From the NCBI RefSeq assembly GCF_025854275.1, contig NZ_CP107567.1:3100001-3164000 (forward strand): DNA of 64,000 bases. Direction: 5' to 3'. The notes below the pieces were generated by a model, which was not told the DNA's origin, did not search any database, and was given only the letters and a program-made list of their open reading frames with translations. Positions 1-64,000 of this stretch are shown piece by piece (positions within the stretch are counted from its first letter, which is position 1; the number at the start of each line of letters is the position of its first letter). The position numbers were made by a program, and so were the translations under genes. This stretch comes from Streptomyces peucetius. Its GTDB lineage: Bacteria; Actinomycetota; Actinomycetes; Streptomycetales; Streptomycetaceae.

Positions 1-1326
1 GGTCTGCTGCTGCTCGCCCCGCTGGTGCTGGTCTACCGCACCTTCACCCGGGACCGCAGGATCGTCTGGACCGCCGTCTGGCTCTTCTGCGTCGCCAACT
101 GGGTCGGCCAGGACTACTTCTCACCACAGTCGCTGGCGTTCGCCCTGTACCTGGGCGTGATCGCGATCGTGCTGCGCCACGGTGCACGGCGGGAGGGGCG
201 GGTGCTGCTTACGGCTCTCCTCGTCCCCCTGATCGTGGCGATCGTCGTCTCCCACCAGCTCACTCCGGTGATGCTGGGAGCCGGGCTCGCCGCACTGTGC
301 CTGACCCGCCGTCATCGGTCGTGGGCACCGCTGGTCACGCTGGTGGTGGTGTTCCTGGCGTGGAACCTGACCGTCTCGCTGCCGTTCCTGCGGGAGGCGG
401 TGCCCGAGATGGTCCGCGCCTTCGGCGACGTGCGCGGCAACCTGGAGACCGGCTACGGCTCGACACCGACCGGCACCGGGCCGGTCACCGTGTCGTGGGT
501 GGCCCGCATGCTGTCGGGAGCGGTTCTGCTGCTCGCCGCGCTCGGTGTGCTGCGTCGCAAGGCCCTGCGGAACCGGGCGCGTCCACTGATGCTGCTCGCC
601 GGGGCCCCGCTGCTGATGCTCGTCGCGAACGACTACGGCAGCGAGATGATCTTCCGGGTGCTGCTGTTCATGCTGCCGGGGGCGTGCTTCTTCGCGGCGG
701 CGGCGCTGCTGCCGCGGGACGCCCGCGCCGAGCCGGCCTCCGCGGGCGTCGCGGGCGCCGCCGATGCCGGAAGCGGGTCCGGCGGGTTCGGCGGGGCCGG
801 CGGGTTTGGCGGGGCCGGCCGTCCGGGCGCGCGGCGCCGGACCGTGGCCGCCGGGGCCGCCCTGACCGTCCTCACCGCCGCGTTCGTGCCCGCCTACGCC
901 GGAAAGGACCGGCTCAGCTACTTCCCGCCCGAGGAGGTCGAGCTCGTGCGCCAGGTGATCGACGGCGCGCCCCGCGGCTCCCTCGTCGTCGCCGCGCACC
1001 GCAACTACCCGCTGGCGTACGCCTCCTACTGGGACGTCGGCCACTACTGGTTCCTCGAGGACGCGAAGAGCCATGTCGAGGAGGTCCTCGACGACCCGGC
1101 CGGCACGCTCGCCCGGGACATGAGCGGCGTGGCGCCGCCGGGCCGGGCGTACTTCCTGCTCACCCGCGGCCAGATCGCGAACTCCGAGATGAACGGCATG
1201 CTCGGCGCGGACGAGTTGCGGCACATCGAACGGTCCGTCGCCGCCTCCCCGCTGTTCGAGCGGACCGGCGGCAACAGCGCCGGGGTCGTCTACGAACTCA
1301 GGCGCACGACAGGAGACTCCTCATGA
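1..1326 (+). CDS. Integral membrane protein of an envelope polysaccharide locus (5' end outside window)
   Basis: The reading frame is open from base 1, so the start lies upstream; 441 residues are visible. Many hydrophobic segments alternate with short basic loops (TM-rich to about residue 240 and again near 285-300), followed by an extracytoplasmic C-terminal domain of about 140 residues. The topology resembles polytopic GT-C-like glycosyltransferases or polysaccharide polymerases, but no diagnostic motif is clear, so only membrane protein is safe. A Gly-rich linker at about residues 258-275 is encoded by two copies of an 18-bp repeat (GGFGGA twice). The stop overlaps the next gene by 4 bp (ATGA), so the two are translationally coupled. 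The neighbouring GT2, deacetylase and acyltransferase genes suggest envelope glycan assembly. Confidence 0.8.
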   Translation, partial: GLLLLAPLVLVYRTFTRDRRIVWTAVWLFCVANWVGQDYFSPQSLAFALYLGVIAIVLRHGARREGRVLLTALLVPLIVAIVVSHQLTPVMLGAGLAALCLTRRHRSWAPLVTLVVVFLAWNLTVSLPFLREAVPEMVRAFGDVRGNLETGYGSTPTGTGPVTVSWVARMLSGAVLLLAALGVLRRKALRNRARPLMLLAGAPLLMLVANDYGSEMIFRVLLFMLPGACFFAAAALLPRDARAEPASAGVAGAADAGSGSGGFGGAGGFGGAGRPGARRRTVAAGAALTVLTAAFVPAYAGKDRLSYFPPEEVELVRQVIDGAPRGSLVVAAHRNYPLAYASYWDVGHYWFLEDAKSHVEEVLDDPAGTLARDMSGVAPPGRAYFLLTRGQIANSEMNGMLGADELRHIERSVAASPLFERTGGNSAGVVYELRRTTGDSS

Positions 1327-1778
1327 GACCCAGTGCTCCGCTCGCCCTCCGGCTGCTGCCGCCGCTCGTCGGCTGGTGCGCGGTGGCCGCCACCGCGCTG
1401 CCGGCCGCGTCGCCGCTGCGTACGCTCCTCGTCGTCGCGTTCCTGCTCGCCGGTCCCGGCACGGCCGTCGTCCGGGTCTGCGCACCCGCCCTGCGCAGGT
1501 ACCGGGCAGCGGCGCACGAGGACGGCAACGGCGACGACGACGACGGCTTCGCCCGCGACTCGGACCGTCTGGAGCAGCTCGTACTGACCCTCTTCCTGAG
1601 CGTGAGCGCCGCCGCCGTCTGCGCGACCGCGCTGCTCGCCGCCGGCGCCTTCAGCGGCCTGCGCGTGCTCGTGCTCCTCGCCGCGGTGACCACGCTCGCC
1701 GCGTGCTGCCCTCGGCTCACCGGCCGGGCCCCGGCCGCCCGCGCCTCCTCCCCGCCGCACAGCGGGCCCGCCACATGA
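1323..1778 (+). CDS. Small polytopic membrane protein, coupled to the upstream gene
   Basis: A 151-residue protein starting at the ATG that overlaps the upstream TGA. It has about four hydrophobic segments (roughly residues 8-28, 31-50, 86-108 and 110-127) and an acidic loop rich in Asp and Gly at about 60-80. The C-terminus is Pro/Ala-rich and short. No family is recognised. The four-base overlap with a polytopic membrane protein implies that the two products act together, probably in the same envelope glycan process. The gene is GC-rich with normal codon bias. Convergent with the polysaccharide deacetylase gene 100 bp downstream. Confidence 0.7.
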   Translation: MRPSAPLALRLLPPLVGWCAVAATALPAASPLRTLLVVAFLLAGPGTAVVRVCAPALRRYRAAAHEDGNGDDDDGFARDSDRLEQLVLTLFLSVSAAAVCATALLAAGAFSGLRVLVLLAAVTTLAACCPRLTGRAPAARASSPPHSGPAT

Positions 1779-1878
1779 CGCCGCACGACGCCGGGGCCCG
1801 GCCGGCGGGCCGCCGCCCCCTGGGTGGCGGCCCTGTCGGCGGTGGTGCTGTGCGCGGTGCTCGCCCCGTTTCGCCCGG

Positions 1879-2673
1879 TCAGCCCGCGAACCGGTGGCCC
1901 CGCACCAGCGCGCGGGCCCGCCGGTACAGCCGCCAGCCGACCGTCGGCGGCGCGTCGGGGAACGGCGCGACCGGCACACCGCCCCCGCCGGCCATCCACG
2001 CCTCGACATGCGCCACGGTGTGCGTGCGGCGCACGATCAGCCGGGCGATGCGGTACGGCTCGTCGGCCGGTGAGCTCAGCGCGTGCCGCACCGCCGCCGC
2101 CGACGCGTACCCGGCGGCGGCCGCCGCCCGGCGGACGGTGCGGCTGTTGTAGCCGTGCGGATAGGCGAGATGGGCCACGGCATGGCCCAGCACCTGCTCG
2201 AGCTCCGCCTTGGGCCGGCGCAGTTCCCGGTCCAGCGCGCGGGCCGGGAGCGTGTCGAGCTGCGGGTGGGTGTCCGTGTGCGCGCCCACCTCGATGCCGT
2301 ACTGCTCCAGCAGCGGCGCCCGGGCCAGGGTCATCATCGGCGCGGGCGGCAGCAGGCTCGTCCGCCCGGGGGTGATGGCACCGGTGGTCAGATACGCGGT
2401 CGCCGGCATCCGGCGGCTCGCGAGCGCCTCGCCGGTGGGCCCGGGGAGATCGGCGAAGCCGTCGTCGAAGGTGAGTACGACGGGACTCGGCGGCAGCGGC
2501 CCGCCGCCGGTGAGCGCGTCGACGAGCGTGCCGACGGTGACCGGGGTGCGGCCGCTCGCGGCCACGGCATCCAGATGGGCGTCGAACTGCCGCCGTCCGA
2601 CGGTGAATTCGGCGATCCAGGCGGGCGGGTCGTCCATGACCGCGTGGTAGAGAAGAACGGGAATCACACCCAC
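1879..2673 (-). CDS. Polysaccharide deacetylase (NodB homology domain)
   Basis: A 264-residue protein with carbohydrate esterase family 4 motifs: YHAV near the N-terminus, the metal/catalytic motif TFDDGF at 68-73, the second metal motif HTDTH at 132-136 and YPHGY at 171-175. It should remove N-acetyl groups from an envelope or exported glycan. No signal peptide or membrane segment is seen with this start, so it is cytoplasmic or exported by an unknown route. The GTG at 2673 was chosen because GGGAGGGG lies about 8 bases upstream; it is 5 bp after the stop of the glycosyltransferase gene, so the genes are in one transcript. Upstream in-frame extension is antisense-like low complexity and not credible. 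Confidence 0.9.
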   Translation of the reverse strand: MGVIPVLLYHAVMDDPPAWIAEFTVGRRQFDAHLDAVAASGRTPVTVGTLVDALTGGGPLPPSPVVLTFDDGFADLPGPTGEALASRRMPATAYLTTGAITPGRTSLLPPAPMMTLARAPLLEQYGIEVGAHTDTHPQLDTLPARALDRELRRPKAELEQVLGHAVAHLAYPHGYNSRTVRRAAAAAGYASAAAVRHALSSPADEPYRIARLIVRRTHTVAHVEAWMAGGGGVPVAPFPDAPPTVGWRLYRRARALVRGHRFAG

Positions 2674-2678
2674 CGTCG

Positions 2679-4016
2679 TCAGCCCCTCCCGGCATCCTCG
2701 TCCGGCGCCGCAGGCGCCCCCGTGGCGCGCAGGCGCAGACGTGCGTGGGCGTAGCCGAAGGGGCCGGCGAGCATGCCCCGGCGCTCGAGCCGGGAGAGGT
2801 GGCGCGGCCACGGGTGGTCCCGCGTCCCGTGCGGTCCCGGCACCGTGCCGGTTCCCGACTCCCGGCGGGCGGTGATGGCACGGGCGTGGGCGAGGCCTGC
2901 GGGGAGTCTGCGCAGCAGCGCGGGCAGCAGGCCGGGGCGGCGGACCAGCAGGGCGGTCAGGGACGCGGTGAGGCCGACGCCGTACCCGTACGTCTGGTCG
3001 GCCAGGTCCTGCCAGGTCTCCCGGTGGTGGTGCCACACCAGCGCCTCCGGCGCGTACCGCAGCCGGTGGCCCGCCATGAGGACGGCGACGAACGCGTACA
3101 GGTCGTCGCCTCCCCTCGCGGGCGTACCCGTGCCCGTGGCCGGGTCGAAGCCGCCGGCGCGGCGCAGCGCGGTGGCCCGGAACGCCATGTTCGCGCCGGA
3201 GCCGAAGCTGCCCGCGGTGAACGGGAACAGCGGCTGGTCGGCGGGCGGGCGCCGCGGGTCGTAGACACGCGGTGCGAAGCCCTTGGCGAAGCCGCCGTGG
3301 CTCTCCAGCAGGATCTGTGCGGGTGTGCGCAGCCGGGCGGGCAGGATCAGCCCGGTCGTACAGCCCAGTCGCGGGTCGTCGGCGAAGGGCCTGGTGAGCG
3401 CGGTGAGCCAGTGCGGGTCGGCCACGACGTCGTCGTCGGTGAAGGCGAGGACCATGCCGTCGGCGACGGCGACGCCCCGGTTGTGGGCGGTGGCCAGACC
3501 GGGCACCGGTTCGCGGACGTACCGGACGCGGACGGTGTCGAGGCCGCTGTACTTGTGCCGGACGAGGTCGCGGGTGGCCCTCGTCGCGGAGGCGTTGTCG
3601 ACGACGACGACCTCGAAGTCCGGATGGCCCTGCGCGAGCAGCGAGTCGAGCGTACGGGCCAGGCGGTCCGCGCCGTCGCGGGTCGCGACGACGACGCTGG
3701 TACGCGGCAGGTCGCCGCCGGACGGCGACGGGGCGGGCGGCTGCCGGCCGGTGAGCCGCGCGCGGGCGGCCGCGGCGACGGCGTCGACGGCGCTCCGCCC
3801 GGGCGGGACCCGGCAGACGACGGTGTCGACGGGCCGCCCGCGCAGCCGCACCAGCGCGAAGACGTCACCGCCCACGGCGGGCCCGCCCGCGTCGCCCGGG
3901 GGCGGGCCGAAGGCGAGGACCGGCCCGTCCGGCCCGTCCAGGTCCAGCTGGACCACCTGCATCGGCGCCGGCGGCCGCGGTCGCGCCGGGTCCGGTCTCT
4001 TCGAACTCAACCGCAT
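2679..4016 (-). CDS. Family 2 glycosyltransferase
   Basis: A 445-residue protein. After an about 100-residue N-terminal domain the GT-A fold begins at about residue 105 (SVVVATRDG), with VVVVDNAS at 136-143 and the metal-binding DxD-type motif TDDD at 193-196. A later segment has the conserved W-H pattern near a predicted acceptor region. It probably transfers a sugar from a nucleotide sugar to an envelope polymer. The ATG at 4016 follows GGGAGGGGG by a normal spacing and is preferred over an ATG 8 codons upstream. It is the middle gene of a three-gene minus-strand operon (acyltransferase, glycosyltransferase, deacetylase). Confidence 0.92.
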   Translation of the reverse strand: MRLSSKRPDPARPRPPAPMQVVQLDLDGPDGPVLAFGPPPGDAGGPAVGGDVFALVRLRGRPVDTVVCRVPPGRSAVDAVAAAARARLTGRQPPAPSPSGGDLPRTSVVVATRDGADRLARTLDSLLAQGHPDFEVVVVDNASATRATRDLVRHKYSGLDTVRVRYVREPVPGLATAHNRGVAVADGMVLAFTDDDVVADPHWLTALTRPFADDPRLGCTTGLILPARLRTPAQILLESHGGFAKGFAPRVYDPRRPPADQPLFPFTAGSFGSGANMAFRATALRRAGGFDPATGTGTPARGGDDLYAFVAVLMAGHRLRYAPEALVWHHHRETWQDLADQTYGYGVGLTASLTALLVRRPGLLPALLRRLPAGLAHARAITARRESGTGTVPGPHGTRDHPWPRHLSRLERRGMLAGPFGYAHARLRLRATGAPAAPDEDAGRG

Positions 4017-4073
4017 GGGTGTCCCCCTCCCTGTACGCACGGTCGCCCTCTACGCACGCCGCGCCCGGGCCCC

Positions 4074-5165
4074 TCAGCGTCCGCCCCGCAGCCGGGCCGC
4101 CCCGTTCAGCGCCCGCCGGGCCTGCGCGGCGAGCCGGGGACGGCCGGTCACGAAGACACGGGCGCGGCGCACCGGTTCGCGGCCGAGCCAGTGGAGCGCG
4201 GCCCGTGCGCCCGGCCGCAGGCTCGTGCCCTCATGGACCCGCAGCTCGCCCGTCTTCAGGGCGTCCTTGTACTCGGCGGCCCCCCGCCCCAGATCCAGCA
4301 GCCCGATGCCCTCGCCCGCCGCGGCCTCGGCCATCCGCAGATGCAGGACCAGCCCCGGCGAGAACTTGGCGAACTCCGAGTCGTACGCCGGGAACCAGCA
4401 GGCCAGCACGGTCGCCGAGCGCAGCCCGAAGTGCGCCGCGACCGGCCGGTTCCCGGCGTACAGCACGGACAGCACCCCCCGGCAGCCGCCGGCCGCGGCC
4501 GACTCGTGCAGCCGGCGCACCAGGGAGCTGATCCAGCGCTGCGCGAACCGGTCCCGGCGGCCGGTCCTGCGGTACTGGGCCGATTTCCAGGCCATCAGCC
4601 GGCGCAGCGCGGCCGGGTCACGCTCGTCGAAGACGAACCGCACGCCGCCCGTCTGCCGTCCCAGCCGGCGCTCCTTGGCGAGGGTGGTCCGCAGGAACTT
4701 GGGCGAGCGGGCCCGCAGCCCTTCCTCGTAGGAGGCGTATCCCGCGCCGACCTCGATGACGGGCGAGCCGAATCCCGCGGCCGCGTCGGGCTCGAAGAGC
4801 TTCTGGCCGGCCTCCAGGTTGTCGAACTCCCAGGTGGCCAGCGAACAGGCCCGCAGCAGCTCACGCGGATCGATGCCGAGTCCGGGCCGCAGCACCGCGC
4901 CCTGGCAGTCGGACACGCCGAGTCCGATCGCCCGGCCCTGCCCCAACGGCCCCCGCTCGTACGGGAAGAACCCGGCCGCCTCCCCGCCCTCCCACAGCAC
5001 GGCGACCCTGGCCTGCGCCCGGACCCGGCCGACGGCAAGGCTGAACTCCGGTTCCATGAAGGGGTTGGCGGGCGCGCCGGTCGAGGCCCGCAGCTCCCGC
5101 CACGCCTCCGTATGGCTCGCGCCCAGCTCCCCCGGCGTCACGACGGTGATCCGCACATCGCTCAA
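4074..5165 (-). CDS. GNAT/CelD-type acyltransferase (BioF2-like acetyltransferase domain)
   Basis: About 363 residues, with a layout typical of CelD/FemAB-like double-GNAT proteins: an N-terminal GNAT-like half and a C-terminal half with GNRPVAAHFGL and the LDLGRGAAEYK segment, a hallmark of the Acetyltransf_6 (BioF2-like) domain found in polysaccharide loci. It probably acylates a sugar or lipid-linked intermediate. The start is uncertain: TTG at 5165 has AGGGGG 5 bases upstream, while a TTG at 5198 would add 11 residues but has no good ribosome site. It leads the minus-strand operon with the glycosyltransferase 57 bp downstream. Confidence 0.85.
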   Translation of the reverse strand: MSDVRITVVTPGELGASHTEAWRELRASTGAPANPFMEPEFSLAVGRVRAQARVAVLWEGGEAAGFFPYERGPLGQGRAIGLGVSDCQGAVLRPGLGIDPRELLRACSLATWEFDNLEAGQKLFEPDAAAGFGSPVIEVGAGYASYEEGLRARSPKFLRTTLAKERRLGRQTGGVRFVFDERDPAALRRLMAWKSAQYRRTGRRDRFAQRWISSLVRRLHESAAAGGCRGVLSVLYAGNRPVAAHFGLRSATVLACWFPAYDSEFAKFSPGLVLHLRMAEAAAGEGIGLLDLGRGAAEYKDALKTGELRVHEGTSLRPGARAALHWLGREPVRRARVFVTGRPRLAAQARRALNGAARLRGGR

Positions 5166-5293
5166 CTCGACCCCCTGGTCTCCCCCTTGAGCATTCAACG
5201 AGCTGCCCCGAAGAGGACGGTACCGGGCGAAATCCCGATACGACAGGGAGCGTCACGCTTCTTCTGGCGCGTGCCGGTCCGTCCGTGCGCCCC

Positions 5294-5983
5294 TCAGGCC
5301 AGTGCCGCCGTGACGGCCGCCTCGGCGTGCAGCCGGGTCGTGGGGAACACCGGGACGGGGCTGTCGTCCGCCCCGATCAGCAGCTCGATCTCGGTGCAGC
5401 CGAGGACGACTCCCTGCGCCCCGGCGACGACCAGCTCTCCGATGACCCTCCGGTACGCGGCCCGCGACGCGTCCCGTACGACGCCGAGGCACAGCTCCTC
5501 GTAGATCACCCGGTGCACCAGCGCACGCCCCTCGGTGCCGGGTGTGAGGACCTCGATGCCGTGCGCGGCGAGGCGTTCGCGGTAGAAGTCCTGCTCCATG
5601 GTGAAGGCGGTGCCCAGCAGGCCGACGCGGGTGAGGCCGCCGGCGCGCACGGCGCCGGCGGTGGCGTCGGCGAGGTGCAGCAGCGGCACCCGGACGGCGC
5701 TCTCGACCTGACCGGCGACCTTGTGCATCGTGTTGGTGCAGATCAGCAGCAGATCGGCGCCCGCGGCCTCCAGGCCCCTGGCCGCCTCCGCCAGGATCTC
5801 GCCCGCGTGCTCCCACTCCCCCGCCGACTGGAGCTCCTCGATCTCCGCGAAGTCGACGGAGTGCAGGACGCACCGCGCCGAGTGGAGTCCGCCGAGCCGC
5901 TCCCTTACGAGTTCGTTGAGGAGCCGGTAGTACTCCGCGCTCGATTCCCAGCTCATGCCGCCGATCAGCCCGATGGTTCGCAT
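5294..5983 (-). CDS. Aspartate/glutamate racemase family protein
   Basis: A 229-residue protein starting MRTIGLIGGMSWESS, the usual start of the YgeA/aspartate racemase family. The two catalytic cysteines are present: ICTNTMHK (Cys82) and VLGCTEIELL (Cys196). The family interconverts L- and D-Asp, Glu or related amino acids without a cofactor; substrate cannot be assigned here. The ATG at 5983 fits family length, and the longer open frame upstream is antisense to the divergent reductase gene. The start is 92 bp from the divergent gene, so the two promoters share a short region. Confidence 0.92.
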   Translation of the reverse strand: MRTIGLIGGMSWESSAEYYRLLNELVRERLGGLHSARCVLHSVDFAEIEELQSAGEWEHAGEILAEAARGLEAAGADLLLICTNTMHKVAGQVESAVRVPLLHLADATAGAVRAGGLTRVGLLGTAFTMEQDFYRERLAAHGIEVLTPGTEGRALVHRVIYEELCLGVVRDASRAAYRRVIGELVVAGAQGVVLGCTEIELLIGADDSPVPVFPTTRLHAEAAVTAALA

Positions 5984-6074
5984 CGGCCCACTGTCGCATG
6001 TCGCGCGACGCGAACTCGCGGCGATTGACGAGACTTGCCCCGACACCGGCCGGACCCCAGGGAAGGACACCGCC

Positions 6075-6956
6075 ATGGCCTCACTCATCGCAGTCACCGG
6101 AGCGAGCGGCCGCGTCGGCGGCCGGGTGGCGCGCCGGCTCTCCGGTGCGGACGCCGCGACCCGGCTGATCGGCCGCGATCCGACACGGCTGCCGGAACTG
6201 CCGGGCGCGGTGCCCGCCCACCCCGCCGAGTACGGCGACGGGGAGGCGATGCGGCGGGCGCTGGAGGGCGCCGCGACCTTGTTCCTGGTCTCCGCGCACG
6301 AGTCGCCGGACCGGGTGAAGGAGCACTGCACCGCGGTGGACGCGGCGGTCGCGGCGGGCGTCGAGCGGATCGTGTACGTGTCGTTCACCGGCGCCGCGCC
6401 GGACGCGACGTTCACCTTCGCCCGCGATCACTGGCACACCGAGCAGTACATCCGCTCGTGCGGGGTGCGCCACACGTTCCTGCGGAACAACTGGTACCTG
6501 GGCGCGATCCCGGCGATGACCGGCGCCGACGGCGTGCTGCGCGGGCCCGGCGGCCAGGGCCGGGTCGCCGCCGTCGCCCACGACGACATCGCCGACGCGG
6601 CGGCGGCCGTGCTGCTGGACGGCACCCGCACGCACGACAGGGTGGTCTACGACATCACGGGGCCGGCCGCGTTCACCCTCGCGGAGGCCGCCGAGGCCCT
6701 GAGCGAGGTCAGCGGCCGCAGCGTGACCTACCACCTGGAGTCCCGCGAGGAGGCGTACGCCTCCCGGGCCGGGTACGGCGCCGAGGAATGGGAGGTGACG
6801 GGCTGGGTCACCTCGTACGAGGCGATCGCCGTCGGCGAGATGGCAGGCGTCTCCGACGCCGTCCCCCGCCTGACCGGCCACCCGGCCCAGAACCTCCGGG
6901 ACTTCCTGGCCGCCCACCCGAGCAGCTGGCGCCACCTGCTGCCGGGCGGCTCCTAG
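6075..6956 (+). CDS. NmrA-like / SDR family NAD(P)-binding oxidoreductase
   Basis: A 293-residue protein with an N-terminal Rossmann motif TGASGRVGG (residues 8-16) and an extended-SDR layout: FLVSAHE strand, YVSFTGA, then the [10 protein letters not shown] and LRNNWY segment typical of NmrA-like and NAD(P)H:quinone oxidoreductase (QorB-like) proteins. No canonical YxxxK catalytic pair is evident, consistent with NmrA-type sensors or reductases. The ATG at 6075 has GGAAGGA upstream. The stop TAG lies inside a CTAG palindrome that also encodes the TAG of convergent hutI, so the genes overlap by four bases. Confidence 0.9.
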
Positions 6957-8206
6957 ACGGTGCGGCGGCCGGACCGCCAGACCTGGCTCACCAGGGGGAC
7001 GCCCGGGCGGTAGGCCAGATGGACGTGGCTCGGTGCGTCGAGGAGGACGAGGTCGGCGCGGGCACCGGGGGTGAGGCGGCCGACGTCGGTGCGCCGCAGG
7101 GCCGCCGCGCCGCCGGCCGTCGCGGACCACAGGGCTTCGTCGGGGGTCATGCCCATGTCCCGTACGGCCAGGGCGATGCAGAACGGCACGGAGGACGTGA
7201 ACGACGAGCCCGGGTTGCAGTCCGTCGACAGGGCGACCGTCGCGCCCGCGTCGATGAGCCGGCGGGCGTCGGGCCACTCGGCGCGGGTGGAGAACTCGGC
7301 GCCGGGGAGCAGTGTCGCGACCGTCGCGCTGTTCGCGAGCGCGTCGACGTCGGCGTCGGTGAGGTGGGTGCAGTGGTCGGCGGACGCGGCGTCCAGCTCG
7401 ACGGCGAGCTGCACGCCGGGACCGTGGGTGAGCTGGTTGGCGTGCACCCGGGGCAGCAGGCCCCTGGACCGGCCGGCCGTGAGGATCGCCCGGGCCTGGT
7501 CCCCGTCGAACGCGCCCTTCTCGCAGAAGACGTCCACCCAGCGGGCGTACGGGGCACAGGCGTCGAGCATGTCGCCGGTCACGAGCGCGACATAGGTTGC
7601 CGGGTCGTCGGCGTGGTCGGGGGACACGATGTGGGCGCCGAGGAAGGTGACCTCGTCCGTGTGGCGCGCGGCGATCCGCAGGGCGCGGGCCTCGTCCTCG
7701 ACGGTGAGCCCGTAACCGGACTTGGTCTCCATGACGGTGGTGCCCTGGCGCAGGGCCTCCGCGAGATAGCGGGCGACGTTGGCGTCGAGCTGTGCGTCGG
7801 TCGCGGCGCGGGTCGCGGCGACGGTGGTGCGGATGCCGCCCGCGGCGTACGGCTGCCCGGACATACGGGCGTTGAACTCCGCGGTGCGGTCGCCGGCGAA
7901 GACGAGGTGCGAGTGGGAGTCGACGAAGCCGGGGATCACGGCCCGGCCGCCGGCGTCGAGCCGGTTGTCAGTGGCGGGTGCTTTGCTTTTCTCACCGACC
8001 CAGGCGATGCGGTCGCCGTCGATGACGACGGCCGCGTCCTGGATCAGTCCGAGGGGGGTTCCGTCACCGAGGGAGGGGTCGTTCGTGACCAGGCTGGCGA
8101 TGTTGGTGATGACGGTGGCCGTCGCCGCGACGGCGCTGTTCGTCGTCGCGGGGGCGTTGTTCGTCGTCGCGGGGGCGTTGTTCGTCGTCTCGTGGCCGCT
8201 GTTCAT
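6953..8206 (-). CDS. hutI: Imidazolonepropionase HutI
   Basis: A 417-residue amidohydrolase that converts imidazolone-5-propionate to N-formimino-L-glutamate in histidine degradation. Metal motif HSH at 98-100 ([14 protein letters not shown]), [13 protein letters not shown] and STDCNPG are the conserved HutI signatures. Last gene of the hutU - M20 hydrolase - hutF - hutI operon, 17 bp after hutF. The N-terminus carries an unusual extension of about 30 residues with repeated NAPATTN units, encoded by a 21-bp tandem repeat (8139-8189); the conserved domain begins near [12 protein letters not shown]. No alternative start exists after the repeat and GAAGGAG precedes the ATG, so the extension appears to be translated. 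Confidence 0.96.
8139..8189. repeat. 21-bp in-frame tandem repeat at the start of hutI
   Basis: Two exact copies of a 21-bp unit (8139-8159 and 8160-8180) followed by the first nine bases of a third. It lies in frame in the first 23 codons of hutI and gives the peptide NAPATTN repeated. Copy-number change by whole units would keep the frame. Confidence 0.9.
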
Positions 8207-8223
8207 GATGCGGGGTGTCTCCT

Positions 8224-9561
8224 TCAGCCGTGCAGTGCGGCGATCGCGTCCGTCAGGGCTCGTGCCGCGTCGGGGACGGCGGCGTGGACCCCGTCCCGTA
8301 CGACATGGCGGCCGCCCGCGACCGTATGGCGCACATCCGCTGCCGACCCGGCGAATACCGCTGTCTCAGCTGCCAGACGCGGTGGCGGCCCCGCTGTCCT
8401 GACGGTGTCCAGCGCGAGGGTGGTGAAGTCCGCGAGCGCACCGGGCTCGAGGCGGCCGGCCTCGTGCCAGCCCAGCGCCGCGTGGCCGTCCGCCGTGGCG
8501 GCCCGCAGCAGCGCGGCCGCCGTCCAGTGGCCGCGGGTGCGCGAGCGCAGGCGCTCGTCGAGTTCCATGGCCCGTGCCTCCTCGAAGAGGTCGATCACCG
8601 CGTGGCTGTCGCTGCCGAGGGACAGGGGCGAGCCGGCGGCCTGGAGGGCGGGGGCCGGGCCGATGCCGTCGGCGAGGTCGCGTTCGGTCGTCGGGCACAT
8701 GCAGGTGCCCGTCGTCGTGCCGCCGAGCAGCGCGATGTCGTCGTCCGTGAGGTGCGTGTTGTGGACGCCGGTGGTGTGCGGGCCGAGCACGCCGTGGTCG
8801 GCGAGCAGTTCCGTGGGGGTGCGGCCGTGCGCGGCCCGGCAGGCGTCGTTCTCCGCGGTCTGCTCGGAGAGGTGGACGTGCAGGGGCGCGCTGCGCGCGG
8901 ACGCCCAGGAGGCGACCGTCGGCAGCTGGGCCGCGGGCACGGCGCGTACGGAGTGGATCGCGGCCCCGATCCGTACGTGCTCGCCGTCCTTCAGCCCGTC
9001 GGCCCGCTCGGCCCACGCGTCCGCCGTGCCGTCGCTGAAGCGCAGCTGGTGGGGCTCGGGCGGCTGCCCGAAGCCGGCGGACAGATACGCCGTGTCGAGG
9101 AGTGTGATCCGGACACCGGCCTCGCCGGCCGCCGCGATCAGTGCCTCGCCCATCGCGTTGGGATCGGCGTAGGGGACGCCGCCCGGCGCGTGGTGGAGGT
9201 AGTGGAACTCGCCGACGGCGGTGATGCCGGCGAGCGCCATCTCGGCGTAGACGGCGCGGGCGAGCGCGAAGTAGCTGTCCGGGGTGAGCCGGGCGGCGAC
9301 GTCGTACATCACCTCCCGCCAGGTCCAGAACGTGCCCGAGCCGACCTGCACCGTGCCGCGCAGCGCCCGGTGGAACGCGTGGGAGTGGGCGTTCGCGAGG
9401 CCGGGCAGCGTGAGGCCGCGCAGCACCTCCGCGCCGGGCGGCGGGGTTTCGGCCCCGTCGCGTACGGCGGTGATGCGGCCGCCCGACACGTCGAGGGCCA
9501 CGCCCGGTTCGACGTGCGTGCCGAGCCAGGCGTGTTCCAGCCAGTACGTCCTCACCTGCAC
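8224..9561 (-). CDS. hutF: Formimidoylglutamate deiminase HutF
   Basis: A 445-residue amidohydrolase that deiminates N-formimino-L-glutamate to N-formyl-L-glutamate and ammonia. Evidence: metal motif [11 protein letters not shown] (57-67), [16 protein letters not shown], the [10 protein letters not shown] segment and [10 protein letters not shown], all in the order seen in HutF. A HutF-type pathway leaves N-formylglutamate, which requires a deformylase. The start GTG at 9561 has GGAGGG 6 bases upstream and gives a 10-bp overlap with the preceding gene; a second GTG at 9555 would give the usual 4-bp GTGA overlap. Confidence 0.95.
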
Positions 9562-10876
9562 GCCAGGCCCTCCAGTACGTCGGCGAGTGCGAGCACCCCG
9601 GCCACGCAGTCGTCCTCGGCCGCCGACTCGGCCGGGGAGTGCGAGACCCCGGTGGGGTTGCGTACGAACAGCATGGCGGTCGGGACGGACGTGGAGAGGA
9701 TTCCGGCGTCGTGTCCCGCGCCCGTGCCGAGCACGGGGACGGCGCCGCCGAGGATCTTGTTGAGCTCGTCCCGCAGGGCGTGCTCGAACTCGATCACGGG
9801 CGTGAACGACTCCCGTACGACGGCCAGGTCCACGCCGTCACGCGCGGCGCGCTCGCGGGCCGCCTGCTCGACGGCGGCGACGACCGTGTCGAGGGTGGCC
9901 TGGTCGGGGGCGCGGGAGTCGAGCCAGCCGCGGACCAGGGACGGAATGGCGTTGACGCCGTTCGGCTCGACGGCGACCTTGCCGAACGTGGCCACCGCGC
10001 CCGCGAGTTCCGCCTCGCGGCGGGCGGCGAGGACGGTCTCCGCGTACGTCAGCATCGGGTCGCGCCGGTCGGCGAGCCGGGTGGTGCCGGCGTGGTTGGC
10101 CTCACCGGCGAAGTCGAAGCGCCAGCGGCCGTGCGGCCAGATCGCGGACGCGATGCCGACGGCGTCGCCGGTCAGATCCAGGGCGCGACCCTGCTCGATG
10201 TGCAGTTCGACGAACGCGCCGACCCGGGAGAGGCGCTCGGGGTCGGGCCCGACGGCGGCCGGGTCGTATCCGGCCGCCTCCATGGCCTGCGGCAGGCTGA
10301 TCCCGTCGGCGTCCGTGAGTGCGTACGCCTTCTCGCGCGTCAGCTGCCCGGTGGCGAGCCGGGAGCCGACACAGGCAAGCCCGAACCGGGCTCCCTCCTC
10401 GTCGCCGAAGTTGGTGACGGCGACGGGGCGGGTGAACTCCGATCCCCTGCGGCGGAGTTCGTCGATTGCGGCAAAGGACGACACGACACCGAGGGGGCCG
10501 TCGAAGGCGCCGCCGTCGGGGACGGAGTCCAGGTGCGAGCCGGTGACGACGGCGTCTTGGGCGGCGACGTCCTTGTATGTCGCAGCGCCGAGCCAGGCCC
10601 ACTGGTTTCCGTTGCGGTCGAGCTCGTACGCGAGACCACGCGCCTCGGCCTGCGCCCGGAACCAGGCCCGGCAGTCACGGTCGGCGGCGGTCCACGCGTA
10701 GCGGCGGTACCCGCCGCTGCCGCTGTCGCGGCCCATGGGGCGCAGGTCGGCCCACATCTCCTGGAAGGACGGGGGGTTCTCCCCGGTCACGCACGTTTCC
10801 GGAGCCGGAGCTCCGCCCGGGGCCCCCGCCTGTCCGGCAGGACTGCCGGACAGCGGCGGGGTGGCGGAAGGGTCAT

Positions 10877-10880
<4 letters not shown>
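9552..10880 (-). CDS. M20 family amidohydrolase (allantoate amidohydrolase / N-carbamoyl amino acid hydrolase type)
   Basis: A 442-residue M20 metallohydrolase. Conserved dimetal motifs: [15 protein letters not shown] (His116, Asp127), GDEEGARF (159-166), HIEQG, and the C-terminal GAGHDAG. Sequence type is allantoate amidohydrolase or N-carbamoyl-L-amino-acid hydrolase. It sits between hutU and hutF, overlapping hutU by 4 bp (GTGA), and no ureide-pathway gene is nearby. Since no HutG is visible, I infer that it may release formate from N-formylglutamate; this is a proposal, not shown by the sequence. The first about 38 residues are low-complexity Pro/Gly/Ala and outside the conserved domain. 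Confidence 0.88.
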
Positions 10881-12541
<1,661 letters not shown>

Positions 12542-12648
12542 GGCGATGCCTCCTCGCGTGATGTATCGATTTCCATTCACATACTCGCTTCCTGAATAGA
12601 AGTAGTCAACAGCTGCGGCGCGACCCGCCGGATGATTGGCTGGCCCGC

Positions 12649-13965
12649 ATGACTGTCGACCGCCGGGACCTGGCCGTACGAGCGGCCGTGGAACAGGGAC
12701 TTCTCACCGAGGAACAGCCCGTCACCGCTCTCCTCGACGTGGCGGGTATCCGCTCGTCGGCGGCGGAGCTGCGGGCCGCCTTCGCCGCCGTCACCGACGC
12801 TCCGGTGCTGCACGCCTTCGCGGTCAAGGCCGCCCCTCTGGTGCCCGTCCTCGCACTGCTGCGGGCGGAGGGCATGGGCGCGGAGGTCGCGAGTCCCGGA
12901 GAGCTGGCCCTGGCACGGGCCGCGGGGCTGCCGCCGGACCTGATCGTGCTCGACTCCCCCGCCAAGACCGCCGCCGAACTGCGGGAGGCCCTCGGCCTCG
13001 GCATCGCCGTCAACGCGGACAACTGGCAGGAACTCGCCCGCATCGACGCCCTGCTCGCCGGGGGACCGTCCGCCTCACCGCTGGGTCTGCGGGTGAACCC
13101 GCAGGTCGGGGGCGGCTCCATCGGGGCGCTCTCGACGGCGACGCCGACATCCAAGTTCGGCGTCGCCCTGTGCGACGAGGGCGCCAGGGACCAGGTCGTA
13201 CGGGCCTTCCTCGACCGCCCCTGGCTGACCCGGCTGCACGCCCACTCCGGCTCCCAGGGCATGGCGCTGGCCCGGATGACGCAGGGCATCCTCGCGGTGT
13301 ACGACCTCGCGGAGGAGATCAACGCGGCGGCGGGCCGGCAGCAGATCGACACCGTCGACATCGGCGGCGGCCTGCCGGTCAACTTCGCCTCCGAGGAACA
13401 CACCCCCGCCTTCACCGAGTACGCCGCGCTCCTGAAGGAGCGCGTCCCCGGACTGCTCGACGGCCGGTACGGCCTGGTCACCGAGTTCGGCCGCTCGCTG
13501 CTCGCCAAGCACGGCACGGTCCTCGCCCGCGTCGAGTACGCCAAGTCCGCCGGGTCCAGGCCGATCGCCGTCACCCACGCCGGCGTCCAGGTCGCCACCC
13601 GCACCGTCTACGACCCGCTGTCCTGGCCGCTGCGCATCGCCGCGTACGACGCCAAGGGCCGCCCGAGGACGGGTCCCGCGGTCGAGCAGGACGTCGCGGG
13701 ACCGGCCTGCTTCGCCGGTGACCTGCTCGCGGAGCGGCGCCCGCTGCCGCTGCTGGAGGCGGGCGACATCGTCGCCGCGCTCGACACGGGCGCGTACTAC
13801 TTCTCCAGCCACTACGGCTACAACAGCCTGCCGAGGACCGCCGTGCACGGCTTCACCACCACGGCCGACGGCGAGGTGCGGTTCGCCACCGTACGGGCGG
13901 CCCAGAGCGTCGAGGCGATCGTCGCGGAGTCCGGCGGAGCCCAGCGGGACGCGCTGCTCGGCTGA
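12649..13965 (+). CDS. Group IV PLP-dependent decarboxylase (DAP/Orn/Arg decarboxylase family)
   Basis: A 438-residue protein with the alanine-racemase-fold decarboxylase features: FAVKA with the PLP lysine (Lys60), HSGSQ near 200, phosphate-binding IGGGLP (238-243), [13 protein letters not shown] (substrate-site Cys) and DTGAYYF. It resembles diaminopimelate decarboxylase but the N-terminal extension and changes around the active site mean that the substrate is unclear; ornithine, lysine or DAP are all possible. Divergent from hutU, perhaps sharing regulation. A 16-bp tandem duplication spans its stop codon (13956-13985). Confidence 0.85.
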
Positions 13966-13985
13966 CGCGCCGCTCGGCTGACGCG
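13956..13985. repeat. 16-bp tandem duplication spanning a stop codon
   Basis: The 14-mer GCTCGGCTGACGCG occurs at 13956-13969 and again at 13972-13985, giving a 16-bp period that covers the last codons and TGA of the decarboxylase gene. It leaves a second in-line TGA after the first and does not change the product. Confidence 0.8.
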
Positions 13986-14033
13986 TCCGGCGCAGCGGGC
14001 GCGGGGGGCGCGGGCCGGTGGTTCCATGGCCCC

Positions 14034-14498
14034 ATGGCTACCAACAGCGTCGTCGTGGAGCGCCTGATCCTTGCAGCGCCCGAAGCCGTGTGGCACGCCC
14101 TGACCGACATCCGGGGCTGGGAGGGCACGGTCAGCGGCGTCGAAAGGATCGAGGTGCTCTCCAGCGGCGGCTTCGGCGTGGGCACCCGCTGGCGCGAGAC
14201 CCGGCGGATGCTGGGCAAGGAGACCACGGAAGAGCTGTACGTGACGGCCTGCGAGCCTCCCGAGCGCTATGTGGCGGAGGCCGATTCCCACGGCACGCAC
14301 TACGTCTCGGAGTGCAGGCTGCTGCCGGCCGCGCCGGAGAGGACGACGGTCCGGCTCACCTTCGCCGCGGAGCCGGCCGACGGGGTCACGGGCGTGCTCG
14401 CCAAGGTCTTCGGCCGCCTCGGCGCCAGGACGGCGCGCCAGGCGCTCGCCGGCGATCTCGACGACATCGCCGCCGCTGTCGAGCGCCGCGCCGGCTGA
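14034..14498 (+). CDS. SRPBCC (START/Bet v1-like) family protein
   Basis: A 154-residue protein with the polyketide-cyclase/SRPBCC pattern: VERLILAAPEAVWHALTDI at the N-terminus, RWRETRRM strand, LYVTACEPPERY, and a C-terminal amphipathic helix (LARALAGDLDDIAAAVE-like). Such proteins bind small hydrophobic ligands; a specific ligand cannot be assigned. The start ATG at 14034 fits the domain start. It is followed by 205 bp before the roadblock operon and is probably transcribed separately. Confidence 0.85.
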   Translation: MATNSVVVERLILAAPEAVWHALTDIRGWEGTVSGVERIEVLSSGGFGVGTRWRETRRMLGKETTEELYVTACEPPERYVAEADSHGTHYVSECRLLPAAPERTTVRLTFAAEPADGVTGVLAKVFGRLGARTARQALAGDLDDIAAAVERRAG

Positions 14499-14703
14499 CC
14501 GCGGACCCGCCCTTCGCCCGGTCGTCGCCGCCTCAGGAGGCAGGCACCGACGCAGGACAGGACAGGACGGGGCGGACCTTATCGGGCGCGGGCATGTTCC
14601 GTTGGAAAATGCCAGAACTCACCCCCAGAGGCGCCACAGTGCGTAACCTCTCCGTCACTGCCGCGTTCGTGCGCGGCACACCGAGGCGGGGAGGGGAGTC
14701 CGC

Positions 14704-15105
14704 GTGCCCGGAATCGACGAGTGTCTGCTGCAAGCCATGGTGGTGCCGGGGGCCCGGGGAGCCTCCGTCGTGGACTGGACGAGCGGACTCGCCCTCGGCA
14801 CCGTCGGGGAGACCCCCGGCGGCGACCACGAGACGACCGCCGCGGAGACCGCCGAACTCGCCCGGATGGCCGCCGAGTACCCGTCGTTCGCGCCGGACGA
14901 GCCCCCGGGGGCCGACGGCGCCAAGGGGTTACCCGTCGAGGACCTGATCGTCACCAACCGAACCGGCTACCACGTGATGCGGTTCGTGGAGACCACGTTC
15001 GACAGCAGTGTGTTCCTGCATCTGTGGCTCGACCGGGACACCGGCAACCTGGCGCTCGCCCGGCTGCGCCTCGCGGACCTCGCAGAGCGGCTGATCCTCG
15101 GATGA
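14704..15105 (+). CDS. Roadblock/LC7-like protein with a TTA codon (predicted bldA target)
   Basis: A 133-residue cytoplasmic protein. The pattern GASVVDWTSGLALGTVG (about 18-34) and the later VEDLIVTN / VFLHLWLDR segments match its paralogue at 16453 (IGAALVDYTSGMALGTVG, IEDILITL, LFLYLALDK), consistent with a roadblock/LC7-type alpha-beta fold. Codon 76 (14929-14931) is TTA, the only in-frame TTA that I found in any gene of the window, so full translation should need the UAA-anticodon tRNA encoded at 26554. GTG start with GGGAGGGG upstream; the stop overlaps the next gene by 4 bp. First gene of a four-gene cluster. Function unknown. Confidence 0.85.
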   Translation: MPGIDECLLQAMVVPGARGASVVDWTSGLALGTVGETPGGDHETTAAETAELARMAAEYPSFAPDEPPGADGAKGLPVEDLIVTNRTGYHVMRFVETTFDSSVFLHLWLDRDTGNLALARLRLADLAERLILG

Positions 15106-15875
15106 CCGCAGCGGCCAAGGCGGTCTCCCCCATGCTCGTACGACTGGCGGAGGAACGGGCCACCGGTGTCCTGGTCCGTGACCACGGCGCGCTCTACCTC
15201 GCCGACGGCGAGGTCGTGCACGCCGAGAGCCCGGCCGCACCCGGCCTCGACGTCCTGCTGACCGCCGGCGGCCACCTGGCACCCGAAGGGTGGCAGGAGG
15301 CGGTCGCCAGGGCCGGCGCGCGCCGCGAGGTGGCGCGCTTCCTCGTCGAGAGCGGCCGGGTCACCGACGGCGCGATGGAGATCTGCCACCTCGGCGCCCT
15401 GCACGACGCCGCGTACTTCGCGCTGGCCCCCGGCAGCGGACCGACCCGGTTCCGCTACGGCGTCGCGCACTGGATCGGCACGGTGCGCCCCGTACCCGCC
15501 GCGGCGGTCGTACGGGAAGCACGCCGGCGGCGCGGTCTGCTCGACTCCGTGTGGCCGCACCCCGAGGTGGACAACGCCCCGCTGCGGTGCCGTCCCCGCG
15601 GCCACGGCGTCTGTGCCACCCGCAGACAGCGGGCGCTGCTGGAGCTCGCCGACGGTGTGCGCACCCCGTCGGCGATCGCCCGGGCCGTCGGCCGGCCCGC
15701 CTTCAACACCCTGGTCGAAGTACGGCGGATGGCGGCCGCGGGGCTCGTCGAGACGCCCGCCTCACCCGCCGCGCCGGCCCCGGCCCTTCTGCCCGACCGG
15801 GTCACCCAGTTCCCCGACGACCCGGACATCGCCCTGCTACGCCGGCTCCGTGACGCTCTGGAGGCAAGACTGTGA
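15102..15875 (+). CDS. DUF4388-like sensor with C-terminal winged-helix segment
   Basis: A 257-residue protein overlapping the preceding gene by ATGA. The N-terminal half has the pattern ATGVLVRDHGALYLADGEVVHA, like the PatA/DUF4388 N-terminal domain. The C-terminal half (about 165-225) looks like a winged helix: RQRALLELADGVRTPSAIA followed by a second helix and VEVRRMAAAGLVE. Two or three Cys residues lie between the halves (CRPRGHGVCATRR) and might bind metal. It is probably a regulator working with the flanking roadblock proteins; no kinase or receiver domain is present. Confidence 0.8.
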   Translation: MTAAAKAVSPMLVRLAEERATGVLVRDHGALYLADGEVVHAESPAAPGLDVLLTAGGHLAPEGWQEAVARAGARREVARFLVESGRVTDGAMEICHLGALHDAAYFALAPGSGPTRFRYGVAHWIGTVRPVPAAAVVREARRRRGLLDSVWPHPEVDNAPLRCRPRGHGVCATRRQRALLELADGVRTPSAIARAVGRPAFNTLVEVRRMAAAGLVETPASPAAPAPALLPDRVTQFPDDPDIALLRRLRDALEARL

Positions 15876-15954
15876 CCCACCGCACGACCCACCGGGCCCT
15901 GCGCACGCCGTCATGAGGCGCGCTTTGCGGCTGCGTGCCGAAAGGAGACAGCTC

Positions 15955-16341
15955 ATGACGGCCGAGACCGAGGTGCTCGGTGAACTCAGCAGGCTGCGCG
16001 CCCGCGTGCCGCAGCTGACCGGTGTGCTCGCCGCGAGCGTCGACGGCCTGGTGCTGGCGACGGACACCGCGGACGCGGAGAGCGTCGCCGCGCTCACGGC
16101 CGCCGCCCTCGGAGTCGCGCTGCGGCTGACCGAGGCCACCGGACAGGGCGGCTTCAAGGAGCTGCTCGTAAGGGGCGAGTCGGGTTACGTCGCCACCTAC
16201 GCGGCCGGCTCCTCGGCCGTGCTGACCGTACTGGCCGAGCCACGCATCAACGTGGGCCGGCTCCATCTCGAGGCCCGCCGCGCCGGCACCCGTATCGGGG
16301 ACCTGGTGGACGCCGCCCTCGAACGACCGCAGGAGGCCTGA
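15955..16341 (+). CDS. Roadblock/LC7 domain protein
   Basis: A 128-residue protein made almost entirely of a Roadblock/LC7 domain: VPQLTGVLAASVDGLVLATD, a helix around SVAALTAAALGVALRLTEATG, then KELLVRGESGYVATY and AVLTVLAEPRINVGRLHLEARR. This is the MglB/CvnB-like class that regulates small Ras-like GTPases or forms homodimeric signalling platforms. No partner GTPase, histidine kinase or DUF742 protein is encoded nearby, unlike conservon operons. AAAGGAG precedes the ATG at 15955; an in-frame ATG at 15913 lacks such a site. Confidence 0.92.
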   Translation: MTAETEVLGELSRLRARVPQLTGVLAASVDGLVLATDTADAESVAALTAAALGVALRLTEATGQGGFKELLVRGESGYVATYAAGSSAVLTVLAEPRINVGRLHLEARRAGTRIGDLVDAALERPQEA

Positions 16342-16452
16342 CGGATGGCCGCCACCCCCGCGGAACCCCCCGCACGGAACCGCACCGGAACCACCCGCTC
16401 CAAAGCCACTACGAGAACGACAACCGACCGACGGAAGGAACGTGCGCCTGCC

Positions 16453-16824
16453 ATGGCCAACACCGAGACCGCGCTCAAGGAAGCCACCACCATCGAGGGC
16501 GCCATCGGCGCCGCCCTCGTCGACTACACCAGCGGGATGGCGCTGGGCACCGTCGGCGGCGGCAAGGACCTCGACCTGACCGTCGCGGCGGCCGGGAACA
16601 CCGACGTGGTCCGCGCCAAGGTCCGCACCATGGAGCACCTGGGCATGAAGGACGAGATCGAGGACATCCTGATCACCCTCGGCTCGCAGTACCACCTGAT
16701 CCGCCTGATGAAGGGCCGCGGCGCAAACGGCCTGTTCCTGTACCTGGCGCTGGACAAGGAGCGCGCGAACCTGGCGATGGCCCGCCACCAGCTGAAGAAG
16801 ATCGAGGCCGAACTGGAGGTCTGA
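16453..16824 (+). CDS. Roadblock/LC7-like protein, paralogue of the gene at 14704
   Basis: A 123-residue protein. The IGAALVDYTSGMALGTVGGG motif, IEDILITLGSQYHLIRLMK and GLFLYLALDKERANLAMAR parallel the 14704 product, but this copy lacks the acidic insert and the TTA codon. No signal peptide or membrane segment. GGAAGGA lies 13 bases before the ATG, slightly long spacing. Fourth gene of the cluster, 111 bp after the roadblock gene, ending before a shared hairpin terminator that lies in the 3' end of the convergent membrane-protein gene. Function unknown; a role in the same signalling complex is inferred from position. Confidence 0.85.
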   Translation: MANTETALKEATTIEGAIGAALVDYTSGMALGTVGGGKDLDLTVAAAGNTDVVRAKVRTMEHLGMKDEIEDILITLGSQYHLIRLMKGRGANGLFLYLALDKERANLAMARHQLKKIEAELEV

Positions 16825-16836
16825 CCGGCCCTCACC

Positions 16837-17400
16837 TCACCTCCGGCGCCGCGCCCCTCCGGGCGCGGCGTCACCGGCGGCGATCCCTGTCGTACGGAAG
16901 CCCTTGACCGGCTTGCCGACCGGCCCCCCGGCGAGCCAGTCGGTACGCATCCACAGCAGGGTCTCCCGCGCGCGCTCGCGACGGCCCAGCCACACCGCCT
17001 TGAGCCACAGGCCCGCCCCGGCGCCCGCGAGCACCGCTCCGCCCGCGGCCGGCAGCGCGAACGAGCTCGCCACGGCGGCCAGGAAGGCGAGCAGCAGCCA
17101 CCAGCGGCGCGACCGCCGCACCACCCGCAGCGTCACCCGGCGGTCCTGGAGCACGTCGTGCCGCCCGGCACGGGTCGCGCAGCCCGCCAGATGCGTGTAC
17201 CGGCGGCGCCTCACGAGGGCGACCACGGCGGCGGTGACCAGGAACAGCGCGGCCCCAGCCAGGACGCCGATGCGGCGTCCGGTGAGCCCCGGCAGCAGCA
17301 GCCCGGTCCCGGCGGCGACGACCCCCGTCCACCACAGAGGCGCCGCCCCGGCTCTCACGACCACCGCCACTCGCGCCAGCGACTGCGTCCCGCGCCCCAC
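16837..17400 (-). CDS. Hypothetical membrane protein
   Basis: A 187-residue protein with two pairs of hydrophobic segments (about 20-40, 43-63, 99-117, 120-136) separated by a basic cytoplasmic loop (RRRRYTHLAGCATRAGRHDV). The C-terminal 45 residues are soluble and end in a run of arginines. No family recognised. GTG at 17400 follows GGAGGGAG at 7 bases. Its 3' end lies within 13 bp of the convergent roadblock-cluster stop. Nothing in the sequence indicates a function. Confidence 0.75.
   Translation of the reverse strand: MGRGTQSLARVAVVVRAGAAPLWWTGVVAAGTGLLLPGLTGRRIGVLAGAALFLVTAAVVALVRRRRYTHLAGCATRAGRHDVLQDRRVTLRVVRRSRRWWLLLAFLAAVASSFALPAAGGAVLAGAGAGLWLKAVWLGRRERARETLLWMRTDWLAGGPVGKPVKGFRTTGIAAGDAAPGGARRRR
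16847..16870. terminator. Hairpin between convergent genes
   Basis: A perfect 10-bp GC stem (16847-16856 with 16861-16870) around a CTCC loop, 22 bp after the roadblock cluster and inside the last codons of the convergent membrane-protein gene. Probably ends transcription from the plus strand. Confidence 0.6.
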
Positions 17401-17512
17401 GTCCGTACTCCCTCCGAGAGATCGATGCTGTGGGCGCGGAGGTTAGCGGCCGTATCTGAACGTCGCCTGAGAAAAAGCTCCGCCGAAGCGGACGGCTGCT
17501 CTCACTCCGCCG

Positions 17513-18361
17513 TCACTCCGCGAAGAGGCCGCGCTCCGCTGCCTGCGTGTCGAAGTCCTCCAGGCGGGCCTGCGCGTCCGGGAGTCCGTCGCACATCGCC
17601 TCCAGCAGGACCCGCCCGAGCAGCATCGGGGCGCACGCCGTGTCGAAGGCCAGTCCGGTGCCGACGGCCGCCGGGATCAGCAGATCGCTGTGGGCGGCCA
17701 CCGGGGCGAACGCCGAGTCGGCGACCGTCACCACCGTGAGGCCGGCCGACCGTGCGTACGCCAGGGTTTCCACGACCTCCTTGGGGTGGCGCGGCAGGGC
17801 GAAGCACAGCAGCGCGCTCGCACCGGCCCGCCGCGCCGTGTCGATCCGGTCGCAGAGCATCGAGCCGCCCTCGTCGAGGAGCCGTACGTCCGGATGCACC
17901 TTGGCGGCGAAGTACGCGAACCCGCGGGCCTGCGAGGAGGCGGCGCGCAGCCCCAGCACCGGCAGCGGCCGGGAGGCCGCCAGCAGCCGGCCGGCCCGCT
18001 CGACGGGCCCCGGCTGCGCGAGCATCTCGGCCAGGTGCCGCAGATTCTCGATCTCGGCCTGCACGGCCTGCTGGTACTCGTTGTACGTGTCGTCGACGGC
18101 GTCCCGGCCGCTTTCGGCCTCCTGCGGCACCACCTCGCGCAGATGCCGGCGCAGCGCCGGATAGCCGTCGAACCCCAGGGCGACGGCGAAGCGCGTCACG
18201 GACGGCTGGCTGACCCCGGCAAGCTCGGCGAGCTCCACGCTGGACAGGAACGGCACGTCCGCGGCCCTGCGCACCATGCAGTGCGCGATGCGGCGCTGGG
18301 TGGGGGTGAGCCGATGCCCCTCGAACAGCAGCTGCAGTCGTGCGGCAGGGCTGTCGCTCAT
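17513..18361 (-). CDS. MurR/RpiR family transcriptional regulator (HTH + SIS domain)
   Basis: A 282-residue protein. The N-terminal HTH (residues about 5-75) contains SSVELAELAGVSQPSVTRFAVALGFDGYPALRRHLRE, the RpiR signature, here given only as landmark residues V43 to F58. A SIS sugar-isomerase domain follows from about 125 (VLGLRAASSQARGFAYF) to 255, which in this family binds phosphosugars. Target genes are not adjacent in an obvious way; the nearest metabolic genes are hut and cystathionine beta-synthase. The upstream region to 18523 holds its own promoter and probably that of the divergent gene. Confidence 0.9.
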   Translation of the reverse strand: MSDSPAARLQLLFEGHRLTPTQRRIAHCMVRRAADVPFLSSVELAELAGVSQPSVTRFAVALGFDGYPALRRHLREVVPQEAESGRDAVDDTYNEYQQAVQAEIENLRHLAEMLAQPGPVERAGRLLAASRPLPVLGLRAASSQARGFAYFAAKVHPDVRLLDEGGSMLCDRIDTARRAGASALLCFALPRHPKEVVETLAYARSAGLTVVTVADSAFAPVAAHSDLLIPAAVGTGLAFDTACAPMLLGRVLLEAMCDGLPDAQARLEDFDTQAAERGLFAE

Positions 18362-18522
18362 GCCATCCCCCTCGTCCGGCCCGCTTATTCAGTCAAAGAG
18401 AACTCTGCATGAGGATATGCAGGGCGGGCAAGGCGGACCAGGGCCCGCTCCTGCTGTCCCCGGGGGAAACACGGGGGCTGTCCCCACTGACGCGGCGGTC
18501 CGCCGGCCGTAGCTTCGACGGT

Positions 18523-18942
18523 ATGGAAGCCCGCGATCCCGAGCTCGAGAAGGAGCTCGACGCCACCCTCCGCGCCCGCCGCGACCTGGGCGAGGACTAC
18601 GACTCCGCACTCGTCGAGTCGTTCCTCGAGAAGGTCGGGGAACGTCTCGACGCCACGGTCGACCGCCGGGTGCGGCGTCAGGCCGCCGAGCAGCAGATGA
18701 CCGTGGCCCGCGGCGCCGGGCGGCAGCGGTCCGCCGACAGCTTCGGCGAGCGTTTCGGTTTCGGCATCGTCACGATGATTCTGGCCATCCCGCTCTCGGC
18801 GATCGGCGTGGCCAACGCCGGACTGCCCGGGCTGGTCGTCACCTGGCTAGGCATCGTCGGCGTGAACGTGGCCCACACGGCACAGGCCTGGCCCTGGCAG
18901 CAGCGCGGGTCGCGGAGCACCGGCTCCGACTGGAACGACTGA
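18523..18942 (+). CDS. Hypothetical membrane protein with cytoplasmic N-terminal helices
   Basis: A 139-residue protein. Residues 1-65 are charged and helical (ELEKELDATLRARRDLGEDY), then come two hydrophobic segments (about 78-96 and 100-120) and a short charged tail. The layout is common in Streptomyces small inner-membrane proteins, but no function is known to me. Start ATG at 18523 chosen because the upstream in-frame sequence lies in the RpiR promoter region. Followed by a bidirectional terminator. Confidence 0.75.
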   Translation: MEARDPELEKELDATLRARRDLGEDYDSALVESFLEKVGERLDATVDRRVRRQAAEQQMTVARGAGRQRSADSFGERFGFGIVTMILAIPLSAIGVANAGLPGLVVTWLGIVGVNVAHTAQAWPWQQRGSRSTGSDWND

Positions 18943-18978
18943 CCGCGCCGGCCAGCCACCGGGCCGGGACGACTGAAC

Positions 18979-19037
18979 GCGGGGACCGCCGCACCCCCGG
19001 CCCGGGAGCCGGAGGGCGGGACGACGGCGGTCCCCGC
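18979..19037. terminator. Bidirectional terminator between convergent genes (gap 18943-19256)
   Basis: A perfect 13-bp stem, 18979-18991 with 19025-19037, enclosing a 33-base GC-rich loop that can itself fold. It lies between the plus-strand membrane-protein gene and the minus-strand cystathionine beta-synthase gene. I see nothing else in the 314-bp gap. Confidence 0.7.
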
Positions 19038-19256
19038 GCAGGACACGGGCCGGGTCAGAACCGGCCTGGCGTGTCCGGGGCGTCCGTGGAGTCCGGGAGC
19101 CGCTCCGGAAGTCCTGTGACGCCGCCAGTGGTGCCGGCCGGGACACCTGCCCGGTCCCCCTGCCGACGTCCGTCACTGTGCCGGACACGTGTTAAGCGGG
19201 TGCTGCGCGGACATGTCGCGCCCGTACCGATTGCGCGAAAGGACGTCCGCGCAGGA

Positions 19257-20642
<1,386 letters not shown>

Positions 20643-20811
20643 AATGTTCTCCGGGGTCTCCGTGATGGTTCGCCCAGCGTAAGCGGGCGGGCGCGGGATT
20701 GGGCGACGGTTGCTACGGGGCAGTTAGCTCTTGTACGGCGACGAGGCCCGCGAGGGCCGTGGCCCCAGCGGTGGCCGCGGCCCCGCGGGCTGCGAGGAGG
20801 TGGCTCGGACT

Positions 20812-21840
20812 GTGTCCAGAGCGAGGGTGGCGCGGCGCATCGCGGCCGGCGCGGCATACGGCGGGGGCGGCATCGGGCTGCTCGGAGCGGCGGGACTGGG
20901 CCTGGTCCTCGCCGAGGTCCACCTGGCGAAACGCACGGTCGGCGGGGGCCGGGCCCCGATCCCGCCTCGCGGCGACGGTCTGTACGGCCTGGCCTTCGGC
21001 CGGGAGAACCCGCTGCGCCTCGGCATCCTCGGCGACTCGACCGCTGCCGGCCAGGGCGTGCGCCGGGCGGGCCAGACGCCCGGGGCGCTGCTGGCCTCGG
21101 GCCTCGCGGCGGTGGCGGAGCGCCCCGTGGAGGTCCGGAACATCGCGCTCCCGGGGGCGCAGTCGGACGACCTCGAACGCCAGGTCACCCAGCTCCTCGC
21201 GGACCGGAGCCGCACGCCGGACGTCTGCGTCATCATGATCGGCGCGAACGATGTCACCCACCGGATGCCGCCCACCCAGTCGGTGCGGTACCTGGCCTCC
21301 GCGGTGCGGCGGCTGCGCACGGCCGGCACCGAGGTCGTCGTCGGCACCTGCCCGGACCTGGGGACGATCGAACCGGTCTATCAGCCACTGCGCTGGATGG
21401 CACGCCGCGTGAGCCGGCAACTGGCCGCGGCGCAGACCATCGTGGTCGTCGAGCAGGGCGGGCGCACGGTCTCCCTGGGCGACCTGCTCGGCCCCGAGTT
21501 CGCGGCGAACCCCCGGGAGATGTTCGGCGTCGACAACTACCATCCGTCGGCGGAGGGCTACGCGACCGCGGCGATGGCGGTACTGCCGACCCTGTGCGCG
21601 GTCCTCGGCCTCTGGCCGGAGACGGACGCGCTGGACGCCGACCGGCACGAGGACATGCTGCCGGTGGCCCGGGCGGCCGCGACGGCCGCGTCCGAGGCGG
21701 GCACCGAGGTCACGGGTGCGCGCGCCCCGTGGGCCCTGCTCAAGCACCGCCGACGCCGCCGCCTCCCCGCCACGGCGGACGCCCCGCCGTCCACCACCGC
21801 GTCTCCGCAGCCGGCGGAGGACCGGGTGGGGCCGACGTAA
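20812..21840 (+). CDS. SGNH/GDSL hydrolase, membrane-anchored
   Basis: A 342-residue protein with an N-terminal hydrophobic segment (about 12-35) that may be a signal anchor. The SGNH blocks are present: GDST (74-77, nucleophile Ser76), the block II Gly near IALPGAQS, GAND (144-147) and DNYH (Asp241, His244). It should hydrolyse an ester, for example on lipid or cell-wall glycan, outside the membrane. The C-terminal about 70 residues are low complexity. Start GTG 20812 follows GGAGG at about 11 bases; an upstream GTG at 20800 overlaps the ribosome site. Divergent from cystathionine beta-synthase. Confidence 0.88.
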   Translation: MSRARVARRIAAGAAYGGGGIGLLGAAGLGLVLAEVHLAKRTVGGGRAPIPPRGDGLYGLAFGRENPLRLGILGDSTAAGQGVRRAGQTPGALLASGLAAVAERPVEVRNIALPGAQSDDLERQVTQLLADRSRTPDVCVIMIGANDVTHRMPPTQSVRYLASAVRRLRTAGTEVVVGTCPDLGTIEPVYQPLRWMARRVSRQLAAAQTIVVVEQGGRTVSLGDLLGPEFAANPREMFGVDNYHPSAEGYATAAMAVLPTLCAVLGLWPETDALDADRHEDMLPVARAAATAASEAGTEVTGARAPWALLKHRRRRRLPATADAPPSTTASPQPAEDRVGPT

Positions 21841-22286
21841 CGGGTGGCTCGGGGCCGGTTGCGCGTGGCCGCTGCTCAGGGTGCCGGGCGCGTGGCCGCG
21901 CCGGGCCTTCCCCTACCCGCCCCTTCCGGGAACCGGGCTCCTCCCCCTATGCCTGGCGGCGTGGGGGGACGCCCAGGGCCCGTACCGCTTCACGCGGCGT
22001 TTTCGGGCGCTCTGCCCCCGCGCCCGCGCCCCCGCGCCTCAAACGCCGGCGGGGCCGACACAGTCAGCCCGTCCGGCGTTTGAGGACACCGCGCGTGGGC
22101 GGTAGGCGGATCCGGGCGGAGCCCGGTTTCGGGAAGGGGCGGGGTGGGGAAAAAGCCCGCACCCCGGACGTAAGCAAGCGCCCGCTTAGAAAAGAGGCCC
22201 GCATCACACCATCCGCACAGTGACCAACGCGGTACGTCCGGGTAACTTCCCAACCAGCCCTTCCGTCTTCCCCTCATGGAGCCGTG
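21841..22286. repeat. Structured intergenic region with nested inverted repeats
   Basis: No gene is seen. An outer imperfect inverted repeat of about 35 bp (21911-21945 with 22114-22149) encloses an inner perfect 13-bp hairpin, CCTCAAACGCCGG at 22037-22049 with its complement at 22073-22085. The CCTCAAACGCCGG / CCGGCGTTTGAGG pair is, to my knowledge, a common intergenic repeat in Streptomyces genomes. It may also end transcription of the SGNH gene. The thiolase promoter is presumably in the last 130 bp. Confidence 0.75.
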
Positions 22287-23507
22287 ATGCCCGAAGCCGT
22301 GATCGTCTCTGCCGCCCGTTCCCCGATCGGCCGGGCCTTCAAGGGCTCGCTCAAGGACATTCGTCCCGACGACCTGACTGTCGAGATCGTCCGGGCCGCG
22401 CTCGCCAAGGTGCCCGAGCTCGACCCGCGCGACATCGACGACCTGATGCTCGGCTGCGGCCTGCCCGGCGGCGAGCAGGGCAACAACCTGGGCCGCATCG
22501 TGGCCGTCCAGATGGGGATGGACCACCTCCCCGGTTGCACCGTCACCCGCTACTGCTCCTCGTCGCTCCAGACGTCCCGGATGGCGCTGCACGCCATCAA
22601 GGCCGGCGAGGGCGACGTCTTCATCTCCGCGGGTGTCGAGATGGTGTCCCGGTTCGTGAAGGGCAACTCCGACAGCCTGCCGGACACGCACAACCCGTTC
22701 TTCGCCGAGGCGGAGGCCCGTACTGCCGCCGTCGCCGAGTCCGAGGGCTCCACCTGGCACGACCCGCGCGAGGACGGTCTCGTCCCGGACGCGTACATCG
22801 CCATGGGGCAGACCGCGGAGAACCTGGCCCGCAGCAAGGGCATCACCCGCCAGGAGATGGACGAGTTCGGTGTCCGGTCGCAGAACCTCGCGGAGGAGGC
22901 CATCAAGAACGGCTTCTGGGAGCGCGAGATCACCCCGGTCACGACGCCCGACGGCACCGTCGTCAGCAAGGACGACGGCCCGCGCGCCGGCGTGACCCTG
23001 GAGGGCGTGCAGGGCCTCAAGCCCGTCTTCCGCCCCGACGGTCTCGTCACGGCCGCCAACTGCTGCCCGCTGAACGACGGCGCCGCCGCGCTCGTCATCA
23101 TGAGCGACACCAAGGCCCGCGAGCTCGGCCTGACCCCGCTCGCCCGGATCGTCTCCACCGGCGTCTCCGGTCTCTCCCCCGAGATCATGGGCCTCGGCCC
23201 GGTCGAGGCGTCCAAGCAGGCGCTGCGGCGGGCGGGCCTGACCACGTCGGACATCGACCTGGTCGAGATCAACGAGGCGTTCGCCGCGCAGGTCATCCCG
23301 TCCTACCGCGACCTCGGCTTCGACCTGGACAAGGTCAACGTCAACGGCGGCGCGATCGCGGTCGGCCACCCCTTCGGCATGACCGGCGCACGGATCACCG
23401 GCACGCTGATCAACAGCCTCCAGTTCCACGACAAGCAGTTCGGCCTGGAGACGATGTGCGTGGGCGGCGGCCAGGGCATGGCCATGGTCATCGAGCGGCT
23501 GAGCTGA
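22287..23507 (+). CDS. Acetyl-CoA C-acyltransferase (thiolase)
   Basis: A 406-residue thiolase. Nucleophilic Cys90 is in TRYCSSSLQ, and the second catalytic pair is His361 ([11 protein letters not shown]) and Cys391 (MCVGGGQG); EINEAFA is also present. It catalyses thiolytic cleavage of 3-ketoacyl-CoA in beta-oxidation or the reverse condensation. The ATG at 22287 has GGAG 5 bases before it; a GTG one codon upstream is less likely. No other fatty-acid gene adjoins it. A strong terminator follows. Confidence 0.95.
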
Positions 23508-23845
23508 GCCGTAGCGGAGGGTAGGGGCCGCCCGAGGAACTAGGGCGGCACCTGCCCGCAGCGGTGGCGAAGCGAACGCGACCCAAGAACAAGCGCGGCT
23601 GAGCTGAGCCCGGACCCGGTCCCGGCGGGCGACCGGGGCCGGATCTCAGTTCGTGACTGAATCTCCCCCAGGATGTGACCTATCTCCTGGGGGAGCCTCT
23701 TTTTGCAGGTCACAGCTGCCCCACTGATGAACCCCAGGCACAAAGTCCTGTCCAATTCGTGACGTAATGCACTGACAGGGGGCGCGGGTTCATCGCAAGC
23801 TGATGTAGAAGTCGGGGGGATCCGATTGAAACCGGGAGTACGTCA
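23508..23845. other. Intergenic region downstream of thiolase
   Basis: Gap of 338 bp without a gene. It holds a 15-bp direct repeat of the thiolase stop region (CGGCTGAGCTGAGCC near 23500 and again near 23598), the intrinsic terminator at 23663-23705, and the promoter of the next gene. Confidence 0.6.
23663..23705 (+). terminator. Intrinsic terminator of the thiolase gene
   Basis: A perfect 11-bp stem (CTCCCCCAGGA at 23663-23673 with TCCTGGGGGAG at 23685-23695) followed by CCTCTTTTTG. The U-tract makes this the most canonical rho-independent terminator in the window. Confidence 0.9.
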
Positions 23846-24712
23846 GTGAGCGCCATGTCTCTTGCCCTGCTGCTGACCACGGCCGCCGCCACGGCCGTGG
23901 GCGCCGCTGCCCTGCACGCCGCCCGTGGGCTCCGTAAGCAGGTCACCGCCCTGCGCACAGAGCTCGCCGAGGCGTCCGGGCCCGCCCGCGCCGCCGCCGC
24001 CGTGCCACAGGCCCGCTCCAGCGACGCCGCCGAGATACGCGCGGCCGTCGCCGAGGCGCTCGCCGAGGAGCGGGAGCGGGAGCTGGCCGAGGCGCGGGCC
24101 TTCTGGGCCGCGCAGGAGGCCCGCGACGCCGCGGACGCCTCCGCGCGCTACTCCGGCGAGGGCTCCGCGTCCGCGCTCGGCGGCCTGTCCGGCATCGGCG
24201 ACGACATCCCGCCGTTCTACGTCCCGCGCCAGGCCGACTTCGTGGGCCTGGAGTCGATGGACCTGGACGCGGTCGAGGGGCTCGACGGGCTGGACGACAT
24301 GGCGGATCTGCCCGAGGTGACCGAGTTCGCCGAGGACTCCCCCGAACTGGCCGCGGCCCGCCGCCGCCACCCCTCGCACCCCGACTTCGTTCCGGTCCAG
24401 ACCCCGGTCGTCACCGACCACGAGCGGACCGTGTCCAAGCTCGAGGAGCTGGCCGAGACGGGCACGGAGCTGGCGGACGTCCGCCCCGGCCCGCTGGGCA
24501 CGCTGGACGTGTACGTCTTCACCGACGGGACGACCCTGTGCATGACGCCGGGCCACCGCGAGACCGCCGAGCGCCTCGCCGACTCGTTGCGCGCCGGTGA
24601 TGCGCCGGTGCTGCTGGGCGGCTCGGGAGTGTCCGGCGCGTACGCGCTGACCTTCTCGTGCGGCGAGGAGAGCGTGTACATCCTCGCGGACCGCGTGATC
24701 GCGTCCCACTGA
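23846..24712 (+). CDS. Hypothetical protein with N-terminal signal anchor and coiled coil
   Basis: A 288-residue protein. A hydrophobic segment (about 5-25) precedes an Ala/Glu/Arg-rich helical region with coiled-coil character (about 28-100). An acidic Asp/Leu/Gly stretch (about 130-165) links to a C-terminal globular domain (about 190-288) containing LDVYVFTDGTTLCMTPGH and a final ESVYILADRVIASH. No family recognised. The GTG at 23846 has GGGAG 7 bases upstream. Divergent and convergent neighbours give no functional clue. Confidence 0.75.
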   Translation: MSAMSLALLLTTAAATAVGAAALHAARGLRKQVTALRTELAEASGPARAAAAVPQARSSDAAEIRAAVAEALAEERERELAEARAFWAAQEARDAADASARYSGEGSASALGGLSGIGDDIPPFYVPRQADFVGLESMDLDAVEGLDGLDDMADLPEVTEFAEDSPELAAARRRHPSHPDFVPVQTPVVTDHERTVSKLEELAETGTELADVRPGPLGTLDVYVFTDGTTLCMTPGHRETAERLADSLRAGDAPVLLGGSGVSGAYALTFSCGEESVYILADRVIASH

Positions 24713-24775
24713 CCCCGACCTCCGGCCGTCCCGGCCGGGACGCGGCGGGAGCCCCGCAGCGGCACCGCAGCGGTC

Positions 24776-25099
24776 CTACAGCCCCGACCGCTGCTCCGCG
24801 GACCTCACCAGTGCGACGGCCTCGTCAACGGCGCGTGACGCCGCCGGCACCGAGCGAAGCGCCTCGGCCAAATCGTTCGCAGCCACCAGCACCTGGTCGG
24901 CGACCGTGAACACCCCGGCGTCCGGCATGGTCCTCGGCTCCCGCTCCGGCTCCTCGATCCGCTGCGCCCTGGCGGACAATTCCCTGGCCAGGGCCAGTGC
25001 CTCCGCCGCCGCGCCCCTCTGCAGCCGGCTCTGCGGCGCGGCCCGCAGACGGTCCGCGAAGCGCTCCGCCGCAGCGGTCAGTTCCGTCGTATCAAGCAC
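24776..25099 (-). CDS. Small helical hypothetical protein
   Basis: A 107-residue protein, almost all alpha-helical by composition (Ala, Glu, Arg, Leu). No signal peptide, membrane segment or known motif. The start GTG at 25099 overlaps its only GGAG, so the ribosome site is weak and the exact start is uncertain. It is convergent with the 23846 gene and divergent from the DUF4287 gene. Coding bias supports a real gene, but its function cannot be given. Confidence 0.6.
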   Translation of the reverse strand: MLDTTELTAAAERFADRLRAAPQSRLQRGAAAEALALARELSARAQRIEEPEREPRTMPDAGVFTVADQVLVAANDLAEALRSVPAASRAVDEAVALVRSAEQRSGL

Positions 25100-25197
25100 T
25101 CCGCGACCCTACGCGCCCGCGCGGGACTGTTGCCAATACGCACGGGCTCAGGCACGGTGGCGTGAAGAGCACACGCGCAATGCGTCCGGAGGCGCCG

Positions 25198-25428
25198 ATG
25201 TCCCAAGTCTTCTCCGAAGAGACCCACCGAAATCTGCTCTCCCGAATCCCCGAGTGCACCGGTCGTGCCGTGTCCGACTGGATCCGCACCGTCGAGGAAG
25301 GACCGTCTCTCTTCAATTTCGAGGAGAAGGTCAGCTGGCTCCGGGGCGAACACAACCTCGCTTACGGCCACGCCAAAGCGATCATCCACGAGTACGACCT
25401 GAGGCGCGCCGCGCGCAAGCTGCTCTAG
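25198..25428 (+). CDS. DUF4287 family small protein
   Basis: A 76-residue protein with the DUF4287 pattern: SEETHRNLLSRIP, a tryptophan at SDWIRTVEE, and KVSWLRGEHNLAYGHAKAI. The family is small, cytoplasmic and of unknown role; the motif resembles helix-hairpin-like proteins found alone or fused to DUF5655. ATG at 25198 with GGAGG at ideal spacing. Ends 24 bp before a very strong shared terminator. Confidence 0.88.
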   Translation: MSQVFSEETHRNLLSRIPECTGRAVSDWIRTVEEGPSLFNFEEKVSWLRGEHNLAYGHAKAIIHEYDLRRAARKLL

Positions 25429-25451
25429 GCGCTTCAGGTGCCGCACGCGAC

Positions 25452-25486
25452 CGAAGGGCCCGCAGGCAGTGCCTGCGGGCCCTTCG
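25452..25486. terminator. Bidirectional terminator
   Basis: A perfect 16-bp stem, 25452-25467 with 25471-25486, around a 3-base AGT loop, between the DUF4287 gene and the convergent Bax-inhibitor-like gene. Confidence 0.85.
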
Positions 25487-25526
25487 TACGGCTGCCGCCC
25501 GGCCGGAGGCCGGGCGGCGGAGCCGG

Positions 25527-26399
25527 CTAGTCCTCGCCGCTGAAGATGGCCACCAGACGCAGCATCTCCAGGTAGATCCAGACCAGCGTCACCGTCAGGC
25601 CGAAGGCCGCGAGCCAGGACTCCTGGCGCGGCGCACCGTAGGTGATGCCGTCCTCGATCTCCTTGAAGTTCAGGGTCAGGAAGAAGCAGCCGATCAGGAT
25701 CGCCAGGATGCCGACGATCGCGCCGATCGGGCCGAAGCTGCGCAGACCGCCGTCCTCGGCGACGCCGAAGACCACCAGCAGCAGGTTCACGGCCAGCACG
25801 GCGATGAAGGCGAGCGCGATGGTCATGCCGATGCGGGCGTACCGCGCGGTGACCCGGATCCAGCGCTGCTTGTACACGAACAGCATCGCGCCGGTGACGG
25901 CCATGGTGCCGACCACCGCCTGGAACGGCGCACCGTCCCAGCGGGTGTTGAACATCTCGCTGATCACGCCGAGGAAGATGCCCTCGAAGGCCGCGTAGCT
26001 CAGGATCAGCGCGGGCGACGGCGTCCGCTTGAAGGACTGGACGATCGCGAGGACGAAGGCGACCAGGGCCGAGCCGATGGCGATCCCGTAACTGGTGGGC
26101 GACACCGGCAGCAGGGCCCATGCGAGGACCGCGCCGAGCACCACGGTGCCCAGCGTCATGCCCGTGCGCGTGACGACGTCGTCCATCGTCATGACGTCCG
26201 TACGGACCGGTGCCGGGGCACCGTGCTGCGTGCCCGCCGGGGCGTAGGGGTTGGTCGCGTAGGGGTTGCCGGCGCCCTGGGCGTAGGGGTTCGTTCCTAC
26301 GGCGGGGCCCCCGGCCTGCGGCTGCTGCGCGTTGAAGCCGGCGTAGCCGTTGTCACGGCTGAACCCCCGTCGCGAGAAGACCGGGTTGCTGCTCCTCAT
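25527..26399 (-). CDS. Bax inhibitor-1 / YccA family membrane protein
   Basis: A 290-residue protein. The first about 65 residues are a Gly/Pro/Asn/Tyr-rich cytoplasmic tail with repeated NPYA motifs. About seven TM segments follow from residue 75, with the conserved region around SYAAFEGIFLGVISEMFN and the last segments containing WLAAFGLTVTLVWIYLEMLRL, typical of actinobacterial YccA/BI-1 proteins. In this superfamily acidic residues gate a proton-sensitive calcium leak; the bacterial role is not settled. GGAGGAG precedes the ATG. The promoter lies in the 150 bp up to bldA. Confidence 0.93.
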   Translation of the reverse strand: MRSSNPVFSRRGFSRDNGYAGFNAQQPQAGGPAVGTNPYAQGAGNPYATNPYAPAGTQHGAPAPVRTDVMTMDDVVTRTGMTLGTVVLGAVLAWALLPVSPTSYGIAIGSALVAFVLAIVQSFKRTPSPALILSYAAFEGIFLGVISEMFNTRWDGAPFQAVVGTMAVTGAMLFVYKQRWIRVTARYARIGMTIALAFIAVLAVNLLLVVFGVAEDGGLRSFGPIGAIVGILAILIGCFFLTLNFKEIEDGITYGAPRQESWLAAFGLTVTLVWIYLEMLRLVAIFSGED

Positions 26400-26553
26400 C
26401 TCACTCCTCCTTGGCCACCGTGCGCGGCCTAGAAGTCAAGAGTAATGGGCAAGCAAAGAGAACGCCCTAGTGCTCGGGGAGGATCTTTCCGAGATCGTGA
26501 CACGGGGGCGGCGGTCCGGGGGACCGGCGTGGCGGGGGCGACGGGGCGTCGAG

Positions 26554-26635
26554 TGCCCGGAGCCGGACTTGAACCGGCACGCCCCGAGGGGCAGCGAGGT
26601 TTAAGCTCGCCGTGTCTGCATTCCACCACCCGGGC
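26554..26635 (-). tRNA. bldA: tRNA-Leu(UAA), the bldA tRNA
   Basis: The minus strand folds as a class II tRNA: acceptor GCCCGGG with TCCGGGC plus discriminator A, anticodon stem GCGAG/CTCGC around loop CTTAAAC, a long variable arm, and T arm GCCGG-TTCAAGT-CCGGC. The anticodon is TAA (26601-26603 on the plus strand). CCA is not encoded. In Streptomyces the only tRNA that reads UUA efficiently is bldA, which controls morphological development and antibiotic production because TTA is rare and found mainly in regulatory or stationary-phase genes. The sequence agrees with the bldA tRNA as I remember it. Confidence 0.95.
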
Positions 26636-26998
26636 GTGGCGCGAGGGCTCCGCGTCGGATCACGAGCCTATCGGTGCAGATCGCTCGCCCATCTGGACGA
26701 TGGCCCGATCTTGGCCTGTTCCAGAGGCTCCTGAGGGAGCGTCAGGCCAGATAAGAGAGTATTCGCGCGCCCCTCCCGGCGCATGGGAGCACCGCCACGG
26801 ACCGCCGGGATTGACGGAAAAGCGCCCTCCGCTCCCCCATGGCCCCTCAGGGCGCCCGTCATCCCAAAGGAGGAGGAACGTGGCGCCCGGTCCGACCCGA
26901 GAGGGCCCTGGGAACGGGCACCGGGACTGACGATCCGCGGCGCCGGCGCGGACAGGATGGTGTCGACCCCACAGAACACCTCGACAGGAGCTCTCCTC
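26636..26998. other. Intergenic region between bldA and the ABC exporter
   Basis: About 363 bp holding the divergent promoters of bldA (minus) and the ABC transporter operon (plus). I saw no gene. It includes several short GC hairpins but no structure that I can name. Confidence 0.5.
26665..26670 (-). promoter_or_regulatory. Candidate -10 element of the bldA promoter
   Basis: TAGGCT on the minus strand ends 30 bp before the mature 5' end of the tRNA, a position that would give a leader of about 20 bases. No convincing -35 hexamer was found, so this is tentative. Confidence 0.3.
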
Positions 26999-27769
26999 GT
27001 GACCACCACCCCCATCGCTCACCGCGCCACCGCAGTGGCGGCCCGCGCCACGGACCTGTCCAAGGTCTACGGACAGGGCGAGACCCAGGTGGTCGCGCTG
27101 GACCATGTGAGCGTCGACTTCCGGCAGGCCGAGTTCACCGCGATCATGGGCCCGTCCGGCTCGGGCAAGTCGACGCTGATGCACTGCGTCGCCGGCCTGG
27201 ACAGCTTCAGCTCCGGCTCCGTACGCATCGGTGAGACCGAACTCGGCAGCCTGAAGGACAAGCAGCTGACGCAGCTGCGCCGCGACAAGATCGGCTTCAT
27301 CTTCCAGGCGTTCAACCTGCTGCCGACGCTGACCGCGCGGGAGAACATCACGCTCCCGATGGACATCGCGGGCCGCAAGCCCGACCAGGAGTGGCTGCAG
27401 CGGGTCATCGACATGGTGGGTCTGCGGGACCGGCTCGGTCACCGGCCGACGCAGCTCTCCGGCGGCCAGCAGCAGCGCGTCGCCGTGGCTCGCGCCCTGG
27501 CGTCCCGGCCGGAGATCATCTTCGGCGACGAGCCGACCGGGAACCTGGACTCCCGCTCCGGCGCCGAGGTGCTCGGCTTCCTGCGCAACTCCGTGCGCGA
27601 GCTCGGCCAGACCGTGGTCATGGTGACCCACGACCCGGTGGCCGCGTCCTACGCCGACCGGGTGATCTTCCTGGCGGACGGCGCGATCGTCGACGAGATG
27701 CACAGCCCCTCCGCGGACGGCGTGCTCGACCGTATGAAGGCCTTCGACGCCAAGGGCCGCACGAGCTGA
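26999..27769 (+). CDS. ABC transporter ATP-binding protein (MacB/LolD type)
   Basis: A 256-residue ATPase with Walker A GPSGSGKST (51-59), Q-loop FIFQAFNLLP, signature LSGGQQQR (153-160), Walker B IIFGDEP (173-179) and H-loop VMVTHD. The type is the LolD/MacB family that works with FtsX-domain permeases. It should energise the permease 119 bp downstream for extrusion or envelope remodelling; substrate unknown. GTG at 26999 has AGGAG 8 bases upstream; an in-frame ATG at 26957 would add 14 residues. Confidence 0.94.
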   Translation: MTTTPIAHRATAVAARATDLSKVYGQGETQVVALDHVSVDFRQAEFTAIMGPSGSGKSTLMHCVAGLDSFSSGSVRIGETELGSLKDKQLTQLRRDKIGFIFQAFNLLPTLTARENITLPMDIAGRKPDQEWLQRVIDMVGLRDRLGHRPTQLSGGQQQRVAVARALASRPEIIFGDEPTGNLDSRSGAEVLGFLRNSVRELGQTVVMVTHDPVAASYADRVIFLADGAIVDEMHSPSADGVLDRMKAFDAKGRTS

Positions 27770-27888
27770 CGCCCGCCGGGGCAGCCGCGCCTGCCCCGCC
27801 CCCAGACCTCCTTCTCGTCACTGTCCGGCCCGCGGCCGGCCCGCCGGGCCGGCCGTCGCGCCCCGACGCCCACTTCCAGGACACCCAC

Positions 27889-30426
27889 ATGTTCCGTACC
27901 GCCTTGCGCAACGTGCTTGCGCACAAGGCCAGGCTGCTGATGACCGTGCTCGCCGTGATGCTCGGCGTCGCCTTCGTCTCCGGCACCCTGGTCTTCACCG
28001 ACACTCTCGGCAATGCCTACCGCAACCAGTCCGCCAAGAGCTACGACGACGTCGCCGTCGCCGTGACGACCTACATCGACCCGAGCGACGCCGAGAAGGA
28101 CGCCGGCGTCGACGAGAAGACCCTGGAGAAGATCCGGGGCATAGACGGCGTGGCATCGGCCGCGGGCCGGGTCTCCGGCTTCGCCGGCGTGGCCGACCAG
28201 GACGGCAGGCTCATCGGCAACGGCTGGTCCAACACCGGGGCGAACTACGCCCCCGTCAAGGACGGCACGGACCCCGCGTACACCTTCACCAACGGTGCGG
28301 GGCCGCGCGAGGACGACGAGATCGCCCTCGACAAGGACTCCGCCGCCAAGGGCGGGTACGAGGTCGGCGACACCGTGCGGGTGGCCACCAACGGCCCGGT
28401 GAAGGAGTACACCCTCGCCGGCGTCTTCACCACCGAGGACGGCGCGGTCAACGCGGGCGGCAGCCTGGTCCTCTTCGACACCGACGTGGCCCAGCGGCTG
28501 TACCTCCAGCCCGGGTACTTCGCGGACGTCACCGTGACCCGAGAGCCCGGCGCGTCCGACGCGAAGATTCTCGCCGCCGTGGAACCGCTGCTGCCCGAGG
28601 ACTCCGAGGTGCAGACCGGCAAGGAGCTGGCGGACGAGCAGGCCGAGCAGATCGAGAGCGGCCTGTCGAACCTGAACACGATGCTGCTCGCGTTCGCGGC
28701 CATCGCCCTGTTCGTCGGCGTCTTCCTGATCGCCAACACCTTCACCATGCTGGTCGCCCAGCGAACCAAGGAGCTGGCGCTGCTGCGCGCCGTCGGCGCA
28801 TCCCGCCGTCAGGTGAAGCGCTCCGTGATCCTCGAGGCGCTGGTCGTCGGCGCGATCGCCTCCGTGGTGGGCTTCCTGCTCGGCCTGGGGCTCGCGACCG
28901 GTCTGCGCTCCGCGATGAGCACCTTCGGTGCGAAGGTGCCCGCCGGACCGCTGGTCGTCTCGCCCACCGCCGTGGCCGCCGCCCTGGCCGTCGGTGTGGT
29001 GATCACGGTGCTGGCGGCGTGGCTGCCCGCCCGCCGGGCCGCCAAGATCCCGCCGGTCGCGGCGATGAGCAGCGTGCACGCGGTGGCGACCACCAGGTCG
29101 CTGGTGCTGCGGAACACCATCGGCGGTGTGCTCACCCTGCTGGGCGCCGCCGCGATCGTCGCCGGTGCGGCGGCGGGCTCCGACGGCCGAATGATCATCG
29201 GGGGCGGCGCGTTCCTGGCGCTGGTCGGCATCATCGTCCTGATCCCGCTGCTGTCCCGCCCGGTGATCGCGCTGGTGCGGCCGCTGCTGAAGGGCGTCTT
29301 CGGGGTCTCGGGCAAGCTCGCCGGGCAGAACGCGGTGCGCAATCCGCGCCGTACGGGAGCCACCGCCTCCGCGCTGGCGATCGGTCTCACCCTGGTCACC
29401 GGGATCTCCGTGCTCGGCGCCACGATGGGCCGGGCCGTGGACCAGATGACCACGGACAACATCCGGGCCGACTACATGGTCTCGATGGCCGGCGGCGGCG
29501 CGCTGGACAAGTCGGCGCTGGACGCGATCGAGAAGGCGAAGGGCATCGGCGCCGTCTCCCCGCAGCAGGCGTCCTCGATGGAGATCAAGGGCGAGTGGCA
29601 CTCGGCGTCCGCGGTCACCCCGGGCGACGTGGAGAAGGTCTTCGACCTGGAGACGGTCACCGGCTCGCTCGCCACGCTCGGCAAGGGGCAGATCGCGGTC
29701 GACGAGGACACCGCGAAGTCGAACGGCTGGAAGACCGGTGACACCCTGCCCGCCGAGTTCGGCGAGGAGGGCAAGAAGGAGAAGAAGACCCTGACGGTCG
29801 GCGCCGTCTACAAGGGCAACGAGTTCCTCTCGCCGATCCTGGTCGCCACCGACGTCGTGGCTCCGTACGAGCCCAAGCCGTACATCCCCGAGATCTGGGT
29901 GACGATGGACGGCGGCGCGACCGCGGCGAACGAGCAGGCGCTGGTCGACGCGCTCGGCGACAACCCGGCGATGAGCATCATGGACCAGCAGGACATCCGG
30001 AACATGTTCGGCGGCTTCATCAACACGGCGCTGAACATCATGTACGGGCTGCTGGCGATGGCCCTGATCATCGCGGTGCTCGGTGTCATCAACACCCTGG
30101 CGATGTCCGTCTTCGAGCGTCAGCAGGAGATCGGCATGCTCAGGGCGATCGGGCTTGACCGCGGCAAGGTGAAGCGGATGGTCCGGCTGGAGGCGGTGGT
30201 GATCTCGGTCTTCGGCGCGGTGGTCGGCATCGGTCTCGGCTCGTTCCTCGCGTGGGCGATCGGCGAGACGATCCGCAAGGAGATCCCCGGTTATGTGCTG
30301 GTCATGCCGTGGGACCGGATCGGGATCTTCCTGCTGCTGGCCGGAGTGGTCGGCGTGCTGGCCGCGATGTGGCCGGCGCGCAGCGCGGCGAAGCTGAACA
30401 TGCTGACGGCGATCAAGACGGAGTAG
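27889..30426 (+). CDS. FtsX/MacB-type ABC transporter permease (two FtsX domains)
   Basis: An 845-residue permease. An N-terminal TM helix (about 14-35) is followed by a large extracytoplasmic domain with many Asp/Lys residues, then an FtsX domain with three TM segments (about 265-385, including AQRTKELALLRAVGASRRQV), a central TM pair (about 405-450), a second extracytoplasmic domain and a C-terminal FtsX domain (about 705-840, FERQQEIGMLRAIGLDRGKV). This eight- to ten-TM, two-FtsX layout is common in actinobacterial ABC systems that act without a separate membrane-fusion protein. Ends before a 21-bp shared terminator. Confidence 0.94.
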   Translation: MFRTALRNVLAHKARLLMTVLAVMLGVAFVSGTLVFTDTLGNAYRNQSAKSYDDVAVAVTTYIDPSDAEKDAGVDEKTLEKIRGIDGVASAAGRVSGFAGVADQDGRLIGNGWSNTGANYAPVKDGTDPAYTFTNGAGPREDDEIALDKDSAAKGGYEVGDTVRVATNGPVKEYTLAGVFTTEDGAVNAGGSLVLFDTDVAQRLYLQPGYFADVTVTREPGASDAKILAAVEPLLPEDSEVQTGKELADEQAEQIESGLSNLNTMLLAFAAIALFVGVFLIANTFTMLVAQRTKELALLRAVGASRRQVKRSVILEALVVGAIASVVGFLLGLGLATGLRSAMSTFGAKVPAGPLVVSPTAVAAALAVGVVITVLAAWLPARRAAKIPPVAAMSSVHAVATTRSLVLRNTIGGVLTLLGAAAIVAGAAAGSDGRMIIGGGAFLALVGIIVLIPLLSRPVIALVRPLLKGVFGVSGKLAGQNAVRNPRRTGATASALAIGLTLVTGISVLGATMGRAVDQMTTDNIRADYMVSMAGGGALDKSALDAIEKAKGIGAVSPQQASSMEIKGEWHSASAVTPGDVEKVFDLETVTGSLATLGKGQIAVDEDTAKSNGWKTGDTLPAEFGEEGKKEKKTLTVGAVYKGNEFLSPILVATDVVAPYEPKPYIPEIWVTMDGGATAANEQALVDALGDNPAMSIMDQQDIRNMFGGFINTALNIMYGLLAMALIIAVLGVINTLAMSVFERQQEIGMLRAIGLDRGKVKRMVRLEAVVISVFGAVVGIGLGSFLAWAIGETIRKEIPGYVLVMPWDRIGIFLLLAGVVGVLAAMWPARSAAKLNMLTAIKTE

Positions 30427-30440
30427 CGACCCGGCGGACG

Positions 30441-30491
30441 GGCCGAAGGCCCCGTGGCGTGTGCCGTACGCACGCCACGGGGCCTTCGGCC
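30441..30491. terminator. Bidirectional terminator, 21-bp stem
   Basis: A perfect 21-bp stem, 30441-30461 with 30471-30491, around a 9-base loop, between the ABC permease and the convergent cyclopropane synthase gene. Longest perfect hairpin seen in the window. Confidence 0.9.
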
Positions 30492-30500
30492 GTTGTGCGG

Positions 30501-31790
30501 TCAGCGCCAGTCGCCGGTCCGCAGCGGCACTCCCGAGCTGCCGCTGTCAGGGGTCCTCACGGCGAGGATCTGGTTGACGCCGATCCTGTTGCGCTCGAAG
30601 GAGACCGCGGAGGCGGCCATGTAGAGCCGCCACACCCGGGCACGGCCGGCCGAGGTGAGCCGCGCCGCCTGCGGCCAGGCGCTCTCCAGGTTCGTGACCC
30701 AGGCGCGCAGCGTGCGGGCGTAGTGCTCCCGGATCGCCTGGACGTCGCGGACCTCGAAGCCTGCCTCCTCCAGCGTGGCGACGGTACGGCCCAGGGGCGC
30801 GAGTTCGCCGTCGGGGAAGACGTACCGGTCGATGAACTCGTCGACGTGGTAGGCCGACTCGTCCTTCTCGGGCCGGCGGGCGATCTGGTGGTTCAGCAGC
30901 CGGCCGCCGGGCGCGAGGAGGGAGAACAGCTGGTCGGCGTACTCCCGGTAACGCACCCGCCCGACGTGCTCGGCCATCCCGATGGACGAAATCGCGTCGT
31001 ACGGACCGTCCCTGACGTCGCGGTAGTCCTGGACCCGGATCTCGACGCGGTCGGTGAGACCCTCGTCGGCGATGCGCTTGCGGGCGTAGACGGCCTGCTC
31101 GCGGGAGAGGGTCACGCCGGTGACCCGGGCGCCGTACTCACGGGCCGCGTGGACGGCCATCGAGCCCCAGCCGCAGCCCACGTCGAGAAGCCGGTCGCCC
31201 TCCCGCAGCCCGAGCTTGCGGCAGACCAGGTCCAGCTTGTCGCGCTGCGCCTCCTCCAGGGTGCCCGCGTCGTCCCAGTAGGCGCACGAATAGACCATGG
31301 ACGGCCCGAGCACGAGCTCGTAGAAGTCGTTGCCGACGTCGTAGTGGTGGCTGATGGCCTCCTTGTCCCGCCGCCTGGTGTGCAGCGGACCGGTGCGGCG
31401 GCGCACCTCCTCCGGGGGCGGGGGCGGGGGCGGCAGCACCCCGCCGAGTTTCAGCAGACCGCGGGCGGCGGCCCGCAGCCGGGGGTCGCGCACCGGGTGG
31501 ACGGCGGTCTTCTGGTCGGCGCCGCGTTCCCAGAGAATCCCGGCGAGCACGTCCAGCGCCTCGTACAGATCGCCGTCGATGTCGATCTCCCCGGCGACCC
31601 AGGCCCGCGCGAGCCCCAGCTCACCCGGCCGCCACAACAGCCGCCGCAGGGCGCGCCGGTGGCGTACGACGAGGGTGGGCGCGCCCGGCGGCCCGGATTC
31701 ACTGCCGTCCCAGGCGCGGATGCGTACGGGGAGCGGGGCTCCCAGCAGCTCCTCGGCAAGAGTGGTCAGCCGCAGCGCGGCATCGGCCAT
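30501..31790 (-). CDS. Cyclopropane-fatty-acyl-phospholipid synthase family methyltransferase
   Basis: A 429-residue SAM-dependent enzyme. The N-terminal about 110 residues form the lipid-binding domain; a Pro-run (about 119-126) leads to KEAISHHYDVGNDFYELVLG, YSCAYW (Cys170) and SAM motif LLDVGCGWGS (201-210), then SSIGMAEHVG and HVDEFIDRYVFPDGEL. This is the CFA/CmaA family that methylates or cyclopropanates unsaturated acyl chains of membrane phospholipids. ATG 31790 has GGAGG upstream and gives the normal length. Confidence 0.94.
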   Translation of the reverse strand: MADAALRLTTLAEELLGAPLPVRIRAWDGSESGPPGAPTLVVRHRRALRRLLWRPGELGLARAWVAGEIDIDGDLYEALDVLAGILWERGADQKTAVHPVRDPRLRAAARGLLKLGGVLPPPPPPPEEVRRRTGPLHTRRRDKEAISHHYDVGNDFYELVLGPSMVYSCAYWDDAGTLEEAQRDKLDLVCRKLGLREGDRLLDVGCGWGSMAVHAAREYGARVTGVTLSREQAVYARKRIADEGLTDRVEIRVQDYRDVRDGPYDAISSIGMAEHVGRVRYREYADQLFSLLAPGGRLLNHQIARRPEKDESAYHVDEFIDRYVFPDGELAPLGRTVATLEEAGFEVRDVQAIREHYARTLRAWVTNLESAWPQAARLTSAGRARVWRLYMAASAVSFERNRIGVNQILAVRTPDSGSSGVPLRTGDWR

Positions 31791-32035
31791 GGCACACACC
31801 TCCGTGACGGTGGTTCCCACGAACGCCCGGCAGTCCCGCGCCGGCGGGTCTGCACGGTGCACTTCCCTCAACAATGCGACCACCGTGAGTGTTTCCCCGC
31901 GCTACGCCGCGCACAGCGAATCAGCCACGGATGGCACCTGGTCGGCCCCAACCGACGCCCGCGCGGCTCCGAAGATTGCGTTCCGGCCCGGCAGCCAGGG
32001 CGCCCACCCGGGCGCGGGGCGCCCGGCCCGGCCGA

Positions 32036-32103
32036 CCCGGACGCGAGGGCAGCCCGGACGCGAGGGCGACCCGGACGCGAGGGCGACCCGGACGCGAGGG
32101 CAG
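32036..32103. repeat. 17-bp tandem repeat, four copies
   Basis: Four consecutive 17-bp units beginning CCCGGACGCGAGGGC, at 32036-32052, 32053-32069, 32070-32086 and 32087-32103, differing only in the last two bases (AG or GA). A fifth, diverged copy (CCCGGATGCGAGGGCG) lies at 32292. Confidence 0.9.
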
Positions 32104-32351
32104 CGCGGCACGCAGCCGGCGCGGGGCGACCGGACGGCATGGCGCGGCCCGGCTGACCGGCGCGGGCGCCGGGCCGGCGGGGGCGGGGTCGGGCTGCCGG
32201 CAGGCGGGGTGGCGCTCCTGCGCGGCCCGCCGGCGCGGGCCCCGGCTCGGCGGGGGCGGGGTTGGGGCGCGGCGAGACCGCGGTCGGGCAGCCCGGATGC
32301 GAGGGCGCGGCCCCCCCTGAGCCCGGCCTGGCGTGCCGGCGGCGCGGGAAC

Positions 32352-32397
32352 GCCGAAGGGGCCGCCCGCACCACGGATGGCGGACGGCCCCTTCGGC
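32352..32397 (-). terminator. Terminator of ndh
   Basis: A perfect 13-bp stem (32352-32364 with 32385-32397) 17 bp beyond the ndh stop codon. Confidence 0.75.
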
Positions 32398-32413
32398 AGG
32401 GCGAGCGGTACCG

Positions 32414-33793
32414 CTAGGAGGCCTTGGCCTTCTCGGACTCCGGCTTGGCGGCGACCGGAGCCGGCTTGGCCGCCTCGTAGAACTCCTCGCGCGGGGACTC
32501 CATCGCGCCGAGGGAGACGACCTCGCGCTTGAGGAACATCGCCAGCGTCCAGTCGGCGAACACGCGGATCTTGCGGTTCCAGGTCGGCATGGCCATGCCG
32601 TGGTAGCCACGGTGCATGTACCAGGCCAGCCGGCCCTTGAGCTTGATCTTGACCTTGCCCATGACGATCATCGCGACGCCCTTGTGCAGGCCGAGACCGG
32701 CGACCGCACCCTTGTTCGCGTGCTCGTAGGACTTCTGCGGGAAGCCGCGCATCCCGGAGATGACGTTGTCGCCGAGGACCTTGGCCTGGCGCAGCGCGTG
32801 CTGCGCGTTCGGCGGGCACCAGGCGTTCTCGACGCCGGCCTTGCGGGCGGCCATGTCGGGGATCTGGGCGTTGTCGCCCGCGGCCCAGATGTAGTCGCTG
32901 CCGTTGACCTGGAGGTTCTCGTTGCAGTCGACGTGGCCCCGGGGGCCGAGCGGCAGGCCGTAGCGGGCCAGCGCCGGGTTCGGCTTCACGCCGGCCGTCC
33001 ACACGATGGTGTTGGAGTCGACCTCGAGGCCGTTCTTCAGCACCACATGGCCGTCGACGCAGGAGTCCATGGAGGTGGAGAGGTAGACCTCGACCCCACG
33101 GCCCTCGAGGTGCTCCTTGCCGTACTTGCCCAGCTTCGGGCCGACCTCGGGAAGGATCTTGTCGGCGGCGTCGACGAGGATGAAGCGCATGTCCTCGCGC
33201 TTCACATTGTTGTAGTACTTGGCCGCGTCACGGGCCAGGTCCTCGACCTCGCCTATGGTCTCGGCGCCGGCGAAGCCGCCGCCGACGAAGACGAAGGTGA
33301 GCGCCTTGCGGCGGACGTCCTCGTCGGTCGTCGAGTCGGCCTTGTCGAGCTGCTCGAGGACGTGGTTGCGCAGGCCGATGGCCTCCTCGATGCCCTTCAT
33401 ACCGATGCCCTGCTCGGCGAGGCCGGGGATCGGGAAGGTGCGCGAGATCGCGCCGAGCGCGACGACCAGGTAGTCGAAGGGCAGCTCGTACGCCTCGCCG
33501 ACGAGCGGCGAGACGGTCGCGACCTTGCGGTCCTGATCAATGGTCGTGACCCTGCCGGTGAGAACCTCTGCCTTGGGCAGCACGCGTCGCAGCGGGACGA
33601 CGACATGCCGAGGCGAGATGCTGCCGGCGGCAGCTTCGGGGAGGAAGGGCTGGTACGTCATGTACGACCGCGGGTCGACGACCGTGACGGTCGCTTCGCC
33701 GTAGCGCATCTTCTTGAGAATGCGCCGAGCTGCGTACAGGCCTACGTACCCACCGCCTACAACGAGGATCCTGGGACGCTCCGTGGTGCTCAT
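32414..33793 (-). CDS. ndh: Type II NADH dehydrogenase (NAD(P)/FAD-dependent oxidoreductase)
   Basis: A 459-residue flavoprotein with two dinucleotide-binding motifs: FAD site VVGGGYVG (11-18) and NADH site VFVGGGFAGAE (167-177). AAGDNAQIPD binds FAD, and the C-terminal third has the amphipathic membrane-association region (KGRLAWYMHRGYHGM ... NRKIRVFADW) of NDH-2. It transfers electrons from NADH to menaquinone without pumping protons. Two Rex-like operators lie upstream (33828-33845 and 34100-34117), predicting repression when NADH/NAD is low. The ATG at 33793 is taken rather than one 3 codons upstream. Ends with Ala/Lys-rich tail. Confidence 0.94.
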   Translation of the reverse strand: MSTTERPRILVVGGGYVGLYAARRILKKMRYGEATVTVVDPRSYMTYQPFLPEAAAGSISPRHVVVPLRRVLPKAEVLTGRVTTIDQDRKVATVSPLVGEAYELPFDYLVVALGAISRTFPIPGLAEQGIGMKGIEEAIGLRNHVLEQLDKADSTTDEDVRRKALTFVFVGGGFAGAETIGEVEDLARDAAKYYNNVKREDMRFILVDAADKILPEVGPKLGKYGKEHLEGRGVEVYLSTSMDSCVDGHVVLKNGLEVDSNTIVWTAGVKPNPALARYGLPLGPRGHVDCNENLQVNGSDYIWAAGDNAQIPDMAARKAGVENAWCPPNAQHALRQAKVLGDNVISGMRGFPQKSYEHANKGAVAGLGLHKGVAMIVMGKVKIKLKGRLAWYMHRGYHGMAMPTWNRKIRVFADWTLAMFLKREVVSLGAMESPREEFYEAAKPAPVAAKPESEKAKAS

Positions 33794-34111
33794 GCCATCG
33801 AGTATCCACCCCCCTCGGAGGGGGTGCTCGTGAGCCCCTTCACAAGGTCTCCTGCCCACTCTGCTACACTGCCCCGCCCACGTGACCGAGGTCATGGTCC
33901 GGACAGGGAACCACAGGGCGGCGGGGAACGTTGATCACCCCTCTGAGCTGGCCCCTAGGCCGTACGGGCGGGCGGAGCGCCCCTCCTTGCGCTCTGGGGG
34001 CGCGGACGACCATGCACCTTCGAATGTGCTGCTTCGATCCCAACAGGCGGGCATGAGCGGGCTTTCGGGGCCCGGATGGGCCCATCGGCGCGCTTTTCCT
34101 TGTGAAGAACT
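33794..34111. other. ndh upstream region
   Basis: A 318-bp gap containing the ndh promoter and two Rex-like sites, one near each end. No gene is supported; the plus-strand open frame across it has no ribosome site and runs antisense to the regulator gene. Confidence 0.6.
33828..33845. promoter_or_regulatory. Rex-type operator (proximal) upstream of ndh
   Basis: TCGTGAGCCCCTTCACAA matches the Rex consensus TTGTGAANNNNTTCACAA at 12 of 14 defined positions. It lies 35-52 bp upstream of the ndh start codon and just downstream of a possible -10 (TAGCAG near 33871), where a bound repressor would block transcription. Confidence 0.65.
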
Positions 34112-34117
34112 TCACGA
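34100..34117. promoter_or_regulatory. Rex-type operator (distal)
   Basis: TTGTGAAGAACTTCACGA matches TTGTGAANNNNTTCACAA at 13 of 14 defined positions, better than the proximal site. It overlaps the stop codon of the LuxR-type gene and is centred 272 bp from the proximal site. Confidence 0.6.
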
Positions 34118-35203
34118 ACTTTCTCGCGGAGCATCGCCGGGCGGATCCAGAAGGCCCAGTCCGGCTGCCCGTGCCCCCGCCGCGAAGCGGCTCTCCGCAC
34201 CCAGTTTGGCGATGAGAGCGGTCAGCAGGCGGCGCAGTGTCCGCTCGGAGCAGCCGAGCCTGCGGGCTATCGCCTCGTCCTTCGCGCCGGTGGCGAGCAG
34301 GGCCAGGATCTCCCGCTCCCGGAGCGACCACTCCTCCGCCGAGCCGCCGCTCCCGGGGCGTCCCGCCCGCCAGGGCCGGCCGACGCTCCAGTGGTGGTGG
34401 AAGACCTGTGTGAAGCACTCGGCGAGCCGGGCGCTGTGCAGGATCACGTCCCCTGAAGAGCTGCCCCGCGAGGCGGCGGTCCCGGACGCAACGCTCCCCG
34501 ACCCGAGGGCGCCGGCCCCCTTCTCCGTGGGCCCGAGAGCCAGGACCGTCACCGCCCGGTCGACGACGTTCAGGTGGAGCGGGACGGTCTCAGCCACCCG
34601 TATCCGCGCTCCGTGCTCCACCAGCGCGGAGAGGTAGCGCCCAGCGCCGGCGCGCCGGGTGGCCCGCGCGGACACCAGCAGGCGCAGGTCGACGCCGCGC
34701 CCCAGCATCCGCAGGTCCGTGTCCAGACCGTCCACCAGCACCTCTTGCGCCGGGAAGGTGCTGCGCAGCCCGAGGAGCTCGTCCCGGCACAGCGCGTCCA
34801 GGTCGTCCATGCGCTGCCGGAGCCGTGTCCGGTCGGTGAAGAACTCCGCCTCCACCGTCTCCCGTCCCGCGTGCCGCACACCGGGGAGCAGCCGCAGGAC
34901 GTCGTCGAACGCCTCCAGTCCGCGGTGCAGTTCGTCCCAGGACCGGCCGAGCCGCTCGCGGTGCTCGGCCAGCAGATCGTGCAGCGCGTGCTCCGGCGAA
35001 CTGACCTGCCGGCGACCGTCGTCGAGCAGATGCCGCTCACCGAGCCACCGCCGTACGTCGCGGGGCAGCGCGGCCGGGTCACCGGCGTGCGCCGGGCTCT
35101 GTTCCGTCCGGCCGACAAGAGCGGTGTACGCGCCGCACGCGGCGTCCCTGATGTCGTCGGCCGACGGTTCGGTCTCCGAGTGGGGGGACTCCTCCGCTGG
35201 CAT
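34112..35203 (-). CDS. LuxR-type HTH transcriptional regulator
   Basis: A 363-residue protein. The C-terminal domain has a LuxR/GerE-type HTH: LREREILALLATG then DEAIARRLGCSERTLRRLL (about 292-330). The N-terminal about 240 residues include a TrmB-like/PLD-like central region (VDLRLLVSARATRR, RVAETVPLHLNVVDRAVTVL), a layout common among orphan Streptomyces LuxR regulators that lack a receiver domain. ATG 35203; the 3' end contains the distal Rex-like site. Targets unknown; the divergent protease gene 454 bp away is one possibility. Confidence 0.85.
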   Translation of the reverse strand: MPAEESPHSETEPSADDIRDAACGAYTALVGRTEQSPAHAGDPAALPRDVRRWLGERHLLDDGRRQVSSPEHALHDLLAEHRERLGRSWDELHRGLEAFDDVLRLLPGVRHAGRETVEAEFFTDRTRLRQRMDDLDALCRDELLGLRSTFPAQEVLVDGLDTDLRMLGRGVDLRLLVSARATRRAGAGRYLSALVEHGARIRVAETVPLHLNVVDRAVTVLALGPTEKGAGALGSGSVASGTAASRGSSSGDVILHSARLAECFTQVFHHHWSVGRPWRAGRPGSGGSAEEWSLREREILALLATGAKDEAIARRLGCSERTLRRLLTALIAKLGAESRFAAGARAAGLGLLDPPGDAPRESS

Positions 35204-35657
35204 GGACAGACCGTAGAACCGCCGCCCGCGCCTTGGCCATGGCCGCGGTCGAGGTCATGGCCCCGGCCTTGGCCACGGCCCGTTGTCCGCTAACGGTCAC
35301 GCCTGATTCGGCCCTGGTAGGTGGCCCGTTACCGCCAGTATGTTTTCGCCACGCACCGGCAGTCTCTCCAGGCCAGGCGAGCGGCGATCCCGTACGCAGG
35401 CCCTCGTTCCGGTGCCCGCCGGCGCCCTCCGCGAGGACCGGCGGACCCGGTACGGGCGGGATCTGCCCCGCCCCTGCCGGCGCACGCCGCACCACCGCCG
35501 TACGGCCCCTCGCCGTACGGCGCGCTGTTCCACCTTCCGCGCCACGCCCGCCATCCCCACGGGACGGTCCCCGCCGCTCCCGGCACGGCGACGGCGAGCG
35601 CGCCCCCACCCCACCGGCCGTGCCCCGGCCGGTACCACGAAAGGTGTCAGCTTCCCC
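35204..35657. other. Intergenic region between divergent regulator and protease genes
   Basis: 454 bp with no supported gene. An inverted repeat CCGTT-N7-AACGG is at 35280-35296. The long plus-strand open frame leading into the protease is low-complexity Arg/Pro-rich and not coding. Confidence 0.5.
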
Positions 35658-36821
35658 ATGCGCAGAACCCAGCTCGGTGCCCTGGCCCTGGCCGTCCCGT
35701 TGGCCCTGGTCCCCGCCGTCGGCTCCGCCGCTCCCGCCCCCGAACCCGCGTCCGCCGCACTGATCACGGTGGCCGACGCTCCCGCCGCCCAGGAGATCAA
35801 GGGCCACTACATCGTGACCCTCAAGGAGGGCGTGGACCCGGTCGGCCTCGCCAAGGCCACGTCGGTCAGGGCCCGGCACGTGTACGAGGAGGTCCTCAAC
35901 GGCTTCGCCGCCGAGCTGACGCCGGGCCGGCTCACGGCGCTGCGGCGCGACTCGCGGGTGCTCTCCATCGAGGAGGACCAGAAGGTCGCCGCCGACGCCA
36001 CCCAGTACAACGCCCCTTGGGGCCTGGACCGTACGGACCGGCGCAGCGGGCTGAACGGCACCTACACGTACGGCCGCAACGGCTCCGGCGTGACGGCGTA
36101 CATCATCGACAGCGGTATAGACACCTACCACTCCGACTTCGGCGGCCGCGCCCGCAATGTCTTCGACGCGTTCGGCGGCAACGGACAGGACTGCAACGGA
36201 CACGGCACCCACGTCGCCGGAACCGTCGGCGGCTCGACGTACGGCGTGGCCAAGGGAGTACAACTGCGCGGGGTGCGCGTGCTCGACTGCGAGGGCTACG
36301 GCTCCTACTCCGCGATCATCGCCGGCTTCGACTGGGTCCGGCAGTACGCCGTCAGGCCCGCGGTCGCCAACGCCTCGCTCGGCGGCGGCTACTCCTCCGC
36401 GATGAACAACGCGGCCACCAACCTCGCCGACTCGGGCGTGCACCTCGCCGTCGCGGCGGGCAACGAGAACCGGCACGCCTGCAACGTCTCCCCGGCCAGT
36501 GCTCCCGGCACGATCACCGCCGCCGCCTCGGACTCCTACGACCGCAGGGCGAGCTTCAGCAACTACGGCGACTGCACCGACATCTACGCGCCCGGCGTGA
36601 ACGTCACCTCCGCCCGCCCCGGCGGTGGCTCCACCACCATGAGCGGCACCTCGATGGCCTCGCCGCACGTCTCCGGTGTGGCGGCCCTCTACAAGTCGGC
36701 GTACGGGGACGCGGCCACCTCGACCGTCAACAACTGGTTGATCAACAACAGCACCACCAACGTGATCCGCGGCAACTACAGCGGCACCCCGAACCGCCTG
36801 CTGTTCAAGTCCACCCTGTGA
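35658..36821 (+). CDS. Secreted subtilisin-like serine protease (S8, proteinase K-type)
   Basis: A 387-residue preproprotein. Signal peptide about 1-25 (MRRTQLGALALAV... ending VGSA-A), I9 propeptide about 48-110 (GHYIVTLKEGVDP ... LSIEEDQKV), then a mature S8 domain with Asp151 (YIIDSGID), His182 (NGHGTHVAGT), oxyanion Asn269 (AAGNEN) and Ser332 (MSGTSMASPH). Cys residues at 179, 211, 275 and 306 may form disulfides as in proteinase K. It is secreted and self-processes. The ATG at 35658 is the first start giving a signal peptide. No C-terminal P-domain. Confidence 0.95.
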   Translation: MRRTQLGALALAVPLALVPAVGSAAPAPEPASAALITVADAPAAQEIKGHYIVTLKEGVDPVGLAKATSVRARHVYEEVLNGFAAELTPGRLTALRRDSRVLSIEEDQKVAADATQYNAPWGLDRTDRRSGLNGTYTYGRNGSGVTAYIIDSGIDTYHSDFGGRARNVFDAFGGNGQDCNGHGTHVAGTVGGSTYGVAKGVQLRGVRVLDCEGYGSYSAIIAGFDWVRQYAVRPAVANASLGGGYSSAMNNAATNLADSGVHLAVAAGNENRHACNVSPASAPGTITAAASDSYDRRASFSNYGDCTDIYAPGVNVTSARPGGGSTTMSGTSMASPHVSGVAALYKSAYGDAATSTVNNWLINNSTTNVIRGNYSGTPNRLLFKSTL

Positions 36822-36911
36822 CCCGGAACCGGGGAGGTACCGGGCCGGCAAGGTGACGCCCGGCCCGGCCGGTGTGCCCCCTGGCCGGGCCGGGCATGTC
36901 CCTCGCAGACC

Positions 36912-37793
36912 TCACCGGGCCAGCAGGTCGACCATGCCGCTGCCGTCCTCCTCGCCGTGCCCGTCCTCGAGGTGGCGCGCCATCAGCTCCGTGTAAGGGG
37001 TCAGCAGCTCGGTGCTGACCCCCTGCTCGTCCGCCGTACGCAGCAGTGTGGCGTTACCGGTGACCATCATGGCGAGGTTGGACACGACGCCCGTGGTGCG
37101 GTCGCCGCTCTCCAGCCGCTCCGCGGTCGTGTGCGCCATGGGCGCCATGGCGACCAGCCAGTCCGCCAGCAGCCCGGCGAACTTGCCGGGCGCGATGTCC
37201 TCCTTGCGGATCAGCGCGAAGGCGTGGTGCACCCCGGCGAACATCCCGGTCATCGCGCTGAGCAGCGCGACGTCGTGCAGCGCGGCGAAGCCGGGGTCCT
37301 CCCCCACGTACCTGGCACCGGACGGCACCGCGAGGGTGTCCCGGTGGGTGTCGAAGAGGGCGCGGGGCCCGCTGTAGAGGACATAGCCCCCGGAGTCGGG
37401 GACTCCGATCATCGGCGGTACGGCCATGATGCCGCCGTCCAGCAGACGCGCGCCGCGCCGCCGCGCCCATTCGGCGCGGGCCCGGGCGTCGCCGGGGGTG
37501 CCGGTGGTGAGGTTCACCAGGTCCTTGCCGGTCAGGTCGGCGTCGGCGAGGACCTCGCCGACGGAGGCGTCGTCGAGCAGGCAGAGCACGACCAGTTCGT
37601 TCGCGGCCACGGCCCCGGCGGCGGTGGCCGCGACCCGCGCACCCGCGGCGGCGAGCGGCTCGGTCCGGGCGGGAGTGCGGTTCCAGACGGTGACCTCGTG
37701 CCCGGCGGCGAGCCAGGCGCGGGCCAGGGCGGTGCCCATGGCGCCGAGGCCGAGGACGGAGACGGGAGGCTTCCCAAAGGCGTTGTCAGTCAT
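36912..37793 (-). CDS. Imine-reductase-family NAD(P)-dependent oxidoreductase
   Basis: A 293-residue protein of the beta-hydroxyacid dehydrogenase superfamily. Rossmann motif GLGAMG (15-20) and NRTPAR (38-43, NADPH-type). The blocks NLTTGTPGDAR, LLDGGIMAVPPMIG, YSGPRALFDTH and GEDPGFAALHDVALL match the imine reductase (IRED) subfamily rather than 3-hydroxyisobutyrate dehydrogenase, which has a catalytic Lys in GNG. Position equivalent to the IRED active-site Asp/Tyr appears to be Asp174. It may reduce cyclic imines; the natural substrate is unknown. ATG 37793. Divergent from an HxlR regulator 96 bp away. Confidence 0.9.
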   Translation of the reverse strand: MTDNAFGKPPVSVLGLGAMGTALARAWLAAGHEVTVWNRTPARTEPLAAAGARVAATAAGAVAANELVVLCLLDDASVGEVLADADLTGKDLVNLTTGTPGDARARAEWARRRGARLLDGGIMAVPPMIGVPDSGGYVLYSGPRALFDTHRDTLAVPSGARYVGEDPGFAALHDVALLSAMTGMFAGVHHAFALIRKEDIAPGKFAGLLADWLVAMAPMAHTTAERLESGDRTTGVVSNLAMMVTGNATLLRTADEQGVSTELLTPYTELMARHLEDGHGEEDGSGMVDLLAR

Positions 37794-37889
37794 GCGGTTT
37801 AGCCTTGTCGCAGGCCCCACGACCATCAAGTACGCACTTTCGAGTGGGTGGTTACCCGGGGGTCAGTGACCAGGCAGGAGGGCCGGCGG

Positions 37890-38240
37890 ATGACGACCAC
37901 ACGGAGGCCGGGGGCGTACCACTGCGGGATCGACGCGGCGATGGACGTGATCGGCGGCAAGTGGAAGGTGCTCATCCTGTGGGCGCTCGACGAGCGGGCG
38001 CGCCGTTTCGGCGAGCTGCGCCGGCTGCTGCCCGGCATCACGGAGAAGGTGCTCGCCTCGCACCTCAGGGAGCTGGAGACGGCCAAAATCGTGCGCCGGG
38101 AGGAGTTCGAGGAGGTCCCGCCCCGCGTCGAGTACTCCCTCACGCCGCGCGGCGTGGCACTCAACGAGGCACTGGCGCCGCTCGGCGCCTGGGGCCGCGA
38201 GCACGTCATCGGCGGTACGGCGGTGACGCCCGGCGGCTGA
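37890..38240 (+). CDS. HxlR family transcriptional regulator
   Basis: A 116-residue winged-helix protein with the HxlR pattern: CGIDAAMDVIGGKWKVLIL, RFGELRRLLPGITEKVLASHLRELE and VEYSLTPRGVAL. The Cys12 near the N-terminus is at the position where HxlR/YodB-type proteins sense electrophiles or oxidants. Divergent from the imine-reductase-family gene, which is therefore its most likely target. ATG 37890 follows AGGAGGG. Confidence 0.92.
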   Translation: MTTTRRPGAYHCGIDAAMDVIGGKWKVLILWALDERARRFGELRRLLPGITEKVLASHLRELETAKIVRREEFEEVPPRVEYSLTPRGVALNEALAPLGAWGREHVIGGTAVTPGG

Positions 38241-38365
38241 CGCGTTCCGTACGGAGGCACGGACGCACGGACCCGGCCCGGTCGGCGCGCGAGGGCCCGC
38301 CCCCGGTGACAGGCTGAAGCGCAGCACCCCGGACAGACCGGGGAAACCCGGAGAAAGGGAATCGC

Positions 38366-39166
38366 GTGATCACCACTGACTTCGTCCCCGGCTCCCCCGC
38401 ATGGGTCGACCTGGGCGCTCCCGACGTCGACGCGGCCGCCGCGTTCTACGGCGCCGTGTTCGGCTGGCAGGCCCAGGCCTTCGACGAGCAGATGAGCAGC
38501 TACAAGGCGCTCCGTCTCGACGGCAGGACGGTCGGCGCGGTCGGGCAGCTCACCGAGGAGGGCGCCCGCTCGGCCTGGATGGTCTACTTCGGCACGCCGG
38601 ACATCGAGGCCACCGTGAAGGCCGTCGAGCAGGCCGGCGGCGCGGTCCGCACCCCGCCGTCCGAGGTGGCGGACGAAGGCCGGTTCGCCCAGGTCACCGA
38701 CCCGCAGGGGGCCCAGTTCGCCCTGTGGCAGCCGGGCAGCTACCCGGGCCTCCAGGCCGCCGACGGGCCCGGCAGCCTCGGCTGGGTCGAGCTCTGCACC
38801 ACCGACTCGCAGGCCGCGCAGAACTTCTACGGCACCGTCTTCGGCTGGACCGGCCAGGACATGGAGCTGCCCGGCGGCGGTGGCACGTACACGATGGTGA
38901 CGCCGAAGGACCAGCCCGCCGAGCGGATGTTCGGCGGGATCATGGCGGTCCCCGACATGTTCGCGTCCGGGGACAACCGGCCCTACTGGCACCCCGTCTT
39001 CGGTTCCGCCGACTGCGACGCCACGATCGCCCTCGTACGGGAGAACGGCGGCTCGGTCTCGATGGGCCCGGAGGACGCGGAGGGCGTCGGACGGCTGGCG
39101 GTCTGCAACGACCCGGCCGGGGCGGAGTTCGTGGTCCTCAAGCCGGAGCCGTCGCCCGCCTCCTAG
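38366..39166 (+). CDS. VOC family protein with two glyoxalase domains
   Basis: A 266-residue protein of two tandem VOC (glyoxalase/bleomycin-resistance) repeats: residues about 10-125 (AWVDLGAPDVDAAAAFYGAVFGW ... DPQGAQFALWQP) and 138-260 (GWVELCTTDSQAAQNFYGTVFGW ... DPAGAEFVVLKP). Metal-ligand residues are not complete in an obvious glyoxalase I pattern, so the activity is unknown; hydroxylase-like or antibiotic-sequestering roles are seen in this family. GTG 38366 after GAAAGGGA. Its TAG stop shares a CTAG palindrome with the convergent phosphatase. Confidence 0.9.
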   Translation: MITTDFVPGSPAWVDLGAPDVDAAAAFYGAVFGWQAQAFDEQMSSYKALRLDGRTVGAVGQLTEEGARSAWMVYFGTPDIEATVKAVEQAGGAVRTPPSEVADEGRFAQVTDPQGAQFALWQPGSYPGLQAADGPGSLGWVELCTTDSQAAQNFYGTVFGWTGQDMELPGGGGTYTMVTPKDQPAERMFGGIMAVPDMFASGDNRPYWHPVFGSADCDATIALVRENGGSVSMGPEDAEGVGRLAVCNDPAGAEFVVLKPEPSPAS

Positions 39167-40104
39167 TCCCGGTCCTCGCCTGCGACGCTGTAGGCGATGC
39201 CGTCGAGGATGTCGTGTTCGCTCACGACGACCTCACGGGCACCGATGCGCCGCATGATCGTGAGCAGCACCAGCGCCCCGGCCGCGATGACGTCGACGCG
39301 GCCGGGGTGCATCACGCCGATCGCCGCCCGCTCGTCGTGCGTGGAGCTCAGCAGCATGGTGGTGACCTCCTCGACCTGCTCGTAGGAGATCCGCGAGTGG
39401 TGGATGGCCTCGGAGTCGTACGCGTCGAGGCCGAGCGCGATCCCGGCGACCGTGGTCACCGAGCCGGCGAGGCCGACGAGGGTGCGGGCCTGCCCGATGG
39501 GCACGGTCTTCTCGACGTCGTCGAGCGCCGCCTCGATGTCGGCGGTGATCGCCGCGATCTGCTCCGGCGTCGCCGGGCTGTCCGGCGCGTGCCGCTCGGT
39601 CATGCGTACGCAGCCGATGTCGACGGACCGCGCTGCCCTGGCGTGCTTCTCGCCCACCACGAACTCGGTGGAGCCGCCGCCGATGTCGACGACCAGATAG
39701 GGCTTGTCGAGGTCGGAGCGGTGGTCGAGGGAGTTCGTGGCGCCGGTGAAGGAGAACTCGGCCTCCTGGTCACCGCTGATCACCTCGGGCTCCACACCGA
39801 GGATGCCGAGTACACCGGTGACGAACTCGTCCCGGTTCTCGGCGTCCCGGGACGCGGACGTGGCGACGAAGCGGAGGCGGTGCGCTCCGTGCTCCTTGAT
39901 CGCGGCGGCGTATTCGCGGCAGGCCGCGAACGTGCGCTCCAGCGCCTCGGGGGCGAGCCGGCCGGTGCGGTCGACGTCCTGGCCGAGGCGGACGATCGTC
40001 ATCCGGCGGTCGAGGTCGACGAGCCTGCCGGTGGCGGGGTCGACGTCCGCGACGAGCAGGCGGATGGAGTTGGTGCCGCAGTCGATGGCGGCGACGCGGG
40101 TCAT
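39163..40104 (-). CDS. Ppx/GppA family exopolyphosphatase
   Basis: A 313-residue protein of the ASKHA fold: phosphate-1 loop AIDCGTNSIRLL (6-17), SASRDAEN, phosphate-2 loop VVDIGGGSTEF (138-148) and VGLAGSVTTVAG. It hydrolyses polyphosphate and/or the pentaphosphate of (p)ppGpp; the short, single-domain form is typical of actinobacteria. ATG 40104 overlaps the DUF501 stop by 4 bp (ATGA). Third gene of a minus-strand set divIC - DUF501 - ppx behind enolase, an arrangement conserved in actinobacteria. Confidence 0.94.
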   Translation of the reverse strand: MTRVAAIDCGTNSIRLLVADVDPATGRLVDLDRRMTIVRLGQDVDRTGRLAPEALERTFAACREYAAAIKEHGAHRLRFVATSASRDAENRDEFVTGVLGILGVEPEVISGDQEAEFSFTGATNSLDHRSDLDKPYLVVDIGGGSTEFVVGEKHARAARSVDIGCVRMTERHAPDSPATPEQIAAITADIEAALDDVEKTVPIGQARTLVGLAGSVTTVAGIALGLDAYDSEAIHHSRISYEQVEEVTTMLLSSTHDERAAIGVMHPGRVDVIAAGALVLLTIMRRIGAREVVVSEHDILDGIAYSVAGEDRD

Positions 40105-40637
40105 TCGGCGTCCTCCCCCTGACCGCACGGGGTCACGCACGGGCCTTTCGCCCACCACTCGGGCAGCATGGCGATCGCCTCGTCGCCCAGCGGGTTCACC
40201 CCGGGGCCGGCCGCCAGCGAGTGGCCGACCAGGACGTGCAGGCACTTCACCCGGTCGGGCATGCCGCCCGCGCTGGGGAAGCCCTCCAGGACCTCGATGG
40301 CGTCACGGCGGGTGATGTAGTCCTCGTGGGCGGCCCGGTACGCGGCGGCGAGTTCCGGATCGGCCGCCAGGCGCTCGGTCATCTCCTTCATGACGCCGTT
40401 CGCCTCCAGCGTGCCGATCGCGGAGGCGGCCCGCGGACACGTCAGGTAGTACAGCGTCGGGAAGGGGGTCCCGTCGGGGAGCCGCGGCGCGGTCTCGACG
40501 ACGTCGGGCTGCCCGCACGGGCAGCGGTGCGCGATCGAGCGCAGACCGCGCGGCGGCCGGCCGAGCTGCTCCTTGAACGCTGCGACGTCCGCGTCCGTGG
40601 GCTCGGTGGGTTCGGTGGTGGGAGGAGGGGTTTCCAT
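40101..40637 (-). CDS. DUF501 domain-containing protein
   Basis: A 178-residue protein with the DUF501 signatures: FKEQLGRPPRG, AHRCPCGQPDVV, FPTLYYLTCPRA, DRVKCLHVLVGHSLAAG and a final CVTPCG. The conserved Cys and His residues suggest metal binding. Function unknown, but the gene is regularly found between a DivIC/FtsB-like gene and a Ppx/GppA gene. ATG 40637; it lies 38 bp after divIC and overlaps the phosphatase start by 4 bp. Confidence 0.93.
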   Translation of the reverse strand: METPPPTTEPTEPTDADVAAFKEQLGRPPRGLRSIAHRCPCGQPDVVETAPRLPDGTPFPTLYYLTCPRAASAIGTLEANGVMKEMTERLAADPELAAAYRAAHEDYITRRDAIEVLEGFPSAGGMPDRVKCLHVLVGHSLAAGPGVNPLGDEAIAMLPEWWAKGPCVTPCGQGEDAE

Positions 40638-40675
40638 GCCTGCCTTGTTCGCTGACTTGCTTCTGCTGCGGAGAC

Positions 40676-41158
40676 TTACTTCTGCTGCGGGCCGTCGGCG
40701 CTGTCCACGCCGTTCCACACGTTCGAGTACCAGGGCCGGTCGGCCGCGCCGCCTTCCTCGCGCTGCTGCTCCGCGGCCTCGGGGTCGATCATGGTGTAGC
40801 CGGTCTCCCCTGGGAGTACGTAGTGCAGGTGCTCCCGGGCGAGCCGGCGGATGTACATGTCGTCCCGCAGACGCGCCTTCTCGTCCTTGAGCTGCTCGAC
40901 TCGGCGGCGTGCCTCGTCCATCAGGCGTTCCTGCTCGGCGATGTCCGCCCGCTGGGAGACGTACTGGCGCATCGGGTAGGCGAGCGCCACGACGAGCGAG
41001 CAGACGACGAGAGCGAGGAAGGCGGCGCGTCCGGTGAGGCGGGAGCGGCGGGCCTGGCGGCGGTTCTGGGAGCGGTAGACACGGGCGGCGGTCTGCTCGC
41101 CGAGCAGCCGCAGCCTGGTCGCGGTGGAGAACCTGTCCGCTTCCGGCCTGCGCGCCAT
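40676..41158 (-). CDS. divIC: Septum formation initiator (FtsB/DivIC family)
   Basis: A 160-residue single-pass protein: basic cytoplasmic N-terminus, TM segment about 44-63, extracytoplasmic coiled coil about 66-100 (ERLMDEARRRVEQLKDEKARL), then the conserved IRRLAREHLHYVLPGETGY. It forms part of the FtsQ-FtsL-FtsB divisome subcomplex. Next to enolase, as divIC is in S. coelicolor from memory. Stop codon is TAA. ATG 41158 with GGGGAGG upstream. Confidence 0.92.
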   Translation of the reverse strand: MARRPEADRFSTATRLRLLGEQTAARVYRSQNRRQARRSRLTGRAAFLALVVCSLVVALAYPMRQYVSQRADIAEQERLMDEARRRVEQLKDEKARLRDDMYIRRLAREHLHYVLPGETGYTMIDPEAAEQQREEGGAADRPWYSNVWNGVDSADGPQQK

Positions 41159-41184
41159 TCCCCTCGCCTCCCCTTCACACGCCG

Positions 41185-41223
41185 ACGTCCCCGGACACGG
41201 TACGGGACCGCGGCCGGGGACGT
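41185..41223 (-). terminator. Terminator of enolase
   Basis: A perfect 10-bp stem (41185-41194 with 41214-41223) about 27 bp beyond the enolase stop and 26 bp before the divIC start codon. It may separate the two genes or attenuate read-through. Confidence 0.6.
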
Positions 41224-41249
41224 ACGGACGACAGGGCGTCAGCCGGTGA

Positions 41250-44030
<2,781 letters not shown>

Positions 44031-45044
44031 CTAGCGCTGAGTCAGGCTCAGATCGAGGTGCTGACCGGGGAGGATGAGGTCGGGGTCGGCCCCGACGGTC
44101 TCCTCGTTGGCCTCGTAGAGGGTCACCCACCCGCCGGGCACCTCGTGCGCGGCGGCGATGTCGCACAGGTTGTCGCCGGGCTGAACGGTGTACACGCCGG
44201 GGCCGGTTGTCCCGTCCGCGCCCTGACGGCCGGAACTGTCACCCCTTGAGGCGTGGCGTCCGCCTTCACGGGCATCACCCGAATCGCCGGTCCCGGCCTC
44301 GCTGTCGGCGGGCTCGCCACGGTGCTTGCCGGTGCCGGCCGTCGCCTCGCCGGACGGGTCCGTCGCGGCGGCACCGTCCGTGGGCCCGGCGCCGATGTCA
44401 CCGTCCTTGGGGGCCGGGTCGCCGGCGGCGTCGCCGGACGACTCGGCCGTGTCGCCGGTGTCCGATCCACCGGACTCATCGGAGGCGTCCGGGGTGCCCG
44501 TGGAGCCCTCGGACGTCTCGTCGCCGCCCGTGGCGTCGGCCGGGTCGGCCGGTTCCGCCGGGTCCAGGATGCCGAGCGAGTCGGAGGCGTCGGGCGACGG
44601 CTCGCCGGCCGTCGCGTCGCTCTCCTGCGGCAGCGGCAGGATGCCCGGGTCGACATCGGCCTCCGCGCCGTCGTCCTGCAGTCCGGCGAGGGGGCCGCAG
44701 GCGGGCCAGGCGCCGGGGCCCTCGGCGGCGAGCACCTTCTCCGCGACGGCTATCTGCTGGGAGCGGCTCGCGAGGTCGGCGCTCGCCGCGTACGCGGTGC
44801 CGCCGTAGGCGTCCCAGGTCTCCTGCGAGAACTGCAGCCCGCCGTAGAAGCCGTTGCCGAAGTCGGCGCTCCAGGCCCCGCCGCTCTCGCACTCGGCGAC
44901 GCGGTCCCAGGTGCTCGCGTCGGCGGCGGACGCCGAGCCGGCGCCGAGCAGCGGGATGGCGATGGCCGAACCGGTCACCCCTGCCGCGACGATGAGGGCC
45001 GGAGCCTGGCGGGGTCGGCGGTGTCGTCCGTTCCCGGAGAGCAT
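44031..45044 (-). CDS. rpfB: Resuscitation-promoting factor-like protein (Rpf + LysM)
   Basis: A 337-residue secreted protein. Signal peptide about 1-41, Rpf domain about 42-118 with catalytic Glu53 (AECESGGAW), a long Asp/Gly/Ser/Thr/Pro-rich linker (about 120-285) and a C-terminal LysM (YTVQPGDNLCDIAAAHE). Close paralogue of the adjacent rpfA with a much longer linker. ATG 45044 after AAAGG. Unlike rpfA no ydaO landmarks are seen upstream; a palindrome GTCAC-AGAA-GTGAC lies 122 bp before the start. The symbol follows S. coelicolor usage from memory and is less sure than the function. Confidence 0.92.
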   Translation of the reverse strand: MLSGNGRHRRPRQAPALIVAAGVTGSAIAIPLLGAGSASAADASTWDRVAECESGGAWSADFGNGFYGGLQFSQETWDAYGGTAYAASADLASRSQQIAVAEKVLAAEGPGAWPACGPLAGLQDDGAEADVDPGILPLPQESDATAGEPSPDASDSLGILDPAEPADPADATGGDETSEGSTGTPDASDESGGSDTGDTAESSGDAAGDPAPKDGDIGAGPTDGAAATDPSGEATAGTGKHRGEPADSEAGTGDSGDAREGGRHASRGDSSGRQGADGTTGPGVYTVQPGDNLCDIAAAHEVPGGWVTLYEANEETVGADPDLILPGQHLDLSLTQR

Positions 45045-45165
45045 GCGGTTGCCTTTCGCGTGACAGCTGTGAACTCTGCGGCCTGCTGATGCGTGCCGAG
45101 TGACTGGTGAACGTAGCGGCATTCGAACGTGAGTCACAAGTCGATGCAGCAGAGATCACGTGAAA

Positions 45166-45179
45166 GTCACAGAAGTGAC
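45166..45179. promoter_or_regulatory. Palindrome GTCACAGAAGTGAC upstream of the second rpf gene
   Basis: Perfect 5-bp arms around AGAA. Its 12-base core TCACAGAAGTGA recurs exactly at 57305-57316. It lies between the P450 stop and the rpf gene, about 122 bp before the latter's start. Factor unknown. Confidence 0.4.
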
Positions 45180-45185
45180 GCTGCG

Positions 45186-46448
45186 TCAGTTTGTTTGAGG
45201 TGTGAACTCAACGGGCAGAGTGCGCAATCCACGCATGATGAGACCCCCACGCCAGCGCAAATCGTCCGGATCTCCCGCAAGCCGCAAGTCCGGCATTCTG
45301 CGGAGCAGGGTGGCCAGTGCGGTCTGCCCCTCGAGCCGGGCGAGGGGGGCGCCGAGGCAGTAGTGGATCCCGTGGCCGTACCCCAGATGCTGGTTGTCGG
45401 TCCGTGACAGGTCGAGCGTGTCGGGGGAGTCGAAGCGCTCCGGGTCGCGGTCGGCGGCCGCGAGGACGACGAGCACGGGGTCGCCCGCCGCGATGCGCTG
45501 CCCTCCGACGGTGAGCGGCTCCGTGGCGAAGCGCCAGGTCGCGAGCTCCACCGGCCCGTCGTAACGCAGCAGTTCCTCCACTCCGGTCGCCAGCAGGCCG
45601 CTCTCCCCGGCGGCGAGGGACGCCTGCAGGCGCTCCCGCTGCCCGGGGTTGCGCAGCAGTGCGTAGACGCCGTTGCCGATGAGGTTGACGGTGGTCTCGA
45701 AGCCGGCGAACAGGAGGATGAAGGCCATCGCGGCGGCCTCGTTCTCGGTGAGGTGCTCGCCATGGTCGGATGCCTTGATGAGTCCCGAGATGAGGTCCTC
45801 GCCGGGATCCTCCCGCTTCCGGTGGATCAGCTCGGCCAGGTATCCGCGCATCTTCTTCACGGAGCGGGCGACTCCGCCGCGCGGGCCGCCGCCGTGCCGG
45901 ATCATCATCCCGGCCCAGTCGCGGAAGTCGTCCTGGTCCTCGCGCGGGACGCCGAGCATGTCGCAGATGGCGTAGATGGGCAGCGGGAACGCGAACTCGT
46001 GGATGAGGTCCGCCTCCCCCTTCTCCGCGCTGTGCTGTTTTTCAAAGATGTCGTCGATGAGCCGGTCGGTCAGCTCCTGCACCCGGGGCGCGAACTCGGC
46101 CACCCGCCGCGGTGTGAACGCCTTGGAGACGAGGCGGCGCAGCCGGGTGTGGTCCGGCGGGTCGATGTTCAGCAGATGCGTCATCAGCTCTGCCTTGCGT
46201 TCGCCCGGGATGCCCGTTTTCCCCTTGGCGTGCGCGGGTTCGGCGTGATGCGCCGGGTTCTTCGACAGCCGCTGGTCGGCGAGCGCCTGCCGGGCGTCGG
46301 CGTAGCGGGTGACCAGCCATGCCTCGACCCCGCTGGGCAGTCGGGTGCGGTGCACGGGCGAGTGCTCGCGCAGCCAGGTGTAGGCGGGGTAGGGGTCGGT
46401 CGCGAACTCCCAGGTGAAGAGCTCGGGCGCGGTGTTCGGGTCGTTCAC
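45186..46448 (-). CDS. Cytochrome P450
   Basis: A 420-residue bacterial class P450. I-helix FAGFETT (247-253), K-helix ExxR (Glu292, Arg295), and the heme loop GYGHGIHYCLGAP with thiolate Cys364. Type is similar to CYP107-like macrolide or general hydroxylases, but no biosynthetic gene neighbours it and no ferredoxin gene follows. GTG 46448 overlaps the mazG stop by 4 bp, so translation is coupled to the pyrophosphohydrolase. Substrate unknown. Confidence 0.95.
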   Translation of the reverse strand: MNDPNTAPELFTWEFATDPYPAYTWLREHSPVHRTRLPSGVEAWLVTRYADARQALADQRLSKNPAHHAEPAHAKGKTGIPGERKAELMTHLLNIDPPDHTRLRRLVSKAFTPRRVAEFAPRVQELTDRLIDDIFEKQHSAEKGEADLIHEFAFPLPIYAICDMLGVPREDQDDFRDWAGMMIRHGGGPRGGVARSVKKMRGYLAELIHRKREDPGEDLISGLIKASDHGEHLTENEAAAMAFILLFAGFETTVNLIGNGVYALLRNPGQRERLQASLAAGESGLLATGVEELLRYDGPVELATWRFATEPLTVGGQRIAAGDPVLVVLAAADRDPERFDSPDTLDLSRTDNQHLGYGHGIHYCLGAPLARLEGQTALATLLRRMPDLRLAGDPDDLRWRGGLIMRGLRTLPVEFTPQTN

Positions 46449-47431
46449 CCCTCGACGTTACCGGGCCGGCCCTCCGCCGCCCGGATCGTGTCCCGGTAGG
46501 CCCGGGCCGCCGCGCGCAGCGCCGCCTCCGGGTCGACGCCGTCCGCCTCGGCGCGTACGGCGAGGGAGAGGAGCTCGTAACCGATGCCCTCTCCGGCGGG
46601 CGGCTCCACGCCCAGGCCGGCCGTACGGACCCGGGACGCGAGCTTCGCCGCCAGCGCGAGGCCCGGTTGGCCGAGCGGGACGCCGTCCGTCACCGACTCG
46701 CGCTGCTTCTCGACCGCCTTGGTCCGCAGCCAGTGCGCCTTGACCTCCTCGGGGGTCGAGGCGGTCTCCTCACCGAAGACGTGCGGGTGCCGGTGGATCA
46801 GCTTCTCGACGATTGTGGCGGCGACGTCGTCCACCGAGAACGGCTCCTGAGCGTCCTCCTCCGCGATGCGCGCGTGGAAGACGACCTGGAGCAGCACGTC
46901 GCCCAGTTCCTCGCGCAGTTCGTCCCGGTCGCCGTCCTCGATGGCCTCGACGAGTTCGTACGCCTCCTCGATGCCGTACTTGGCCAGGCCCTTGTGGGTC
47001 TGCTGCGACGACCAGGGGCATTCGCGGCGGATCCGGTCCATGATTTCCACGAGGTCCAGCAGCCGCGCTCCGGGCAGGTCGTACGCGCCCGGGAGCAGCT
47101 CCAGGTCCGGCATCGACACCCGGCCGGAGCCGCCGAGGCGGGCCAGGCCGTCGGTCAGGGCCGTCTCGCCCTCGCCCGCGGCCAGCACGACGACCGTGCG
47201 GCCGCCCGCCGCGCAGTAGTCCACGAGCTCCTGTGCCGCGGGCGCGGCGTGCTCGACGGTGATGCCCGCCTCCCGCAGGTACGGCAGCTGCCGGTGCGCC
47301 GGGTCGGCGCACAGCACCCGGTCCGCGGCGTGCAGCGTCTGCCACGCGGGCCAGGACAGCAGTCCGGGGGCGACGCGGTGGCTGGCGGTGAGCAGGACGA
47401 TACGGCCGGCTGCGGATGCTTCGGTGGTCAC
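46445..47431 (-). CDS. mazG: Nucleoside triphosphate pyrophosphohydrolase MazG with N-terminal methylase-like domain
   Basis: A 328-residue protein. Residues about 12-118 resemble the tetrapyrrole-methylase fold (IVLLTASHRVAPGLL, VVLAAGEGETAL) but without a clear SAM motif, as in mycobacterial MazG. The MazG domain follows: CPWSSQQTHKGL, EEAYELVEAI (Glu155, Glu156, Glu159) and EELGDVLLQVVFHA (Glu175, Asp178), the Mg-binding EExxE/ExxD residues. It hydrolyses aberrant NTPs to NMP and pyrophosphate. GTG 47431 start; coupled to the P450. Confidence 0.94.
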   Translation of the reverse strand: MTTEASAAGRIVLLTASHRVAPGLLSWPAWQTLHAADRVLCADPAHRQLPYLREAGITVEHAAPAAQELVDYCAAGGRTVVVLAAGEGETALTDGLARLGGSGRVSMPDLELLPGAYDLPGARLLDLVEIMDRIRRECPWSSQQTHKGLAKYGIEEAYELVEAIEDGDRDELREELGDVLLQVVFHARIAEEDAQEPFSVDDVAATIVEKLIHRHPHVFGEETASTPEEVKAHWLRTKAVEKQRESVTDGVPLGQPGLALAAKLASRVRTAGLGVEPPAGEGIGYELLSLAVRAEADGVDPEAALRAAARAYRDTIRAAEGRPGNVEG

Positions 47432-47500
47432 ACCTCGAACCTACCGCCCGCGGCCGGGGGCCTTGGTCCGGACCGGGAACGATCCGGGGACGAGGCCGCC

Positions 47501-48151
47501 CTACGCCCCGGCCTCGACGGGCTCCTCGGCCCGGGACACCTCGGTGATCCAGGGCGCCTTGTACGTGCCGAGCTCGAGCTTCTTGTCGTCCCAGGCCCCG
47601 TAACGCGGGTTCACGTCGATGTCCAGGGACTTCGCGGCGGCGGTGAACGTCTCGTTCAGCTGCTGCTGGCCGTCGGGGCTGTTGGCCGCGCCGATCGCCG
47701 TGGCGATCTTGCCGACCAGGATGTCGCGGCGCACGGCGTCGTCGACCTGGTCCGGGGCGACACCGCGCTGCTGCAGATACATGGCGACGAGCTGCTCCTC
47801 GCCCCCGGCCTGTTCCACGAGCCGGCCGCGCTCGTCCTGGATCTCCTTGCGGCTGACTCTCACCCCGGCGTCGTCGGCGGCGCGCTGCACGACACGGTCG
47901 ACGATCAGGTCGTACAGCTTGGCGCGGCCGAGCTGCCCGGTGTCCTTGATCAGCTGTTCGGACTGGGGCGAGAGCTGCTGGGCGTCGCGGACGTCCTGGA
48001 CCTTCGCCTGGACTGCGGACACATCGATCCGCTGGCCGCCGACCACCGCGGCGGCGCCGGGGTGGGACTGGTCGCCGCAGGCGGCGAGAAGCGGCGCGGC
48101 GGCGACGAGCGCGGCGGAGAGGATGAGCGCGGTGCGACGACGGCGGTGCAA
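47501..48151 (-). CDS. SurA N-terminal-like secreted lipoprotein
   Basis: About 216 residues. Lipoprotein signal: basic HRRRR then LILSAALVAAAPLLAAC with the lipid-modified Cys25. The mature part has a SurA N-terminal pattern (AAVVGGQRIDVSAVQAKVQDVRDAQ ... YDLIVDRVVQRAAD), but no PPIase domain, so it is a chaperone-like module only. TTG at 48151 with GGAGG upstream gives a proper lipoprotein; a longer in-frame start at 48190 would place 13 hydrophilic residues before it. Confidence 0.88.
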   Translation of the reverse strand: MHRRRRTALILSAALVAAAPLLAACGDQSHPGAAAVVGGQRIDVSAVQAKVQDVRDAQQLSPQSEQLIKDTGQLGRAKLYDLIVDRVVQRAADDAGVRVSRKEIQDERGRLVEQAGGEEQLVAMYLQQRGVAPDQVDDAVRRDILVGKIATAIGAANSPDGQQQLNETFTAAAKSLDIDVNPRYGAWDDKKLELGTYKAPWITEVSRAEEPVEAGA

Positions 48152-48300
48152 AGGAGCCTCCCGGGGCCGAGTTTGTGCATCGGTGCACAAAGCCTTGCGG
48201 TGATCGATGTTAGGCAGTGTTCAGTGGCGTGGGCCACTGATTCGCCAAACGATTCGCCGACCGGTCGGAAGCGGGCGGCGGACACGACGCCGGCACGCGG

Positions 48301-48717
48301 CTAGCCGACCGGGTTCCGCTCCGTCTCCGGCGCGGACTCGGCGGCGCGGTCCGGGCCGAGCATGACGAGCCGGGAGACGACGAACGTGACCGGGATCGCC
48401 GCGGCCGCCGCGACGAGCGGCGCGTACGTGCGCTCGAGGCGGAGCACGTCCACCAGCACGTACACCCCGCACGTGGTGACCACGAAGTTCGCCGCGTTGG
48501 TCAGCGGGAACAGCAGGAACTTCCGCCAGGTGGGCCGGGTGCGGTAGGTGAAGTACGACGTCAGGAAGAACGAGCCGACCATGCTGAGCAGGAAGGCGAC
48601 GACGTGCGCCGCCACGTACGGCAGGAAGGTCAGCAGCGCCAGGTAGAGACCGTAGTACGTCCCGGTGTTCACCCCCCCGACCAGGGCGAACCTGACGATC
48701 TGGCCGCGTACCGTCAT
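48301..48717 (-). CDS. GtrA family membrane protein
   Basis: A 138-residue protein with four TM segments and the GtrA pattern: RFALVGGVNTGTYYGLYLALL at the start and FLLFPLTNAANFVVTTCGVYVLVD later. GtrA-like proteins are thought to flip or present undecaprenyl-linked sugars for cell-surface glycan modification. ATG 48717 chosen because it begins the conserved domain (MTVRGQIVRF). A minus-strand gene; its 3' end is 110 bp from the lipoprotein gene. Confidence 0.9.
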   Translation of the reverse strand: MTVRGQIVRFALVGGVNTGTYYGLYLALLTFLPYVAAHVVAFLLSMVGSFFLTSYFTYRTRPTWRKFLLFPLTNAANFVVTTCGVYVLVDVLRLERTYAPLVAAAAAIPVTFVVSRLVMLGPDRAAESAPETERNPVG

Positions 48718-49024
48718 CGCCCTACCAGTTCCCCCGCGCGCCCGTTCCGCTCGTCGTCGTCCTGTCGGGGAAGGCCGGCACCGGTCGCCTCCACCAGGAA
48801 GAACGGCCCCGCTCAGCGCGACGACCGCCACGATCAGGGTGACACACCCGGCAATGCCCACGCCGTTCCGCAGGGCCGCACCGCAGAACCGGACCGCGTG
48901 CCGGACGTGGTACCGGGGCCGGCGACAACGCCCCGTACCCGTCGCCGCCGTGACACCAAGACTTCATCTGCCCAGCACCGGAGCTTGGTGGGCTCGTGGG
49001 TTGTTCACGCGTACTTTCCCGGGC
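48718..49024. other. Intergenic region between divergent GtrA and methyltransferase genes
   Basis: 307 bp without a credible gene. An imperfect hairpin (GGTACCGGGG near 48908 with CCCCGTACC near 48931) is the only structure that I noted. Confidence 0.5.
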
Positions 49025-49924
49025 ATGGCCCTTCTCCGCAACCGTGTGACCAAGCGCGCTCTGCGTCCCGCCCTCACCATGATCGAGCAGCGTGTGAGAC
49101 GCGGTATGAAGTCCGACCTCGACGCTCTGCGCCAGGAGGTGGCCGAGATGCGGAAGCAGCAGTACGCGGTCGGACTGCTCCTCGACGGCACCGGCCGGGG
49201 CACCAGCCGCGTCCCGTCCACCCACCAGATCGACCGGCTGGTGCGGGAGGTCAGGAACGTGAGCGGCAGCGACCACGCCCGCCGCAGCGTCGTGGTCGCC
49301 TTCCGTACGGTCGTCGCGCTGGAGGCGCTCGGCGTGGGCCGGCTGGCCGGTTCCACGTCCAACATCTGCGGCAAGCTCGCCACCGTTCCGCTGCTGTCGC
49401 CGCCGAACGGCGCCGTCCTCGAGATCGGCACCCTGTACGGGCTGTTCGCCTCCGCGCTCGTGCGCATGGTGCACCGGGCGGGCGTCGAGCCCGACCTGAC
49501 GATCGTCGACCCGCTGGCCGGGTCCCAGCTCCAGCCGGGCACGACGCAGGCCGCCGACCCGACGGGCACCCCTGTGCGGGAGGACGTCGTACGGGCCAAC
49601 CTGGCGCTGGCCGGCAGCCCCGGGGCCTACACCTCGCGGATCCAGCAGGGCTTCTCCTCCGACCCCGAGGTGCGGGCCGCGGTCTCCGACCGGAAGTACG
49701 GGGTGATCGTCGTCGACGGCGACCACTCCGAGGACGGGGTGCGGGCCGACCTGGAGTGGGTCGAGGAGATCGCCGCTCCGGGCGGGATCGTGGTCCTCGA
49801 CGACTACGGCGACAACAAGTGGCCGGGCGTCCAGGACGCGCTGGACAAGCACCTCGCCGAGGGCACGTCCCGGCTGCGGATGCTGGGGCGGGTGTCCACA
49901 TCGGCGTTCCTGCGGGCCGACTGA
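49025..49924 (+). CDS. Class I SAM-dependent methyltransferase
   Basis: A 299-residue protein. A basic N-terminal segment and a heptad-like region (about 20-48) precede a Rossmann-like core with AVLEIGTLYGLFASALV (130-146), DLTIVDPLAG, and VIVVDGDHSEDGVRADLEWV followed by GGIVVLDDY, the pattern of the CmcI/O-methyltransferase-like family (Methyltransf_24). Acceptor unknown. The ATG at 49025 has a weak ribosome site. Ends 42 bp before an 18-bp shared terminator. Confidence 0.85.
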   Translation: MALLRNRVTKRALRPALTMIEQRVRRGMKSDLDALRQEVAEMRKQQYAVGLLLDGTGRGTSRVPSTHQIDRLVREVRNVSGSDHARRSVVVAFRTVVALEALGVGRLAGSTSNICGKLATVPLLSPPNGAVLEIGTLYGLFASALVRMVHRAGVEPDLTIVDPLAGSQLQPGTTQAADPTGTPVREDVVRANLALAGSPGAYTSRIQQGFSSDPEVRAAVSDRKYGVIVVDGDHSEDGVRADLEWVEEIAAPGGIVVLDDYGDNKWPGVQDALDKHLAEGTSRLRMLGRVSTSAFLRAD

Positions 49925-49965
49925 GAGCCCCGCTTCCCGGACAGGCTGATCTCCCGCACGGCGGC

Positions 49966-50006
49966 AGGGGAACGCCCCGCACTCGGCGAGTGCGGGGCGT
50001 TCCCCT
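49966..50006. terminator. Bidirectional terminator, 18-bp stem
   Basis: A perfect 18-bp stem (49966-49983 with 49989-50006) around a 5-base loop between the methyltransferase gene and the convergent M23 peptidase gene. Confidence 0.88.
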
Positions 50007-50041
50007 CGAGTGCGGGCTCTCCGGTGTGCGGTGCCTGCGGA

Positions 50042-51503
50042 TCAGGCGCAGTTGTGCGCGCCGCTGGTGCCGGAGGCGATGACGACGTCCACGCCGCCGG
50101 GCGCCGTCAGATGCAGTGCGTTGACCGTGAACCCGTCGGCGGTCTGCGTCTGCTCGTTGACGACGAGCTTGGCCCCGATGCCGAGGTCGATCGTGTGGTT
50201 CGGGGTGTCCGGCACGGTGACCGGGGCTCCCGCGATGCTCAGGTCGAGACTGGTGGTTCCCTCCTTCACGGTGCAGCTGCTGGTCGAGGTGGCGGTCACG
50301 CCCGACGCCTCGACCACCGGCAGCCCCGGCAGGCCCACGGTGGCCCTGGCCAGGGTCGCGGTGGCGGTCGAGGTGCCAGGGCCGGAGGTCGTGACGACCT
50401 TGGCGCACGGGGCGTCGGCGGTCAGGACCAGGGCGTTGATGTTCTGGGCGCAGGGCGGGGCCTGGGTCTCGGCGCCGGCGGTGCGGACCCGGCCCGTGTC
50501 GGGGGTCGGGGGTCGGGACGATGCTGATCGGCAGCAGCAGGACGGGTACGCGTGCGGTGAGGCCGTAGGCCCGTCCGCTCACGTACTGCAGCTTGAGCGC
50601 GGCGGACGTGTCGGACGCCTTGTAGTCGTCGTCGCCCGCGAACTTCGCGGTGACCGGTACCGTCGCGTCCGCGGTGAGCGGCTGGTCGACCGAGGCGATG
50701 GAACAGCTCGCCGAACCCTGCGCGTCCGTCGTGCCTTCGCAGGTCTGAGCGCTCGCTCCGGCGCCGAGCGCGAAGCTGACCTCGCGGCCGCCGACCGGTG
50801 CGGCGCCGTCCTTCTCGTTGAGCGTGGCCGACAGCTTCACCGCGGAGCCGTTCGAAGTGCTGCCGGGTCCGGTCCAGGTGAGCCGGGTGTCCTTCTGGAC
50901 GGGCGCCGGCGGGTCCTCGCCGCCGTCGCAGCCGTTGGTGCTCTTGATGAACTTCTCGCCGTACTCACCGGGGTACGGCACCAGTGACTTGCCCTCCAGT
51001 TCGATATCCTGGAGCCGGCCGTCGAGCTTCTGCTGGAGGTGCAGATGGGGACCGGTGCTGCCGCCCGTGCTCCCCACAGTGCCGATCTTGTCGCCCTGCG
51101 CGACCTTGGTTCCGTCCTCGACGCCGTAGGTGTCGAGGTGCATGTACTCGGTGCGCCAGCCGTCGCCGTGGTCGATCACGATGTACTGGCCCGCGCCGCC
51201 CTCCTCGTAGTGCCGGGGGGCGGTGTCGGCTGCCGAGGCGAGGACGGGTGAGCCGAGCGAGGGCTTGCCGTCGGAGCGGATGAAGTCCAGGACGTTCCCG
51301 TGTCCCGGGTAGGTGGAATAGGTCCACTCGGAACCGCACTCGAACGGTGCCAGGAAGTCCGGCTTTGCCATGACCCCTGTGGTGGGCATGCCGGTCTCCG
51401 GCGCCTCCGCCGCTGCGGCCGGGGCCGTCAGCGACAGGGCGAACGCTGCTACCAGGGTGAGCAGCGCGGACATGCGCCTTGTTCTCGATACGAGCCTTTT
51501 CAC
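50042..51503 (-). pseudogene. Secreted M23 peptidase with Ig-like/C-terminal anchor domains, frameshifted by a 7-bp duplication
   Basis: The 5' part codes for a signal peptide (about 1-32), then an M23-type (LytM) domain with GHGNVLDF (His68, Asp73), YMHLD (His122) and HLHL (153-156), then an Ig-like repeat with Cys residues. At 50499-50512 TCGGGGG is present twice in tandem, shifting the frame by +1. Downstream, a different frame codes for the expected C-terminal domain (50042-50338 and the part just before it), ending AHNCA as in the adjacent paralogue. Removing one 7-bp unit restores a continuous protein of about 485 residues. Without repair the frame would run on antisense into the methyltransferase gene. 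Confidence 0.8.
50499..50512. repeat. 7-bp tandem duplication causing the frameshift
   Basis: Two copies of TCGGGGG at 50499-50505 and 50506-50512, followed by TCGGGA. The paralogue at the same place has a single copy-like stretch and is in frame. Confidence 0.85.
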
Positions 51504-51519
51504 GGTGATTCCCCCCTTT

Positions 51520-52494
51520 TCACGCGCAGTTGTGAGCGGCGGTGGAGCTCGACGCGACCACGATGTCGATACCGCCCGCGGCGGTGAGATGCACCGCGTT
51601 GACGGTGAGTCCGCCGGCGGCCCGGATCTGCTCGTTGACCACGAGCTTGGCTCCGACTCCCAGGTCGACCGTGACGTTCGGGACGTCGCCGACCTCCACC
51701 GGTGTCCCGGCGACCGTGAGCGTCAGATCGGTGCTGCCCGTGGTGCCGGTGCAGCTGCTGGTGGACGTGGCTTTGACGCCCGACAGAGCGACGACCGGGA
51801 GCCCGGGTATCCCGATCCTTGCCTCCTCCACGCTCGCAGTGGACGTGGCGCCGCTGGGGCCGGTCCGGGTCTCGACCCTGGCGCACAGGGTGTCGGCGGA
51901 CAGCACCAGCGCGTCGACGCCGGCCGCGCAGGCGGGCACCTTCGTCCCGGCTCCCGCTGAGCGGACCGTGCCCGTGTCGGGTGTCGGTTCGATACGGACC
52001 GGGAGGCCGAGCAGCGGAACGTCGCCCTTGATGCCGAAGGCCCTGCCGGTCACGTGCTGGAGCTTCAGCACGGCGGATGTCAGCGACTCCTTGAAGGCGT
52101 CGTCTCCCGCGAACTTCGCCGTGGCCGGGACCGTCGCGTCCGCGTTCAGCGGCTGGTTCACGGCGGCGACCGTACAGGTCGCCCTGCCGTCCGCGTCGGT
52201 CGTGGCCTCGCAGGTCTGTGCGCTCGCGCCCGTGCCCAGAGCGAGGCCGACCTTGCGATGGGCGACCGGTGCGCCGCCGTCCTTCTCGGTGAGCACGGCC
52301 GCCAGGGCGGCGGGCGATCCGTTGGACACGGTGGCGGGGCCGGACCATGCGAGGGCGGTGTCCTTCTTCACCGGCGGCTGAACGGCGCCTTCGCCCACGT
52401 CGAGCAGATTGGCGTCGATGTCGAGCGTCACCCCGCCGTAGGTCTCCGTGACATCACCCGAGTACTGCTTGATGCGCTGGTGGTCCGCCCACAT
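51520..52494 (-). CDS. Probable 5'-truncated cell-wall-associated protein, paralogue of the neighbouring M23 gene product
   Basis: The visible 324 residues start at an ATG with no ribosome site or signal peptide. Upstream of the ATG the frame continues for about 18 coding-looking codons without a start before a TGA, so the 5' part of the gene seems lost. Residues 1-35 (RIKQYSGDVTETYGG ... LDIDANLLDVG) look like the end of a GH25/DUF1906-type hydrolase. The rest is an Ig-like repeat with Cys residues plus the C-terminal domain ending AHNCA, both close to the neighbouring gene. Sixteen base pairs separate the two genes. Confidence 0.65.
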   Translation of the reverse strand: MWADHQRIKQYSGDVTETYGGVTLDIDANLLDVGEGAVQPPVKKDTALAWSGPATVSNGSPAALAAVLTEKDGGAPVAHRKVGLALGTGASAQTCEATTDADGRATCTVAAVNQPLNADATVPATAKFAGDDAFKESLTSAVLKLQHVTGRAFGIKGDVPLLGLPVRIEPTPDTGTVRSAGAGTKVPACAAGVDALVLSADTLCARVETRTGPSGATSTASVEEARIGIPGLPVVALSGVKATSTSSCTGTTGSTDLTLTVAGTPVEVGDVPNVTVDLGVGAKLVVNEQIRAAGGLTVNAVHLTAAGGIDIVVASSSTAAHNCA

Positions 52495-52851
52495 GTCGTC
52501 CGGGATGACCGGGTCCTTCGTGGTCGGATTGACGTGTCTCAGTCAATTGACGGTTCATCAATCCGGCCTCGGCTACCCATGAGTCACCGTCGGGCGACCG
52601 GGGCGACCGTCGCAACGTGTTCGAGGACGGACTGTGAGGGGCCGGTGAAGCACCGGGTCAGCGTTCCGGCCACCGCGGCCTCGGGCGCCTGCCGCCACAC
52701 ATGCGCCACAGGCTCTTCACGGGACGGGCTTGTCCGAATTCCGCCTGCGGTAGGGCATGTTCCGGTGACTCGTCACCAATGGGCCCCTGCGGCACGTTCC
52801 GCCGCCGGTGGGTGTATCGGTCGGGTGTGCCGGTGGTCGTACGGAAGCCGC
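52495..52851. other. Intergenic region upstream of the truncated gene
   Basis: 357 bp without a gene. It includes about 50 bp of residual coding-like sequence next to 52494, a TCAATTGA palindrome near 52541, and a perfect palindrome GGTGAC-TC-GTCACC at 52764-52777. No ydaO landmarks were convincing. Confidence 0.5.
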
Positions 52852-54363
52852 TCAGCCCGTGCGGAACTGCTGCTGGCGCTCCAGGGCGCGGCGCAGTTCC
52901 GCGGGAAGCTGGTGGTAGGGGCCGTACGCGCGCTCCGCGTCGTACAGCAGTGACCGGAACTGCTGCTGCGCCGCCGTGTGGTCGCCGACCGCGAGCAGGA
53001 GATGGCCGATGCGGTGGCGGACCTGGAGTGCGCGGTCGTGGTCGGCCGTCTCGTAGAACGGCAGGACCGCGCGGTATTCGGCGAGCGCCGCGGCGGGCCG
53101 GCCGAGCTGCTCCAGGCAGACGGCCGCGTCGTGGCGGAACTGCAGCGACTGCGGGTCGGCAGGGCCGGCCTCCGCGGTGCGGTCGTCGGCGAGGCGGCGC
53201 AGTTCGGGCAGGGCGCGGCGGTACTGGCCGTCGTCCATCAGGGTCGCCGCGTACTGCTTGCGCAGGATGCGCACGACGGGCGAGTGCTCGCCGTGCTCGG
53301 ACGCCGCGGCCGGGAGGATGCCGCCGAGGATGTCGACGGCCCGGGTGATGCTGCCCTCACCGAGGAGGCGCTTGACCTCGTCGACGGCGGCGGCGACGTC
53401 CGGCTTCGGCGCCGGCGCGGACGGCGGCGCGAGCGGCGGGGGCGGCGCGGCGGAGACCCGGTCGGGCCACGGGGCGTGCGGCCGCAGGAACGGGCGCGTC
53501 GGGTCGAGCGGCCCGGTCGGCGCGCCGCGCGCGGGCAGCAGCGGGGCCAGCGCCTCGTACACCTCCTGTGCGCCGGACGGGCGGTGCTCCGGGTCCTTGG
53601 CGAGCAGCCGCAGGACGAGGGCCTCCAGCGGCTCGGGGACCTCGGGGCGCAGCTGACGGACCGGCAGCGGCGGCTCGTAGAGGTGACGGTGGAGGACGCC
53701 GAGCGCGGTGGAGCCGGCGAAGGGGACGTTCCCGCTGAGGAGTTCGTGCAGCAGCACGCCGAGGGCGTACAGGTCCGTGTACGGGCCGACGGCGCCGCCC
53801 ATGGCCTGCTCCGGGGCCATGTAGGCGGGGCTGCCGATGGGTGAACCGGTGTGAGTGAGCCGGGTGGTGTCCCTGTCGATGACGGAGGCGACACCGAGGT
53901 CGAGCACGGTCACCGTGCCGTCGGGCTTCACCATCACGTTGCGCGGCTTGAGGTCGCGGTGGACGATCGGCACGGCGTGCACCGCGCCGAGCACCGCGCA
54001 CAGCTGGGCGGCGACGCTGACGGCCCATTCCCACGGGTACGGGTCGTGCTCTGCGAGGTGGTCGGCGAGGTCGGCCCCCTCGACGTACTGCATCACGAGG
54101 TACAGGTCGTCGTCGTCGCTGCCGGCGTCATGGACCGTGACGAGACCGGGATGGCTGACCTGGGCCGTCACACGGCACTCGCGGACGAAGCGGCGGCGCA
54201 TCTCGTCGGCGGCGGTCGCGGCGGCCATGTGGTCGGGCCGCAGCAGCTTGACGGCGACGCGGCGGTCGAGGCGCCCGTCGTAGGCGGTCCAGACCTGGCC
54301 CATGCCGCCCTGGCCGATGAGCGCGGACAGCTCGTAACGGTGCGCGATGACGCGGCCGTTCAC
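52852..54363 (-). CDS. Serine/threonine protein kinase with C-terminal TPR-like region, cytosolic
   Basis: A 503-residue Hanks-type kinase. Gly loop GQGGMG (17-22), Lys39 (VAVKLL), catalytic loop HRDLKPRN (Asp137), and the Mg loop is DLG (155-157) instead of DFG, as is frequent in actinobacterial kinases. Activation segment GSPAYMAPEQ is intact. A Pro/Ala linker (about 290-340) leads to a helical repeat region resembling tetratricopeptide repeats (about 345-500). No TM segment. GTG 54363 overlaps the stop of the upstream membrane-protein gene (GTGA), so the two are coupled. Confidence 0.93.
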   Translation of the reverse strand: MNGRVIAHRYELSALIGQGGMGQVWTAYDGRLDRRVAVKLLRPDHMAAATAADEMRRRFVRECRVTAQVSHPGLVTVHDAGSDDDDLYLVMQYVEGADLADHLAEHDPYPWEWAVSVAAQLCAVLGAVHAVPIVHRDLKPRNVMVKPDGTVTVLDLGVASVIDRDTTRLTHTGSPIGSPAYMAPEQAMGGAVGPYTDLYALGVLLHELLSGNVPFAGSTALGVLHRHLYEPPLPVRQLRPEVPEPLEALVLRLLAKDPEHRPSGAQEVYEALAPLLPARGAPTGPLDPTRPFLRPHAPWPDRVSAAPPPPLAPPSAPAPKPDVAAAVDEVKRLLGEGSITRAVDILGGILPAAASEHGEHSPVVRILRKQYAATLMDDGQYRRALPELRRLADDRTAEAGPADPQSLQFRHDAAVCLEQLGRPAAALAEYRAVLPFYETADHDRALQVRHRIGHLLLAVGDHTAAQQQFRSLLYDAERAYGPYHQLPAELRRALERQQQFRTG

Positions 54364-55013
54364 TTGCCCTCTTCCTTGCGGAGCAGGTCGCTGAGCTCGT
54401 CGAGTTCGGCGCGGACCTGGTCGATCCGCCCGGTGCCGGGGGCGGGGGCGGGGGCGGAGGCCGGCGGCGTGGACGGGGCGGCGGGCGGCGGTATCGGGGG
54501 CCGCGCAGGCGGGACCGGGGACTGGGGCAGGGGCTGCGCGGGCGGGTAGCCGTAGCCGGCCGGCTGCTGCGGCATCCCGTACGGTCCCGCGGCCGGGATC
54601 GCCGGACCGTACCGCGAACCCGCCTGCGGCGGCCATCCCGCGGCCGGGCGCGGGTCCTGGTAGTGGCGGATGTCCGCGACCAGGTAGTGCGTGGGGACTC
54701 CGAGCGCGAGCCCCAGCATGACCAGGATGCACACGTAGTCCACCGGCGTCGGCGGCTTCTCGGCCGCCGACGGCTCTCCCGCGTCGGAGAACTCCCCGAT
54801 CACGACGAGGCACGTCACGGCGGTCACGAGCGAGAGCCAGAACAGCAGCCAGTCCGACCGCCGCGCCCTCATGATCGCGATGCGCAGCATCGTGCCCCAG
54901 GCCAGCAGTCCGAAGCTGAGCAGGGCGAGCGCCACGAAGACGATACGCACGACGACGAGCAGCGCCGTCGAAGGGCGCCGGGGCTGCGGCGGCGCGAAGC
55001 CGTGGCCGTGCAT
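54360..55013 (-). CDS. Membrane protein with Pro-rich cytoplasmic tail, coupled to a kinase
   Basis: A 217-residue protein: three hydrophobic segments (about 18-42, 55-75, 90-112), then a Pro/Gly/Tyr-rich tail (about 118-190) and a C-terminal short helix that may form a coiled coil (VRAELDELSDLLRKEEG). No family recognised. The four-base overlap with the kinase gene suggests a membrane partner or substrate for it. ATG 55013 after CAGGAG. Confidence 0.8.
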   Translation of the reverse strand: MHGHGFAPPQPRRPSTALLVVVRIVFVALALLSFGLLAWGTMLRIAIMRARRSDWLLFWLSLVTAVTCLVVIGEFSDAGEPSAAEKPPTPVDYVCILVMLGLALGVPTHYLVADIRHYQDPRPAAGWPPQAGSRYGPAIPAAGPYGMPQQPAGYGYPPAQPLPQSPVPPARPPIPPPAAPSTPPASAPAPAPGTGRIDQVRAELDELSDLLRKEEGK

Positions 55014-55184
55014 TCCTGCTCCTGGAGGGCCTGGACAAGGGAAAGGGACTCAAGCGGACTGAAGCGTATACACCGACACCGACAAGCGGTTGCCGGTTGT
55101 ACCGAACCGTTGTCCGATGCGTCACTCCCTCAGCGACTCGGCAAGTCGGCGAGTCCGCGAGCGGTGGCCCCGGTGCTCGACAGG

Positions 55185-57233
55185 TCATTCCGGAAGGAGA
55201 CTGCCGTCCGTGAGGCCGTCGTGCAGTCCCCGCACCAGTTGCTCGCCGAGCCGGCCGGCCAGCCGCAGTGCCTCCTCGAACTCGCCCAGCGCGCGGAAGC
55301 GGTCGCCGTAGCGCCGCTGGTCGGCGAGCGGCAGCCGGGGCAGCTGGAGGCGGCGGACGTCGAGCCGCGTCGCGGTCGACGCGTAGCTGCTGGCCTGCCG
55401 CTGGTTGGCGCTGCCGCGCAGGAAGCCGGCGAGGAACCAGGGGTCGAGCGCGGCCGGGTCGGGCCGCAGCAGCTGGAGGTTGCGGCCGAGGGCGGCTCCT
55501 GCCAGCTCCTCGTCCGCGACGCGGACCATCGCGCCCGCCCCGAGGACCGGAACGACGACATCGCCCGCCTCGATCAGCACCGGTTCCTCCTCGGAGCCTT
55601 CCGGAAGCGTTCCCGAGGGGCCGCGTCCGGCGAGGACGTCCTGCTCGGTGAGCACGGCCACGGGCGCGTCCGCCGGAGCGGAGCCCGTGCCGCCGGCACG
55701 CAGGACCAGGTCGCCCGCGCGCGCGAGTTCACCGACGGTGGTGGACGGCCAGTGCGGGGTGGCGGCGGGCGCGGCGGGCCGCGCGGGCCGGGGGGTGAGC
55801 TCGGCGGTCCTGCCGAGCGTGTGCGCCAGGCGTTCGCGGACGCGGCCCAGTTCGACGGCCCCGCCGCCCGCGGCCGGGGGCGGCAGATGACGGGCGGGGG
55901 CCAGGTCGACGTCGTCGTCGAGGAGCTCGATGACCGGGACGCACCGGCTCACACCAGGCGTCTGGGTCACGGACCCGTGCCGCTCGAAGGGCCGCCATGC
56001 GTCGAGCACCGCGGTGCGGATGGCCTGCCAGTCGAGTTTGTCGCGGCCCGCCGTGGCGTGCTCCGCCGTGGCGGTGTCGACGACGAGCAGCTCCGGCGAG
56101 GGACGTTCGGTTGCGCCGGGCCTGCGCAGCACCCACAGGTGGAGCGGGATGCCGTACGGGGGCGCGGCGCCGGCGGGTAGGGCGACGACGGCCCGCAGGG
56201 CACCGCGGCGCAGCAGACCGGCGCGGACGCGCCGCCCGGAACGGCGGGAGGCAGCGGCGGGCGGCATCAGCAGCACGGCGGTGCCGCCGGGGCGCAGGCG
56301 GGCGAGCGCGTGCTGGACCCAGGCCAGCTCGGACTCGGTGCGGGCCGGGAAGCCGTACTCCCAGCGCGGGTCGTAGGCCAGTTCCTCGTGGCCCCAGTTG
56401 CGTTCGTTGAACGGCGGGTGGCACAGCACGGCGTCCGCGGCGAGCGCGGGGAACGCGTCCGCGCGCAGGGCGTCGCCGACCGCCGTCCGTACATCGGCGT
56501 CGGTGTGCAGGGCGAGGCGCAGCGCGGTGAGGGCGGCCAGGTCGGGGTCTGCCTCCTGGGCGCGGAGGGCGGCGGGGCGGTCGACGGACCGCAGCAGGGT
56601 CCCCGTTCCGGATGCCGGGTCGAGCACGGTCCCGGCGGGGCCGACGAGGGCGGCCATCAGCGCGGCGAGCTCGGCCGGTGTGAGGGTGTACTGACGCGGG
56701 TTGGCGTCGAGATGGCGCCCCAGCAGGAACTCGAACGCCTGGCGGGCGCCGGTCTCCGCGGCGAGCGCGGCGGCTCCGCGCAGGAGGGGCACGGACGGCG
56801 CCAACTCGCCCGCGAGGGGCGTCCGTACGGCTCGCGGGGCGTCGAAGCGCAGGGTCAGCACCTCCTCGAACGCGGAGGGCAGCATCTCCGCCATGCGTGT
56901 GTCGGAGACGGCGCTCAGCGCGGGCCAGCCGGAGGCCCTGTGGTGGACGAGGAGAAGGGCGCAGCCGGCGTGGACGAGGGCGGTGACGGCTCCGGCAGGG
57001 TGGCCGGCCAACTGTTGCCACACCCGTTCACGCAGCGGCACCTCGGCCAGCTTCCCCTGGTCGCGCAGCCAGTGCTCGACCTCGGCGAGGGCGAAGGAGG
57101 GGCTGGTCTCCGTGCCGCCGGCGGGCTTGGGGAAGTCCGCGTGCCGGCGTCGCCAGTTGCTCACGGCGGCGCGGCCCACGCCTGCGAGCCGGGCGATCTC
57201 GGCTGCGGTCACTTGCGGTTCGTTCTCCGGCAC
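55185..57233 (-). CDS. N-6 adenine DNA methylase-like protein with N-terminal HTH
   Basis: A 682-residue protein. Residues 9-35 are a helix-turn-helix (AAEIARLAGVGRAAVSNWRRR) followed by a probable dimer/spacer region. The methylase core has SAM motif LDPASGTGTL (204-213) and a motif IV reading CHPPFN (271-276) where HsdM-type enzymes have NPPF. The C-terminal third (about 490-680) resembles the half-domain of a type I specificity subunit (LGRNLQLLRP ... RLQLPRLPLADQRRYGDRF). No restriction or specificity gene is adjacent. It may be a regulator or inactive methylase; catalytic activity is doubtful. GTG 57233. Confidence 0.85.
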   Translation of the reverse strand: MPENEPQVTAAEIARLAGVGRAAVSNWRRRHADFPKPAGGTETSPSFALAEVEHWLRDQGKLAEVPLRERVWQQLAGHPAGAVTALVHAGCALLLVHHRASGWPALSAVSDTRMAEMLPSAFEEVLTLRFDAPRAVRTPLAGELAPSVPLLRGAAALAAETGARQAFEFLLGRHLDANPRQYTLTPAELAALMAALVGPAGTVLDPASGTGTLLRSVDRPAALRAQEADPDLAALTALRLALHTDADVRTAVGDALRADAFPALAADAVLCHPPFNERNWGHEELAYDPRWEYGFPARTESELAWVQHALARLRPGGTAVLLMPPAAASRRSGRRVRAGLLRRGALRAVVALPAGAAPPYGIPLHLWVLRRPGATERPSPELLVVDTATAEHATAGRDKLDWQAIRTAVLDAWRPFERHGSVTQTPGVSRCVPVIELLDDDVDLAPARHLPPPAAGGGAVELGRVRERLAHTLGRTAELTPRPARPAAPAATPHWPSTTVGELARAGDLVLRAGGTGSAPADAPVAVLTEQDVLAGRGPSGTLPEGSEEEPVLIEAGDVVVPVLGAGAMVRVADEELAGAALGRNLQLLRPDPAALDPWFLAGFLRGSANQRQASSYASTATRLDVRRLQLPRLPLADQRRYGDRFRALGEFEEALRLAGRLGEQLVRGLHDGLTDGSLLPE

Positions 57234-57428
57234 CTGGCTGTTCCCCCATCACAGTTGGCCTGCTGTGAGCGGCACTGTACTCGGATTCATGACACAGGAA
57301 AGGTTCACAGAAGTGAATCAACCGACCAACAGCTTCCTTGTTGACTCGGTTCACAAGCTCTGTTCTTATTGACGAGGCACAACACGGGTCACGGGAATCG
57401 GGCCCGCCACAACCAATGGGGGGGACCC
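57234..57428. other. Divergent promoter region of the methylase-like and DUF4190 genes
   Basis: A 195-bp, relatively AT-rich region holding two divergent promoters and the palindrome TTCACAGAAGTGAA, with a further imperfect inverted repeat (TGAATCAACCGA near 57314 with TCGGTTCACA near 57345). Confidence 0.55.
57304..57317. promoter_or_regulatory. Palindrome TTCACAGAAGTGAA
   Basis: Perfect 5-bp arms around AGAA; the 12-base core TCACAGAAGTGA is identical to the site upstream of the second rpf gene (45167-45178). Position between divergent starts suits an operator; the HTH methylase-like protein could bind it, but there is no direct evidence. Confidence 0.4.
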
Positions 57429-58226
57429 ATGTCTCAGTACGCCCAGCCGCAGCCCGGTGGAACGCCCGGGCAGTTCACAGCTCCGGGACCGGCGCGCAAC
57501 GGCCTCGGCACGGCCGCCCTGGTGCTCGGAATCATCGGCGTCCTCTTCGGAGTGATCCCGTTCCTCTTCTGGATCGGCACCGTCCTCGGTCTGCTCGCCC
57601 TGGTCCTCGGCCTCGTCGGCCGGGGCCGCGCCAAGCGCGGCGAGGCCACCAACAAGGGCGCGGCGACGGCCGGCACCGTCCTGGGCCTCGTGGCGCTGAT
57701 CGCGAGCGTCGTCGTCGGCATCGCCACGGTGATGGCGGTGGACGAAGCGGTCGACGAGATCAACAAGGCCGTCGAGAACACCGCCCCCAAGGACGCCTCC
57801 GCGGGCGGCGCGGACGGAGAGGGCGAGGAGAAGGGCAAGGCCCTCGCCGCGGACGAGACGTCCGTCTACGACGACGACGTGCAGGTCACCGTCTCCGCAC
57901 CCACGTCCTACTCCCCCGGCGAGTACGCGATCGGCCACACCGAGGGCAACAAGGCCTACCGGGTCGAGATCACCATCGAGAACGCCGGCAAGGAGAAGTA
58001 CGACGCTAACCTGGTCAGCGTCGACGCCCGCGCCGGCGAGGACGGTGTGACCGCCGAGCAGGTCTTCGACGGTGACACGGGCGCCGGCTTCGAGGGCACG
58101 ATCCTGCCGGGCAAGAAGGCCACGGTCACGTTCGTCTTCGACGCCCCGGCCGACGCGAAGAACCTCACCGTGGAGGTCTCCCCTGGGTTCGACTACGACG
58201 CCTCGCACTGGGAGCTGACGGTCTGA
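57429..58226 (+). CDS. DUF4190/DUF4352 membrane protein
   Basis: A 265-residue protein. A Gln/Pro/Gly-rich N-terminus precedes two TM segments (about 26-52 and 75-97, GLGTAALVLGIIGVLFG is the DUF4190 start), an acidic linker, then an extracytoplasmic beta domain (about 145-262) of the DUF4352/telomeric-repeat-like immunoglobulin type (YRVEITIENAGKEKYDANLV ... VTFVFDAPADAKNLTVEVSPG). Role unknown; the class is abundant in Streptomyces. ATG 57429 with GGGGGGGA upstream. Confidence 0.88.
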   Translation: MSQYAQPQPGGTPGQFTAPGPARNGLGTAALVLGIIGVLFGVIPFLFWIGTVLGLLALVLGLVGRGRAKRGEATNKGAATAGTVLGLVALIASVVVGIATVMAVDEAVDEINKAVENTAPKDASAGGADGEGEEKGKALAADETSVYDDDVQVTVSAPTSYSPGEYAIGHTEGNKAYRVEITIENAGKEKYDANLVSVDARAGEDGVTAEQVFDGDTGAGFEGTILPGKKATVTFVFDAPADAKNLTVEVSPGFDYDASHWELTV

Positions 58227-58362
58227 CGCTCCGGCTCACGTCAGCCGGGGAAGCCGCCGAAGAAGGCGGCCTCCCCGGCTGACGCGTTCCCGGCCGCACC
58301 CGCCGCCACCGGCCTGCCCGCCCGTTCGCGCCCCGTACGCCGTCGCCCCGCCCGACAGCGCG

Positions 58363-58397
58363 AGCGGGGCCGTACCGCCCGGCGGCACGGCCCCGCT
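58363..58397. terminator. Bidirectional terminator
   Basis: A perfect 11-bp stem (58363-58373 with 58387-58397), 13-base loop, between the DUF4190 gene and the convergent GNAT gene. Confidence 0.75.
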
Positions 58398-58407
58398 GCC
58401 GTACGTC

Positions 58408-59154
58408 TCACACCTGGTGCCGCACCCACACGTTCGGCTCCACGTAGACCGCGTACCCCCGCTCCGCCTCGCAGTGCACCGGTACCAGGGCGCCGGGGAC
58501 CTCGACCGGGCCCGTCGTGTCGAACGGCAGCCCGGTCCACTTGCGCCACTGGTCCAGCGAGCCGGAGACCGTCATCGACGTGTGCGCCACCTTCTCGATG
58601 ACGCCGCCGGCCCGTACGTGCACCCGCAGCCACGGGTCGTGCGGGAGGTCGTCCGACTCGCGGGTGCGGTACGCGTACTCGTCGATCGAGGTCTGCGGCT
58701 CGGCCTTCTTCGCGCTCGGCCGCACCGGTGCGATCACCTGGCCGAAACCGAGACGGCGCGCGTTGTCCCGCATCGCGGCCAGCATCCGGCCCGATATGCC
58801 CTGGCCCTGCCGGTCCGTGGCCACGGTGATCTCGATCGCGCTCACGGTGTCCGGCTCCCGCCCGTGCCGCAGGTCGGAGAACGCCCACAGCATCACCTGG
58901 TCCCAGCCGCCGGCGGGCAGCTCCCTGCGCCCGTCCACGTCCAGGGCGAGCGGAACACTGAACGCCCGCGCGACGACCTTCCCTTCGGCATCTGTCGCCA
59001 CCAGCACGTACTCGGGCAGCTCGCCGACGATCCGTCCGACGTACGCCCACCCGATCGGGTCGTTGACCACGAACTCGTCCCAGGTGTCGAGCATCTGCCA
59101 CATGGGGGCATGCAGTTCGGGACGTTCGGCGAGGGTGGTGATCTCAAGGTCCAT
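58408..59154 (-). CDS. GNAT family N-acetyltransferase
   Basis: A 248-residue protein. Acetyl-CoA binding motif EITVATDRQGQGISGRML (R/Q-x-x-G-x-G/A type) at about 110-126 and a following amphipathic helix. N-terminal part and long C-terminal part (RPSAKKAEPQTSIDEYAYR ... HVRAGGVIEKVA) resemble larger actinobacterial GNATs of unknown substrate. ATG 59154. Convergent with the DUF4190 gene. Confidence 0.88.
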   Translation of the reverse strand: MDLEITTLAERPELHAPMWQMLDTWDEFVVNDPIGWAYVGRIVGELPEYVLVATDAEGKVVARAFSVPLALDVDGRRELPAGGWDQVMLWAFSDLRHGREPDTVSAIEITVATDRQGQGISGRMLAAMRDNARRLGFGQVIAPVRPSAKKAEPQTSIDEYAYRTRESDDLPHDPWLRVHVRAGGVIEKVAHTSMTVSGSLDQWRKWTGLPFDTTGPVEVPGALVPVHCEAERGYAVYVEPNVWVRHQV

Positions 59155-59435
59155 GGCGGCAGGCTAACCACAGGCCTCGGCGCCGCCCCACCCGTTATTC
59201 ACAGCGCCGCCCCCATCGGCCGCAGGGCCGCGGCGACGGCCCGGACCGGAGTGCGCGCCTGGCGGCTCGTCTGTCACGGTCCGGCTGCAGCCTCGGACGG
59301 GAGGGGCCCGACCGTGCCACCGGGGCTACCCTGTCCGTCACGCCGTGCGGCTGATCATGAAAGACGCGCGCCGACGAGACACCGGTCGCACCCGCCCCTG
59401 AAGGCCTGCGGGTGATCCGGTCGGGAGGGGGTCCC

Positions 59436-61091
59436 GTGCCTGATGTACACGACACGCCACCGACGAGTTCCGGTACCGGACCGACAAAGGCCGGGGCGGG
59501 ACCGTCGCCCTGGGCGCCACCGCCGCAGCCGCCGCCACCACCGCGCGGCCCCGGGGCCGGCACCGTCAAGCCGGCCCCGGCGAGCGCCGCGACGCTGTGG
59601 TGCGCACTGGCGACCGGGGTGCTGAGTGCGCTTCTGCTGGGCGACGGCGCCGGACTGAACCTGCTGATCGTCGCGGTGCCCGCGGGGCTCGGCGCCTACT
59701 TCGCCGCCCGCGCCGCCGACCGCAGGATGCGCCCGTGGACCCTGGTCTGGGCACTCGGTGGCGTCGCACTGCTCGCCGTACCCGTGCTGCGCGACGCCGG
59801 CTGGCCGACGTTCCTCGCCGTCGTGTCGTCCCTGTCCCTCGCGTCCCTGGCGCTGAACGGCGGCCGGACCTGGCCGGGCGTACTGCTGGGCCCGCTCGGG
59901 CTGCCCGGCTCGCTCGGTACCGGCATGGTCTCGGGATGGAGGGGACTGCGTACCCATGCCGCCTCCTCTAACGGTCGGGTGGCACCGGTCCTGCGTACCG
60001 GCGCGGTGGCGGCGTTGCTGCTGATCGTTTTCGGAGCACTGTTCGCCGGAGCGGACGCGGCCTTCGCGGACCTTCTCGGCAGCCTGATCCCGGACGTCTC
60101 GGTCTCCGACGGCCCCTGGCGTTTCCTGCTCCTCCTGCTGGGCGTGGTCGGCGCGCTGGCGGCGGCACGCCTCGCCACCGCCCCCCTGCGCTGGGACCGT
60201 CTCCGAATACGCCCCGGCCGCGCCCGGTCCCGGTGGGAATGGGCGCTGCCGCTCGTCGTGCTCGACCTGCTCTTCGCCGCGTTCATCGCCGTCCAGCTCG
60301 CCGTTCTCTTCGGCGGCTACGACAAGGTGCTCAGCGAGACCGGTCTGACCTACTCCGAATACGCTCGCCAGGGCTTCTGGCAGCTGTTGTTCGCGACCCT
60401 GCTGACGCTGGCCGTGATCGCCCTGGCCACGCGCTGGGCCCCGCGCTCCACCGCGGGCGACCGCACCCTCGTCCGTGCCGTCCTCGGGGCGCTGTGCCTG
60501 CTCACCCTGGTCGTGGTGGCCTCGGCCCTGCGGCGGATGGACCTGTACGTCGACGCCTACGGACTGACCCGGCTGCGCGTGTCCGTCACCGCCATGGAGC
60601 TGTGGCTCGGACTCGTGATCGTTCTCATCATGGCGGCCGGGGTGTACGGCGTGAAGTGGCTGCCCCGCGCGGTGGCGGCGAGCGGCGCGGCGGCCGTGCT
60701 CGCGTTCGGCCTCGCCTCGCCGGACGGGCTCGTCGCGGAACGCAACGTACAGCGCTACGAGCGCACCGGAAAGATCGACATCGACTATCTCGAGAAGCTG
60801 TCCGCGGATGCCGTGCCGGCCCTCGACGGCCTGCCGGAGCCGCTGCGCACCTGTGCGCTGGAGGACATGGCACGCGACCTGGAGGAGACGGACGAGCCCT
60901 GGTACGCGACGAGTTGGGGCGAGTACAGGGCGCGAGACATCCTGTCCGGGCACGGCGCTGCCGACCGCATGTCGTGCGACCCGTACGACTCCGACCGCTA
61001 CGGCGAGTACGACCGGGACGGGTACGGCGACCGGGACGGGTACGGCGAGTGGGAGCAGGAGGGCGAGATCCGCCCGTCCGACGACTACTGA
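59436..61091 (+). CDS. DUF4173 family polytopic membrane protein
   Basis: A 551-residue protein with a Pro-rich N-terminus, about ten TM segments from residue 45, and the DUF4173 core: FGALFAGADAAFADLL, VQLAVLFGGYDKVLSETGLTYSEYARQGFWQL and LRRMDLYVDAYGLTRLRV. The family is of unknown function and may be linked to envelope signalling. The C-terminal tail has Tyr/Asp/Gly repeats (RYGEYDRDGYGDRDGYGEWE) encoded by an 18-bp repeat. GTG 59436 chosen for GGGAGGGGG upstream; an in-frame GTG 8 codons before it has none. Confidence 0.9.
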   Translation: MPDVHDTPPTSSGTGPTKAGAGPSPWAPPPQPPPPPRGPGAGTVKPAPASAATLWCALATGVLSALLLGDGAGLNLLIVAVPAGLGAYFAARAADRRMRPWTLVWALGGVALLAVPVLRDAGWPTFLAVVSSLSLASLALNGGRTWPGVLLGPLGLPGSLGTGMVSGWRGLRTHAASSNGRVAPVLRTGAVAALLLIVFGALFAGADAAFADLLGSLIPDVSVSDGPWRFLLLLLGVVGALAAARLATAPLRWDRLRIRPGRARSRWEWALPLVVLDLLFAAFIAVQLAVLFGGYDKVLSETGLTYSEYARQGFWQLLFATLLTLAVIALATRWAPRSTAGDRTLVRAVLGALCLLTLVVVASALRRMDLYVDAYGLTRLRVSVTAMELWLGLVIVLIMAAGVYGVKWLPRAVAASGAAAVLAFGLASPDGLVAERNVQRYERTGKIDIDYLEKLSADAVPALDGLPEPLRTCALEDMARDLEETDEPWYATSWGEYRARDILSGHGAADRMSCDPYDSDRYGEYDRDGYGDRDGYGEWEQEGEIRPSDDY

Positions 61092-61218
61092 GACGGTTCG
61101 CACACCACCGCGGCCTGCGCGAAGCGGGCTCAGCCGGGACCGGGCCGGCATCGGAGGACGGGTCGGCCGGGACAAAACCGCCTGTGCGCCTTGTTCCTCT
61201 CGGCCGGCGACCGGCGTC

Positions 61219-61950
61219 TCATCCGCGCCTGCGAAGGTACGCCTCCAGCTCGGCGGCCCCGGTGAGCATCGCGCGCCCGCGGGCGGACAGCCGGCCGCGC
61301 CAGTCGCGCAAGGTGGCCTCCAGCGGTTCCGGCCCGCCGGCCGCCCGCACCCGGGCGATCAACGGGGCGATCTGCTCCAGCAGGTAGCCGCCACGCCTGA
61401 GCTGGTGGGCCAGCCTGGCGTCCCGTACGTCGGCCTCCTCGTAGACGCGGTAGCCGGTCCGCGGGTCGCGGCGCGGGCTCATCAGCCCGGCACGCTCCCA
61501 TTTGCGCAGCGTCGCGGGCCGGATGCCGAGCTTCGCTGCCAGCGGCCCGATGAACGTGCCACCGGGCCCCGGCACCGAGGCCGGTTCGGGCGCCGTGATG
61601 GGCTCCAGGTCGCGGAGGGCGCGCTCCACGGTCTGGAGGGTCCGGCGGTCGTCGAGGAGTTGGGCGTGACTCTCGTCGATGAGGCGGAACGCCTCGTCGA
61701 CCGCGTCCCGGTTCACGGCCCGCATGACCGAGGCCGCCGTCCGGTGACCGTGGCCGGGCACCAGGGCGAGGAACGCGTGCAGTGCCTGCGCGTGCAGCGG
61801 CGTGTAGGCGCGATAGCCATGGGGTGTGCGACCGGCGGCCGGAAGGATGCCGGCCTCCTCGTAGTTCCTGATCGCCTGCGTGGACAGGCCGTGCCGCCGC
61901 GCCAGATCAACCGGCCTGAGCCGAACACCGCTTTGAGGGTTTCGCACCAT
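61219..61950 (-). CDS. MerR family regulator with two HTH domains (TioE type)
   Basis: A 243-residue protein. N-terminal MerR HTH: LRPVDLARRHGLSTQAIRNY (14-33) plus the wing GYRAYTP. A second MerR-like HTH follows at about 140-205: LGIRPATLRKWERAGLMSP then GYRVYEEADVRDARLAHQ. Two MerR DNA-binding units in one chain are the TioE-like arrangement. ATG 61950. Divergent from an erythromycin-esterase-family gene with only 58 bp between starts, which holds an 18-bp dyad; it most likely regulates both genes. Confidence 0.9.
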   Translation of the reverse strand: MVRNPQSGVRLRPVDLARRHGLSTQAIRNYEEAGILPAAGRTPHGYRAYTPLHAQALHAFLALVPGHGHRTAASVMRAVNRDAVDEAFRLIDESHAQLLDDRRTLQTVERALRDLEPITAPEPASVPGPGGTFIGPLAAKLGIRPATLRKWERAGLMSPRRDPRTGYRVYEEADVRDARLAHQLRRGGYLLEQIAPLIARVRAAGGPEPLEATLRDWRGRLSARGRAMLTGAAELEAYLRRRG

Positions 61951-61987
61951 GGTCCTGCTGCTGTCGCGGAAAAGTTTCAACCGAAAG

Positions 61988-62005
61988 TTCAACGATACCG
62001 TTGAA
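61988..62005. promoter_or_regulatory. Dyad operator of the MerR-type regulator
   Basis: TTCAACGATACCGTTGAA, perfect 7-bp arms TTCAACG/CGTTGAA around ATAC, ending 4 bases before the esterase-family start codon and 38-55 bp upstream of the regulator start. A further TTCAAC half-site lies at 61975-61980. Fits MerR-type dyads located between -35 and -10. Confidence 0.7.
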
Positions 62006-62008
62006 TGC

Positions 62009-63211
62009 ATGGCTACCGACATCAAGGACACCACTCACGCCGTCGACGCCGCCGCCGTCATGGGACTGCTCCCGGCCCGGCCTCGGCTGCTCGCTCTGGG
62101 CGAGCCCACCCACGGCGAGGACACCCTGCTCGACCTGCGCAACGAACTCTTCCGGCAGCTCGTCGAGCAGGAGGGCTACCGGACGATCGCGATCGAGAGC
62201 GACTGCCTCATGGGCCTGGTCGTGGACGACTACGTCACCTCGGGCACGGGCACTCTGGACGAGGTCATGAAGCACGGGTTCAGCCACGGCTGGGGCACTT
62301 CCGCGGCCAACCGCGAGCTCGTGGCCTGGATGCGCGCCTACAACGACAGCCGGCCGACGTCCGAGCGGCTCCGCTTCGCCGGCTTCGACGGCCCGCTGGA
62401 GATCACCCACGCCGCGAGCCCCCGGCAGGCCCTCACCGCGCTCCACGGCTGCCTCGCGGCCCGGGTGGACGCGGACCTGCTCCCCTGCACCGCGGAGACG
62501 CTCGACCGCCTGCTCGGCACCGACGACCGGTGGACCGATCCCGCCGCGATGCTGGACCCGGCGCAGTCCGTGGGGCAGTCGGCCGAGGCCGGTCGGCTGC
62601 GGCTGCTCGCCGACGATCTGGTGGCGCTGCTCGACACGCAGACGCCGCACCTGCTCGCGGCGACCTCCCGGGACGTCTGGGACCGGGCGCGCCTGTACGG
62701 GCGCACCGCGACCGGCCTGCTGCGCTACCACCACTGGATGGCCGACACCTCACCGGCCCGCATGACGCGGCTGTGCGCACTGCGGGATTCGATGATGGCC
62801 GACAACCTTCTCGCCGTCGCCGCCCGGGGCCCGGCTCTCGTCCATGCCCAGAACTCCCATCTCCAACGGGAGAAGAGCACGATGCGGATGTGGGAGGGGC
62901 CGGTGGAGTGGTGGAGCGCCGGTGCGCTGGTGAGCGCCCGACTCGGCGAGGAGTACGCCTTCTTGGCCACGGCCCTCGGCACCATCCGGCACCAGGGGGT
63001 GGACACGCCGCCGCCGGACACCGTCGAAGGGCTCCTGTACGCGCTCCCGGAGGACCGCTGCGTCGTCGACGCCCCGCGGCTGGCCACCGCCCTCGGCGAC
63101 ACACGGCCCGCGCCCCGCGTGTCCCCTTGGTTCGGCTACGCCCCGCTCGACCCGGCGCACCTGGCGGACCGCGACGGCATCGTGTTCGTCAAGGACGTCC
63201 CGCAGAGCTAG
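62009..63211 (+). CDS. Erythromycin esterase family protein
   Basis: A 400-residue protein of the EreA/Ere-like superfamily: LGEPTHGEDTLLDLRNELF (30-48, conserved Glu32 and His35), TIAIESD, HGWGTSAANRELVAWMRAYN, then a C-terminal domain with ALVHAQNSHLQRE and WWSAGALVSARLG. In the family, the conserved His acts as general base in hydrolysis; some members hydrolyse macrolides, others act on unknown amidated or esterified substrates (succinoglycan-related). The ATG 62009 sits directly after the operator, so the leader must be very short. Divergent regulator predicts ligand-inducible expression. Confidence 0.9.
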   Translation: MATDIKDTTHAVDAAAVMGLLPARPRLLALGEPTHGEDTLLDLRNELFRQLVEQEGYRTIAIESDCLMGLVVDDYVTSGTGTLDEVMKHGFSHGWGTSAANRELVAWMRAYNDSRPTSERLRFAGFDGPLEITHAASPRQALTALHGCLAARVDADLLPCTAETLDRLLGTDDRWTDPAAMLDPAQSVGQSAEAGRLRLLADDLVALLDTQTPHLLAATSRDVWDRARLYGRTATGLLRYHHWMADTSPARMTRLCALRDSMMADNLLAVAARGPALVHAQNSHLQREKSTMRMWEGPVEWWSAGALVSARLGEEYAFLATALGTIRHQGVDTPPPDTVEGLLYALPEDRCVVDAPRLATALGDTRPAPRVSPWFGYAPLDPAHLADRDGIVFVKDVPQS

Positions 63212-63254
63212 TGCCGCCGTCGGCCGGCGGCGGAGTCGGCTGCTTCCGCCTTCA

Positions 63255-64000
63255 TCAGCCGCCGCACTGCTTCAGCATCGTCTGCTTGTCCGGTTCGGTG
63301 ACCGGCATCTCGTACTTGACGGCGACCTGGGCGAACCGGACCGCGTAGGCGCACCTGATCTGCTTGTTGGGCGGCAGCCAGGACGCGGGGCCGGAATCAC
63401 CCTTGGCCGAATTGGCCCGCCCCTCGACCGGGATCAGGTTGAGCGCGTCGTTGGCGAACTGCTCACGCTTGCTCTCCGGCCAGCGCGAGGAGCCCATCTG
63501 CCAGCTGTACGACAACGGCACCACGTGATCTATCTGCACCTCGGAGGCCTGCTGCTTGCGCCACTCGACAGTCGTCCCGGTGTAGGGGTCGTGCAGCGTC
63601 ATGGCGATGACCACGCAGTCGGAACCGGCCCGGTAACGGAGGTTCTGTCCATCACGGCGAATGAGGTCGTTTCGAGTGTCACACCCGTTCCTCGCGAGGG
63701 GCACCCCGTCGGCCGTGTCCATCCACGCGTAGCCGAACCTGTCACGGTCGTAGCCCGTCCTCGGCCCCCGCCCCTTCGTGGACAGCTCCCCGATGAGCTC
63801 GCCGGCCGCGGCCTTGTCCGCGTCCGTCGCCACGGGGGCGAGCCCTGGCTTCGTCCCGTCCGGGTTCTTGAGCGGGCTGACCGCCCGCCCGTCCGGCGCG
63901 GCCGGCCCGGATCCCGCGGACGACTCGTGTTCGCCGAGCCCCTCGCATCCCGAAACGAGAAGCGCGGCAGCCGCCAACAGCGTCGCGGCGCGGAAGGAGC
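63255..64000 (-). CDS. HNH-endonuclease-domain lipoprotein (start beyond window)
   Basis: The frame runs to the window edge, so the start lies beyond base 64000. Visible: a hydrophobic stretch ending in lipobox LLVSGC, a Ser/Gly/Pro-rich linker, then a DUF1524/GmrSD-type HNH domain: GYDRDRFGYAW, NGCDTRNDLI, DHVVPLSYSWQMG (HNH motif start), FANDALNLIPVEGRANSAKG (N and K residues) and a final CAYAVRFAQVAVKY. The type is the exported Cys-containing HNH family common in Streptomyces, likely an extracytoplasmic nuclease. Convergent with the esterase-family gene. Confidence 0.9.
   Translation of the reverse strand, partial: SFRAATLLAAAALLVSGCEGLGEHESSAGSGPAAPDGRAVSPLKNPDGTKPGLAPVATDADKAAAGELIGELSTKGRGPRTGYDRDRFGYAWMDTADGVPLARNGCDTRNDLIRRDGQNLRYRAGSDCVVIAMTLHDPYTGTTVEWRKQQASEVQIDHVVPLSYSWQMGSSRWPESKREQFANDALNLIPVEGRANSAKGDSGPASWLPPNKQIRCAYAVRFAQVAVKYEMPVTEPDKQTMLKQCGG

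Follow-up and report, generated by a model that had tools for sequence, protein, structure and literature searches.

The window, by which we mean the whole stretch of 64,000 nucleotides analysed here, carries on its minus strand what is almost certainly bldA, the chromosomal gene of the genome's only UUA-reading tRNA, set between a gene for a membrane protein and a divergent pair of ABC transporter genes (Table 1). ARAGORN reported a single tRNA in the window, a tRNA-Leu with anticodon TAA at 26553-26635 (-), one base longer than the placement by the Rfam tRNA model (genome C1:3126554-3126635), which scored 47.8 bits against a cut-off of 29; a default Rfam scan of the whole window did not have the gene among its matches. 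The sequence ends with the discriminator A at 26554 and continues with CTC, so that the 3' CCA is not encoded. A 34-base core of the gene has a single occurrence in the window, and 100 shuffled windows contained none.

Table 1. Features of the bldA locus and of the TTA-containing gene, in window coordinates.
Feature	Position	Strand	Basis or remark
bldA: class II tRNA-Leu(UAA), 82 nt	26554..26635	-	ARAGORN, Rfam model, sequence, covariation
Anticodon TAA within loop CTTAAAC	26601..26603	-	ARAGORN (anticodon position 33) and sequence
-10-like box TAGGCT, starting 35 nt upstream of the tRNA gene	26665..26670	-	sequence; putative promoter element
Candidate attachment-site core (last 22 nt of bldA and the next base), empty here	26553..26575	-	homology with repeats of G015 and G019
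Downstream neighbour, Bax-inhibitor-1-like membrane protein (yccA)	25527..26399	-	Pfam PF12811, E 2.4e-76
Divergent upstream neighbour, ABC transporter ATPase (start codon uncertain)	27035..27769	+	Pfam PF00005
ABC transporter permease (FtsX/MacB type), adjoining the ATPase	27904..30426	+	Pfam PF02687, PF12704
Only gene with a TTA codon of 58 predicted in the window	14704..15105	+	TTA at 14929-14931 (codon 76)

The minimum-energy fold of the bldA strand alone was cloverleaf-like, with a distorted D region and a z-score of only -1.93; folding energy by itself is weak evidence for this tRNA. Comparison with related genes, on the other hand, argues strongly for a class II fold. Across 19 aligned sequences, namely 18 bldA genes including the window copy and a diverged second copy from another genome (L101 of G010, which is not a bldA orthologue yet adds to the covariation signal), standard pairs filled 98.3% of the cells of the class II cloverleaf, the helix of the long variable arm was paired in 91.6% of cells, and six of 25 pairs had changed on both sides, a number that none of 500 shuffles matched. 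The reading in the preliminary description, a complete class II tRNA with anticodon UAA on the minus strand, is thus borne out by ARAGORN, by Rfam and by covariation.

The genome is of Streptomyces type and consists of one contig of 8,050,611 bases (8.05 Mb) with a completeness estimate of 100%. Over its whole length the Rfam tRNA model gave 74 matches, 68 of them above the cut-off; ARAGORN called a tRNA at 67 of these 68, jointly covering all 20 amino acids, and exactly one call, the window gene, had a UAA anticodon. The remaining leucine genes called by ARAGORN have the anticodons GAG (two genes), CAG, UAG and CAA. Neither a similarity search of the genome with bldA nor a pattern search found a second full-length copy or another UAA gene, and the possibility of a further tRNA-Leu(UAA), which the earlier description had asked to be checked, is answered in the negative among the 68 matches. 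The next-best genomic match to bldA is a near-exact 26-base copy of the T-arm region at C1:6260971-6260996 (L213), rejected as a second tRNA because ARAGORN sees no tRNA there. Two other tRNA-like genes came up in the same survey: C1:3827281-3827352 (L422), with 53.5 bits in Rfam and no ARAGORN call, adjoins tRNA-Gly(GCC) genes and reads glycine-like, and C1:7036937-7037009 (L080) was called by ARAGORN with the four-base anticodon ctga and is possibly a frameshifting or decaying tRNA.

Within the genus, bldA with its flanks was matched in 147 of 150 sampled genomes. The loci retained from each search were the best matches and not a random draw; among them, ARAGORN read TAA in the window gene, in the 29 other best-matching loci (L034-L062) and in L093-L096. 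A 44-base core with two degenerate positions had at least 118 matching stretches, and those listed, with record names taken from 80 of the matches, came from Streptomyces, Streptacidiphilus and Actinacidiphila. The three genomes lacking a match (G030, G130 and G139) are all drafts, two of them with the region missing or cut, and loss of bldA was not accepted for any of them. The contig of G139 ends 262 bases past the downstream neighbour, and in G030 that neighbour is itself without a match; in G130, a draft of 780 contigs, the neighbour was found and the roughly 3.4 kb upstream of it contain no bldA, for which we cannot offer an explanation beyond draft quality.

The neighbourhood is likewise that of the genus. 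An orthologue of the ABC transporter ATPase lies divergently upstream in 95 of 113 bldA loci, and in 85 of the 94 that include at least 1,300 bases of upstream DNA; the window gene occupies this same orthologous position. The Bax-inhibitor-like orthologue follows on the same strand in 56 of the 113 loci (32 within 700 bases, 20 at 700-3,500 and four farther away), a count in which the misses are partly truncation, as only 52 of the 113 loci span 2,500 bases downstream. Mobile copies of tRNA-Leu(UAA) do exist, on the plasmids described below and on a 162 kb contig of G010, where a second gene is known, and the window gene might on this ground be taken for a later or mobile copy rather than the bldA orthologue. 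We regard this as extremely improbable, given that the window copy sits on an 8.05 Mb contig between neighbours typical of bldA in the genus, has the conserved -10 box, and is the only tRNA-Leu(UAA) of its genome, no better-conserved copy being found elsewhere by similarity or by the tRNA survey. The assignment to Streptomyces bldA made beforehand therefore holds on three grounds, the single tRNA-Leu(UAA), the matches across the genus and the conserved neighbours, and the comparison with other streptomycete bldA genes, by genome matches as by cloverleaf pairing, agrees with it; no evidence against it was found. The window gene is an ordinary, intact copy of bldA and belongs to already known biology; it adds to the record of this textbook translational switch a firmly identified orthologue, together with its neighbours and an integration site that is unoccupied.

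That site lies at the 3' end of the gene. In four of the 150 genomes (G015, G019, G003 and G140) a tyrosine integrase gene starts about 100 bases past an intact bldA, with Pfam PF00589 in the integrases of G015, G019 and G003; identity above 50% to the G015 integrase was found only in these four genomes, and eight others had matches of 39-42% elsewhere (limit E 1e-60). In G015 (C1:3115368-3150192) a perfect 23-nt repeat of the bldA 3' end lies 34.7 kb away, with the usual downstream neighbour 163 bases past it, and in G019 (C1:3441725-3484818) an identical 25-nt copy recurs 43.0 kb away, with the neighbour 173 bases later. In these two genomes, with both junctions in place and bldA intact, elements of about 35 and 43 kb that carry an integrase have evidently used the bldA 3' end as their attachment site. 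Presumably they are among the tyrosine-integrase elements that insert at tRNA genes, such as actinomycete integrative elements, with which they share the integrase and the 3'-end repeat; the site in the window is empty, with just 154 bases between bldA and the neighbouring gene. Further repeats of the bldA 3' end were found 19.4 kb away in G003 and 8.2 kb away in G112, the neighbour not being reached in the DNA spanned; the two open reading frames inspected beside bldA in G112 were not integrases, and in G140 the integrase was present with no repeat within the 60 kb examined. A related integrase occupies the same place beside bldA in S. griseofuscus DSM 40191. A TTA codon as a rule for integrases at this site was rejected, since one of the four genes has one. 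In G148, which has an intact bldA on a different contig, 55 bases repeating the 3' part of the gene (C24:89866-89920, L137) lie 13.5 kb from the usual downstream neighbour and are possibly a junction or a remnant of an inserted element. No report of bldA as an attachment site came up in our literature search, which had most subscription papers outside its coverage; that mobile elements land at the gene of a developmental tRNA is potentially weightier than the bldA copy itself.

Extra copies of tRNA-Leu(UAA) occur on some plasmids. A blastn search with bldA against 72,556 plasmid records returned 23 matches, 14 of them in Streptomyces; ten of the 14 were fetched, five of which are from S. anulatus and several of which look interrelated. 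ARAGORN called a tRNA-Leu(TAA) at the match in nine of the ten (L366-L374) and no tRNA in the tenth (L375). In seven of the ten (L375 included, hence six of the nine with a call) an annotated ScbR- or TetR-type regulator, which we take to be of the gamma-butyrolactone-receptor type, precedes the tRNA or tRNA-like match at a distance of 8-35 bases; for L374 the distance is 322 bases, and the plasmid gene table, which is incomplete, has none for L368 and L373. TTA codons were present in three of 60 annotated genes around the plasmid tRNAs, with no local excess evident. Some of the plasmid copies show anticodon-stem mismatches by manual reading and may be decaying. The arrangement of receptor plus tRNA was found in one of 392 genus genomes (G203, with tRNA-Leu(TAA) by ARAGORN) in a survey that scored two candidates per genome, so that a genus-wide habit of carrying a second copy on plasmids is not supported. 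Separately, G010 carries its diverged second tRNA-Leu(UAA) at C1:112441-112526 (L101/L140). A literature search on plasmid copies of bldA, again with most subscription papers outside coverage, retrieved nothing relevant; a developmental tRNA present as an extra copy on some plasmids could likewise matter more than the window gene.

Turning to expression, a box reading TAGGCT, TAGGGT, TAGTCT or TAAGCT was present in 99 of 114 bldA upstream regions, the window included, and started 33-35 nt before the gene in 78. CCA is encoded after the discriminator in 45 of the 114 bldA-type genes compared and is missing from the window gene. Compared with bldA of S. coelicolor and of streptomycetes at large, nothing important is different: both are single-copy class II tRNA-Leu(UAA) genes with the loop CTTAAAC in a setting where TTA codons are very rare. 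By analogy with this family, from which we infer promoter activity, timing of expression, modification, charging, dispensability and developmental role, the window bldA would be transcribed from a short upstream promoter with the TAGGCT -10 box; its transcript would be processed and, since CCA is not encoded, would receive its CCA end post-transcriptionally, and the mature tRNA would be charged with leucine and then used at few UUA codons. With UUG served by a CAA tRNA of its own, bldA would be free to stay a specialised UUA reader.

In S. coelicolor, bldA limits the translation of UUA-containing genes for development and secondary metabolism. The consulted portion of one study reports a single UUA-decoding tRNA gene in each of six Streptomyces genomes, bldA in S. 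coelicolor (PMC4932002), and that of another describes bldA as the only UUA tRNA of S. coelicolor, one that growth does not require but part of development and of secondary metabolism does (PMC2000904). Excerpts of a review have AdpA activating bldA transcription and BldD with a strong target inside bldA (PMC4255298). The timed accumulation of bldA is contested in print: a 2025 paper, in the parts consulted, finds transcription of S. coelicolor tRNA genes, bldA included, without temporal difference and describes the delay in charged tRNA as having no known cause (PMC12772374).

The rarity of UUA in genes, on which this role depends in the preliminary description, holds for the window, where 58 genes predicted by a simple GC-frame gene caller contain, among 17,691 codons, one TTA, 28 TTG, 3 CTA, 32 CTT, 738 CTC and 1,014 CTG, a count that covers the window genes only. 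The single TTA codon lies in a gene 11.6 kb from bldA, near a Roadblock-domain gene, and its protein had no Pfam or NCBIfam match at E 0.001. An average of 177 TTA open reading frames per genome, as given in the extract consulted of PMC10327506, and an assumed ~7,000 genes give an expectation of about 1.5 TTA genes in 58, against one observed. Orthologues of this gene were matched in 129 of the 150 genus genomes, and conservation of the codon was checked in the best 30 of these loci, the window included: the aligned TTA was common to the window and G129 only, that is, kept in one of the 29 other loci, and four of the remaining 28 had a TTA elsewhere in the gene.

The earlier description had proposed local co-regulation of bldA with a TTA-containing operon. 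Both genes do lie inside the window, and a TTA somewhere in the aligned gene in six of the 30 orthologue loci, our own included, is above the few percent usual for genes. We nevertheless consider it highly improbable that the two form a local regulatory unit, given the distance with its many intervening predicted genes, the number of TTA genes per window, which is about the expected one, and the poor retention of the codon position. Because bldA acts in trans on every UUA codon, proximity to it has no regulatory meaning by itself; nothing links the TTA gene to bldA beyond this general rule, and the proposal is not supported.

The tRNA for the sister codon UUG behaves differently from bldA. The sole CAA tRNA of the genome (C1:1884794-1884868, about 75 nt; L145:1501-1576) has a 5-nt variable loop and no long arm, and is therefore class I, whereas bacterial tRNA-Leu is typically class II. 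Its anticodon is the same as that of SCOt09, the tRNA-Leu(CAA) of S. coelicolor, in the tabulated portion of PMC4932002. Among 23 distinct class I CAA sequences of the genus, hand-picked from those fetched, one cloverleaf accommodates standard pairs in 460 of 460 pair cells (0/500 shuffles), the covariation score is 0.466 (0/500 shuffles), ten of 20 pairs have changed on both sides (5/500 shuffles reach that) and the discriminator A is kept in 23 of 23; the count of further pair types was not above shuffles (467/500).

A pattern search for CAA tRNAs had matches in 104 of the 150 genus genomes. The class was assigned to each row by manual reading of match length and variable-loop motif, after dropping tRNAs with D-loop CTCAAA and a CAT anticodon region and the odd matches in G096, G136, G078, G049, G034, G125 and G140; on this basis tRNA-Leu(CAA) at one conserved locus is class I in 45 genomes, class II in 51, both in none and unclassified in 54. 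Both flanks of our class I gene could be aligned to the DNA bordering class II genes in G129 (L127), G030, G139 and others, so that class I and class II genes represent one locus, and about 500 bases around and after the CAA tRNA of G129 fail to align with ours. A tree of the upstream flanks of 53 distinct loci (38 class I and 15 class II, an enrichment in class I that stems from 30 loci having been retrieved for their similarity to the class I form) requires ten changes of shape, of which well-supported branches make at least eight unavoidable; shuffled labels give 13.2, and the shape is thus partly clustered on the tree. The bootstrap had yet to converge fully, and any swap of the flanking DNA itself would make the number of switches misleading. 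Our own locus (class I) and the class II locus of G129 form a sister pair on a starred branch of this tree, and the nearest sampled relative of our genome by the bldA region is class II.

If the class I tRNA were perhaps not charged with leucine, bldA might also be the main reader of UUG, and genes with UUG codons would then depend on bldA. The missing long arm of the only CAA tRNA invites this reading, U34 of the UAA anticodon can in principle wobble-read G, and TAA is listed as a UUG reader in Table 1, as excerpted, of PMC4932002. All 17 TTG codons of the window that could be aligned with G129 face leucine there; five of them are codon 1 of predicted genes, and of the 12 internal ones six face CTG or CTC and six face TTG. 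As far as this small sample goes, UUG therefore appears still to mean leucine, although such an alignment cannot tell which tRNA reads it. The class I genes, moreover, look functional by their complete standard pairing, two-sided changes and invariant discriminator, and S. coelicolor bldA mutants grow according to the consulted part of PMC2000904, which, should the CAA tRNA of that species also be class I, is hardly compatible with a dependence on bldA for UUG. A bldA that is the main UUG reader is accordingly very unlikely in our view.

On balance we favour, with moderate confidence, a reading in which the two tRNAs of the UUR pair evolve in opposite ways: bldA is fixed in shape and nearly fixed in sequence, and tRNA-Leu(CAA) repeatedly switches between class II and class I at one locus, probably as alleles akin to the short leucine tRNAs of phages replace it. 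A search with the class I CAA gene matched 23 phage records, and in the three inspected, ARAGORN called leucine tRNAs of 76-78 nt each (Pseudomonas phage, CAA and TAG; Streptomyces phage Tomas, GAG; Streptomyces phage Lululemon, CAA), which makes a phage source of the class I alleles possible. Compared with the other tRNAs of its own genome, the class I gene had low best scores spread over Arg, Lys, Met and Glu, which single out none of the genome's other tRNA families as its origin. Were repeated switching confirmed, leucine identity in these bacteria would not require the long arm, and some process that spares bldA, be it exchange with phages, integration or toxins that target tRNAs, would keep swapping tRNA-Leu(CAA). 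A literature search on class I leucine tRNAs, in which most subscription papers were outside coverage, gave nothing relevant. Gain and loss of the long variable arm of a leucine tRNA inside a single genus are potentially of greater weight than the bldA copy in the window, and we consider this repeated switch of class the foremost side observation worth passing on.

Elsewhere in the window, a c-di-AMP riboswitch (ydaO/yuaA) was recognised at 43576-43761 (-) with 58.2 bits, and directly downstream of it, at 42880-43572, lies a transglycosylase-like gene with a LysM domain.
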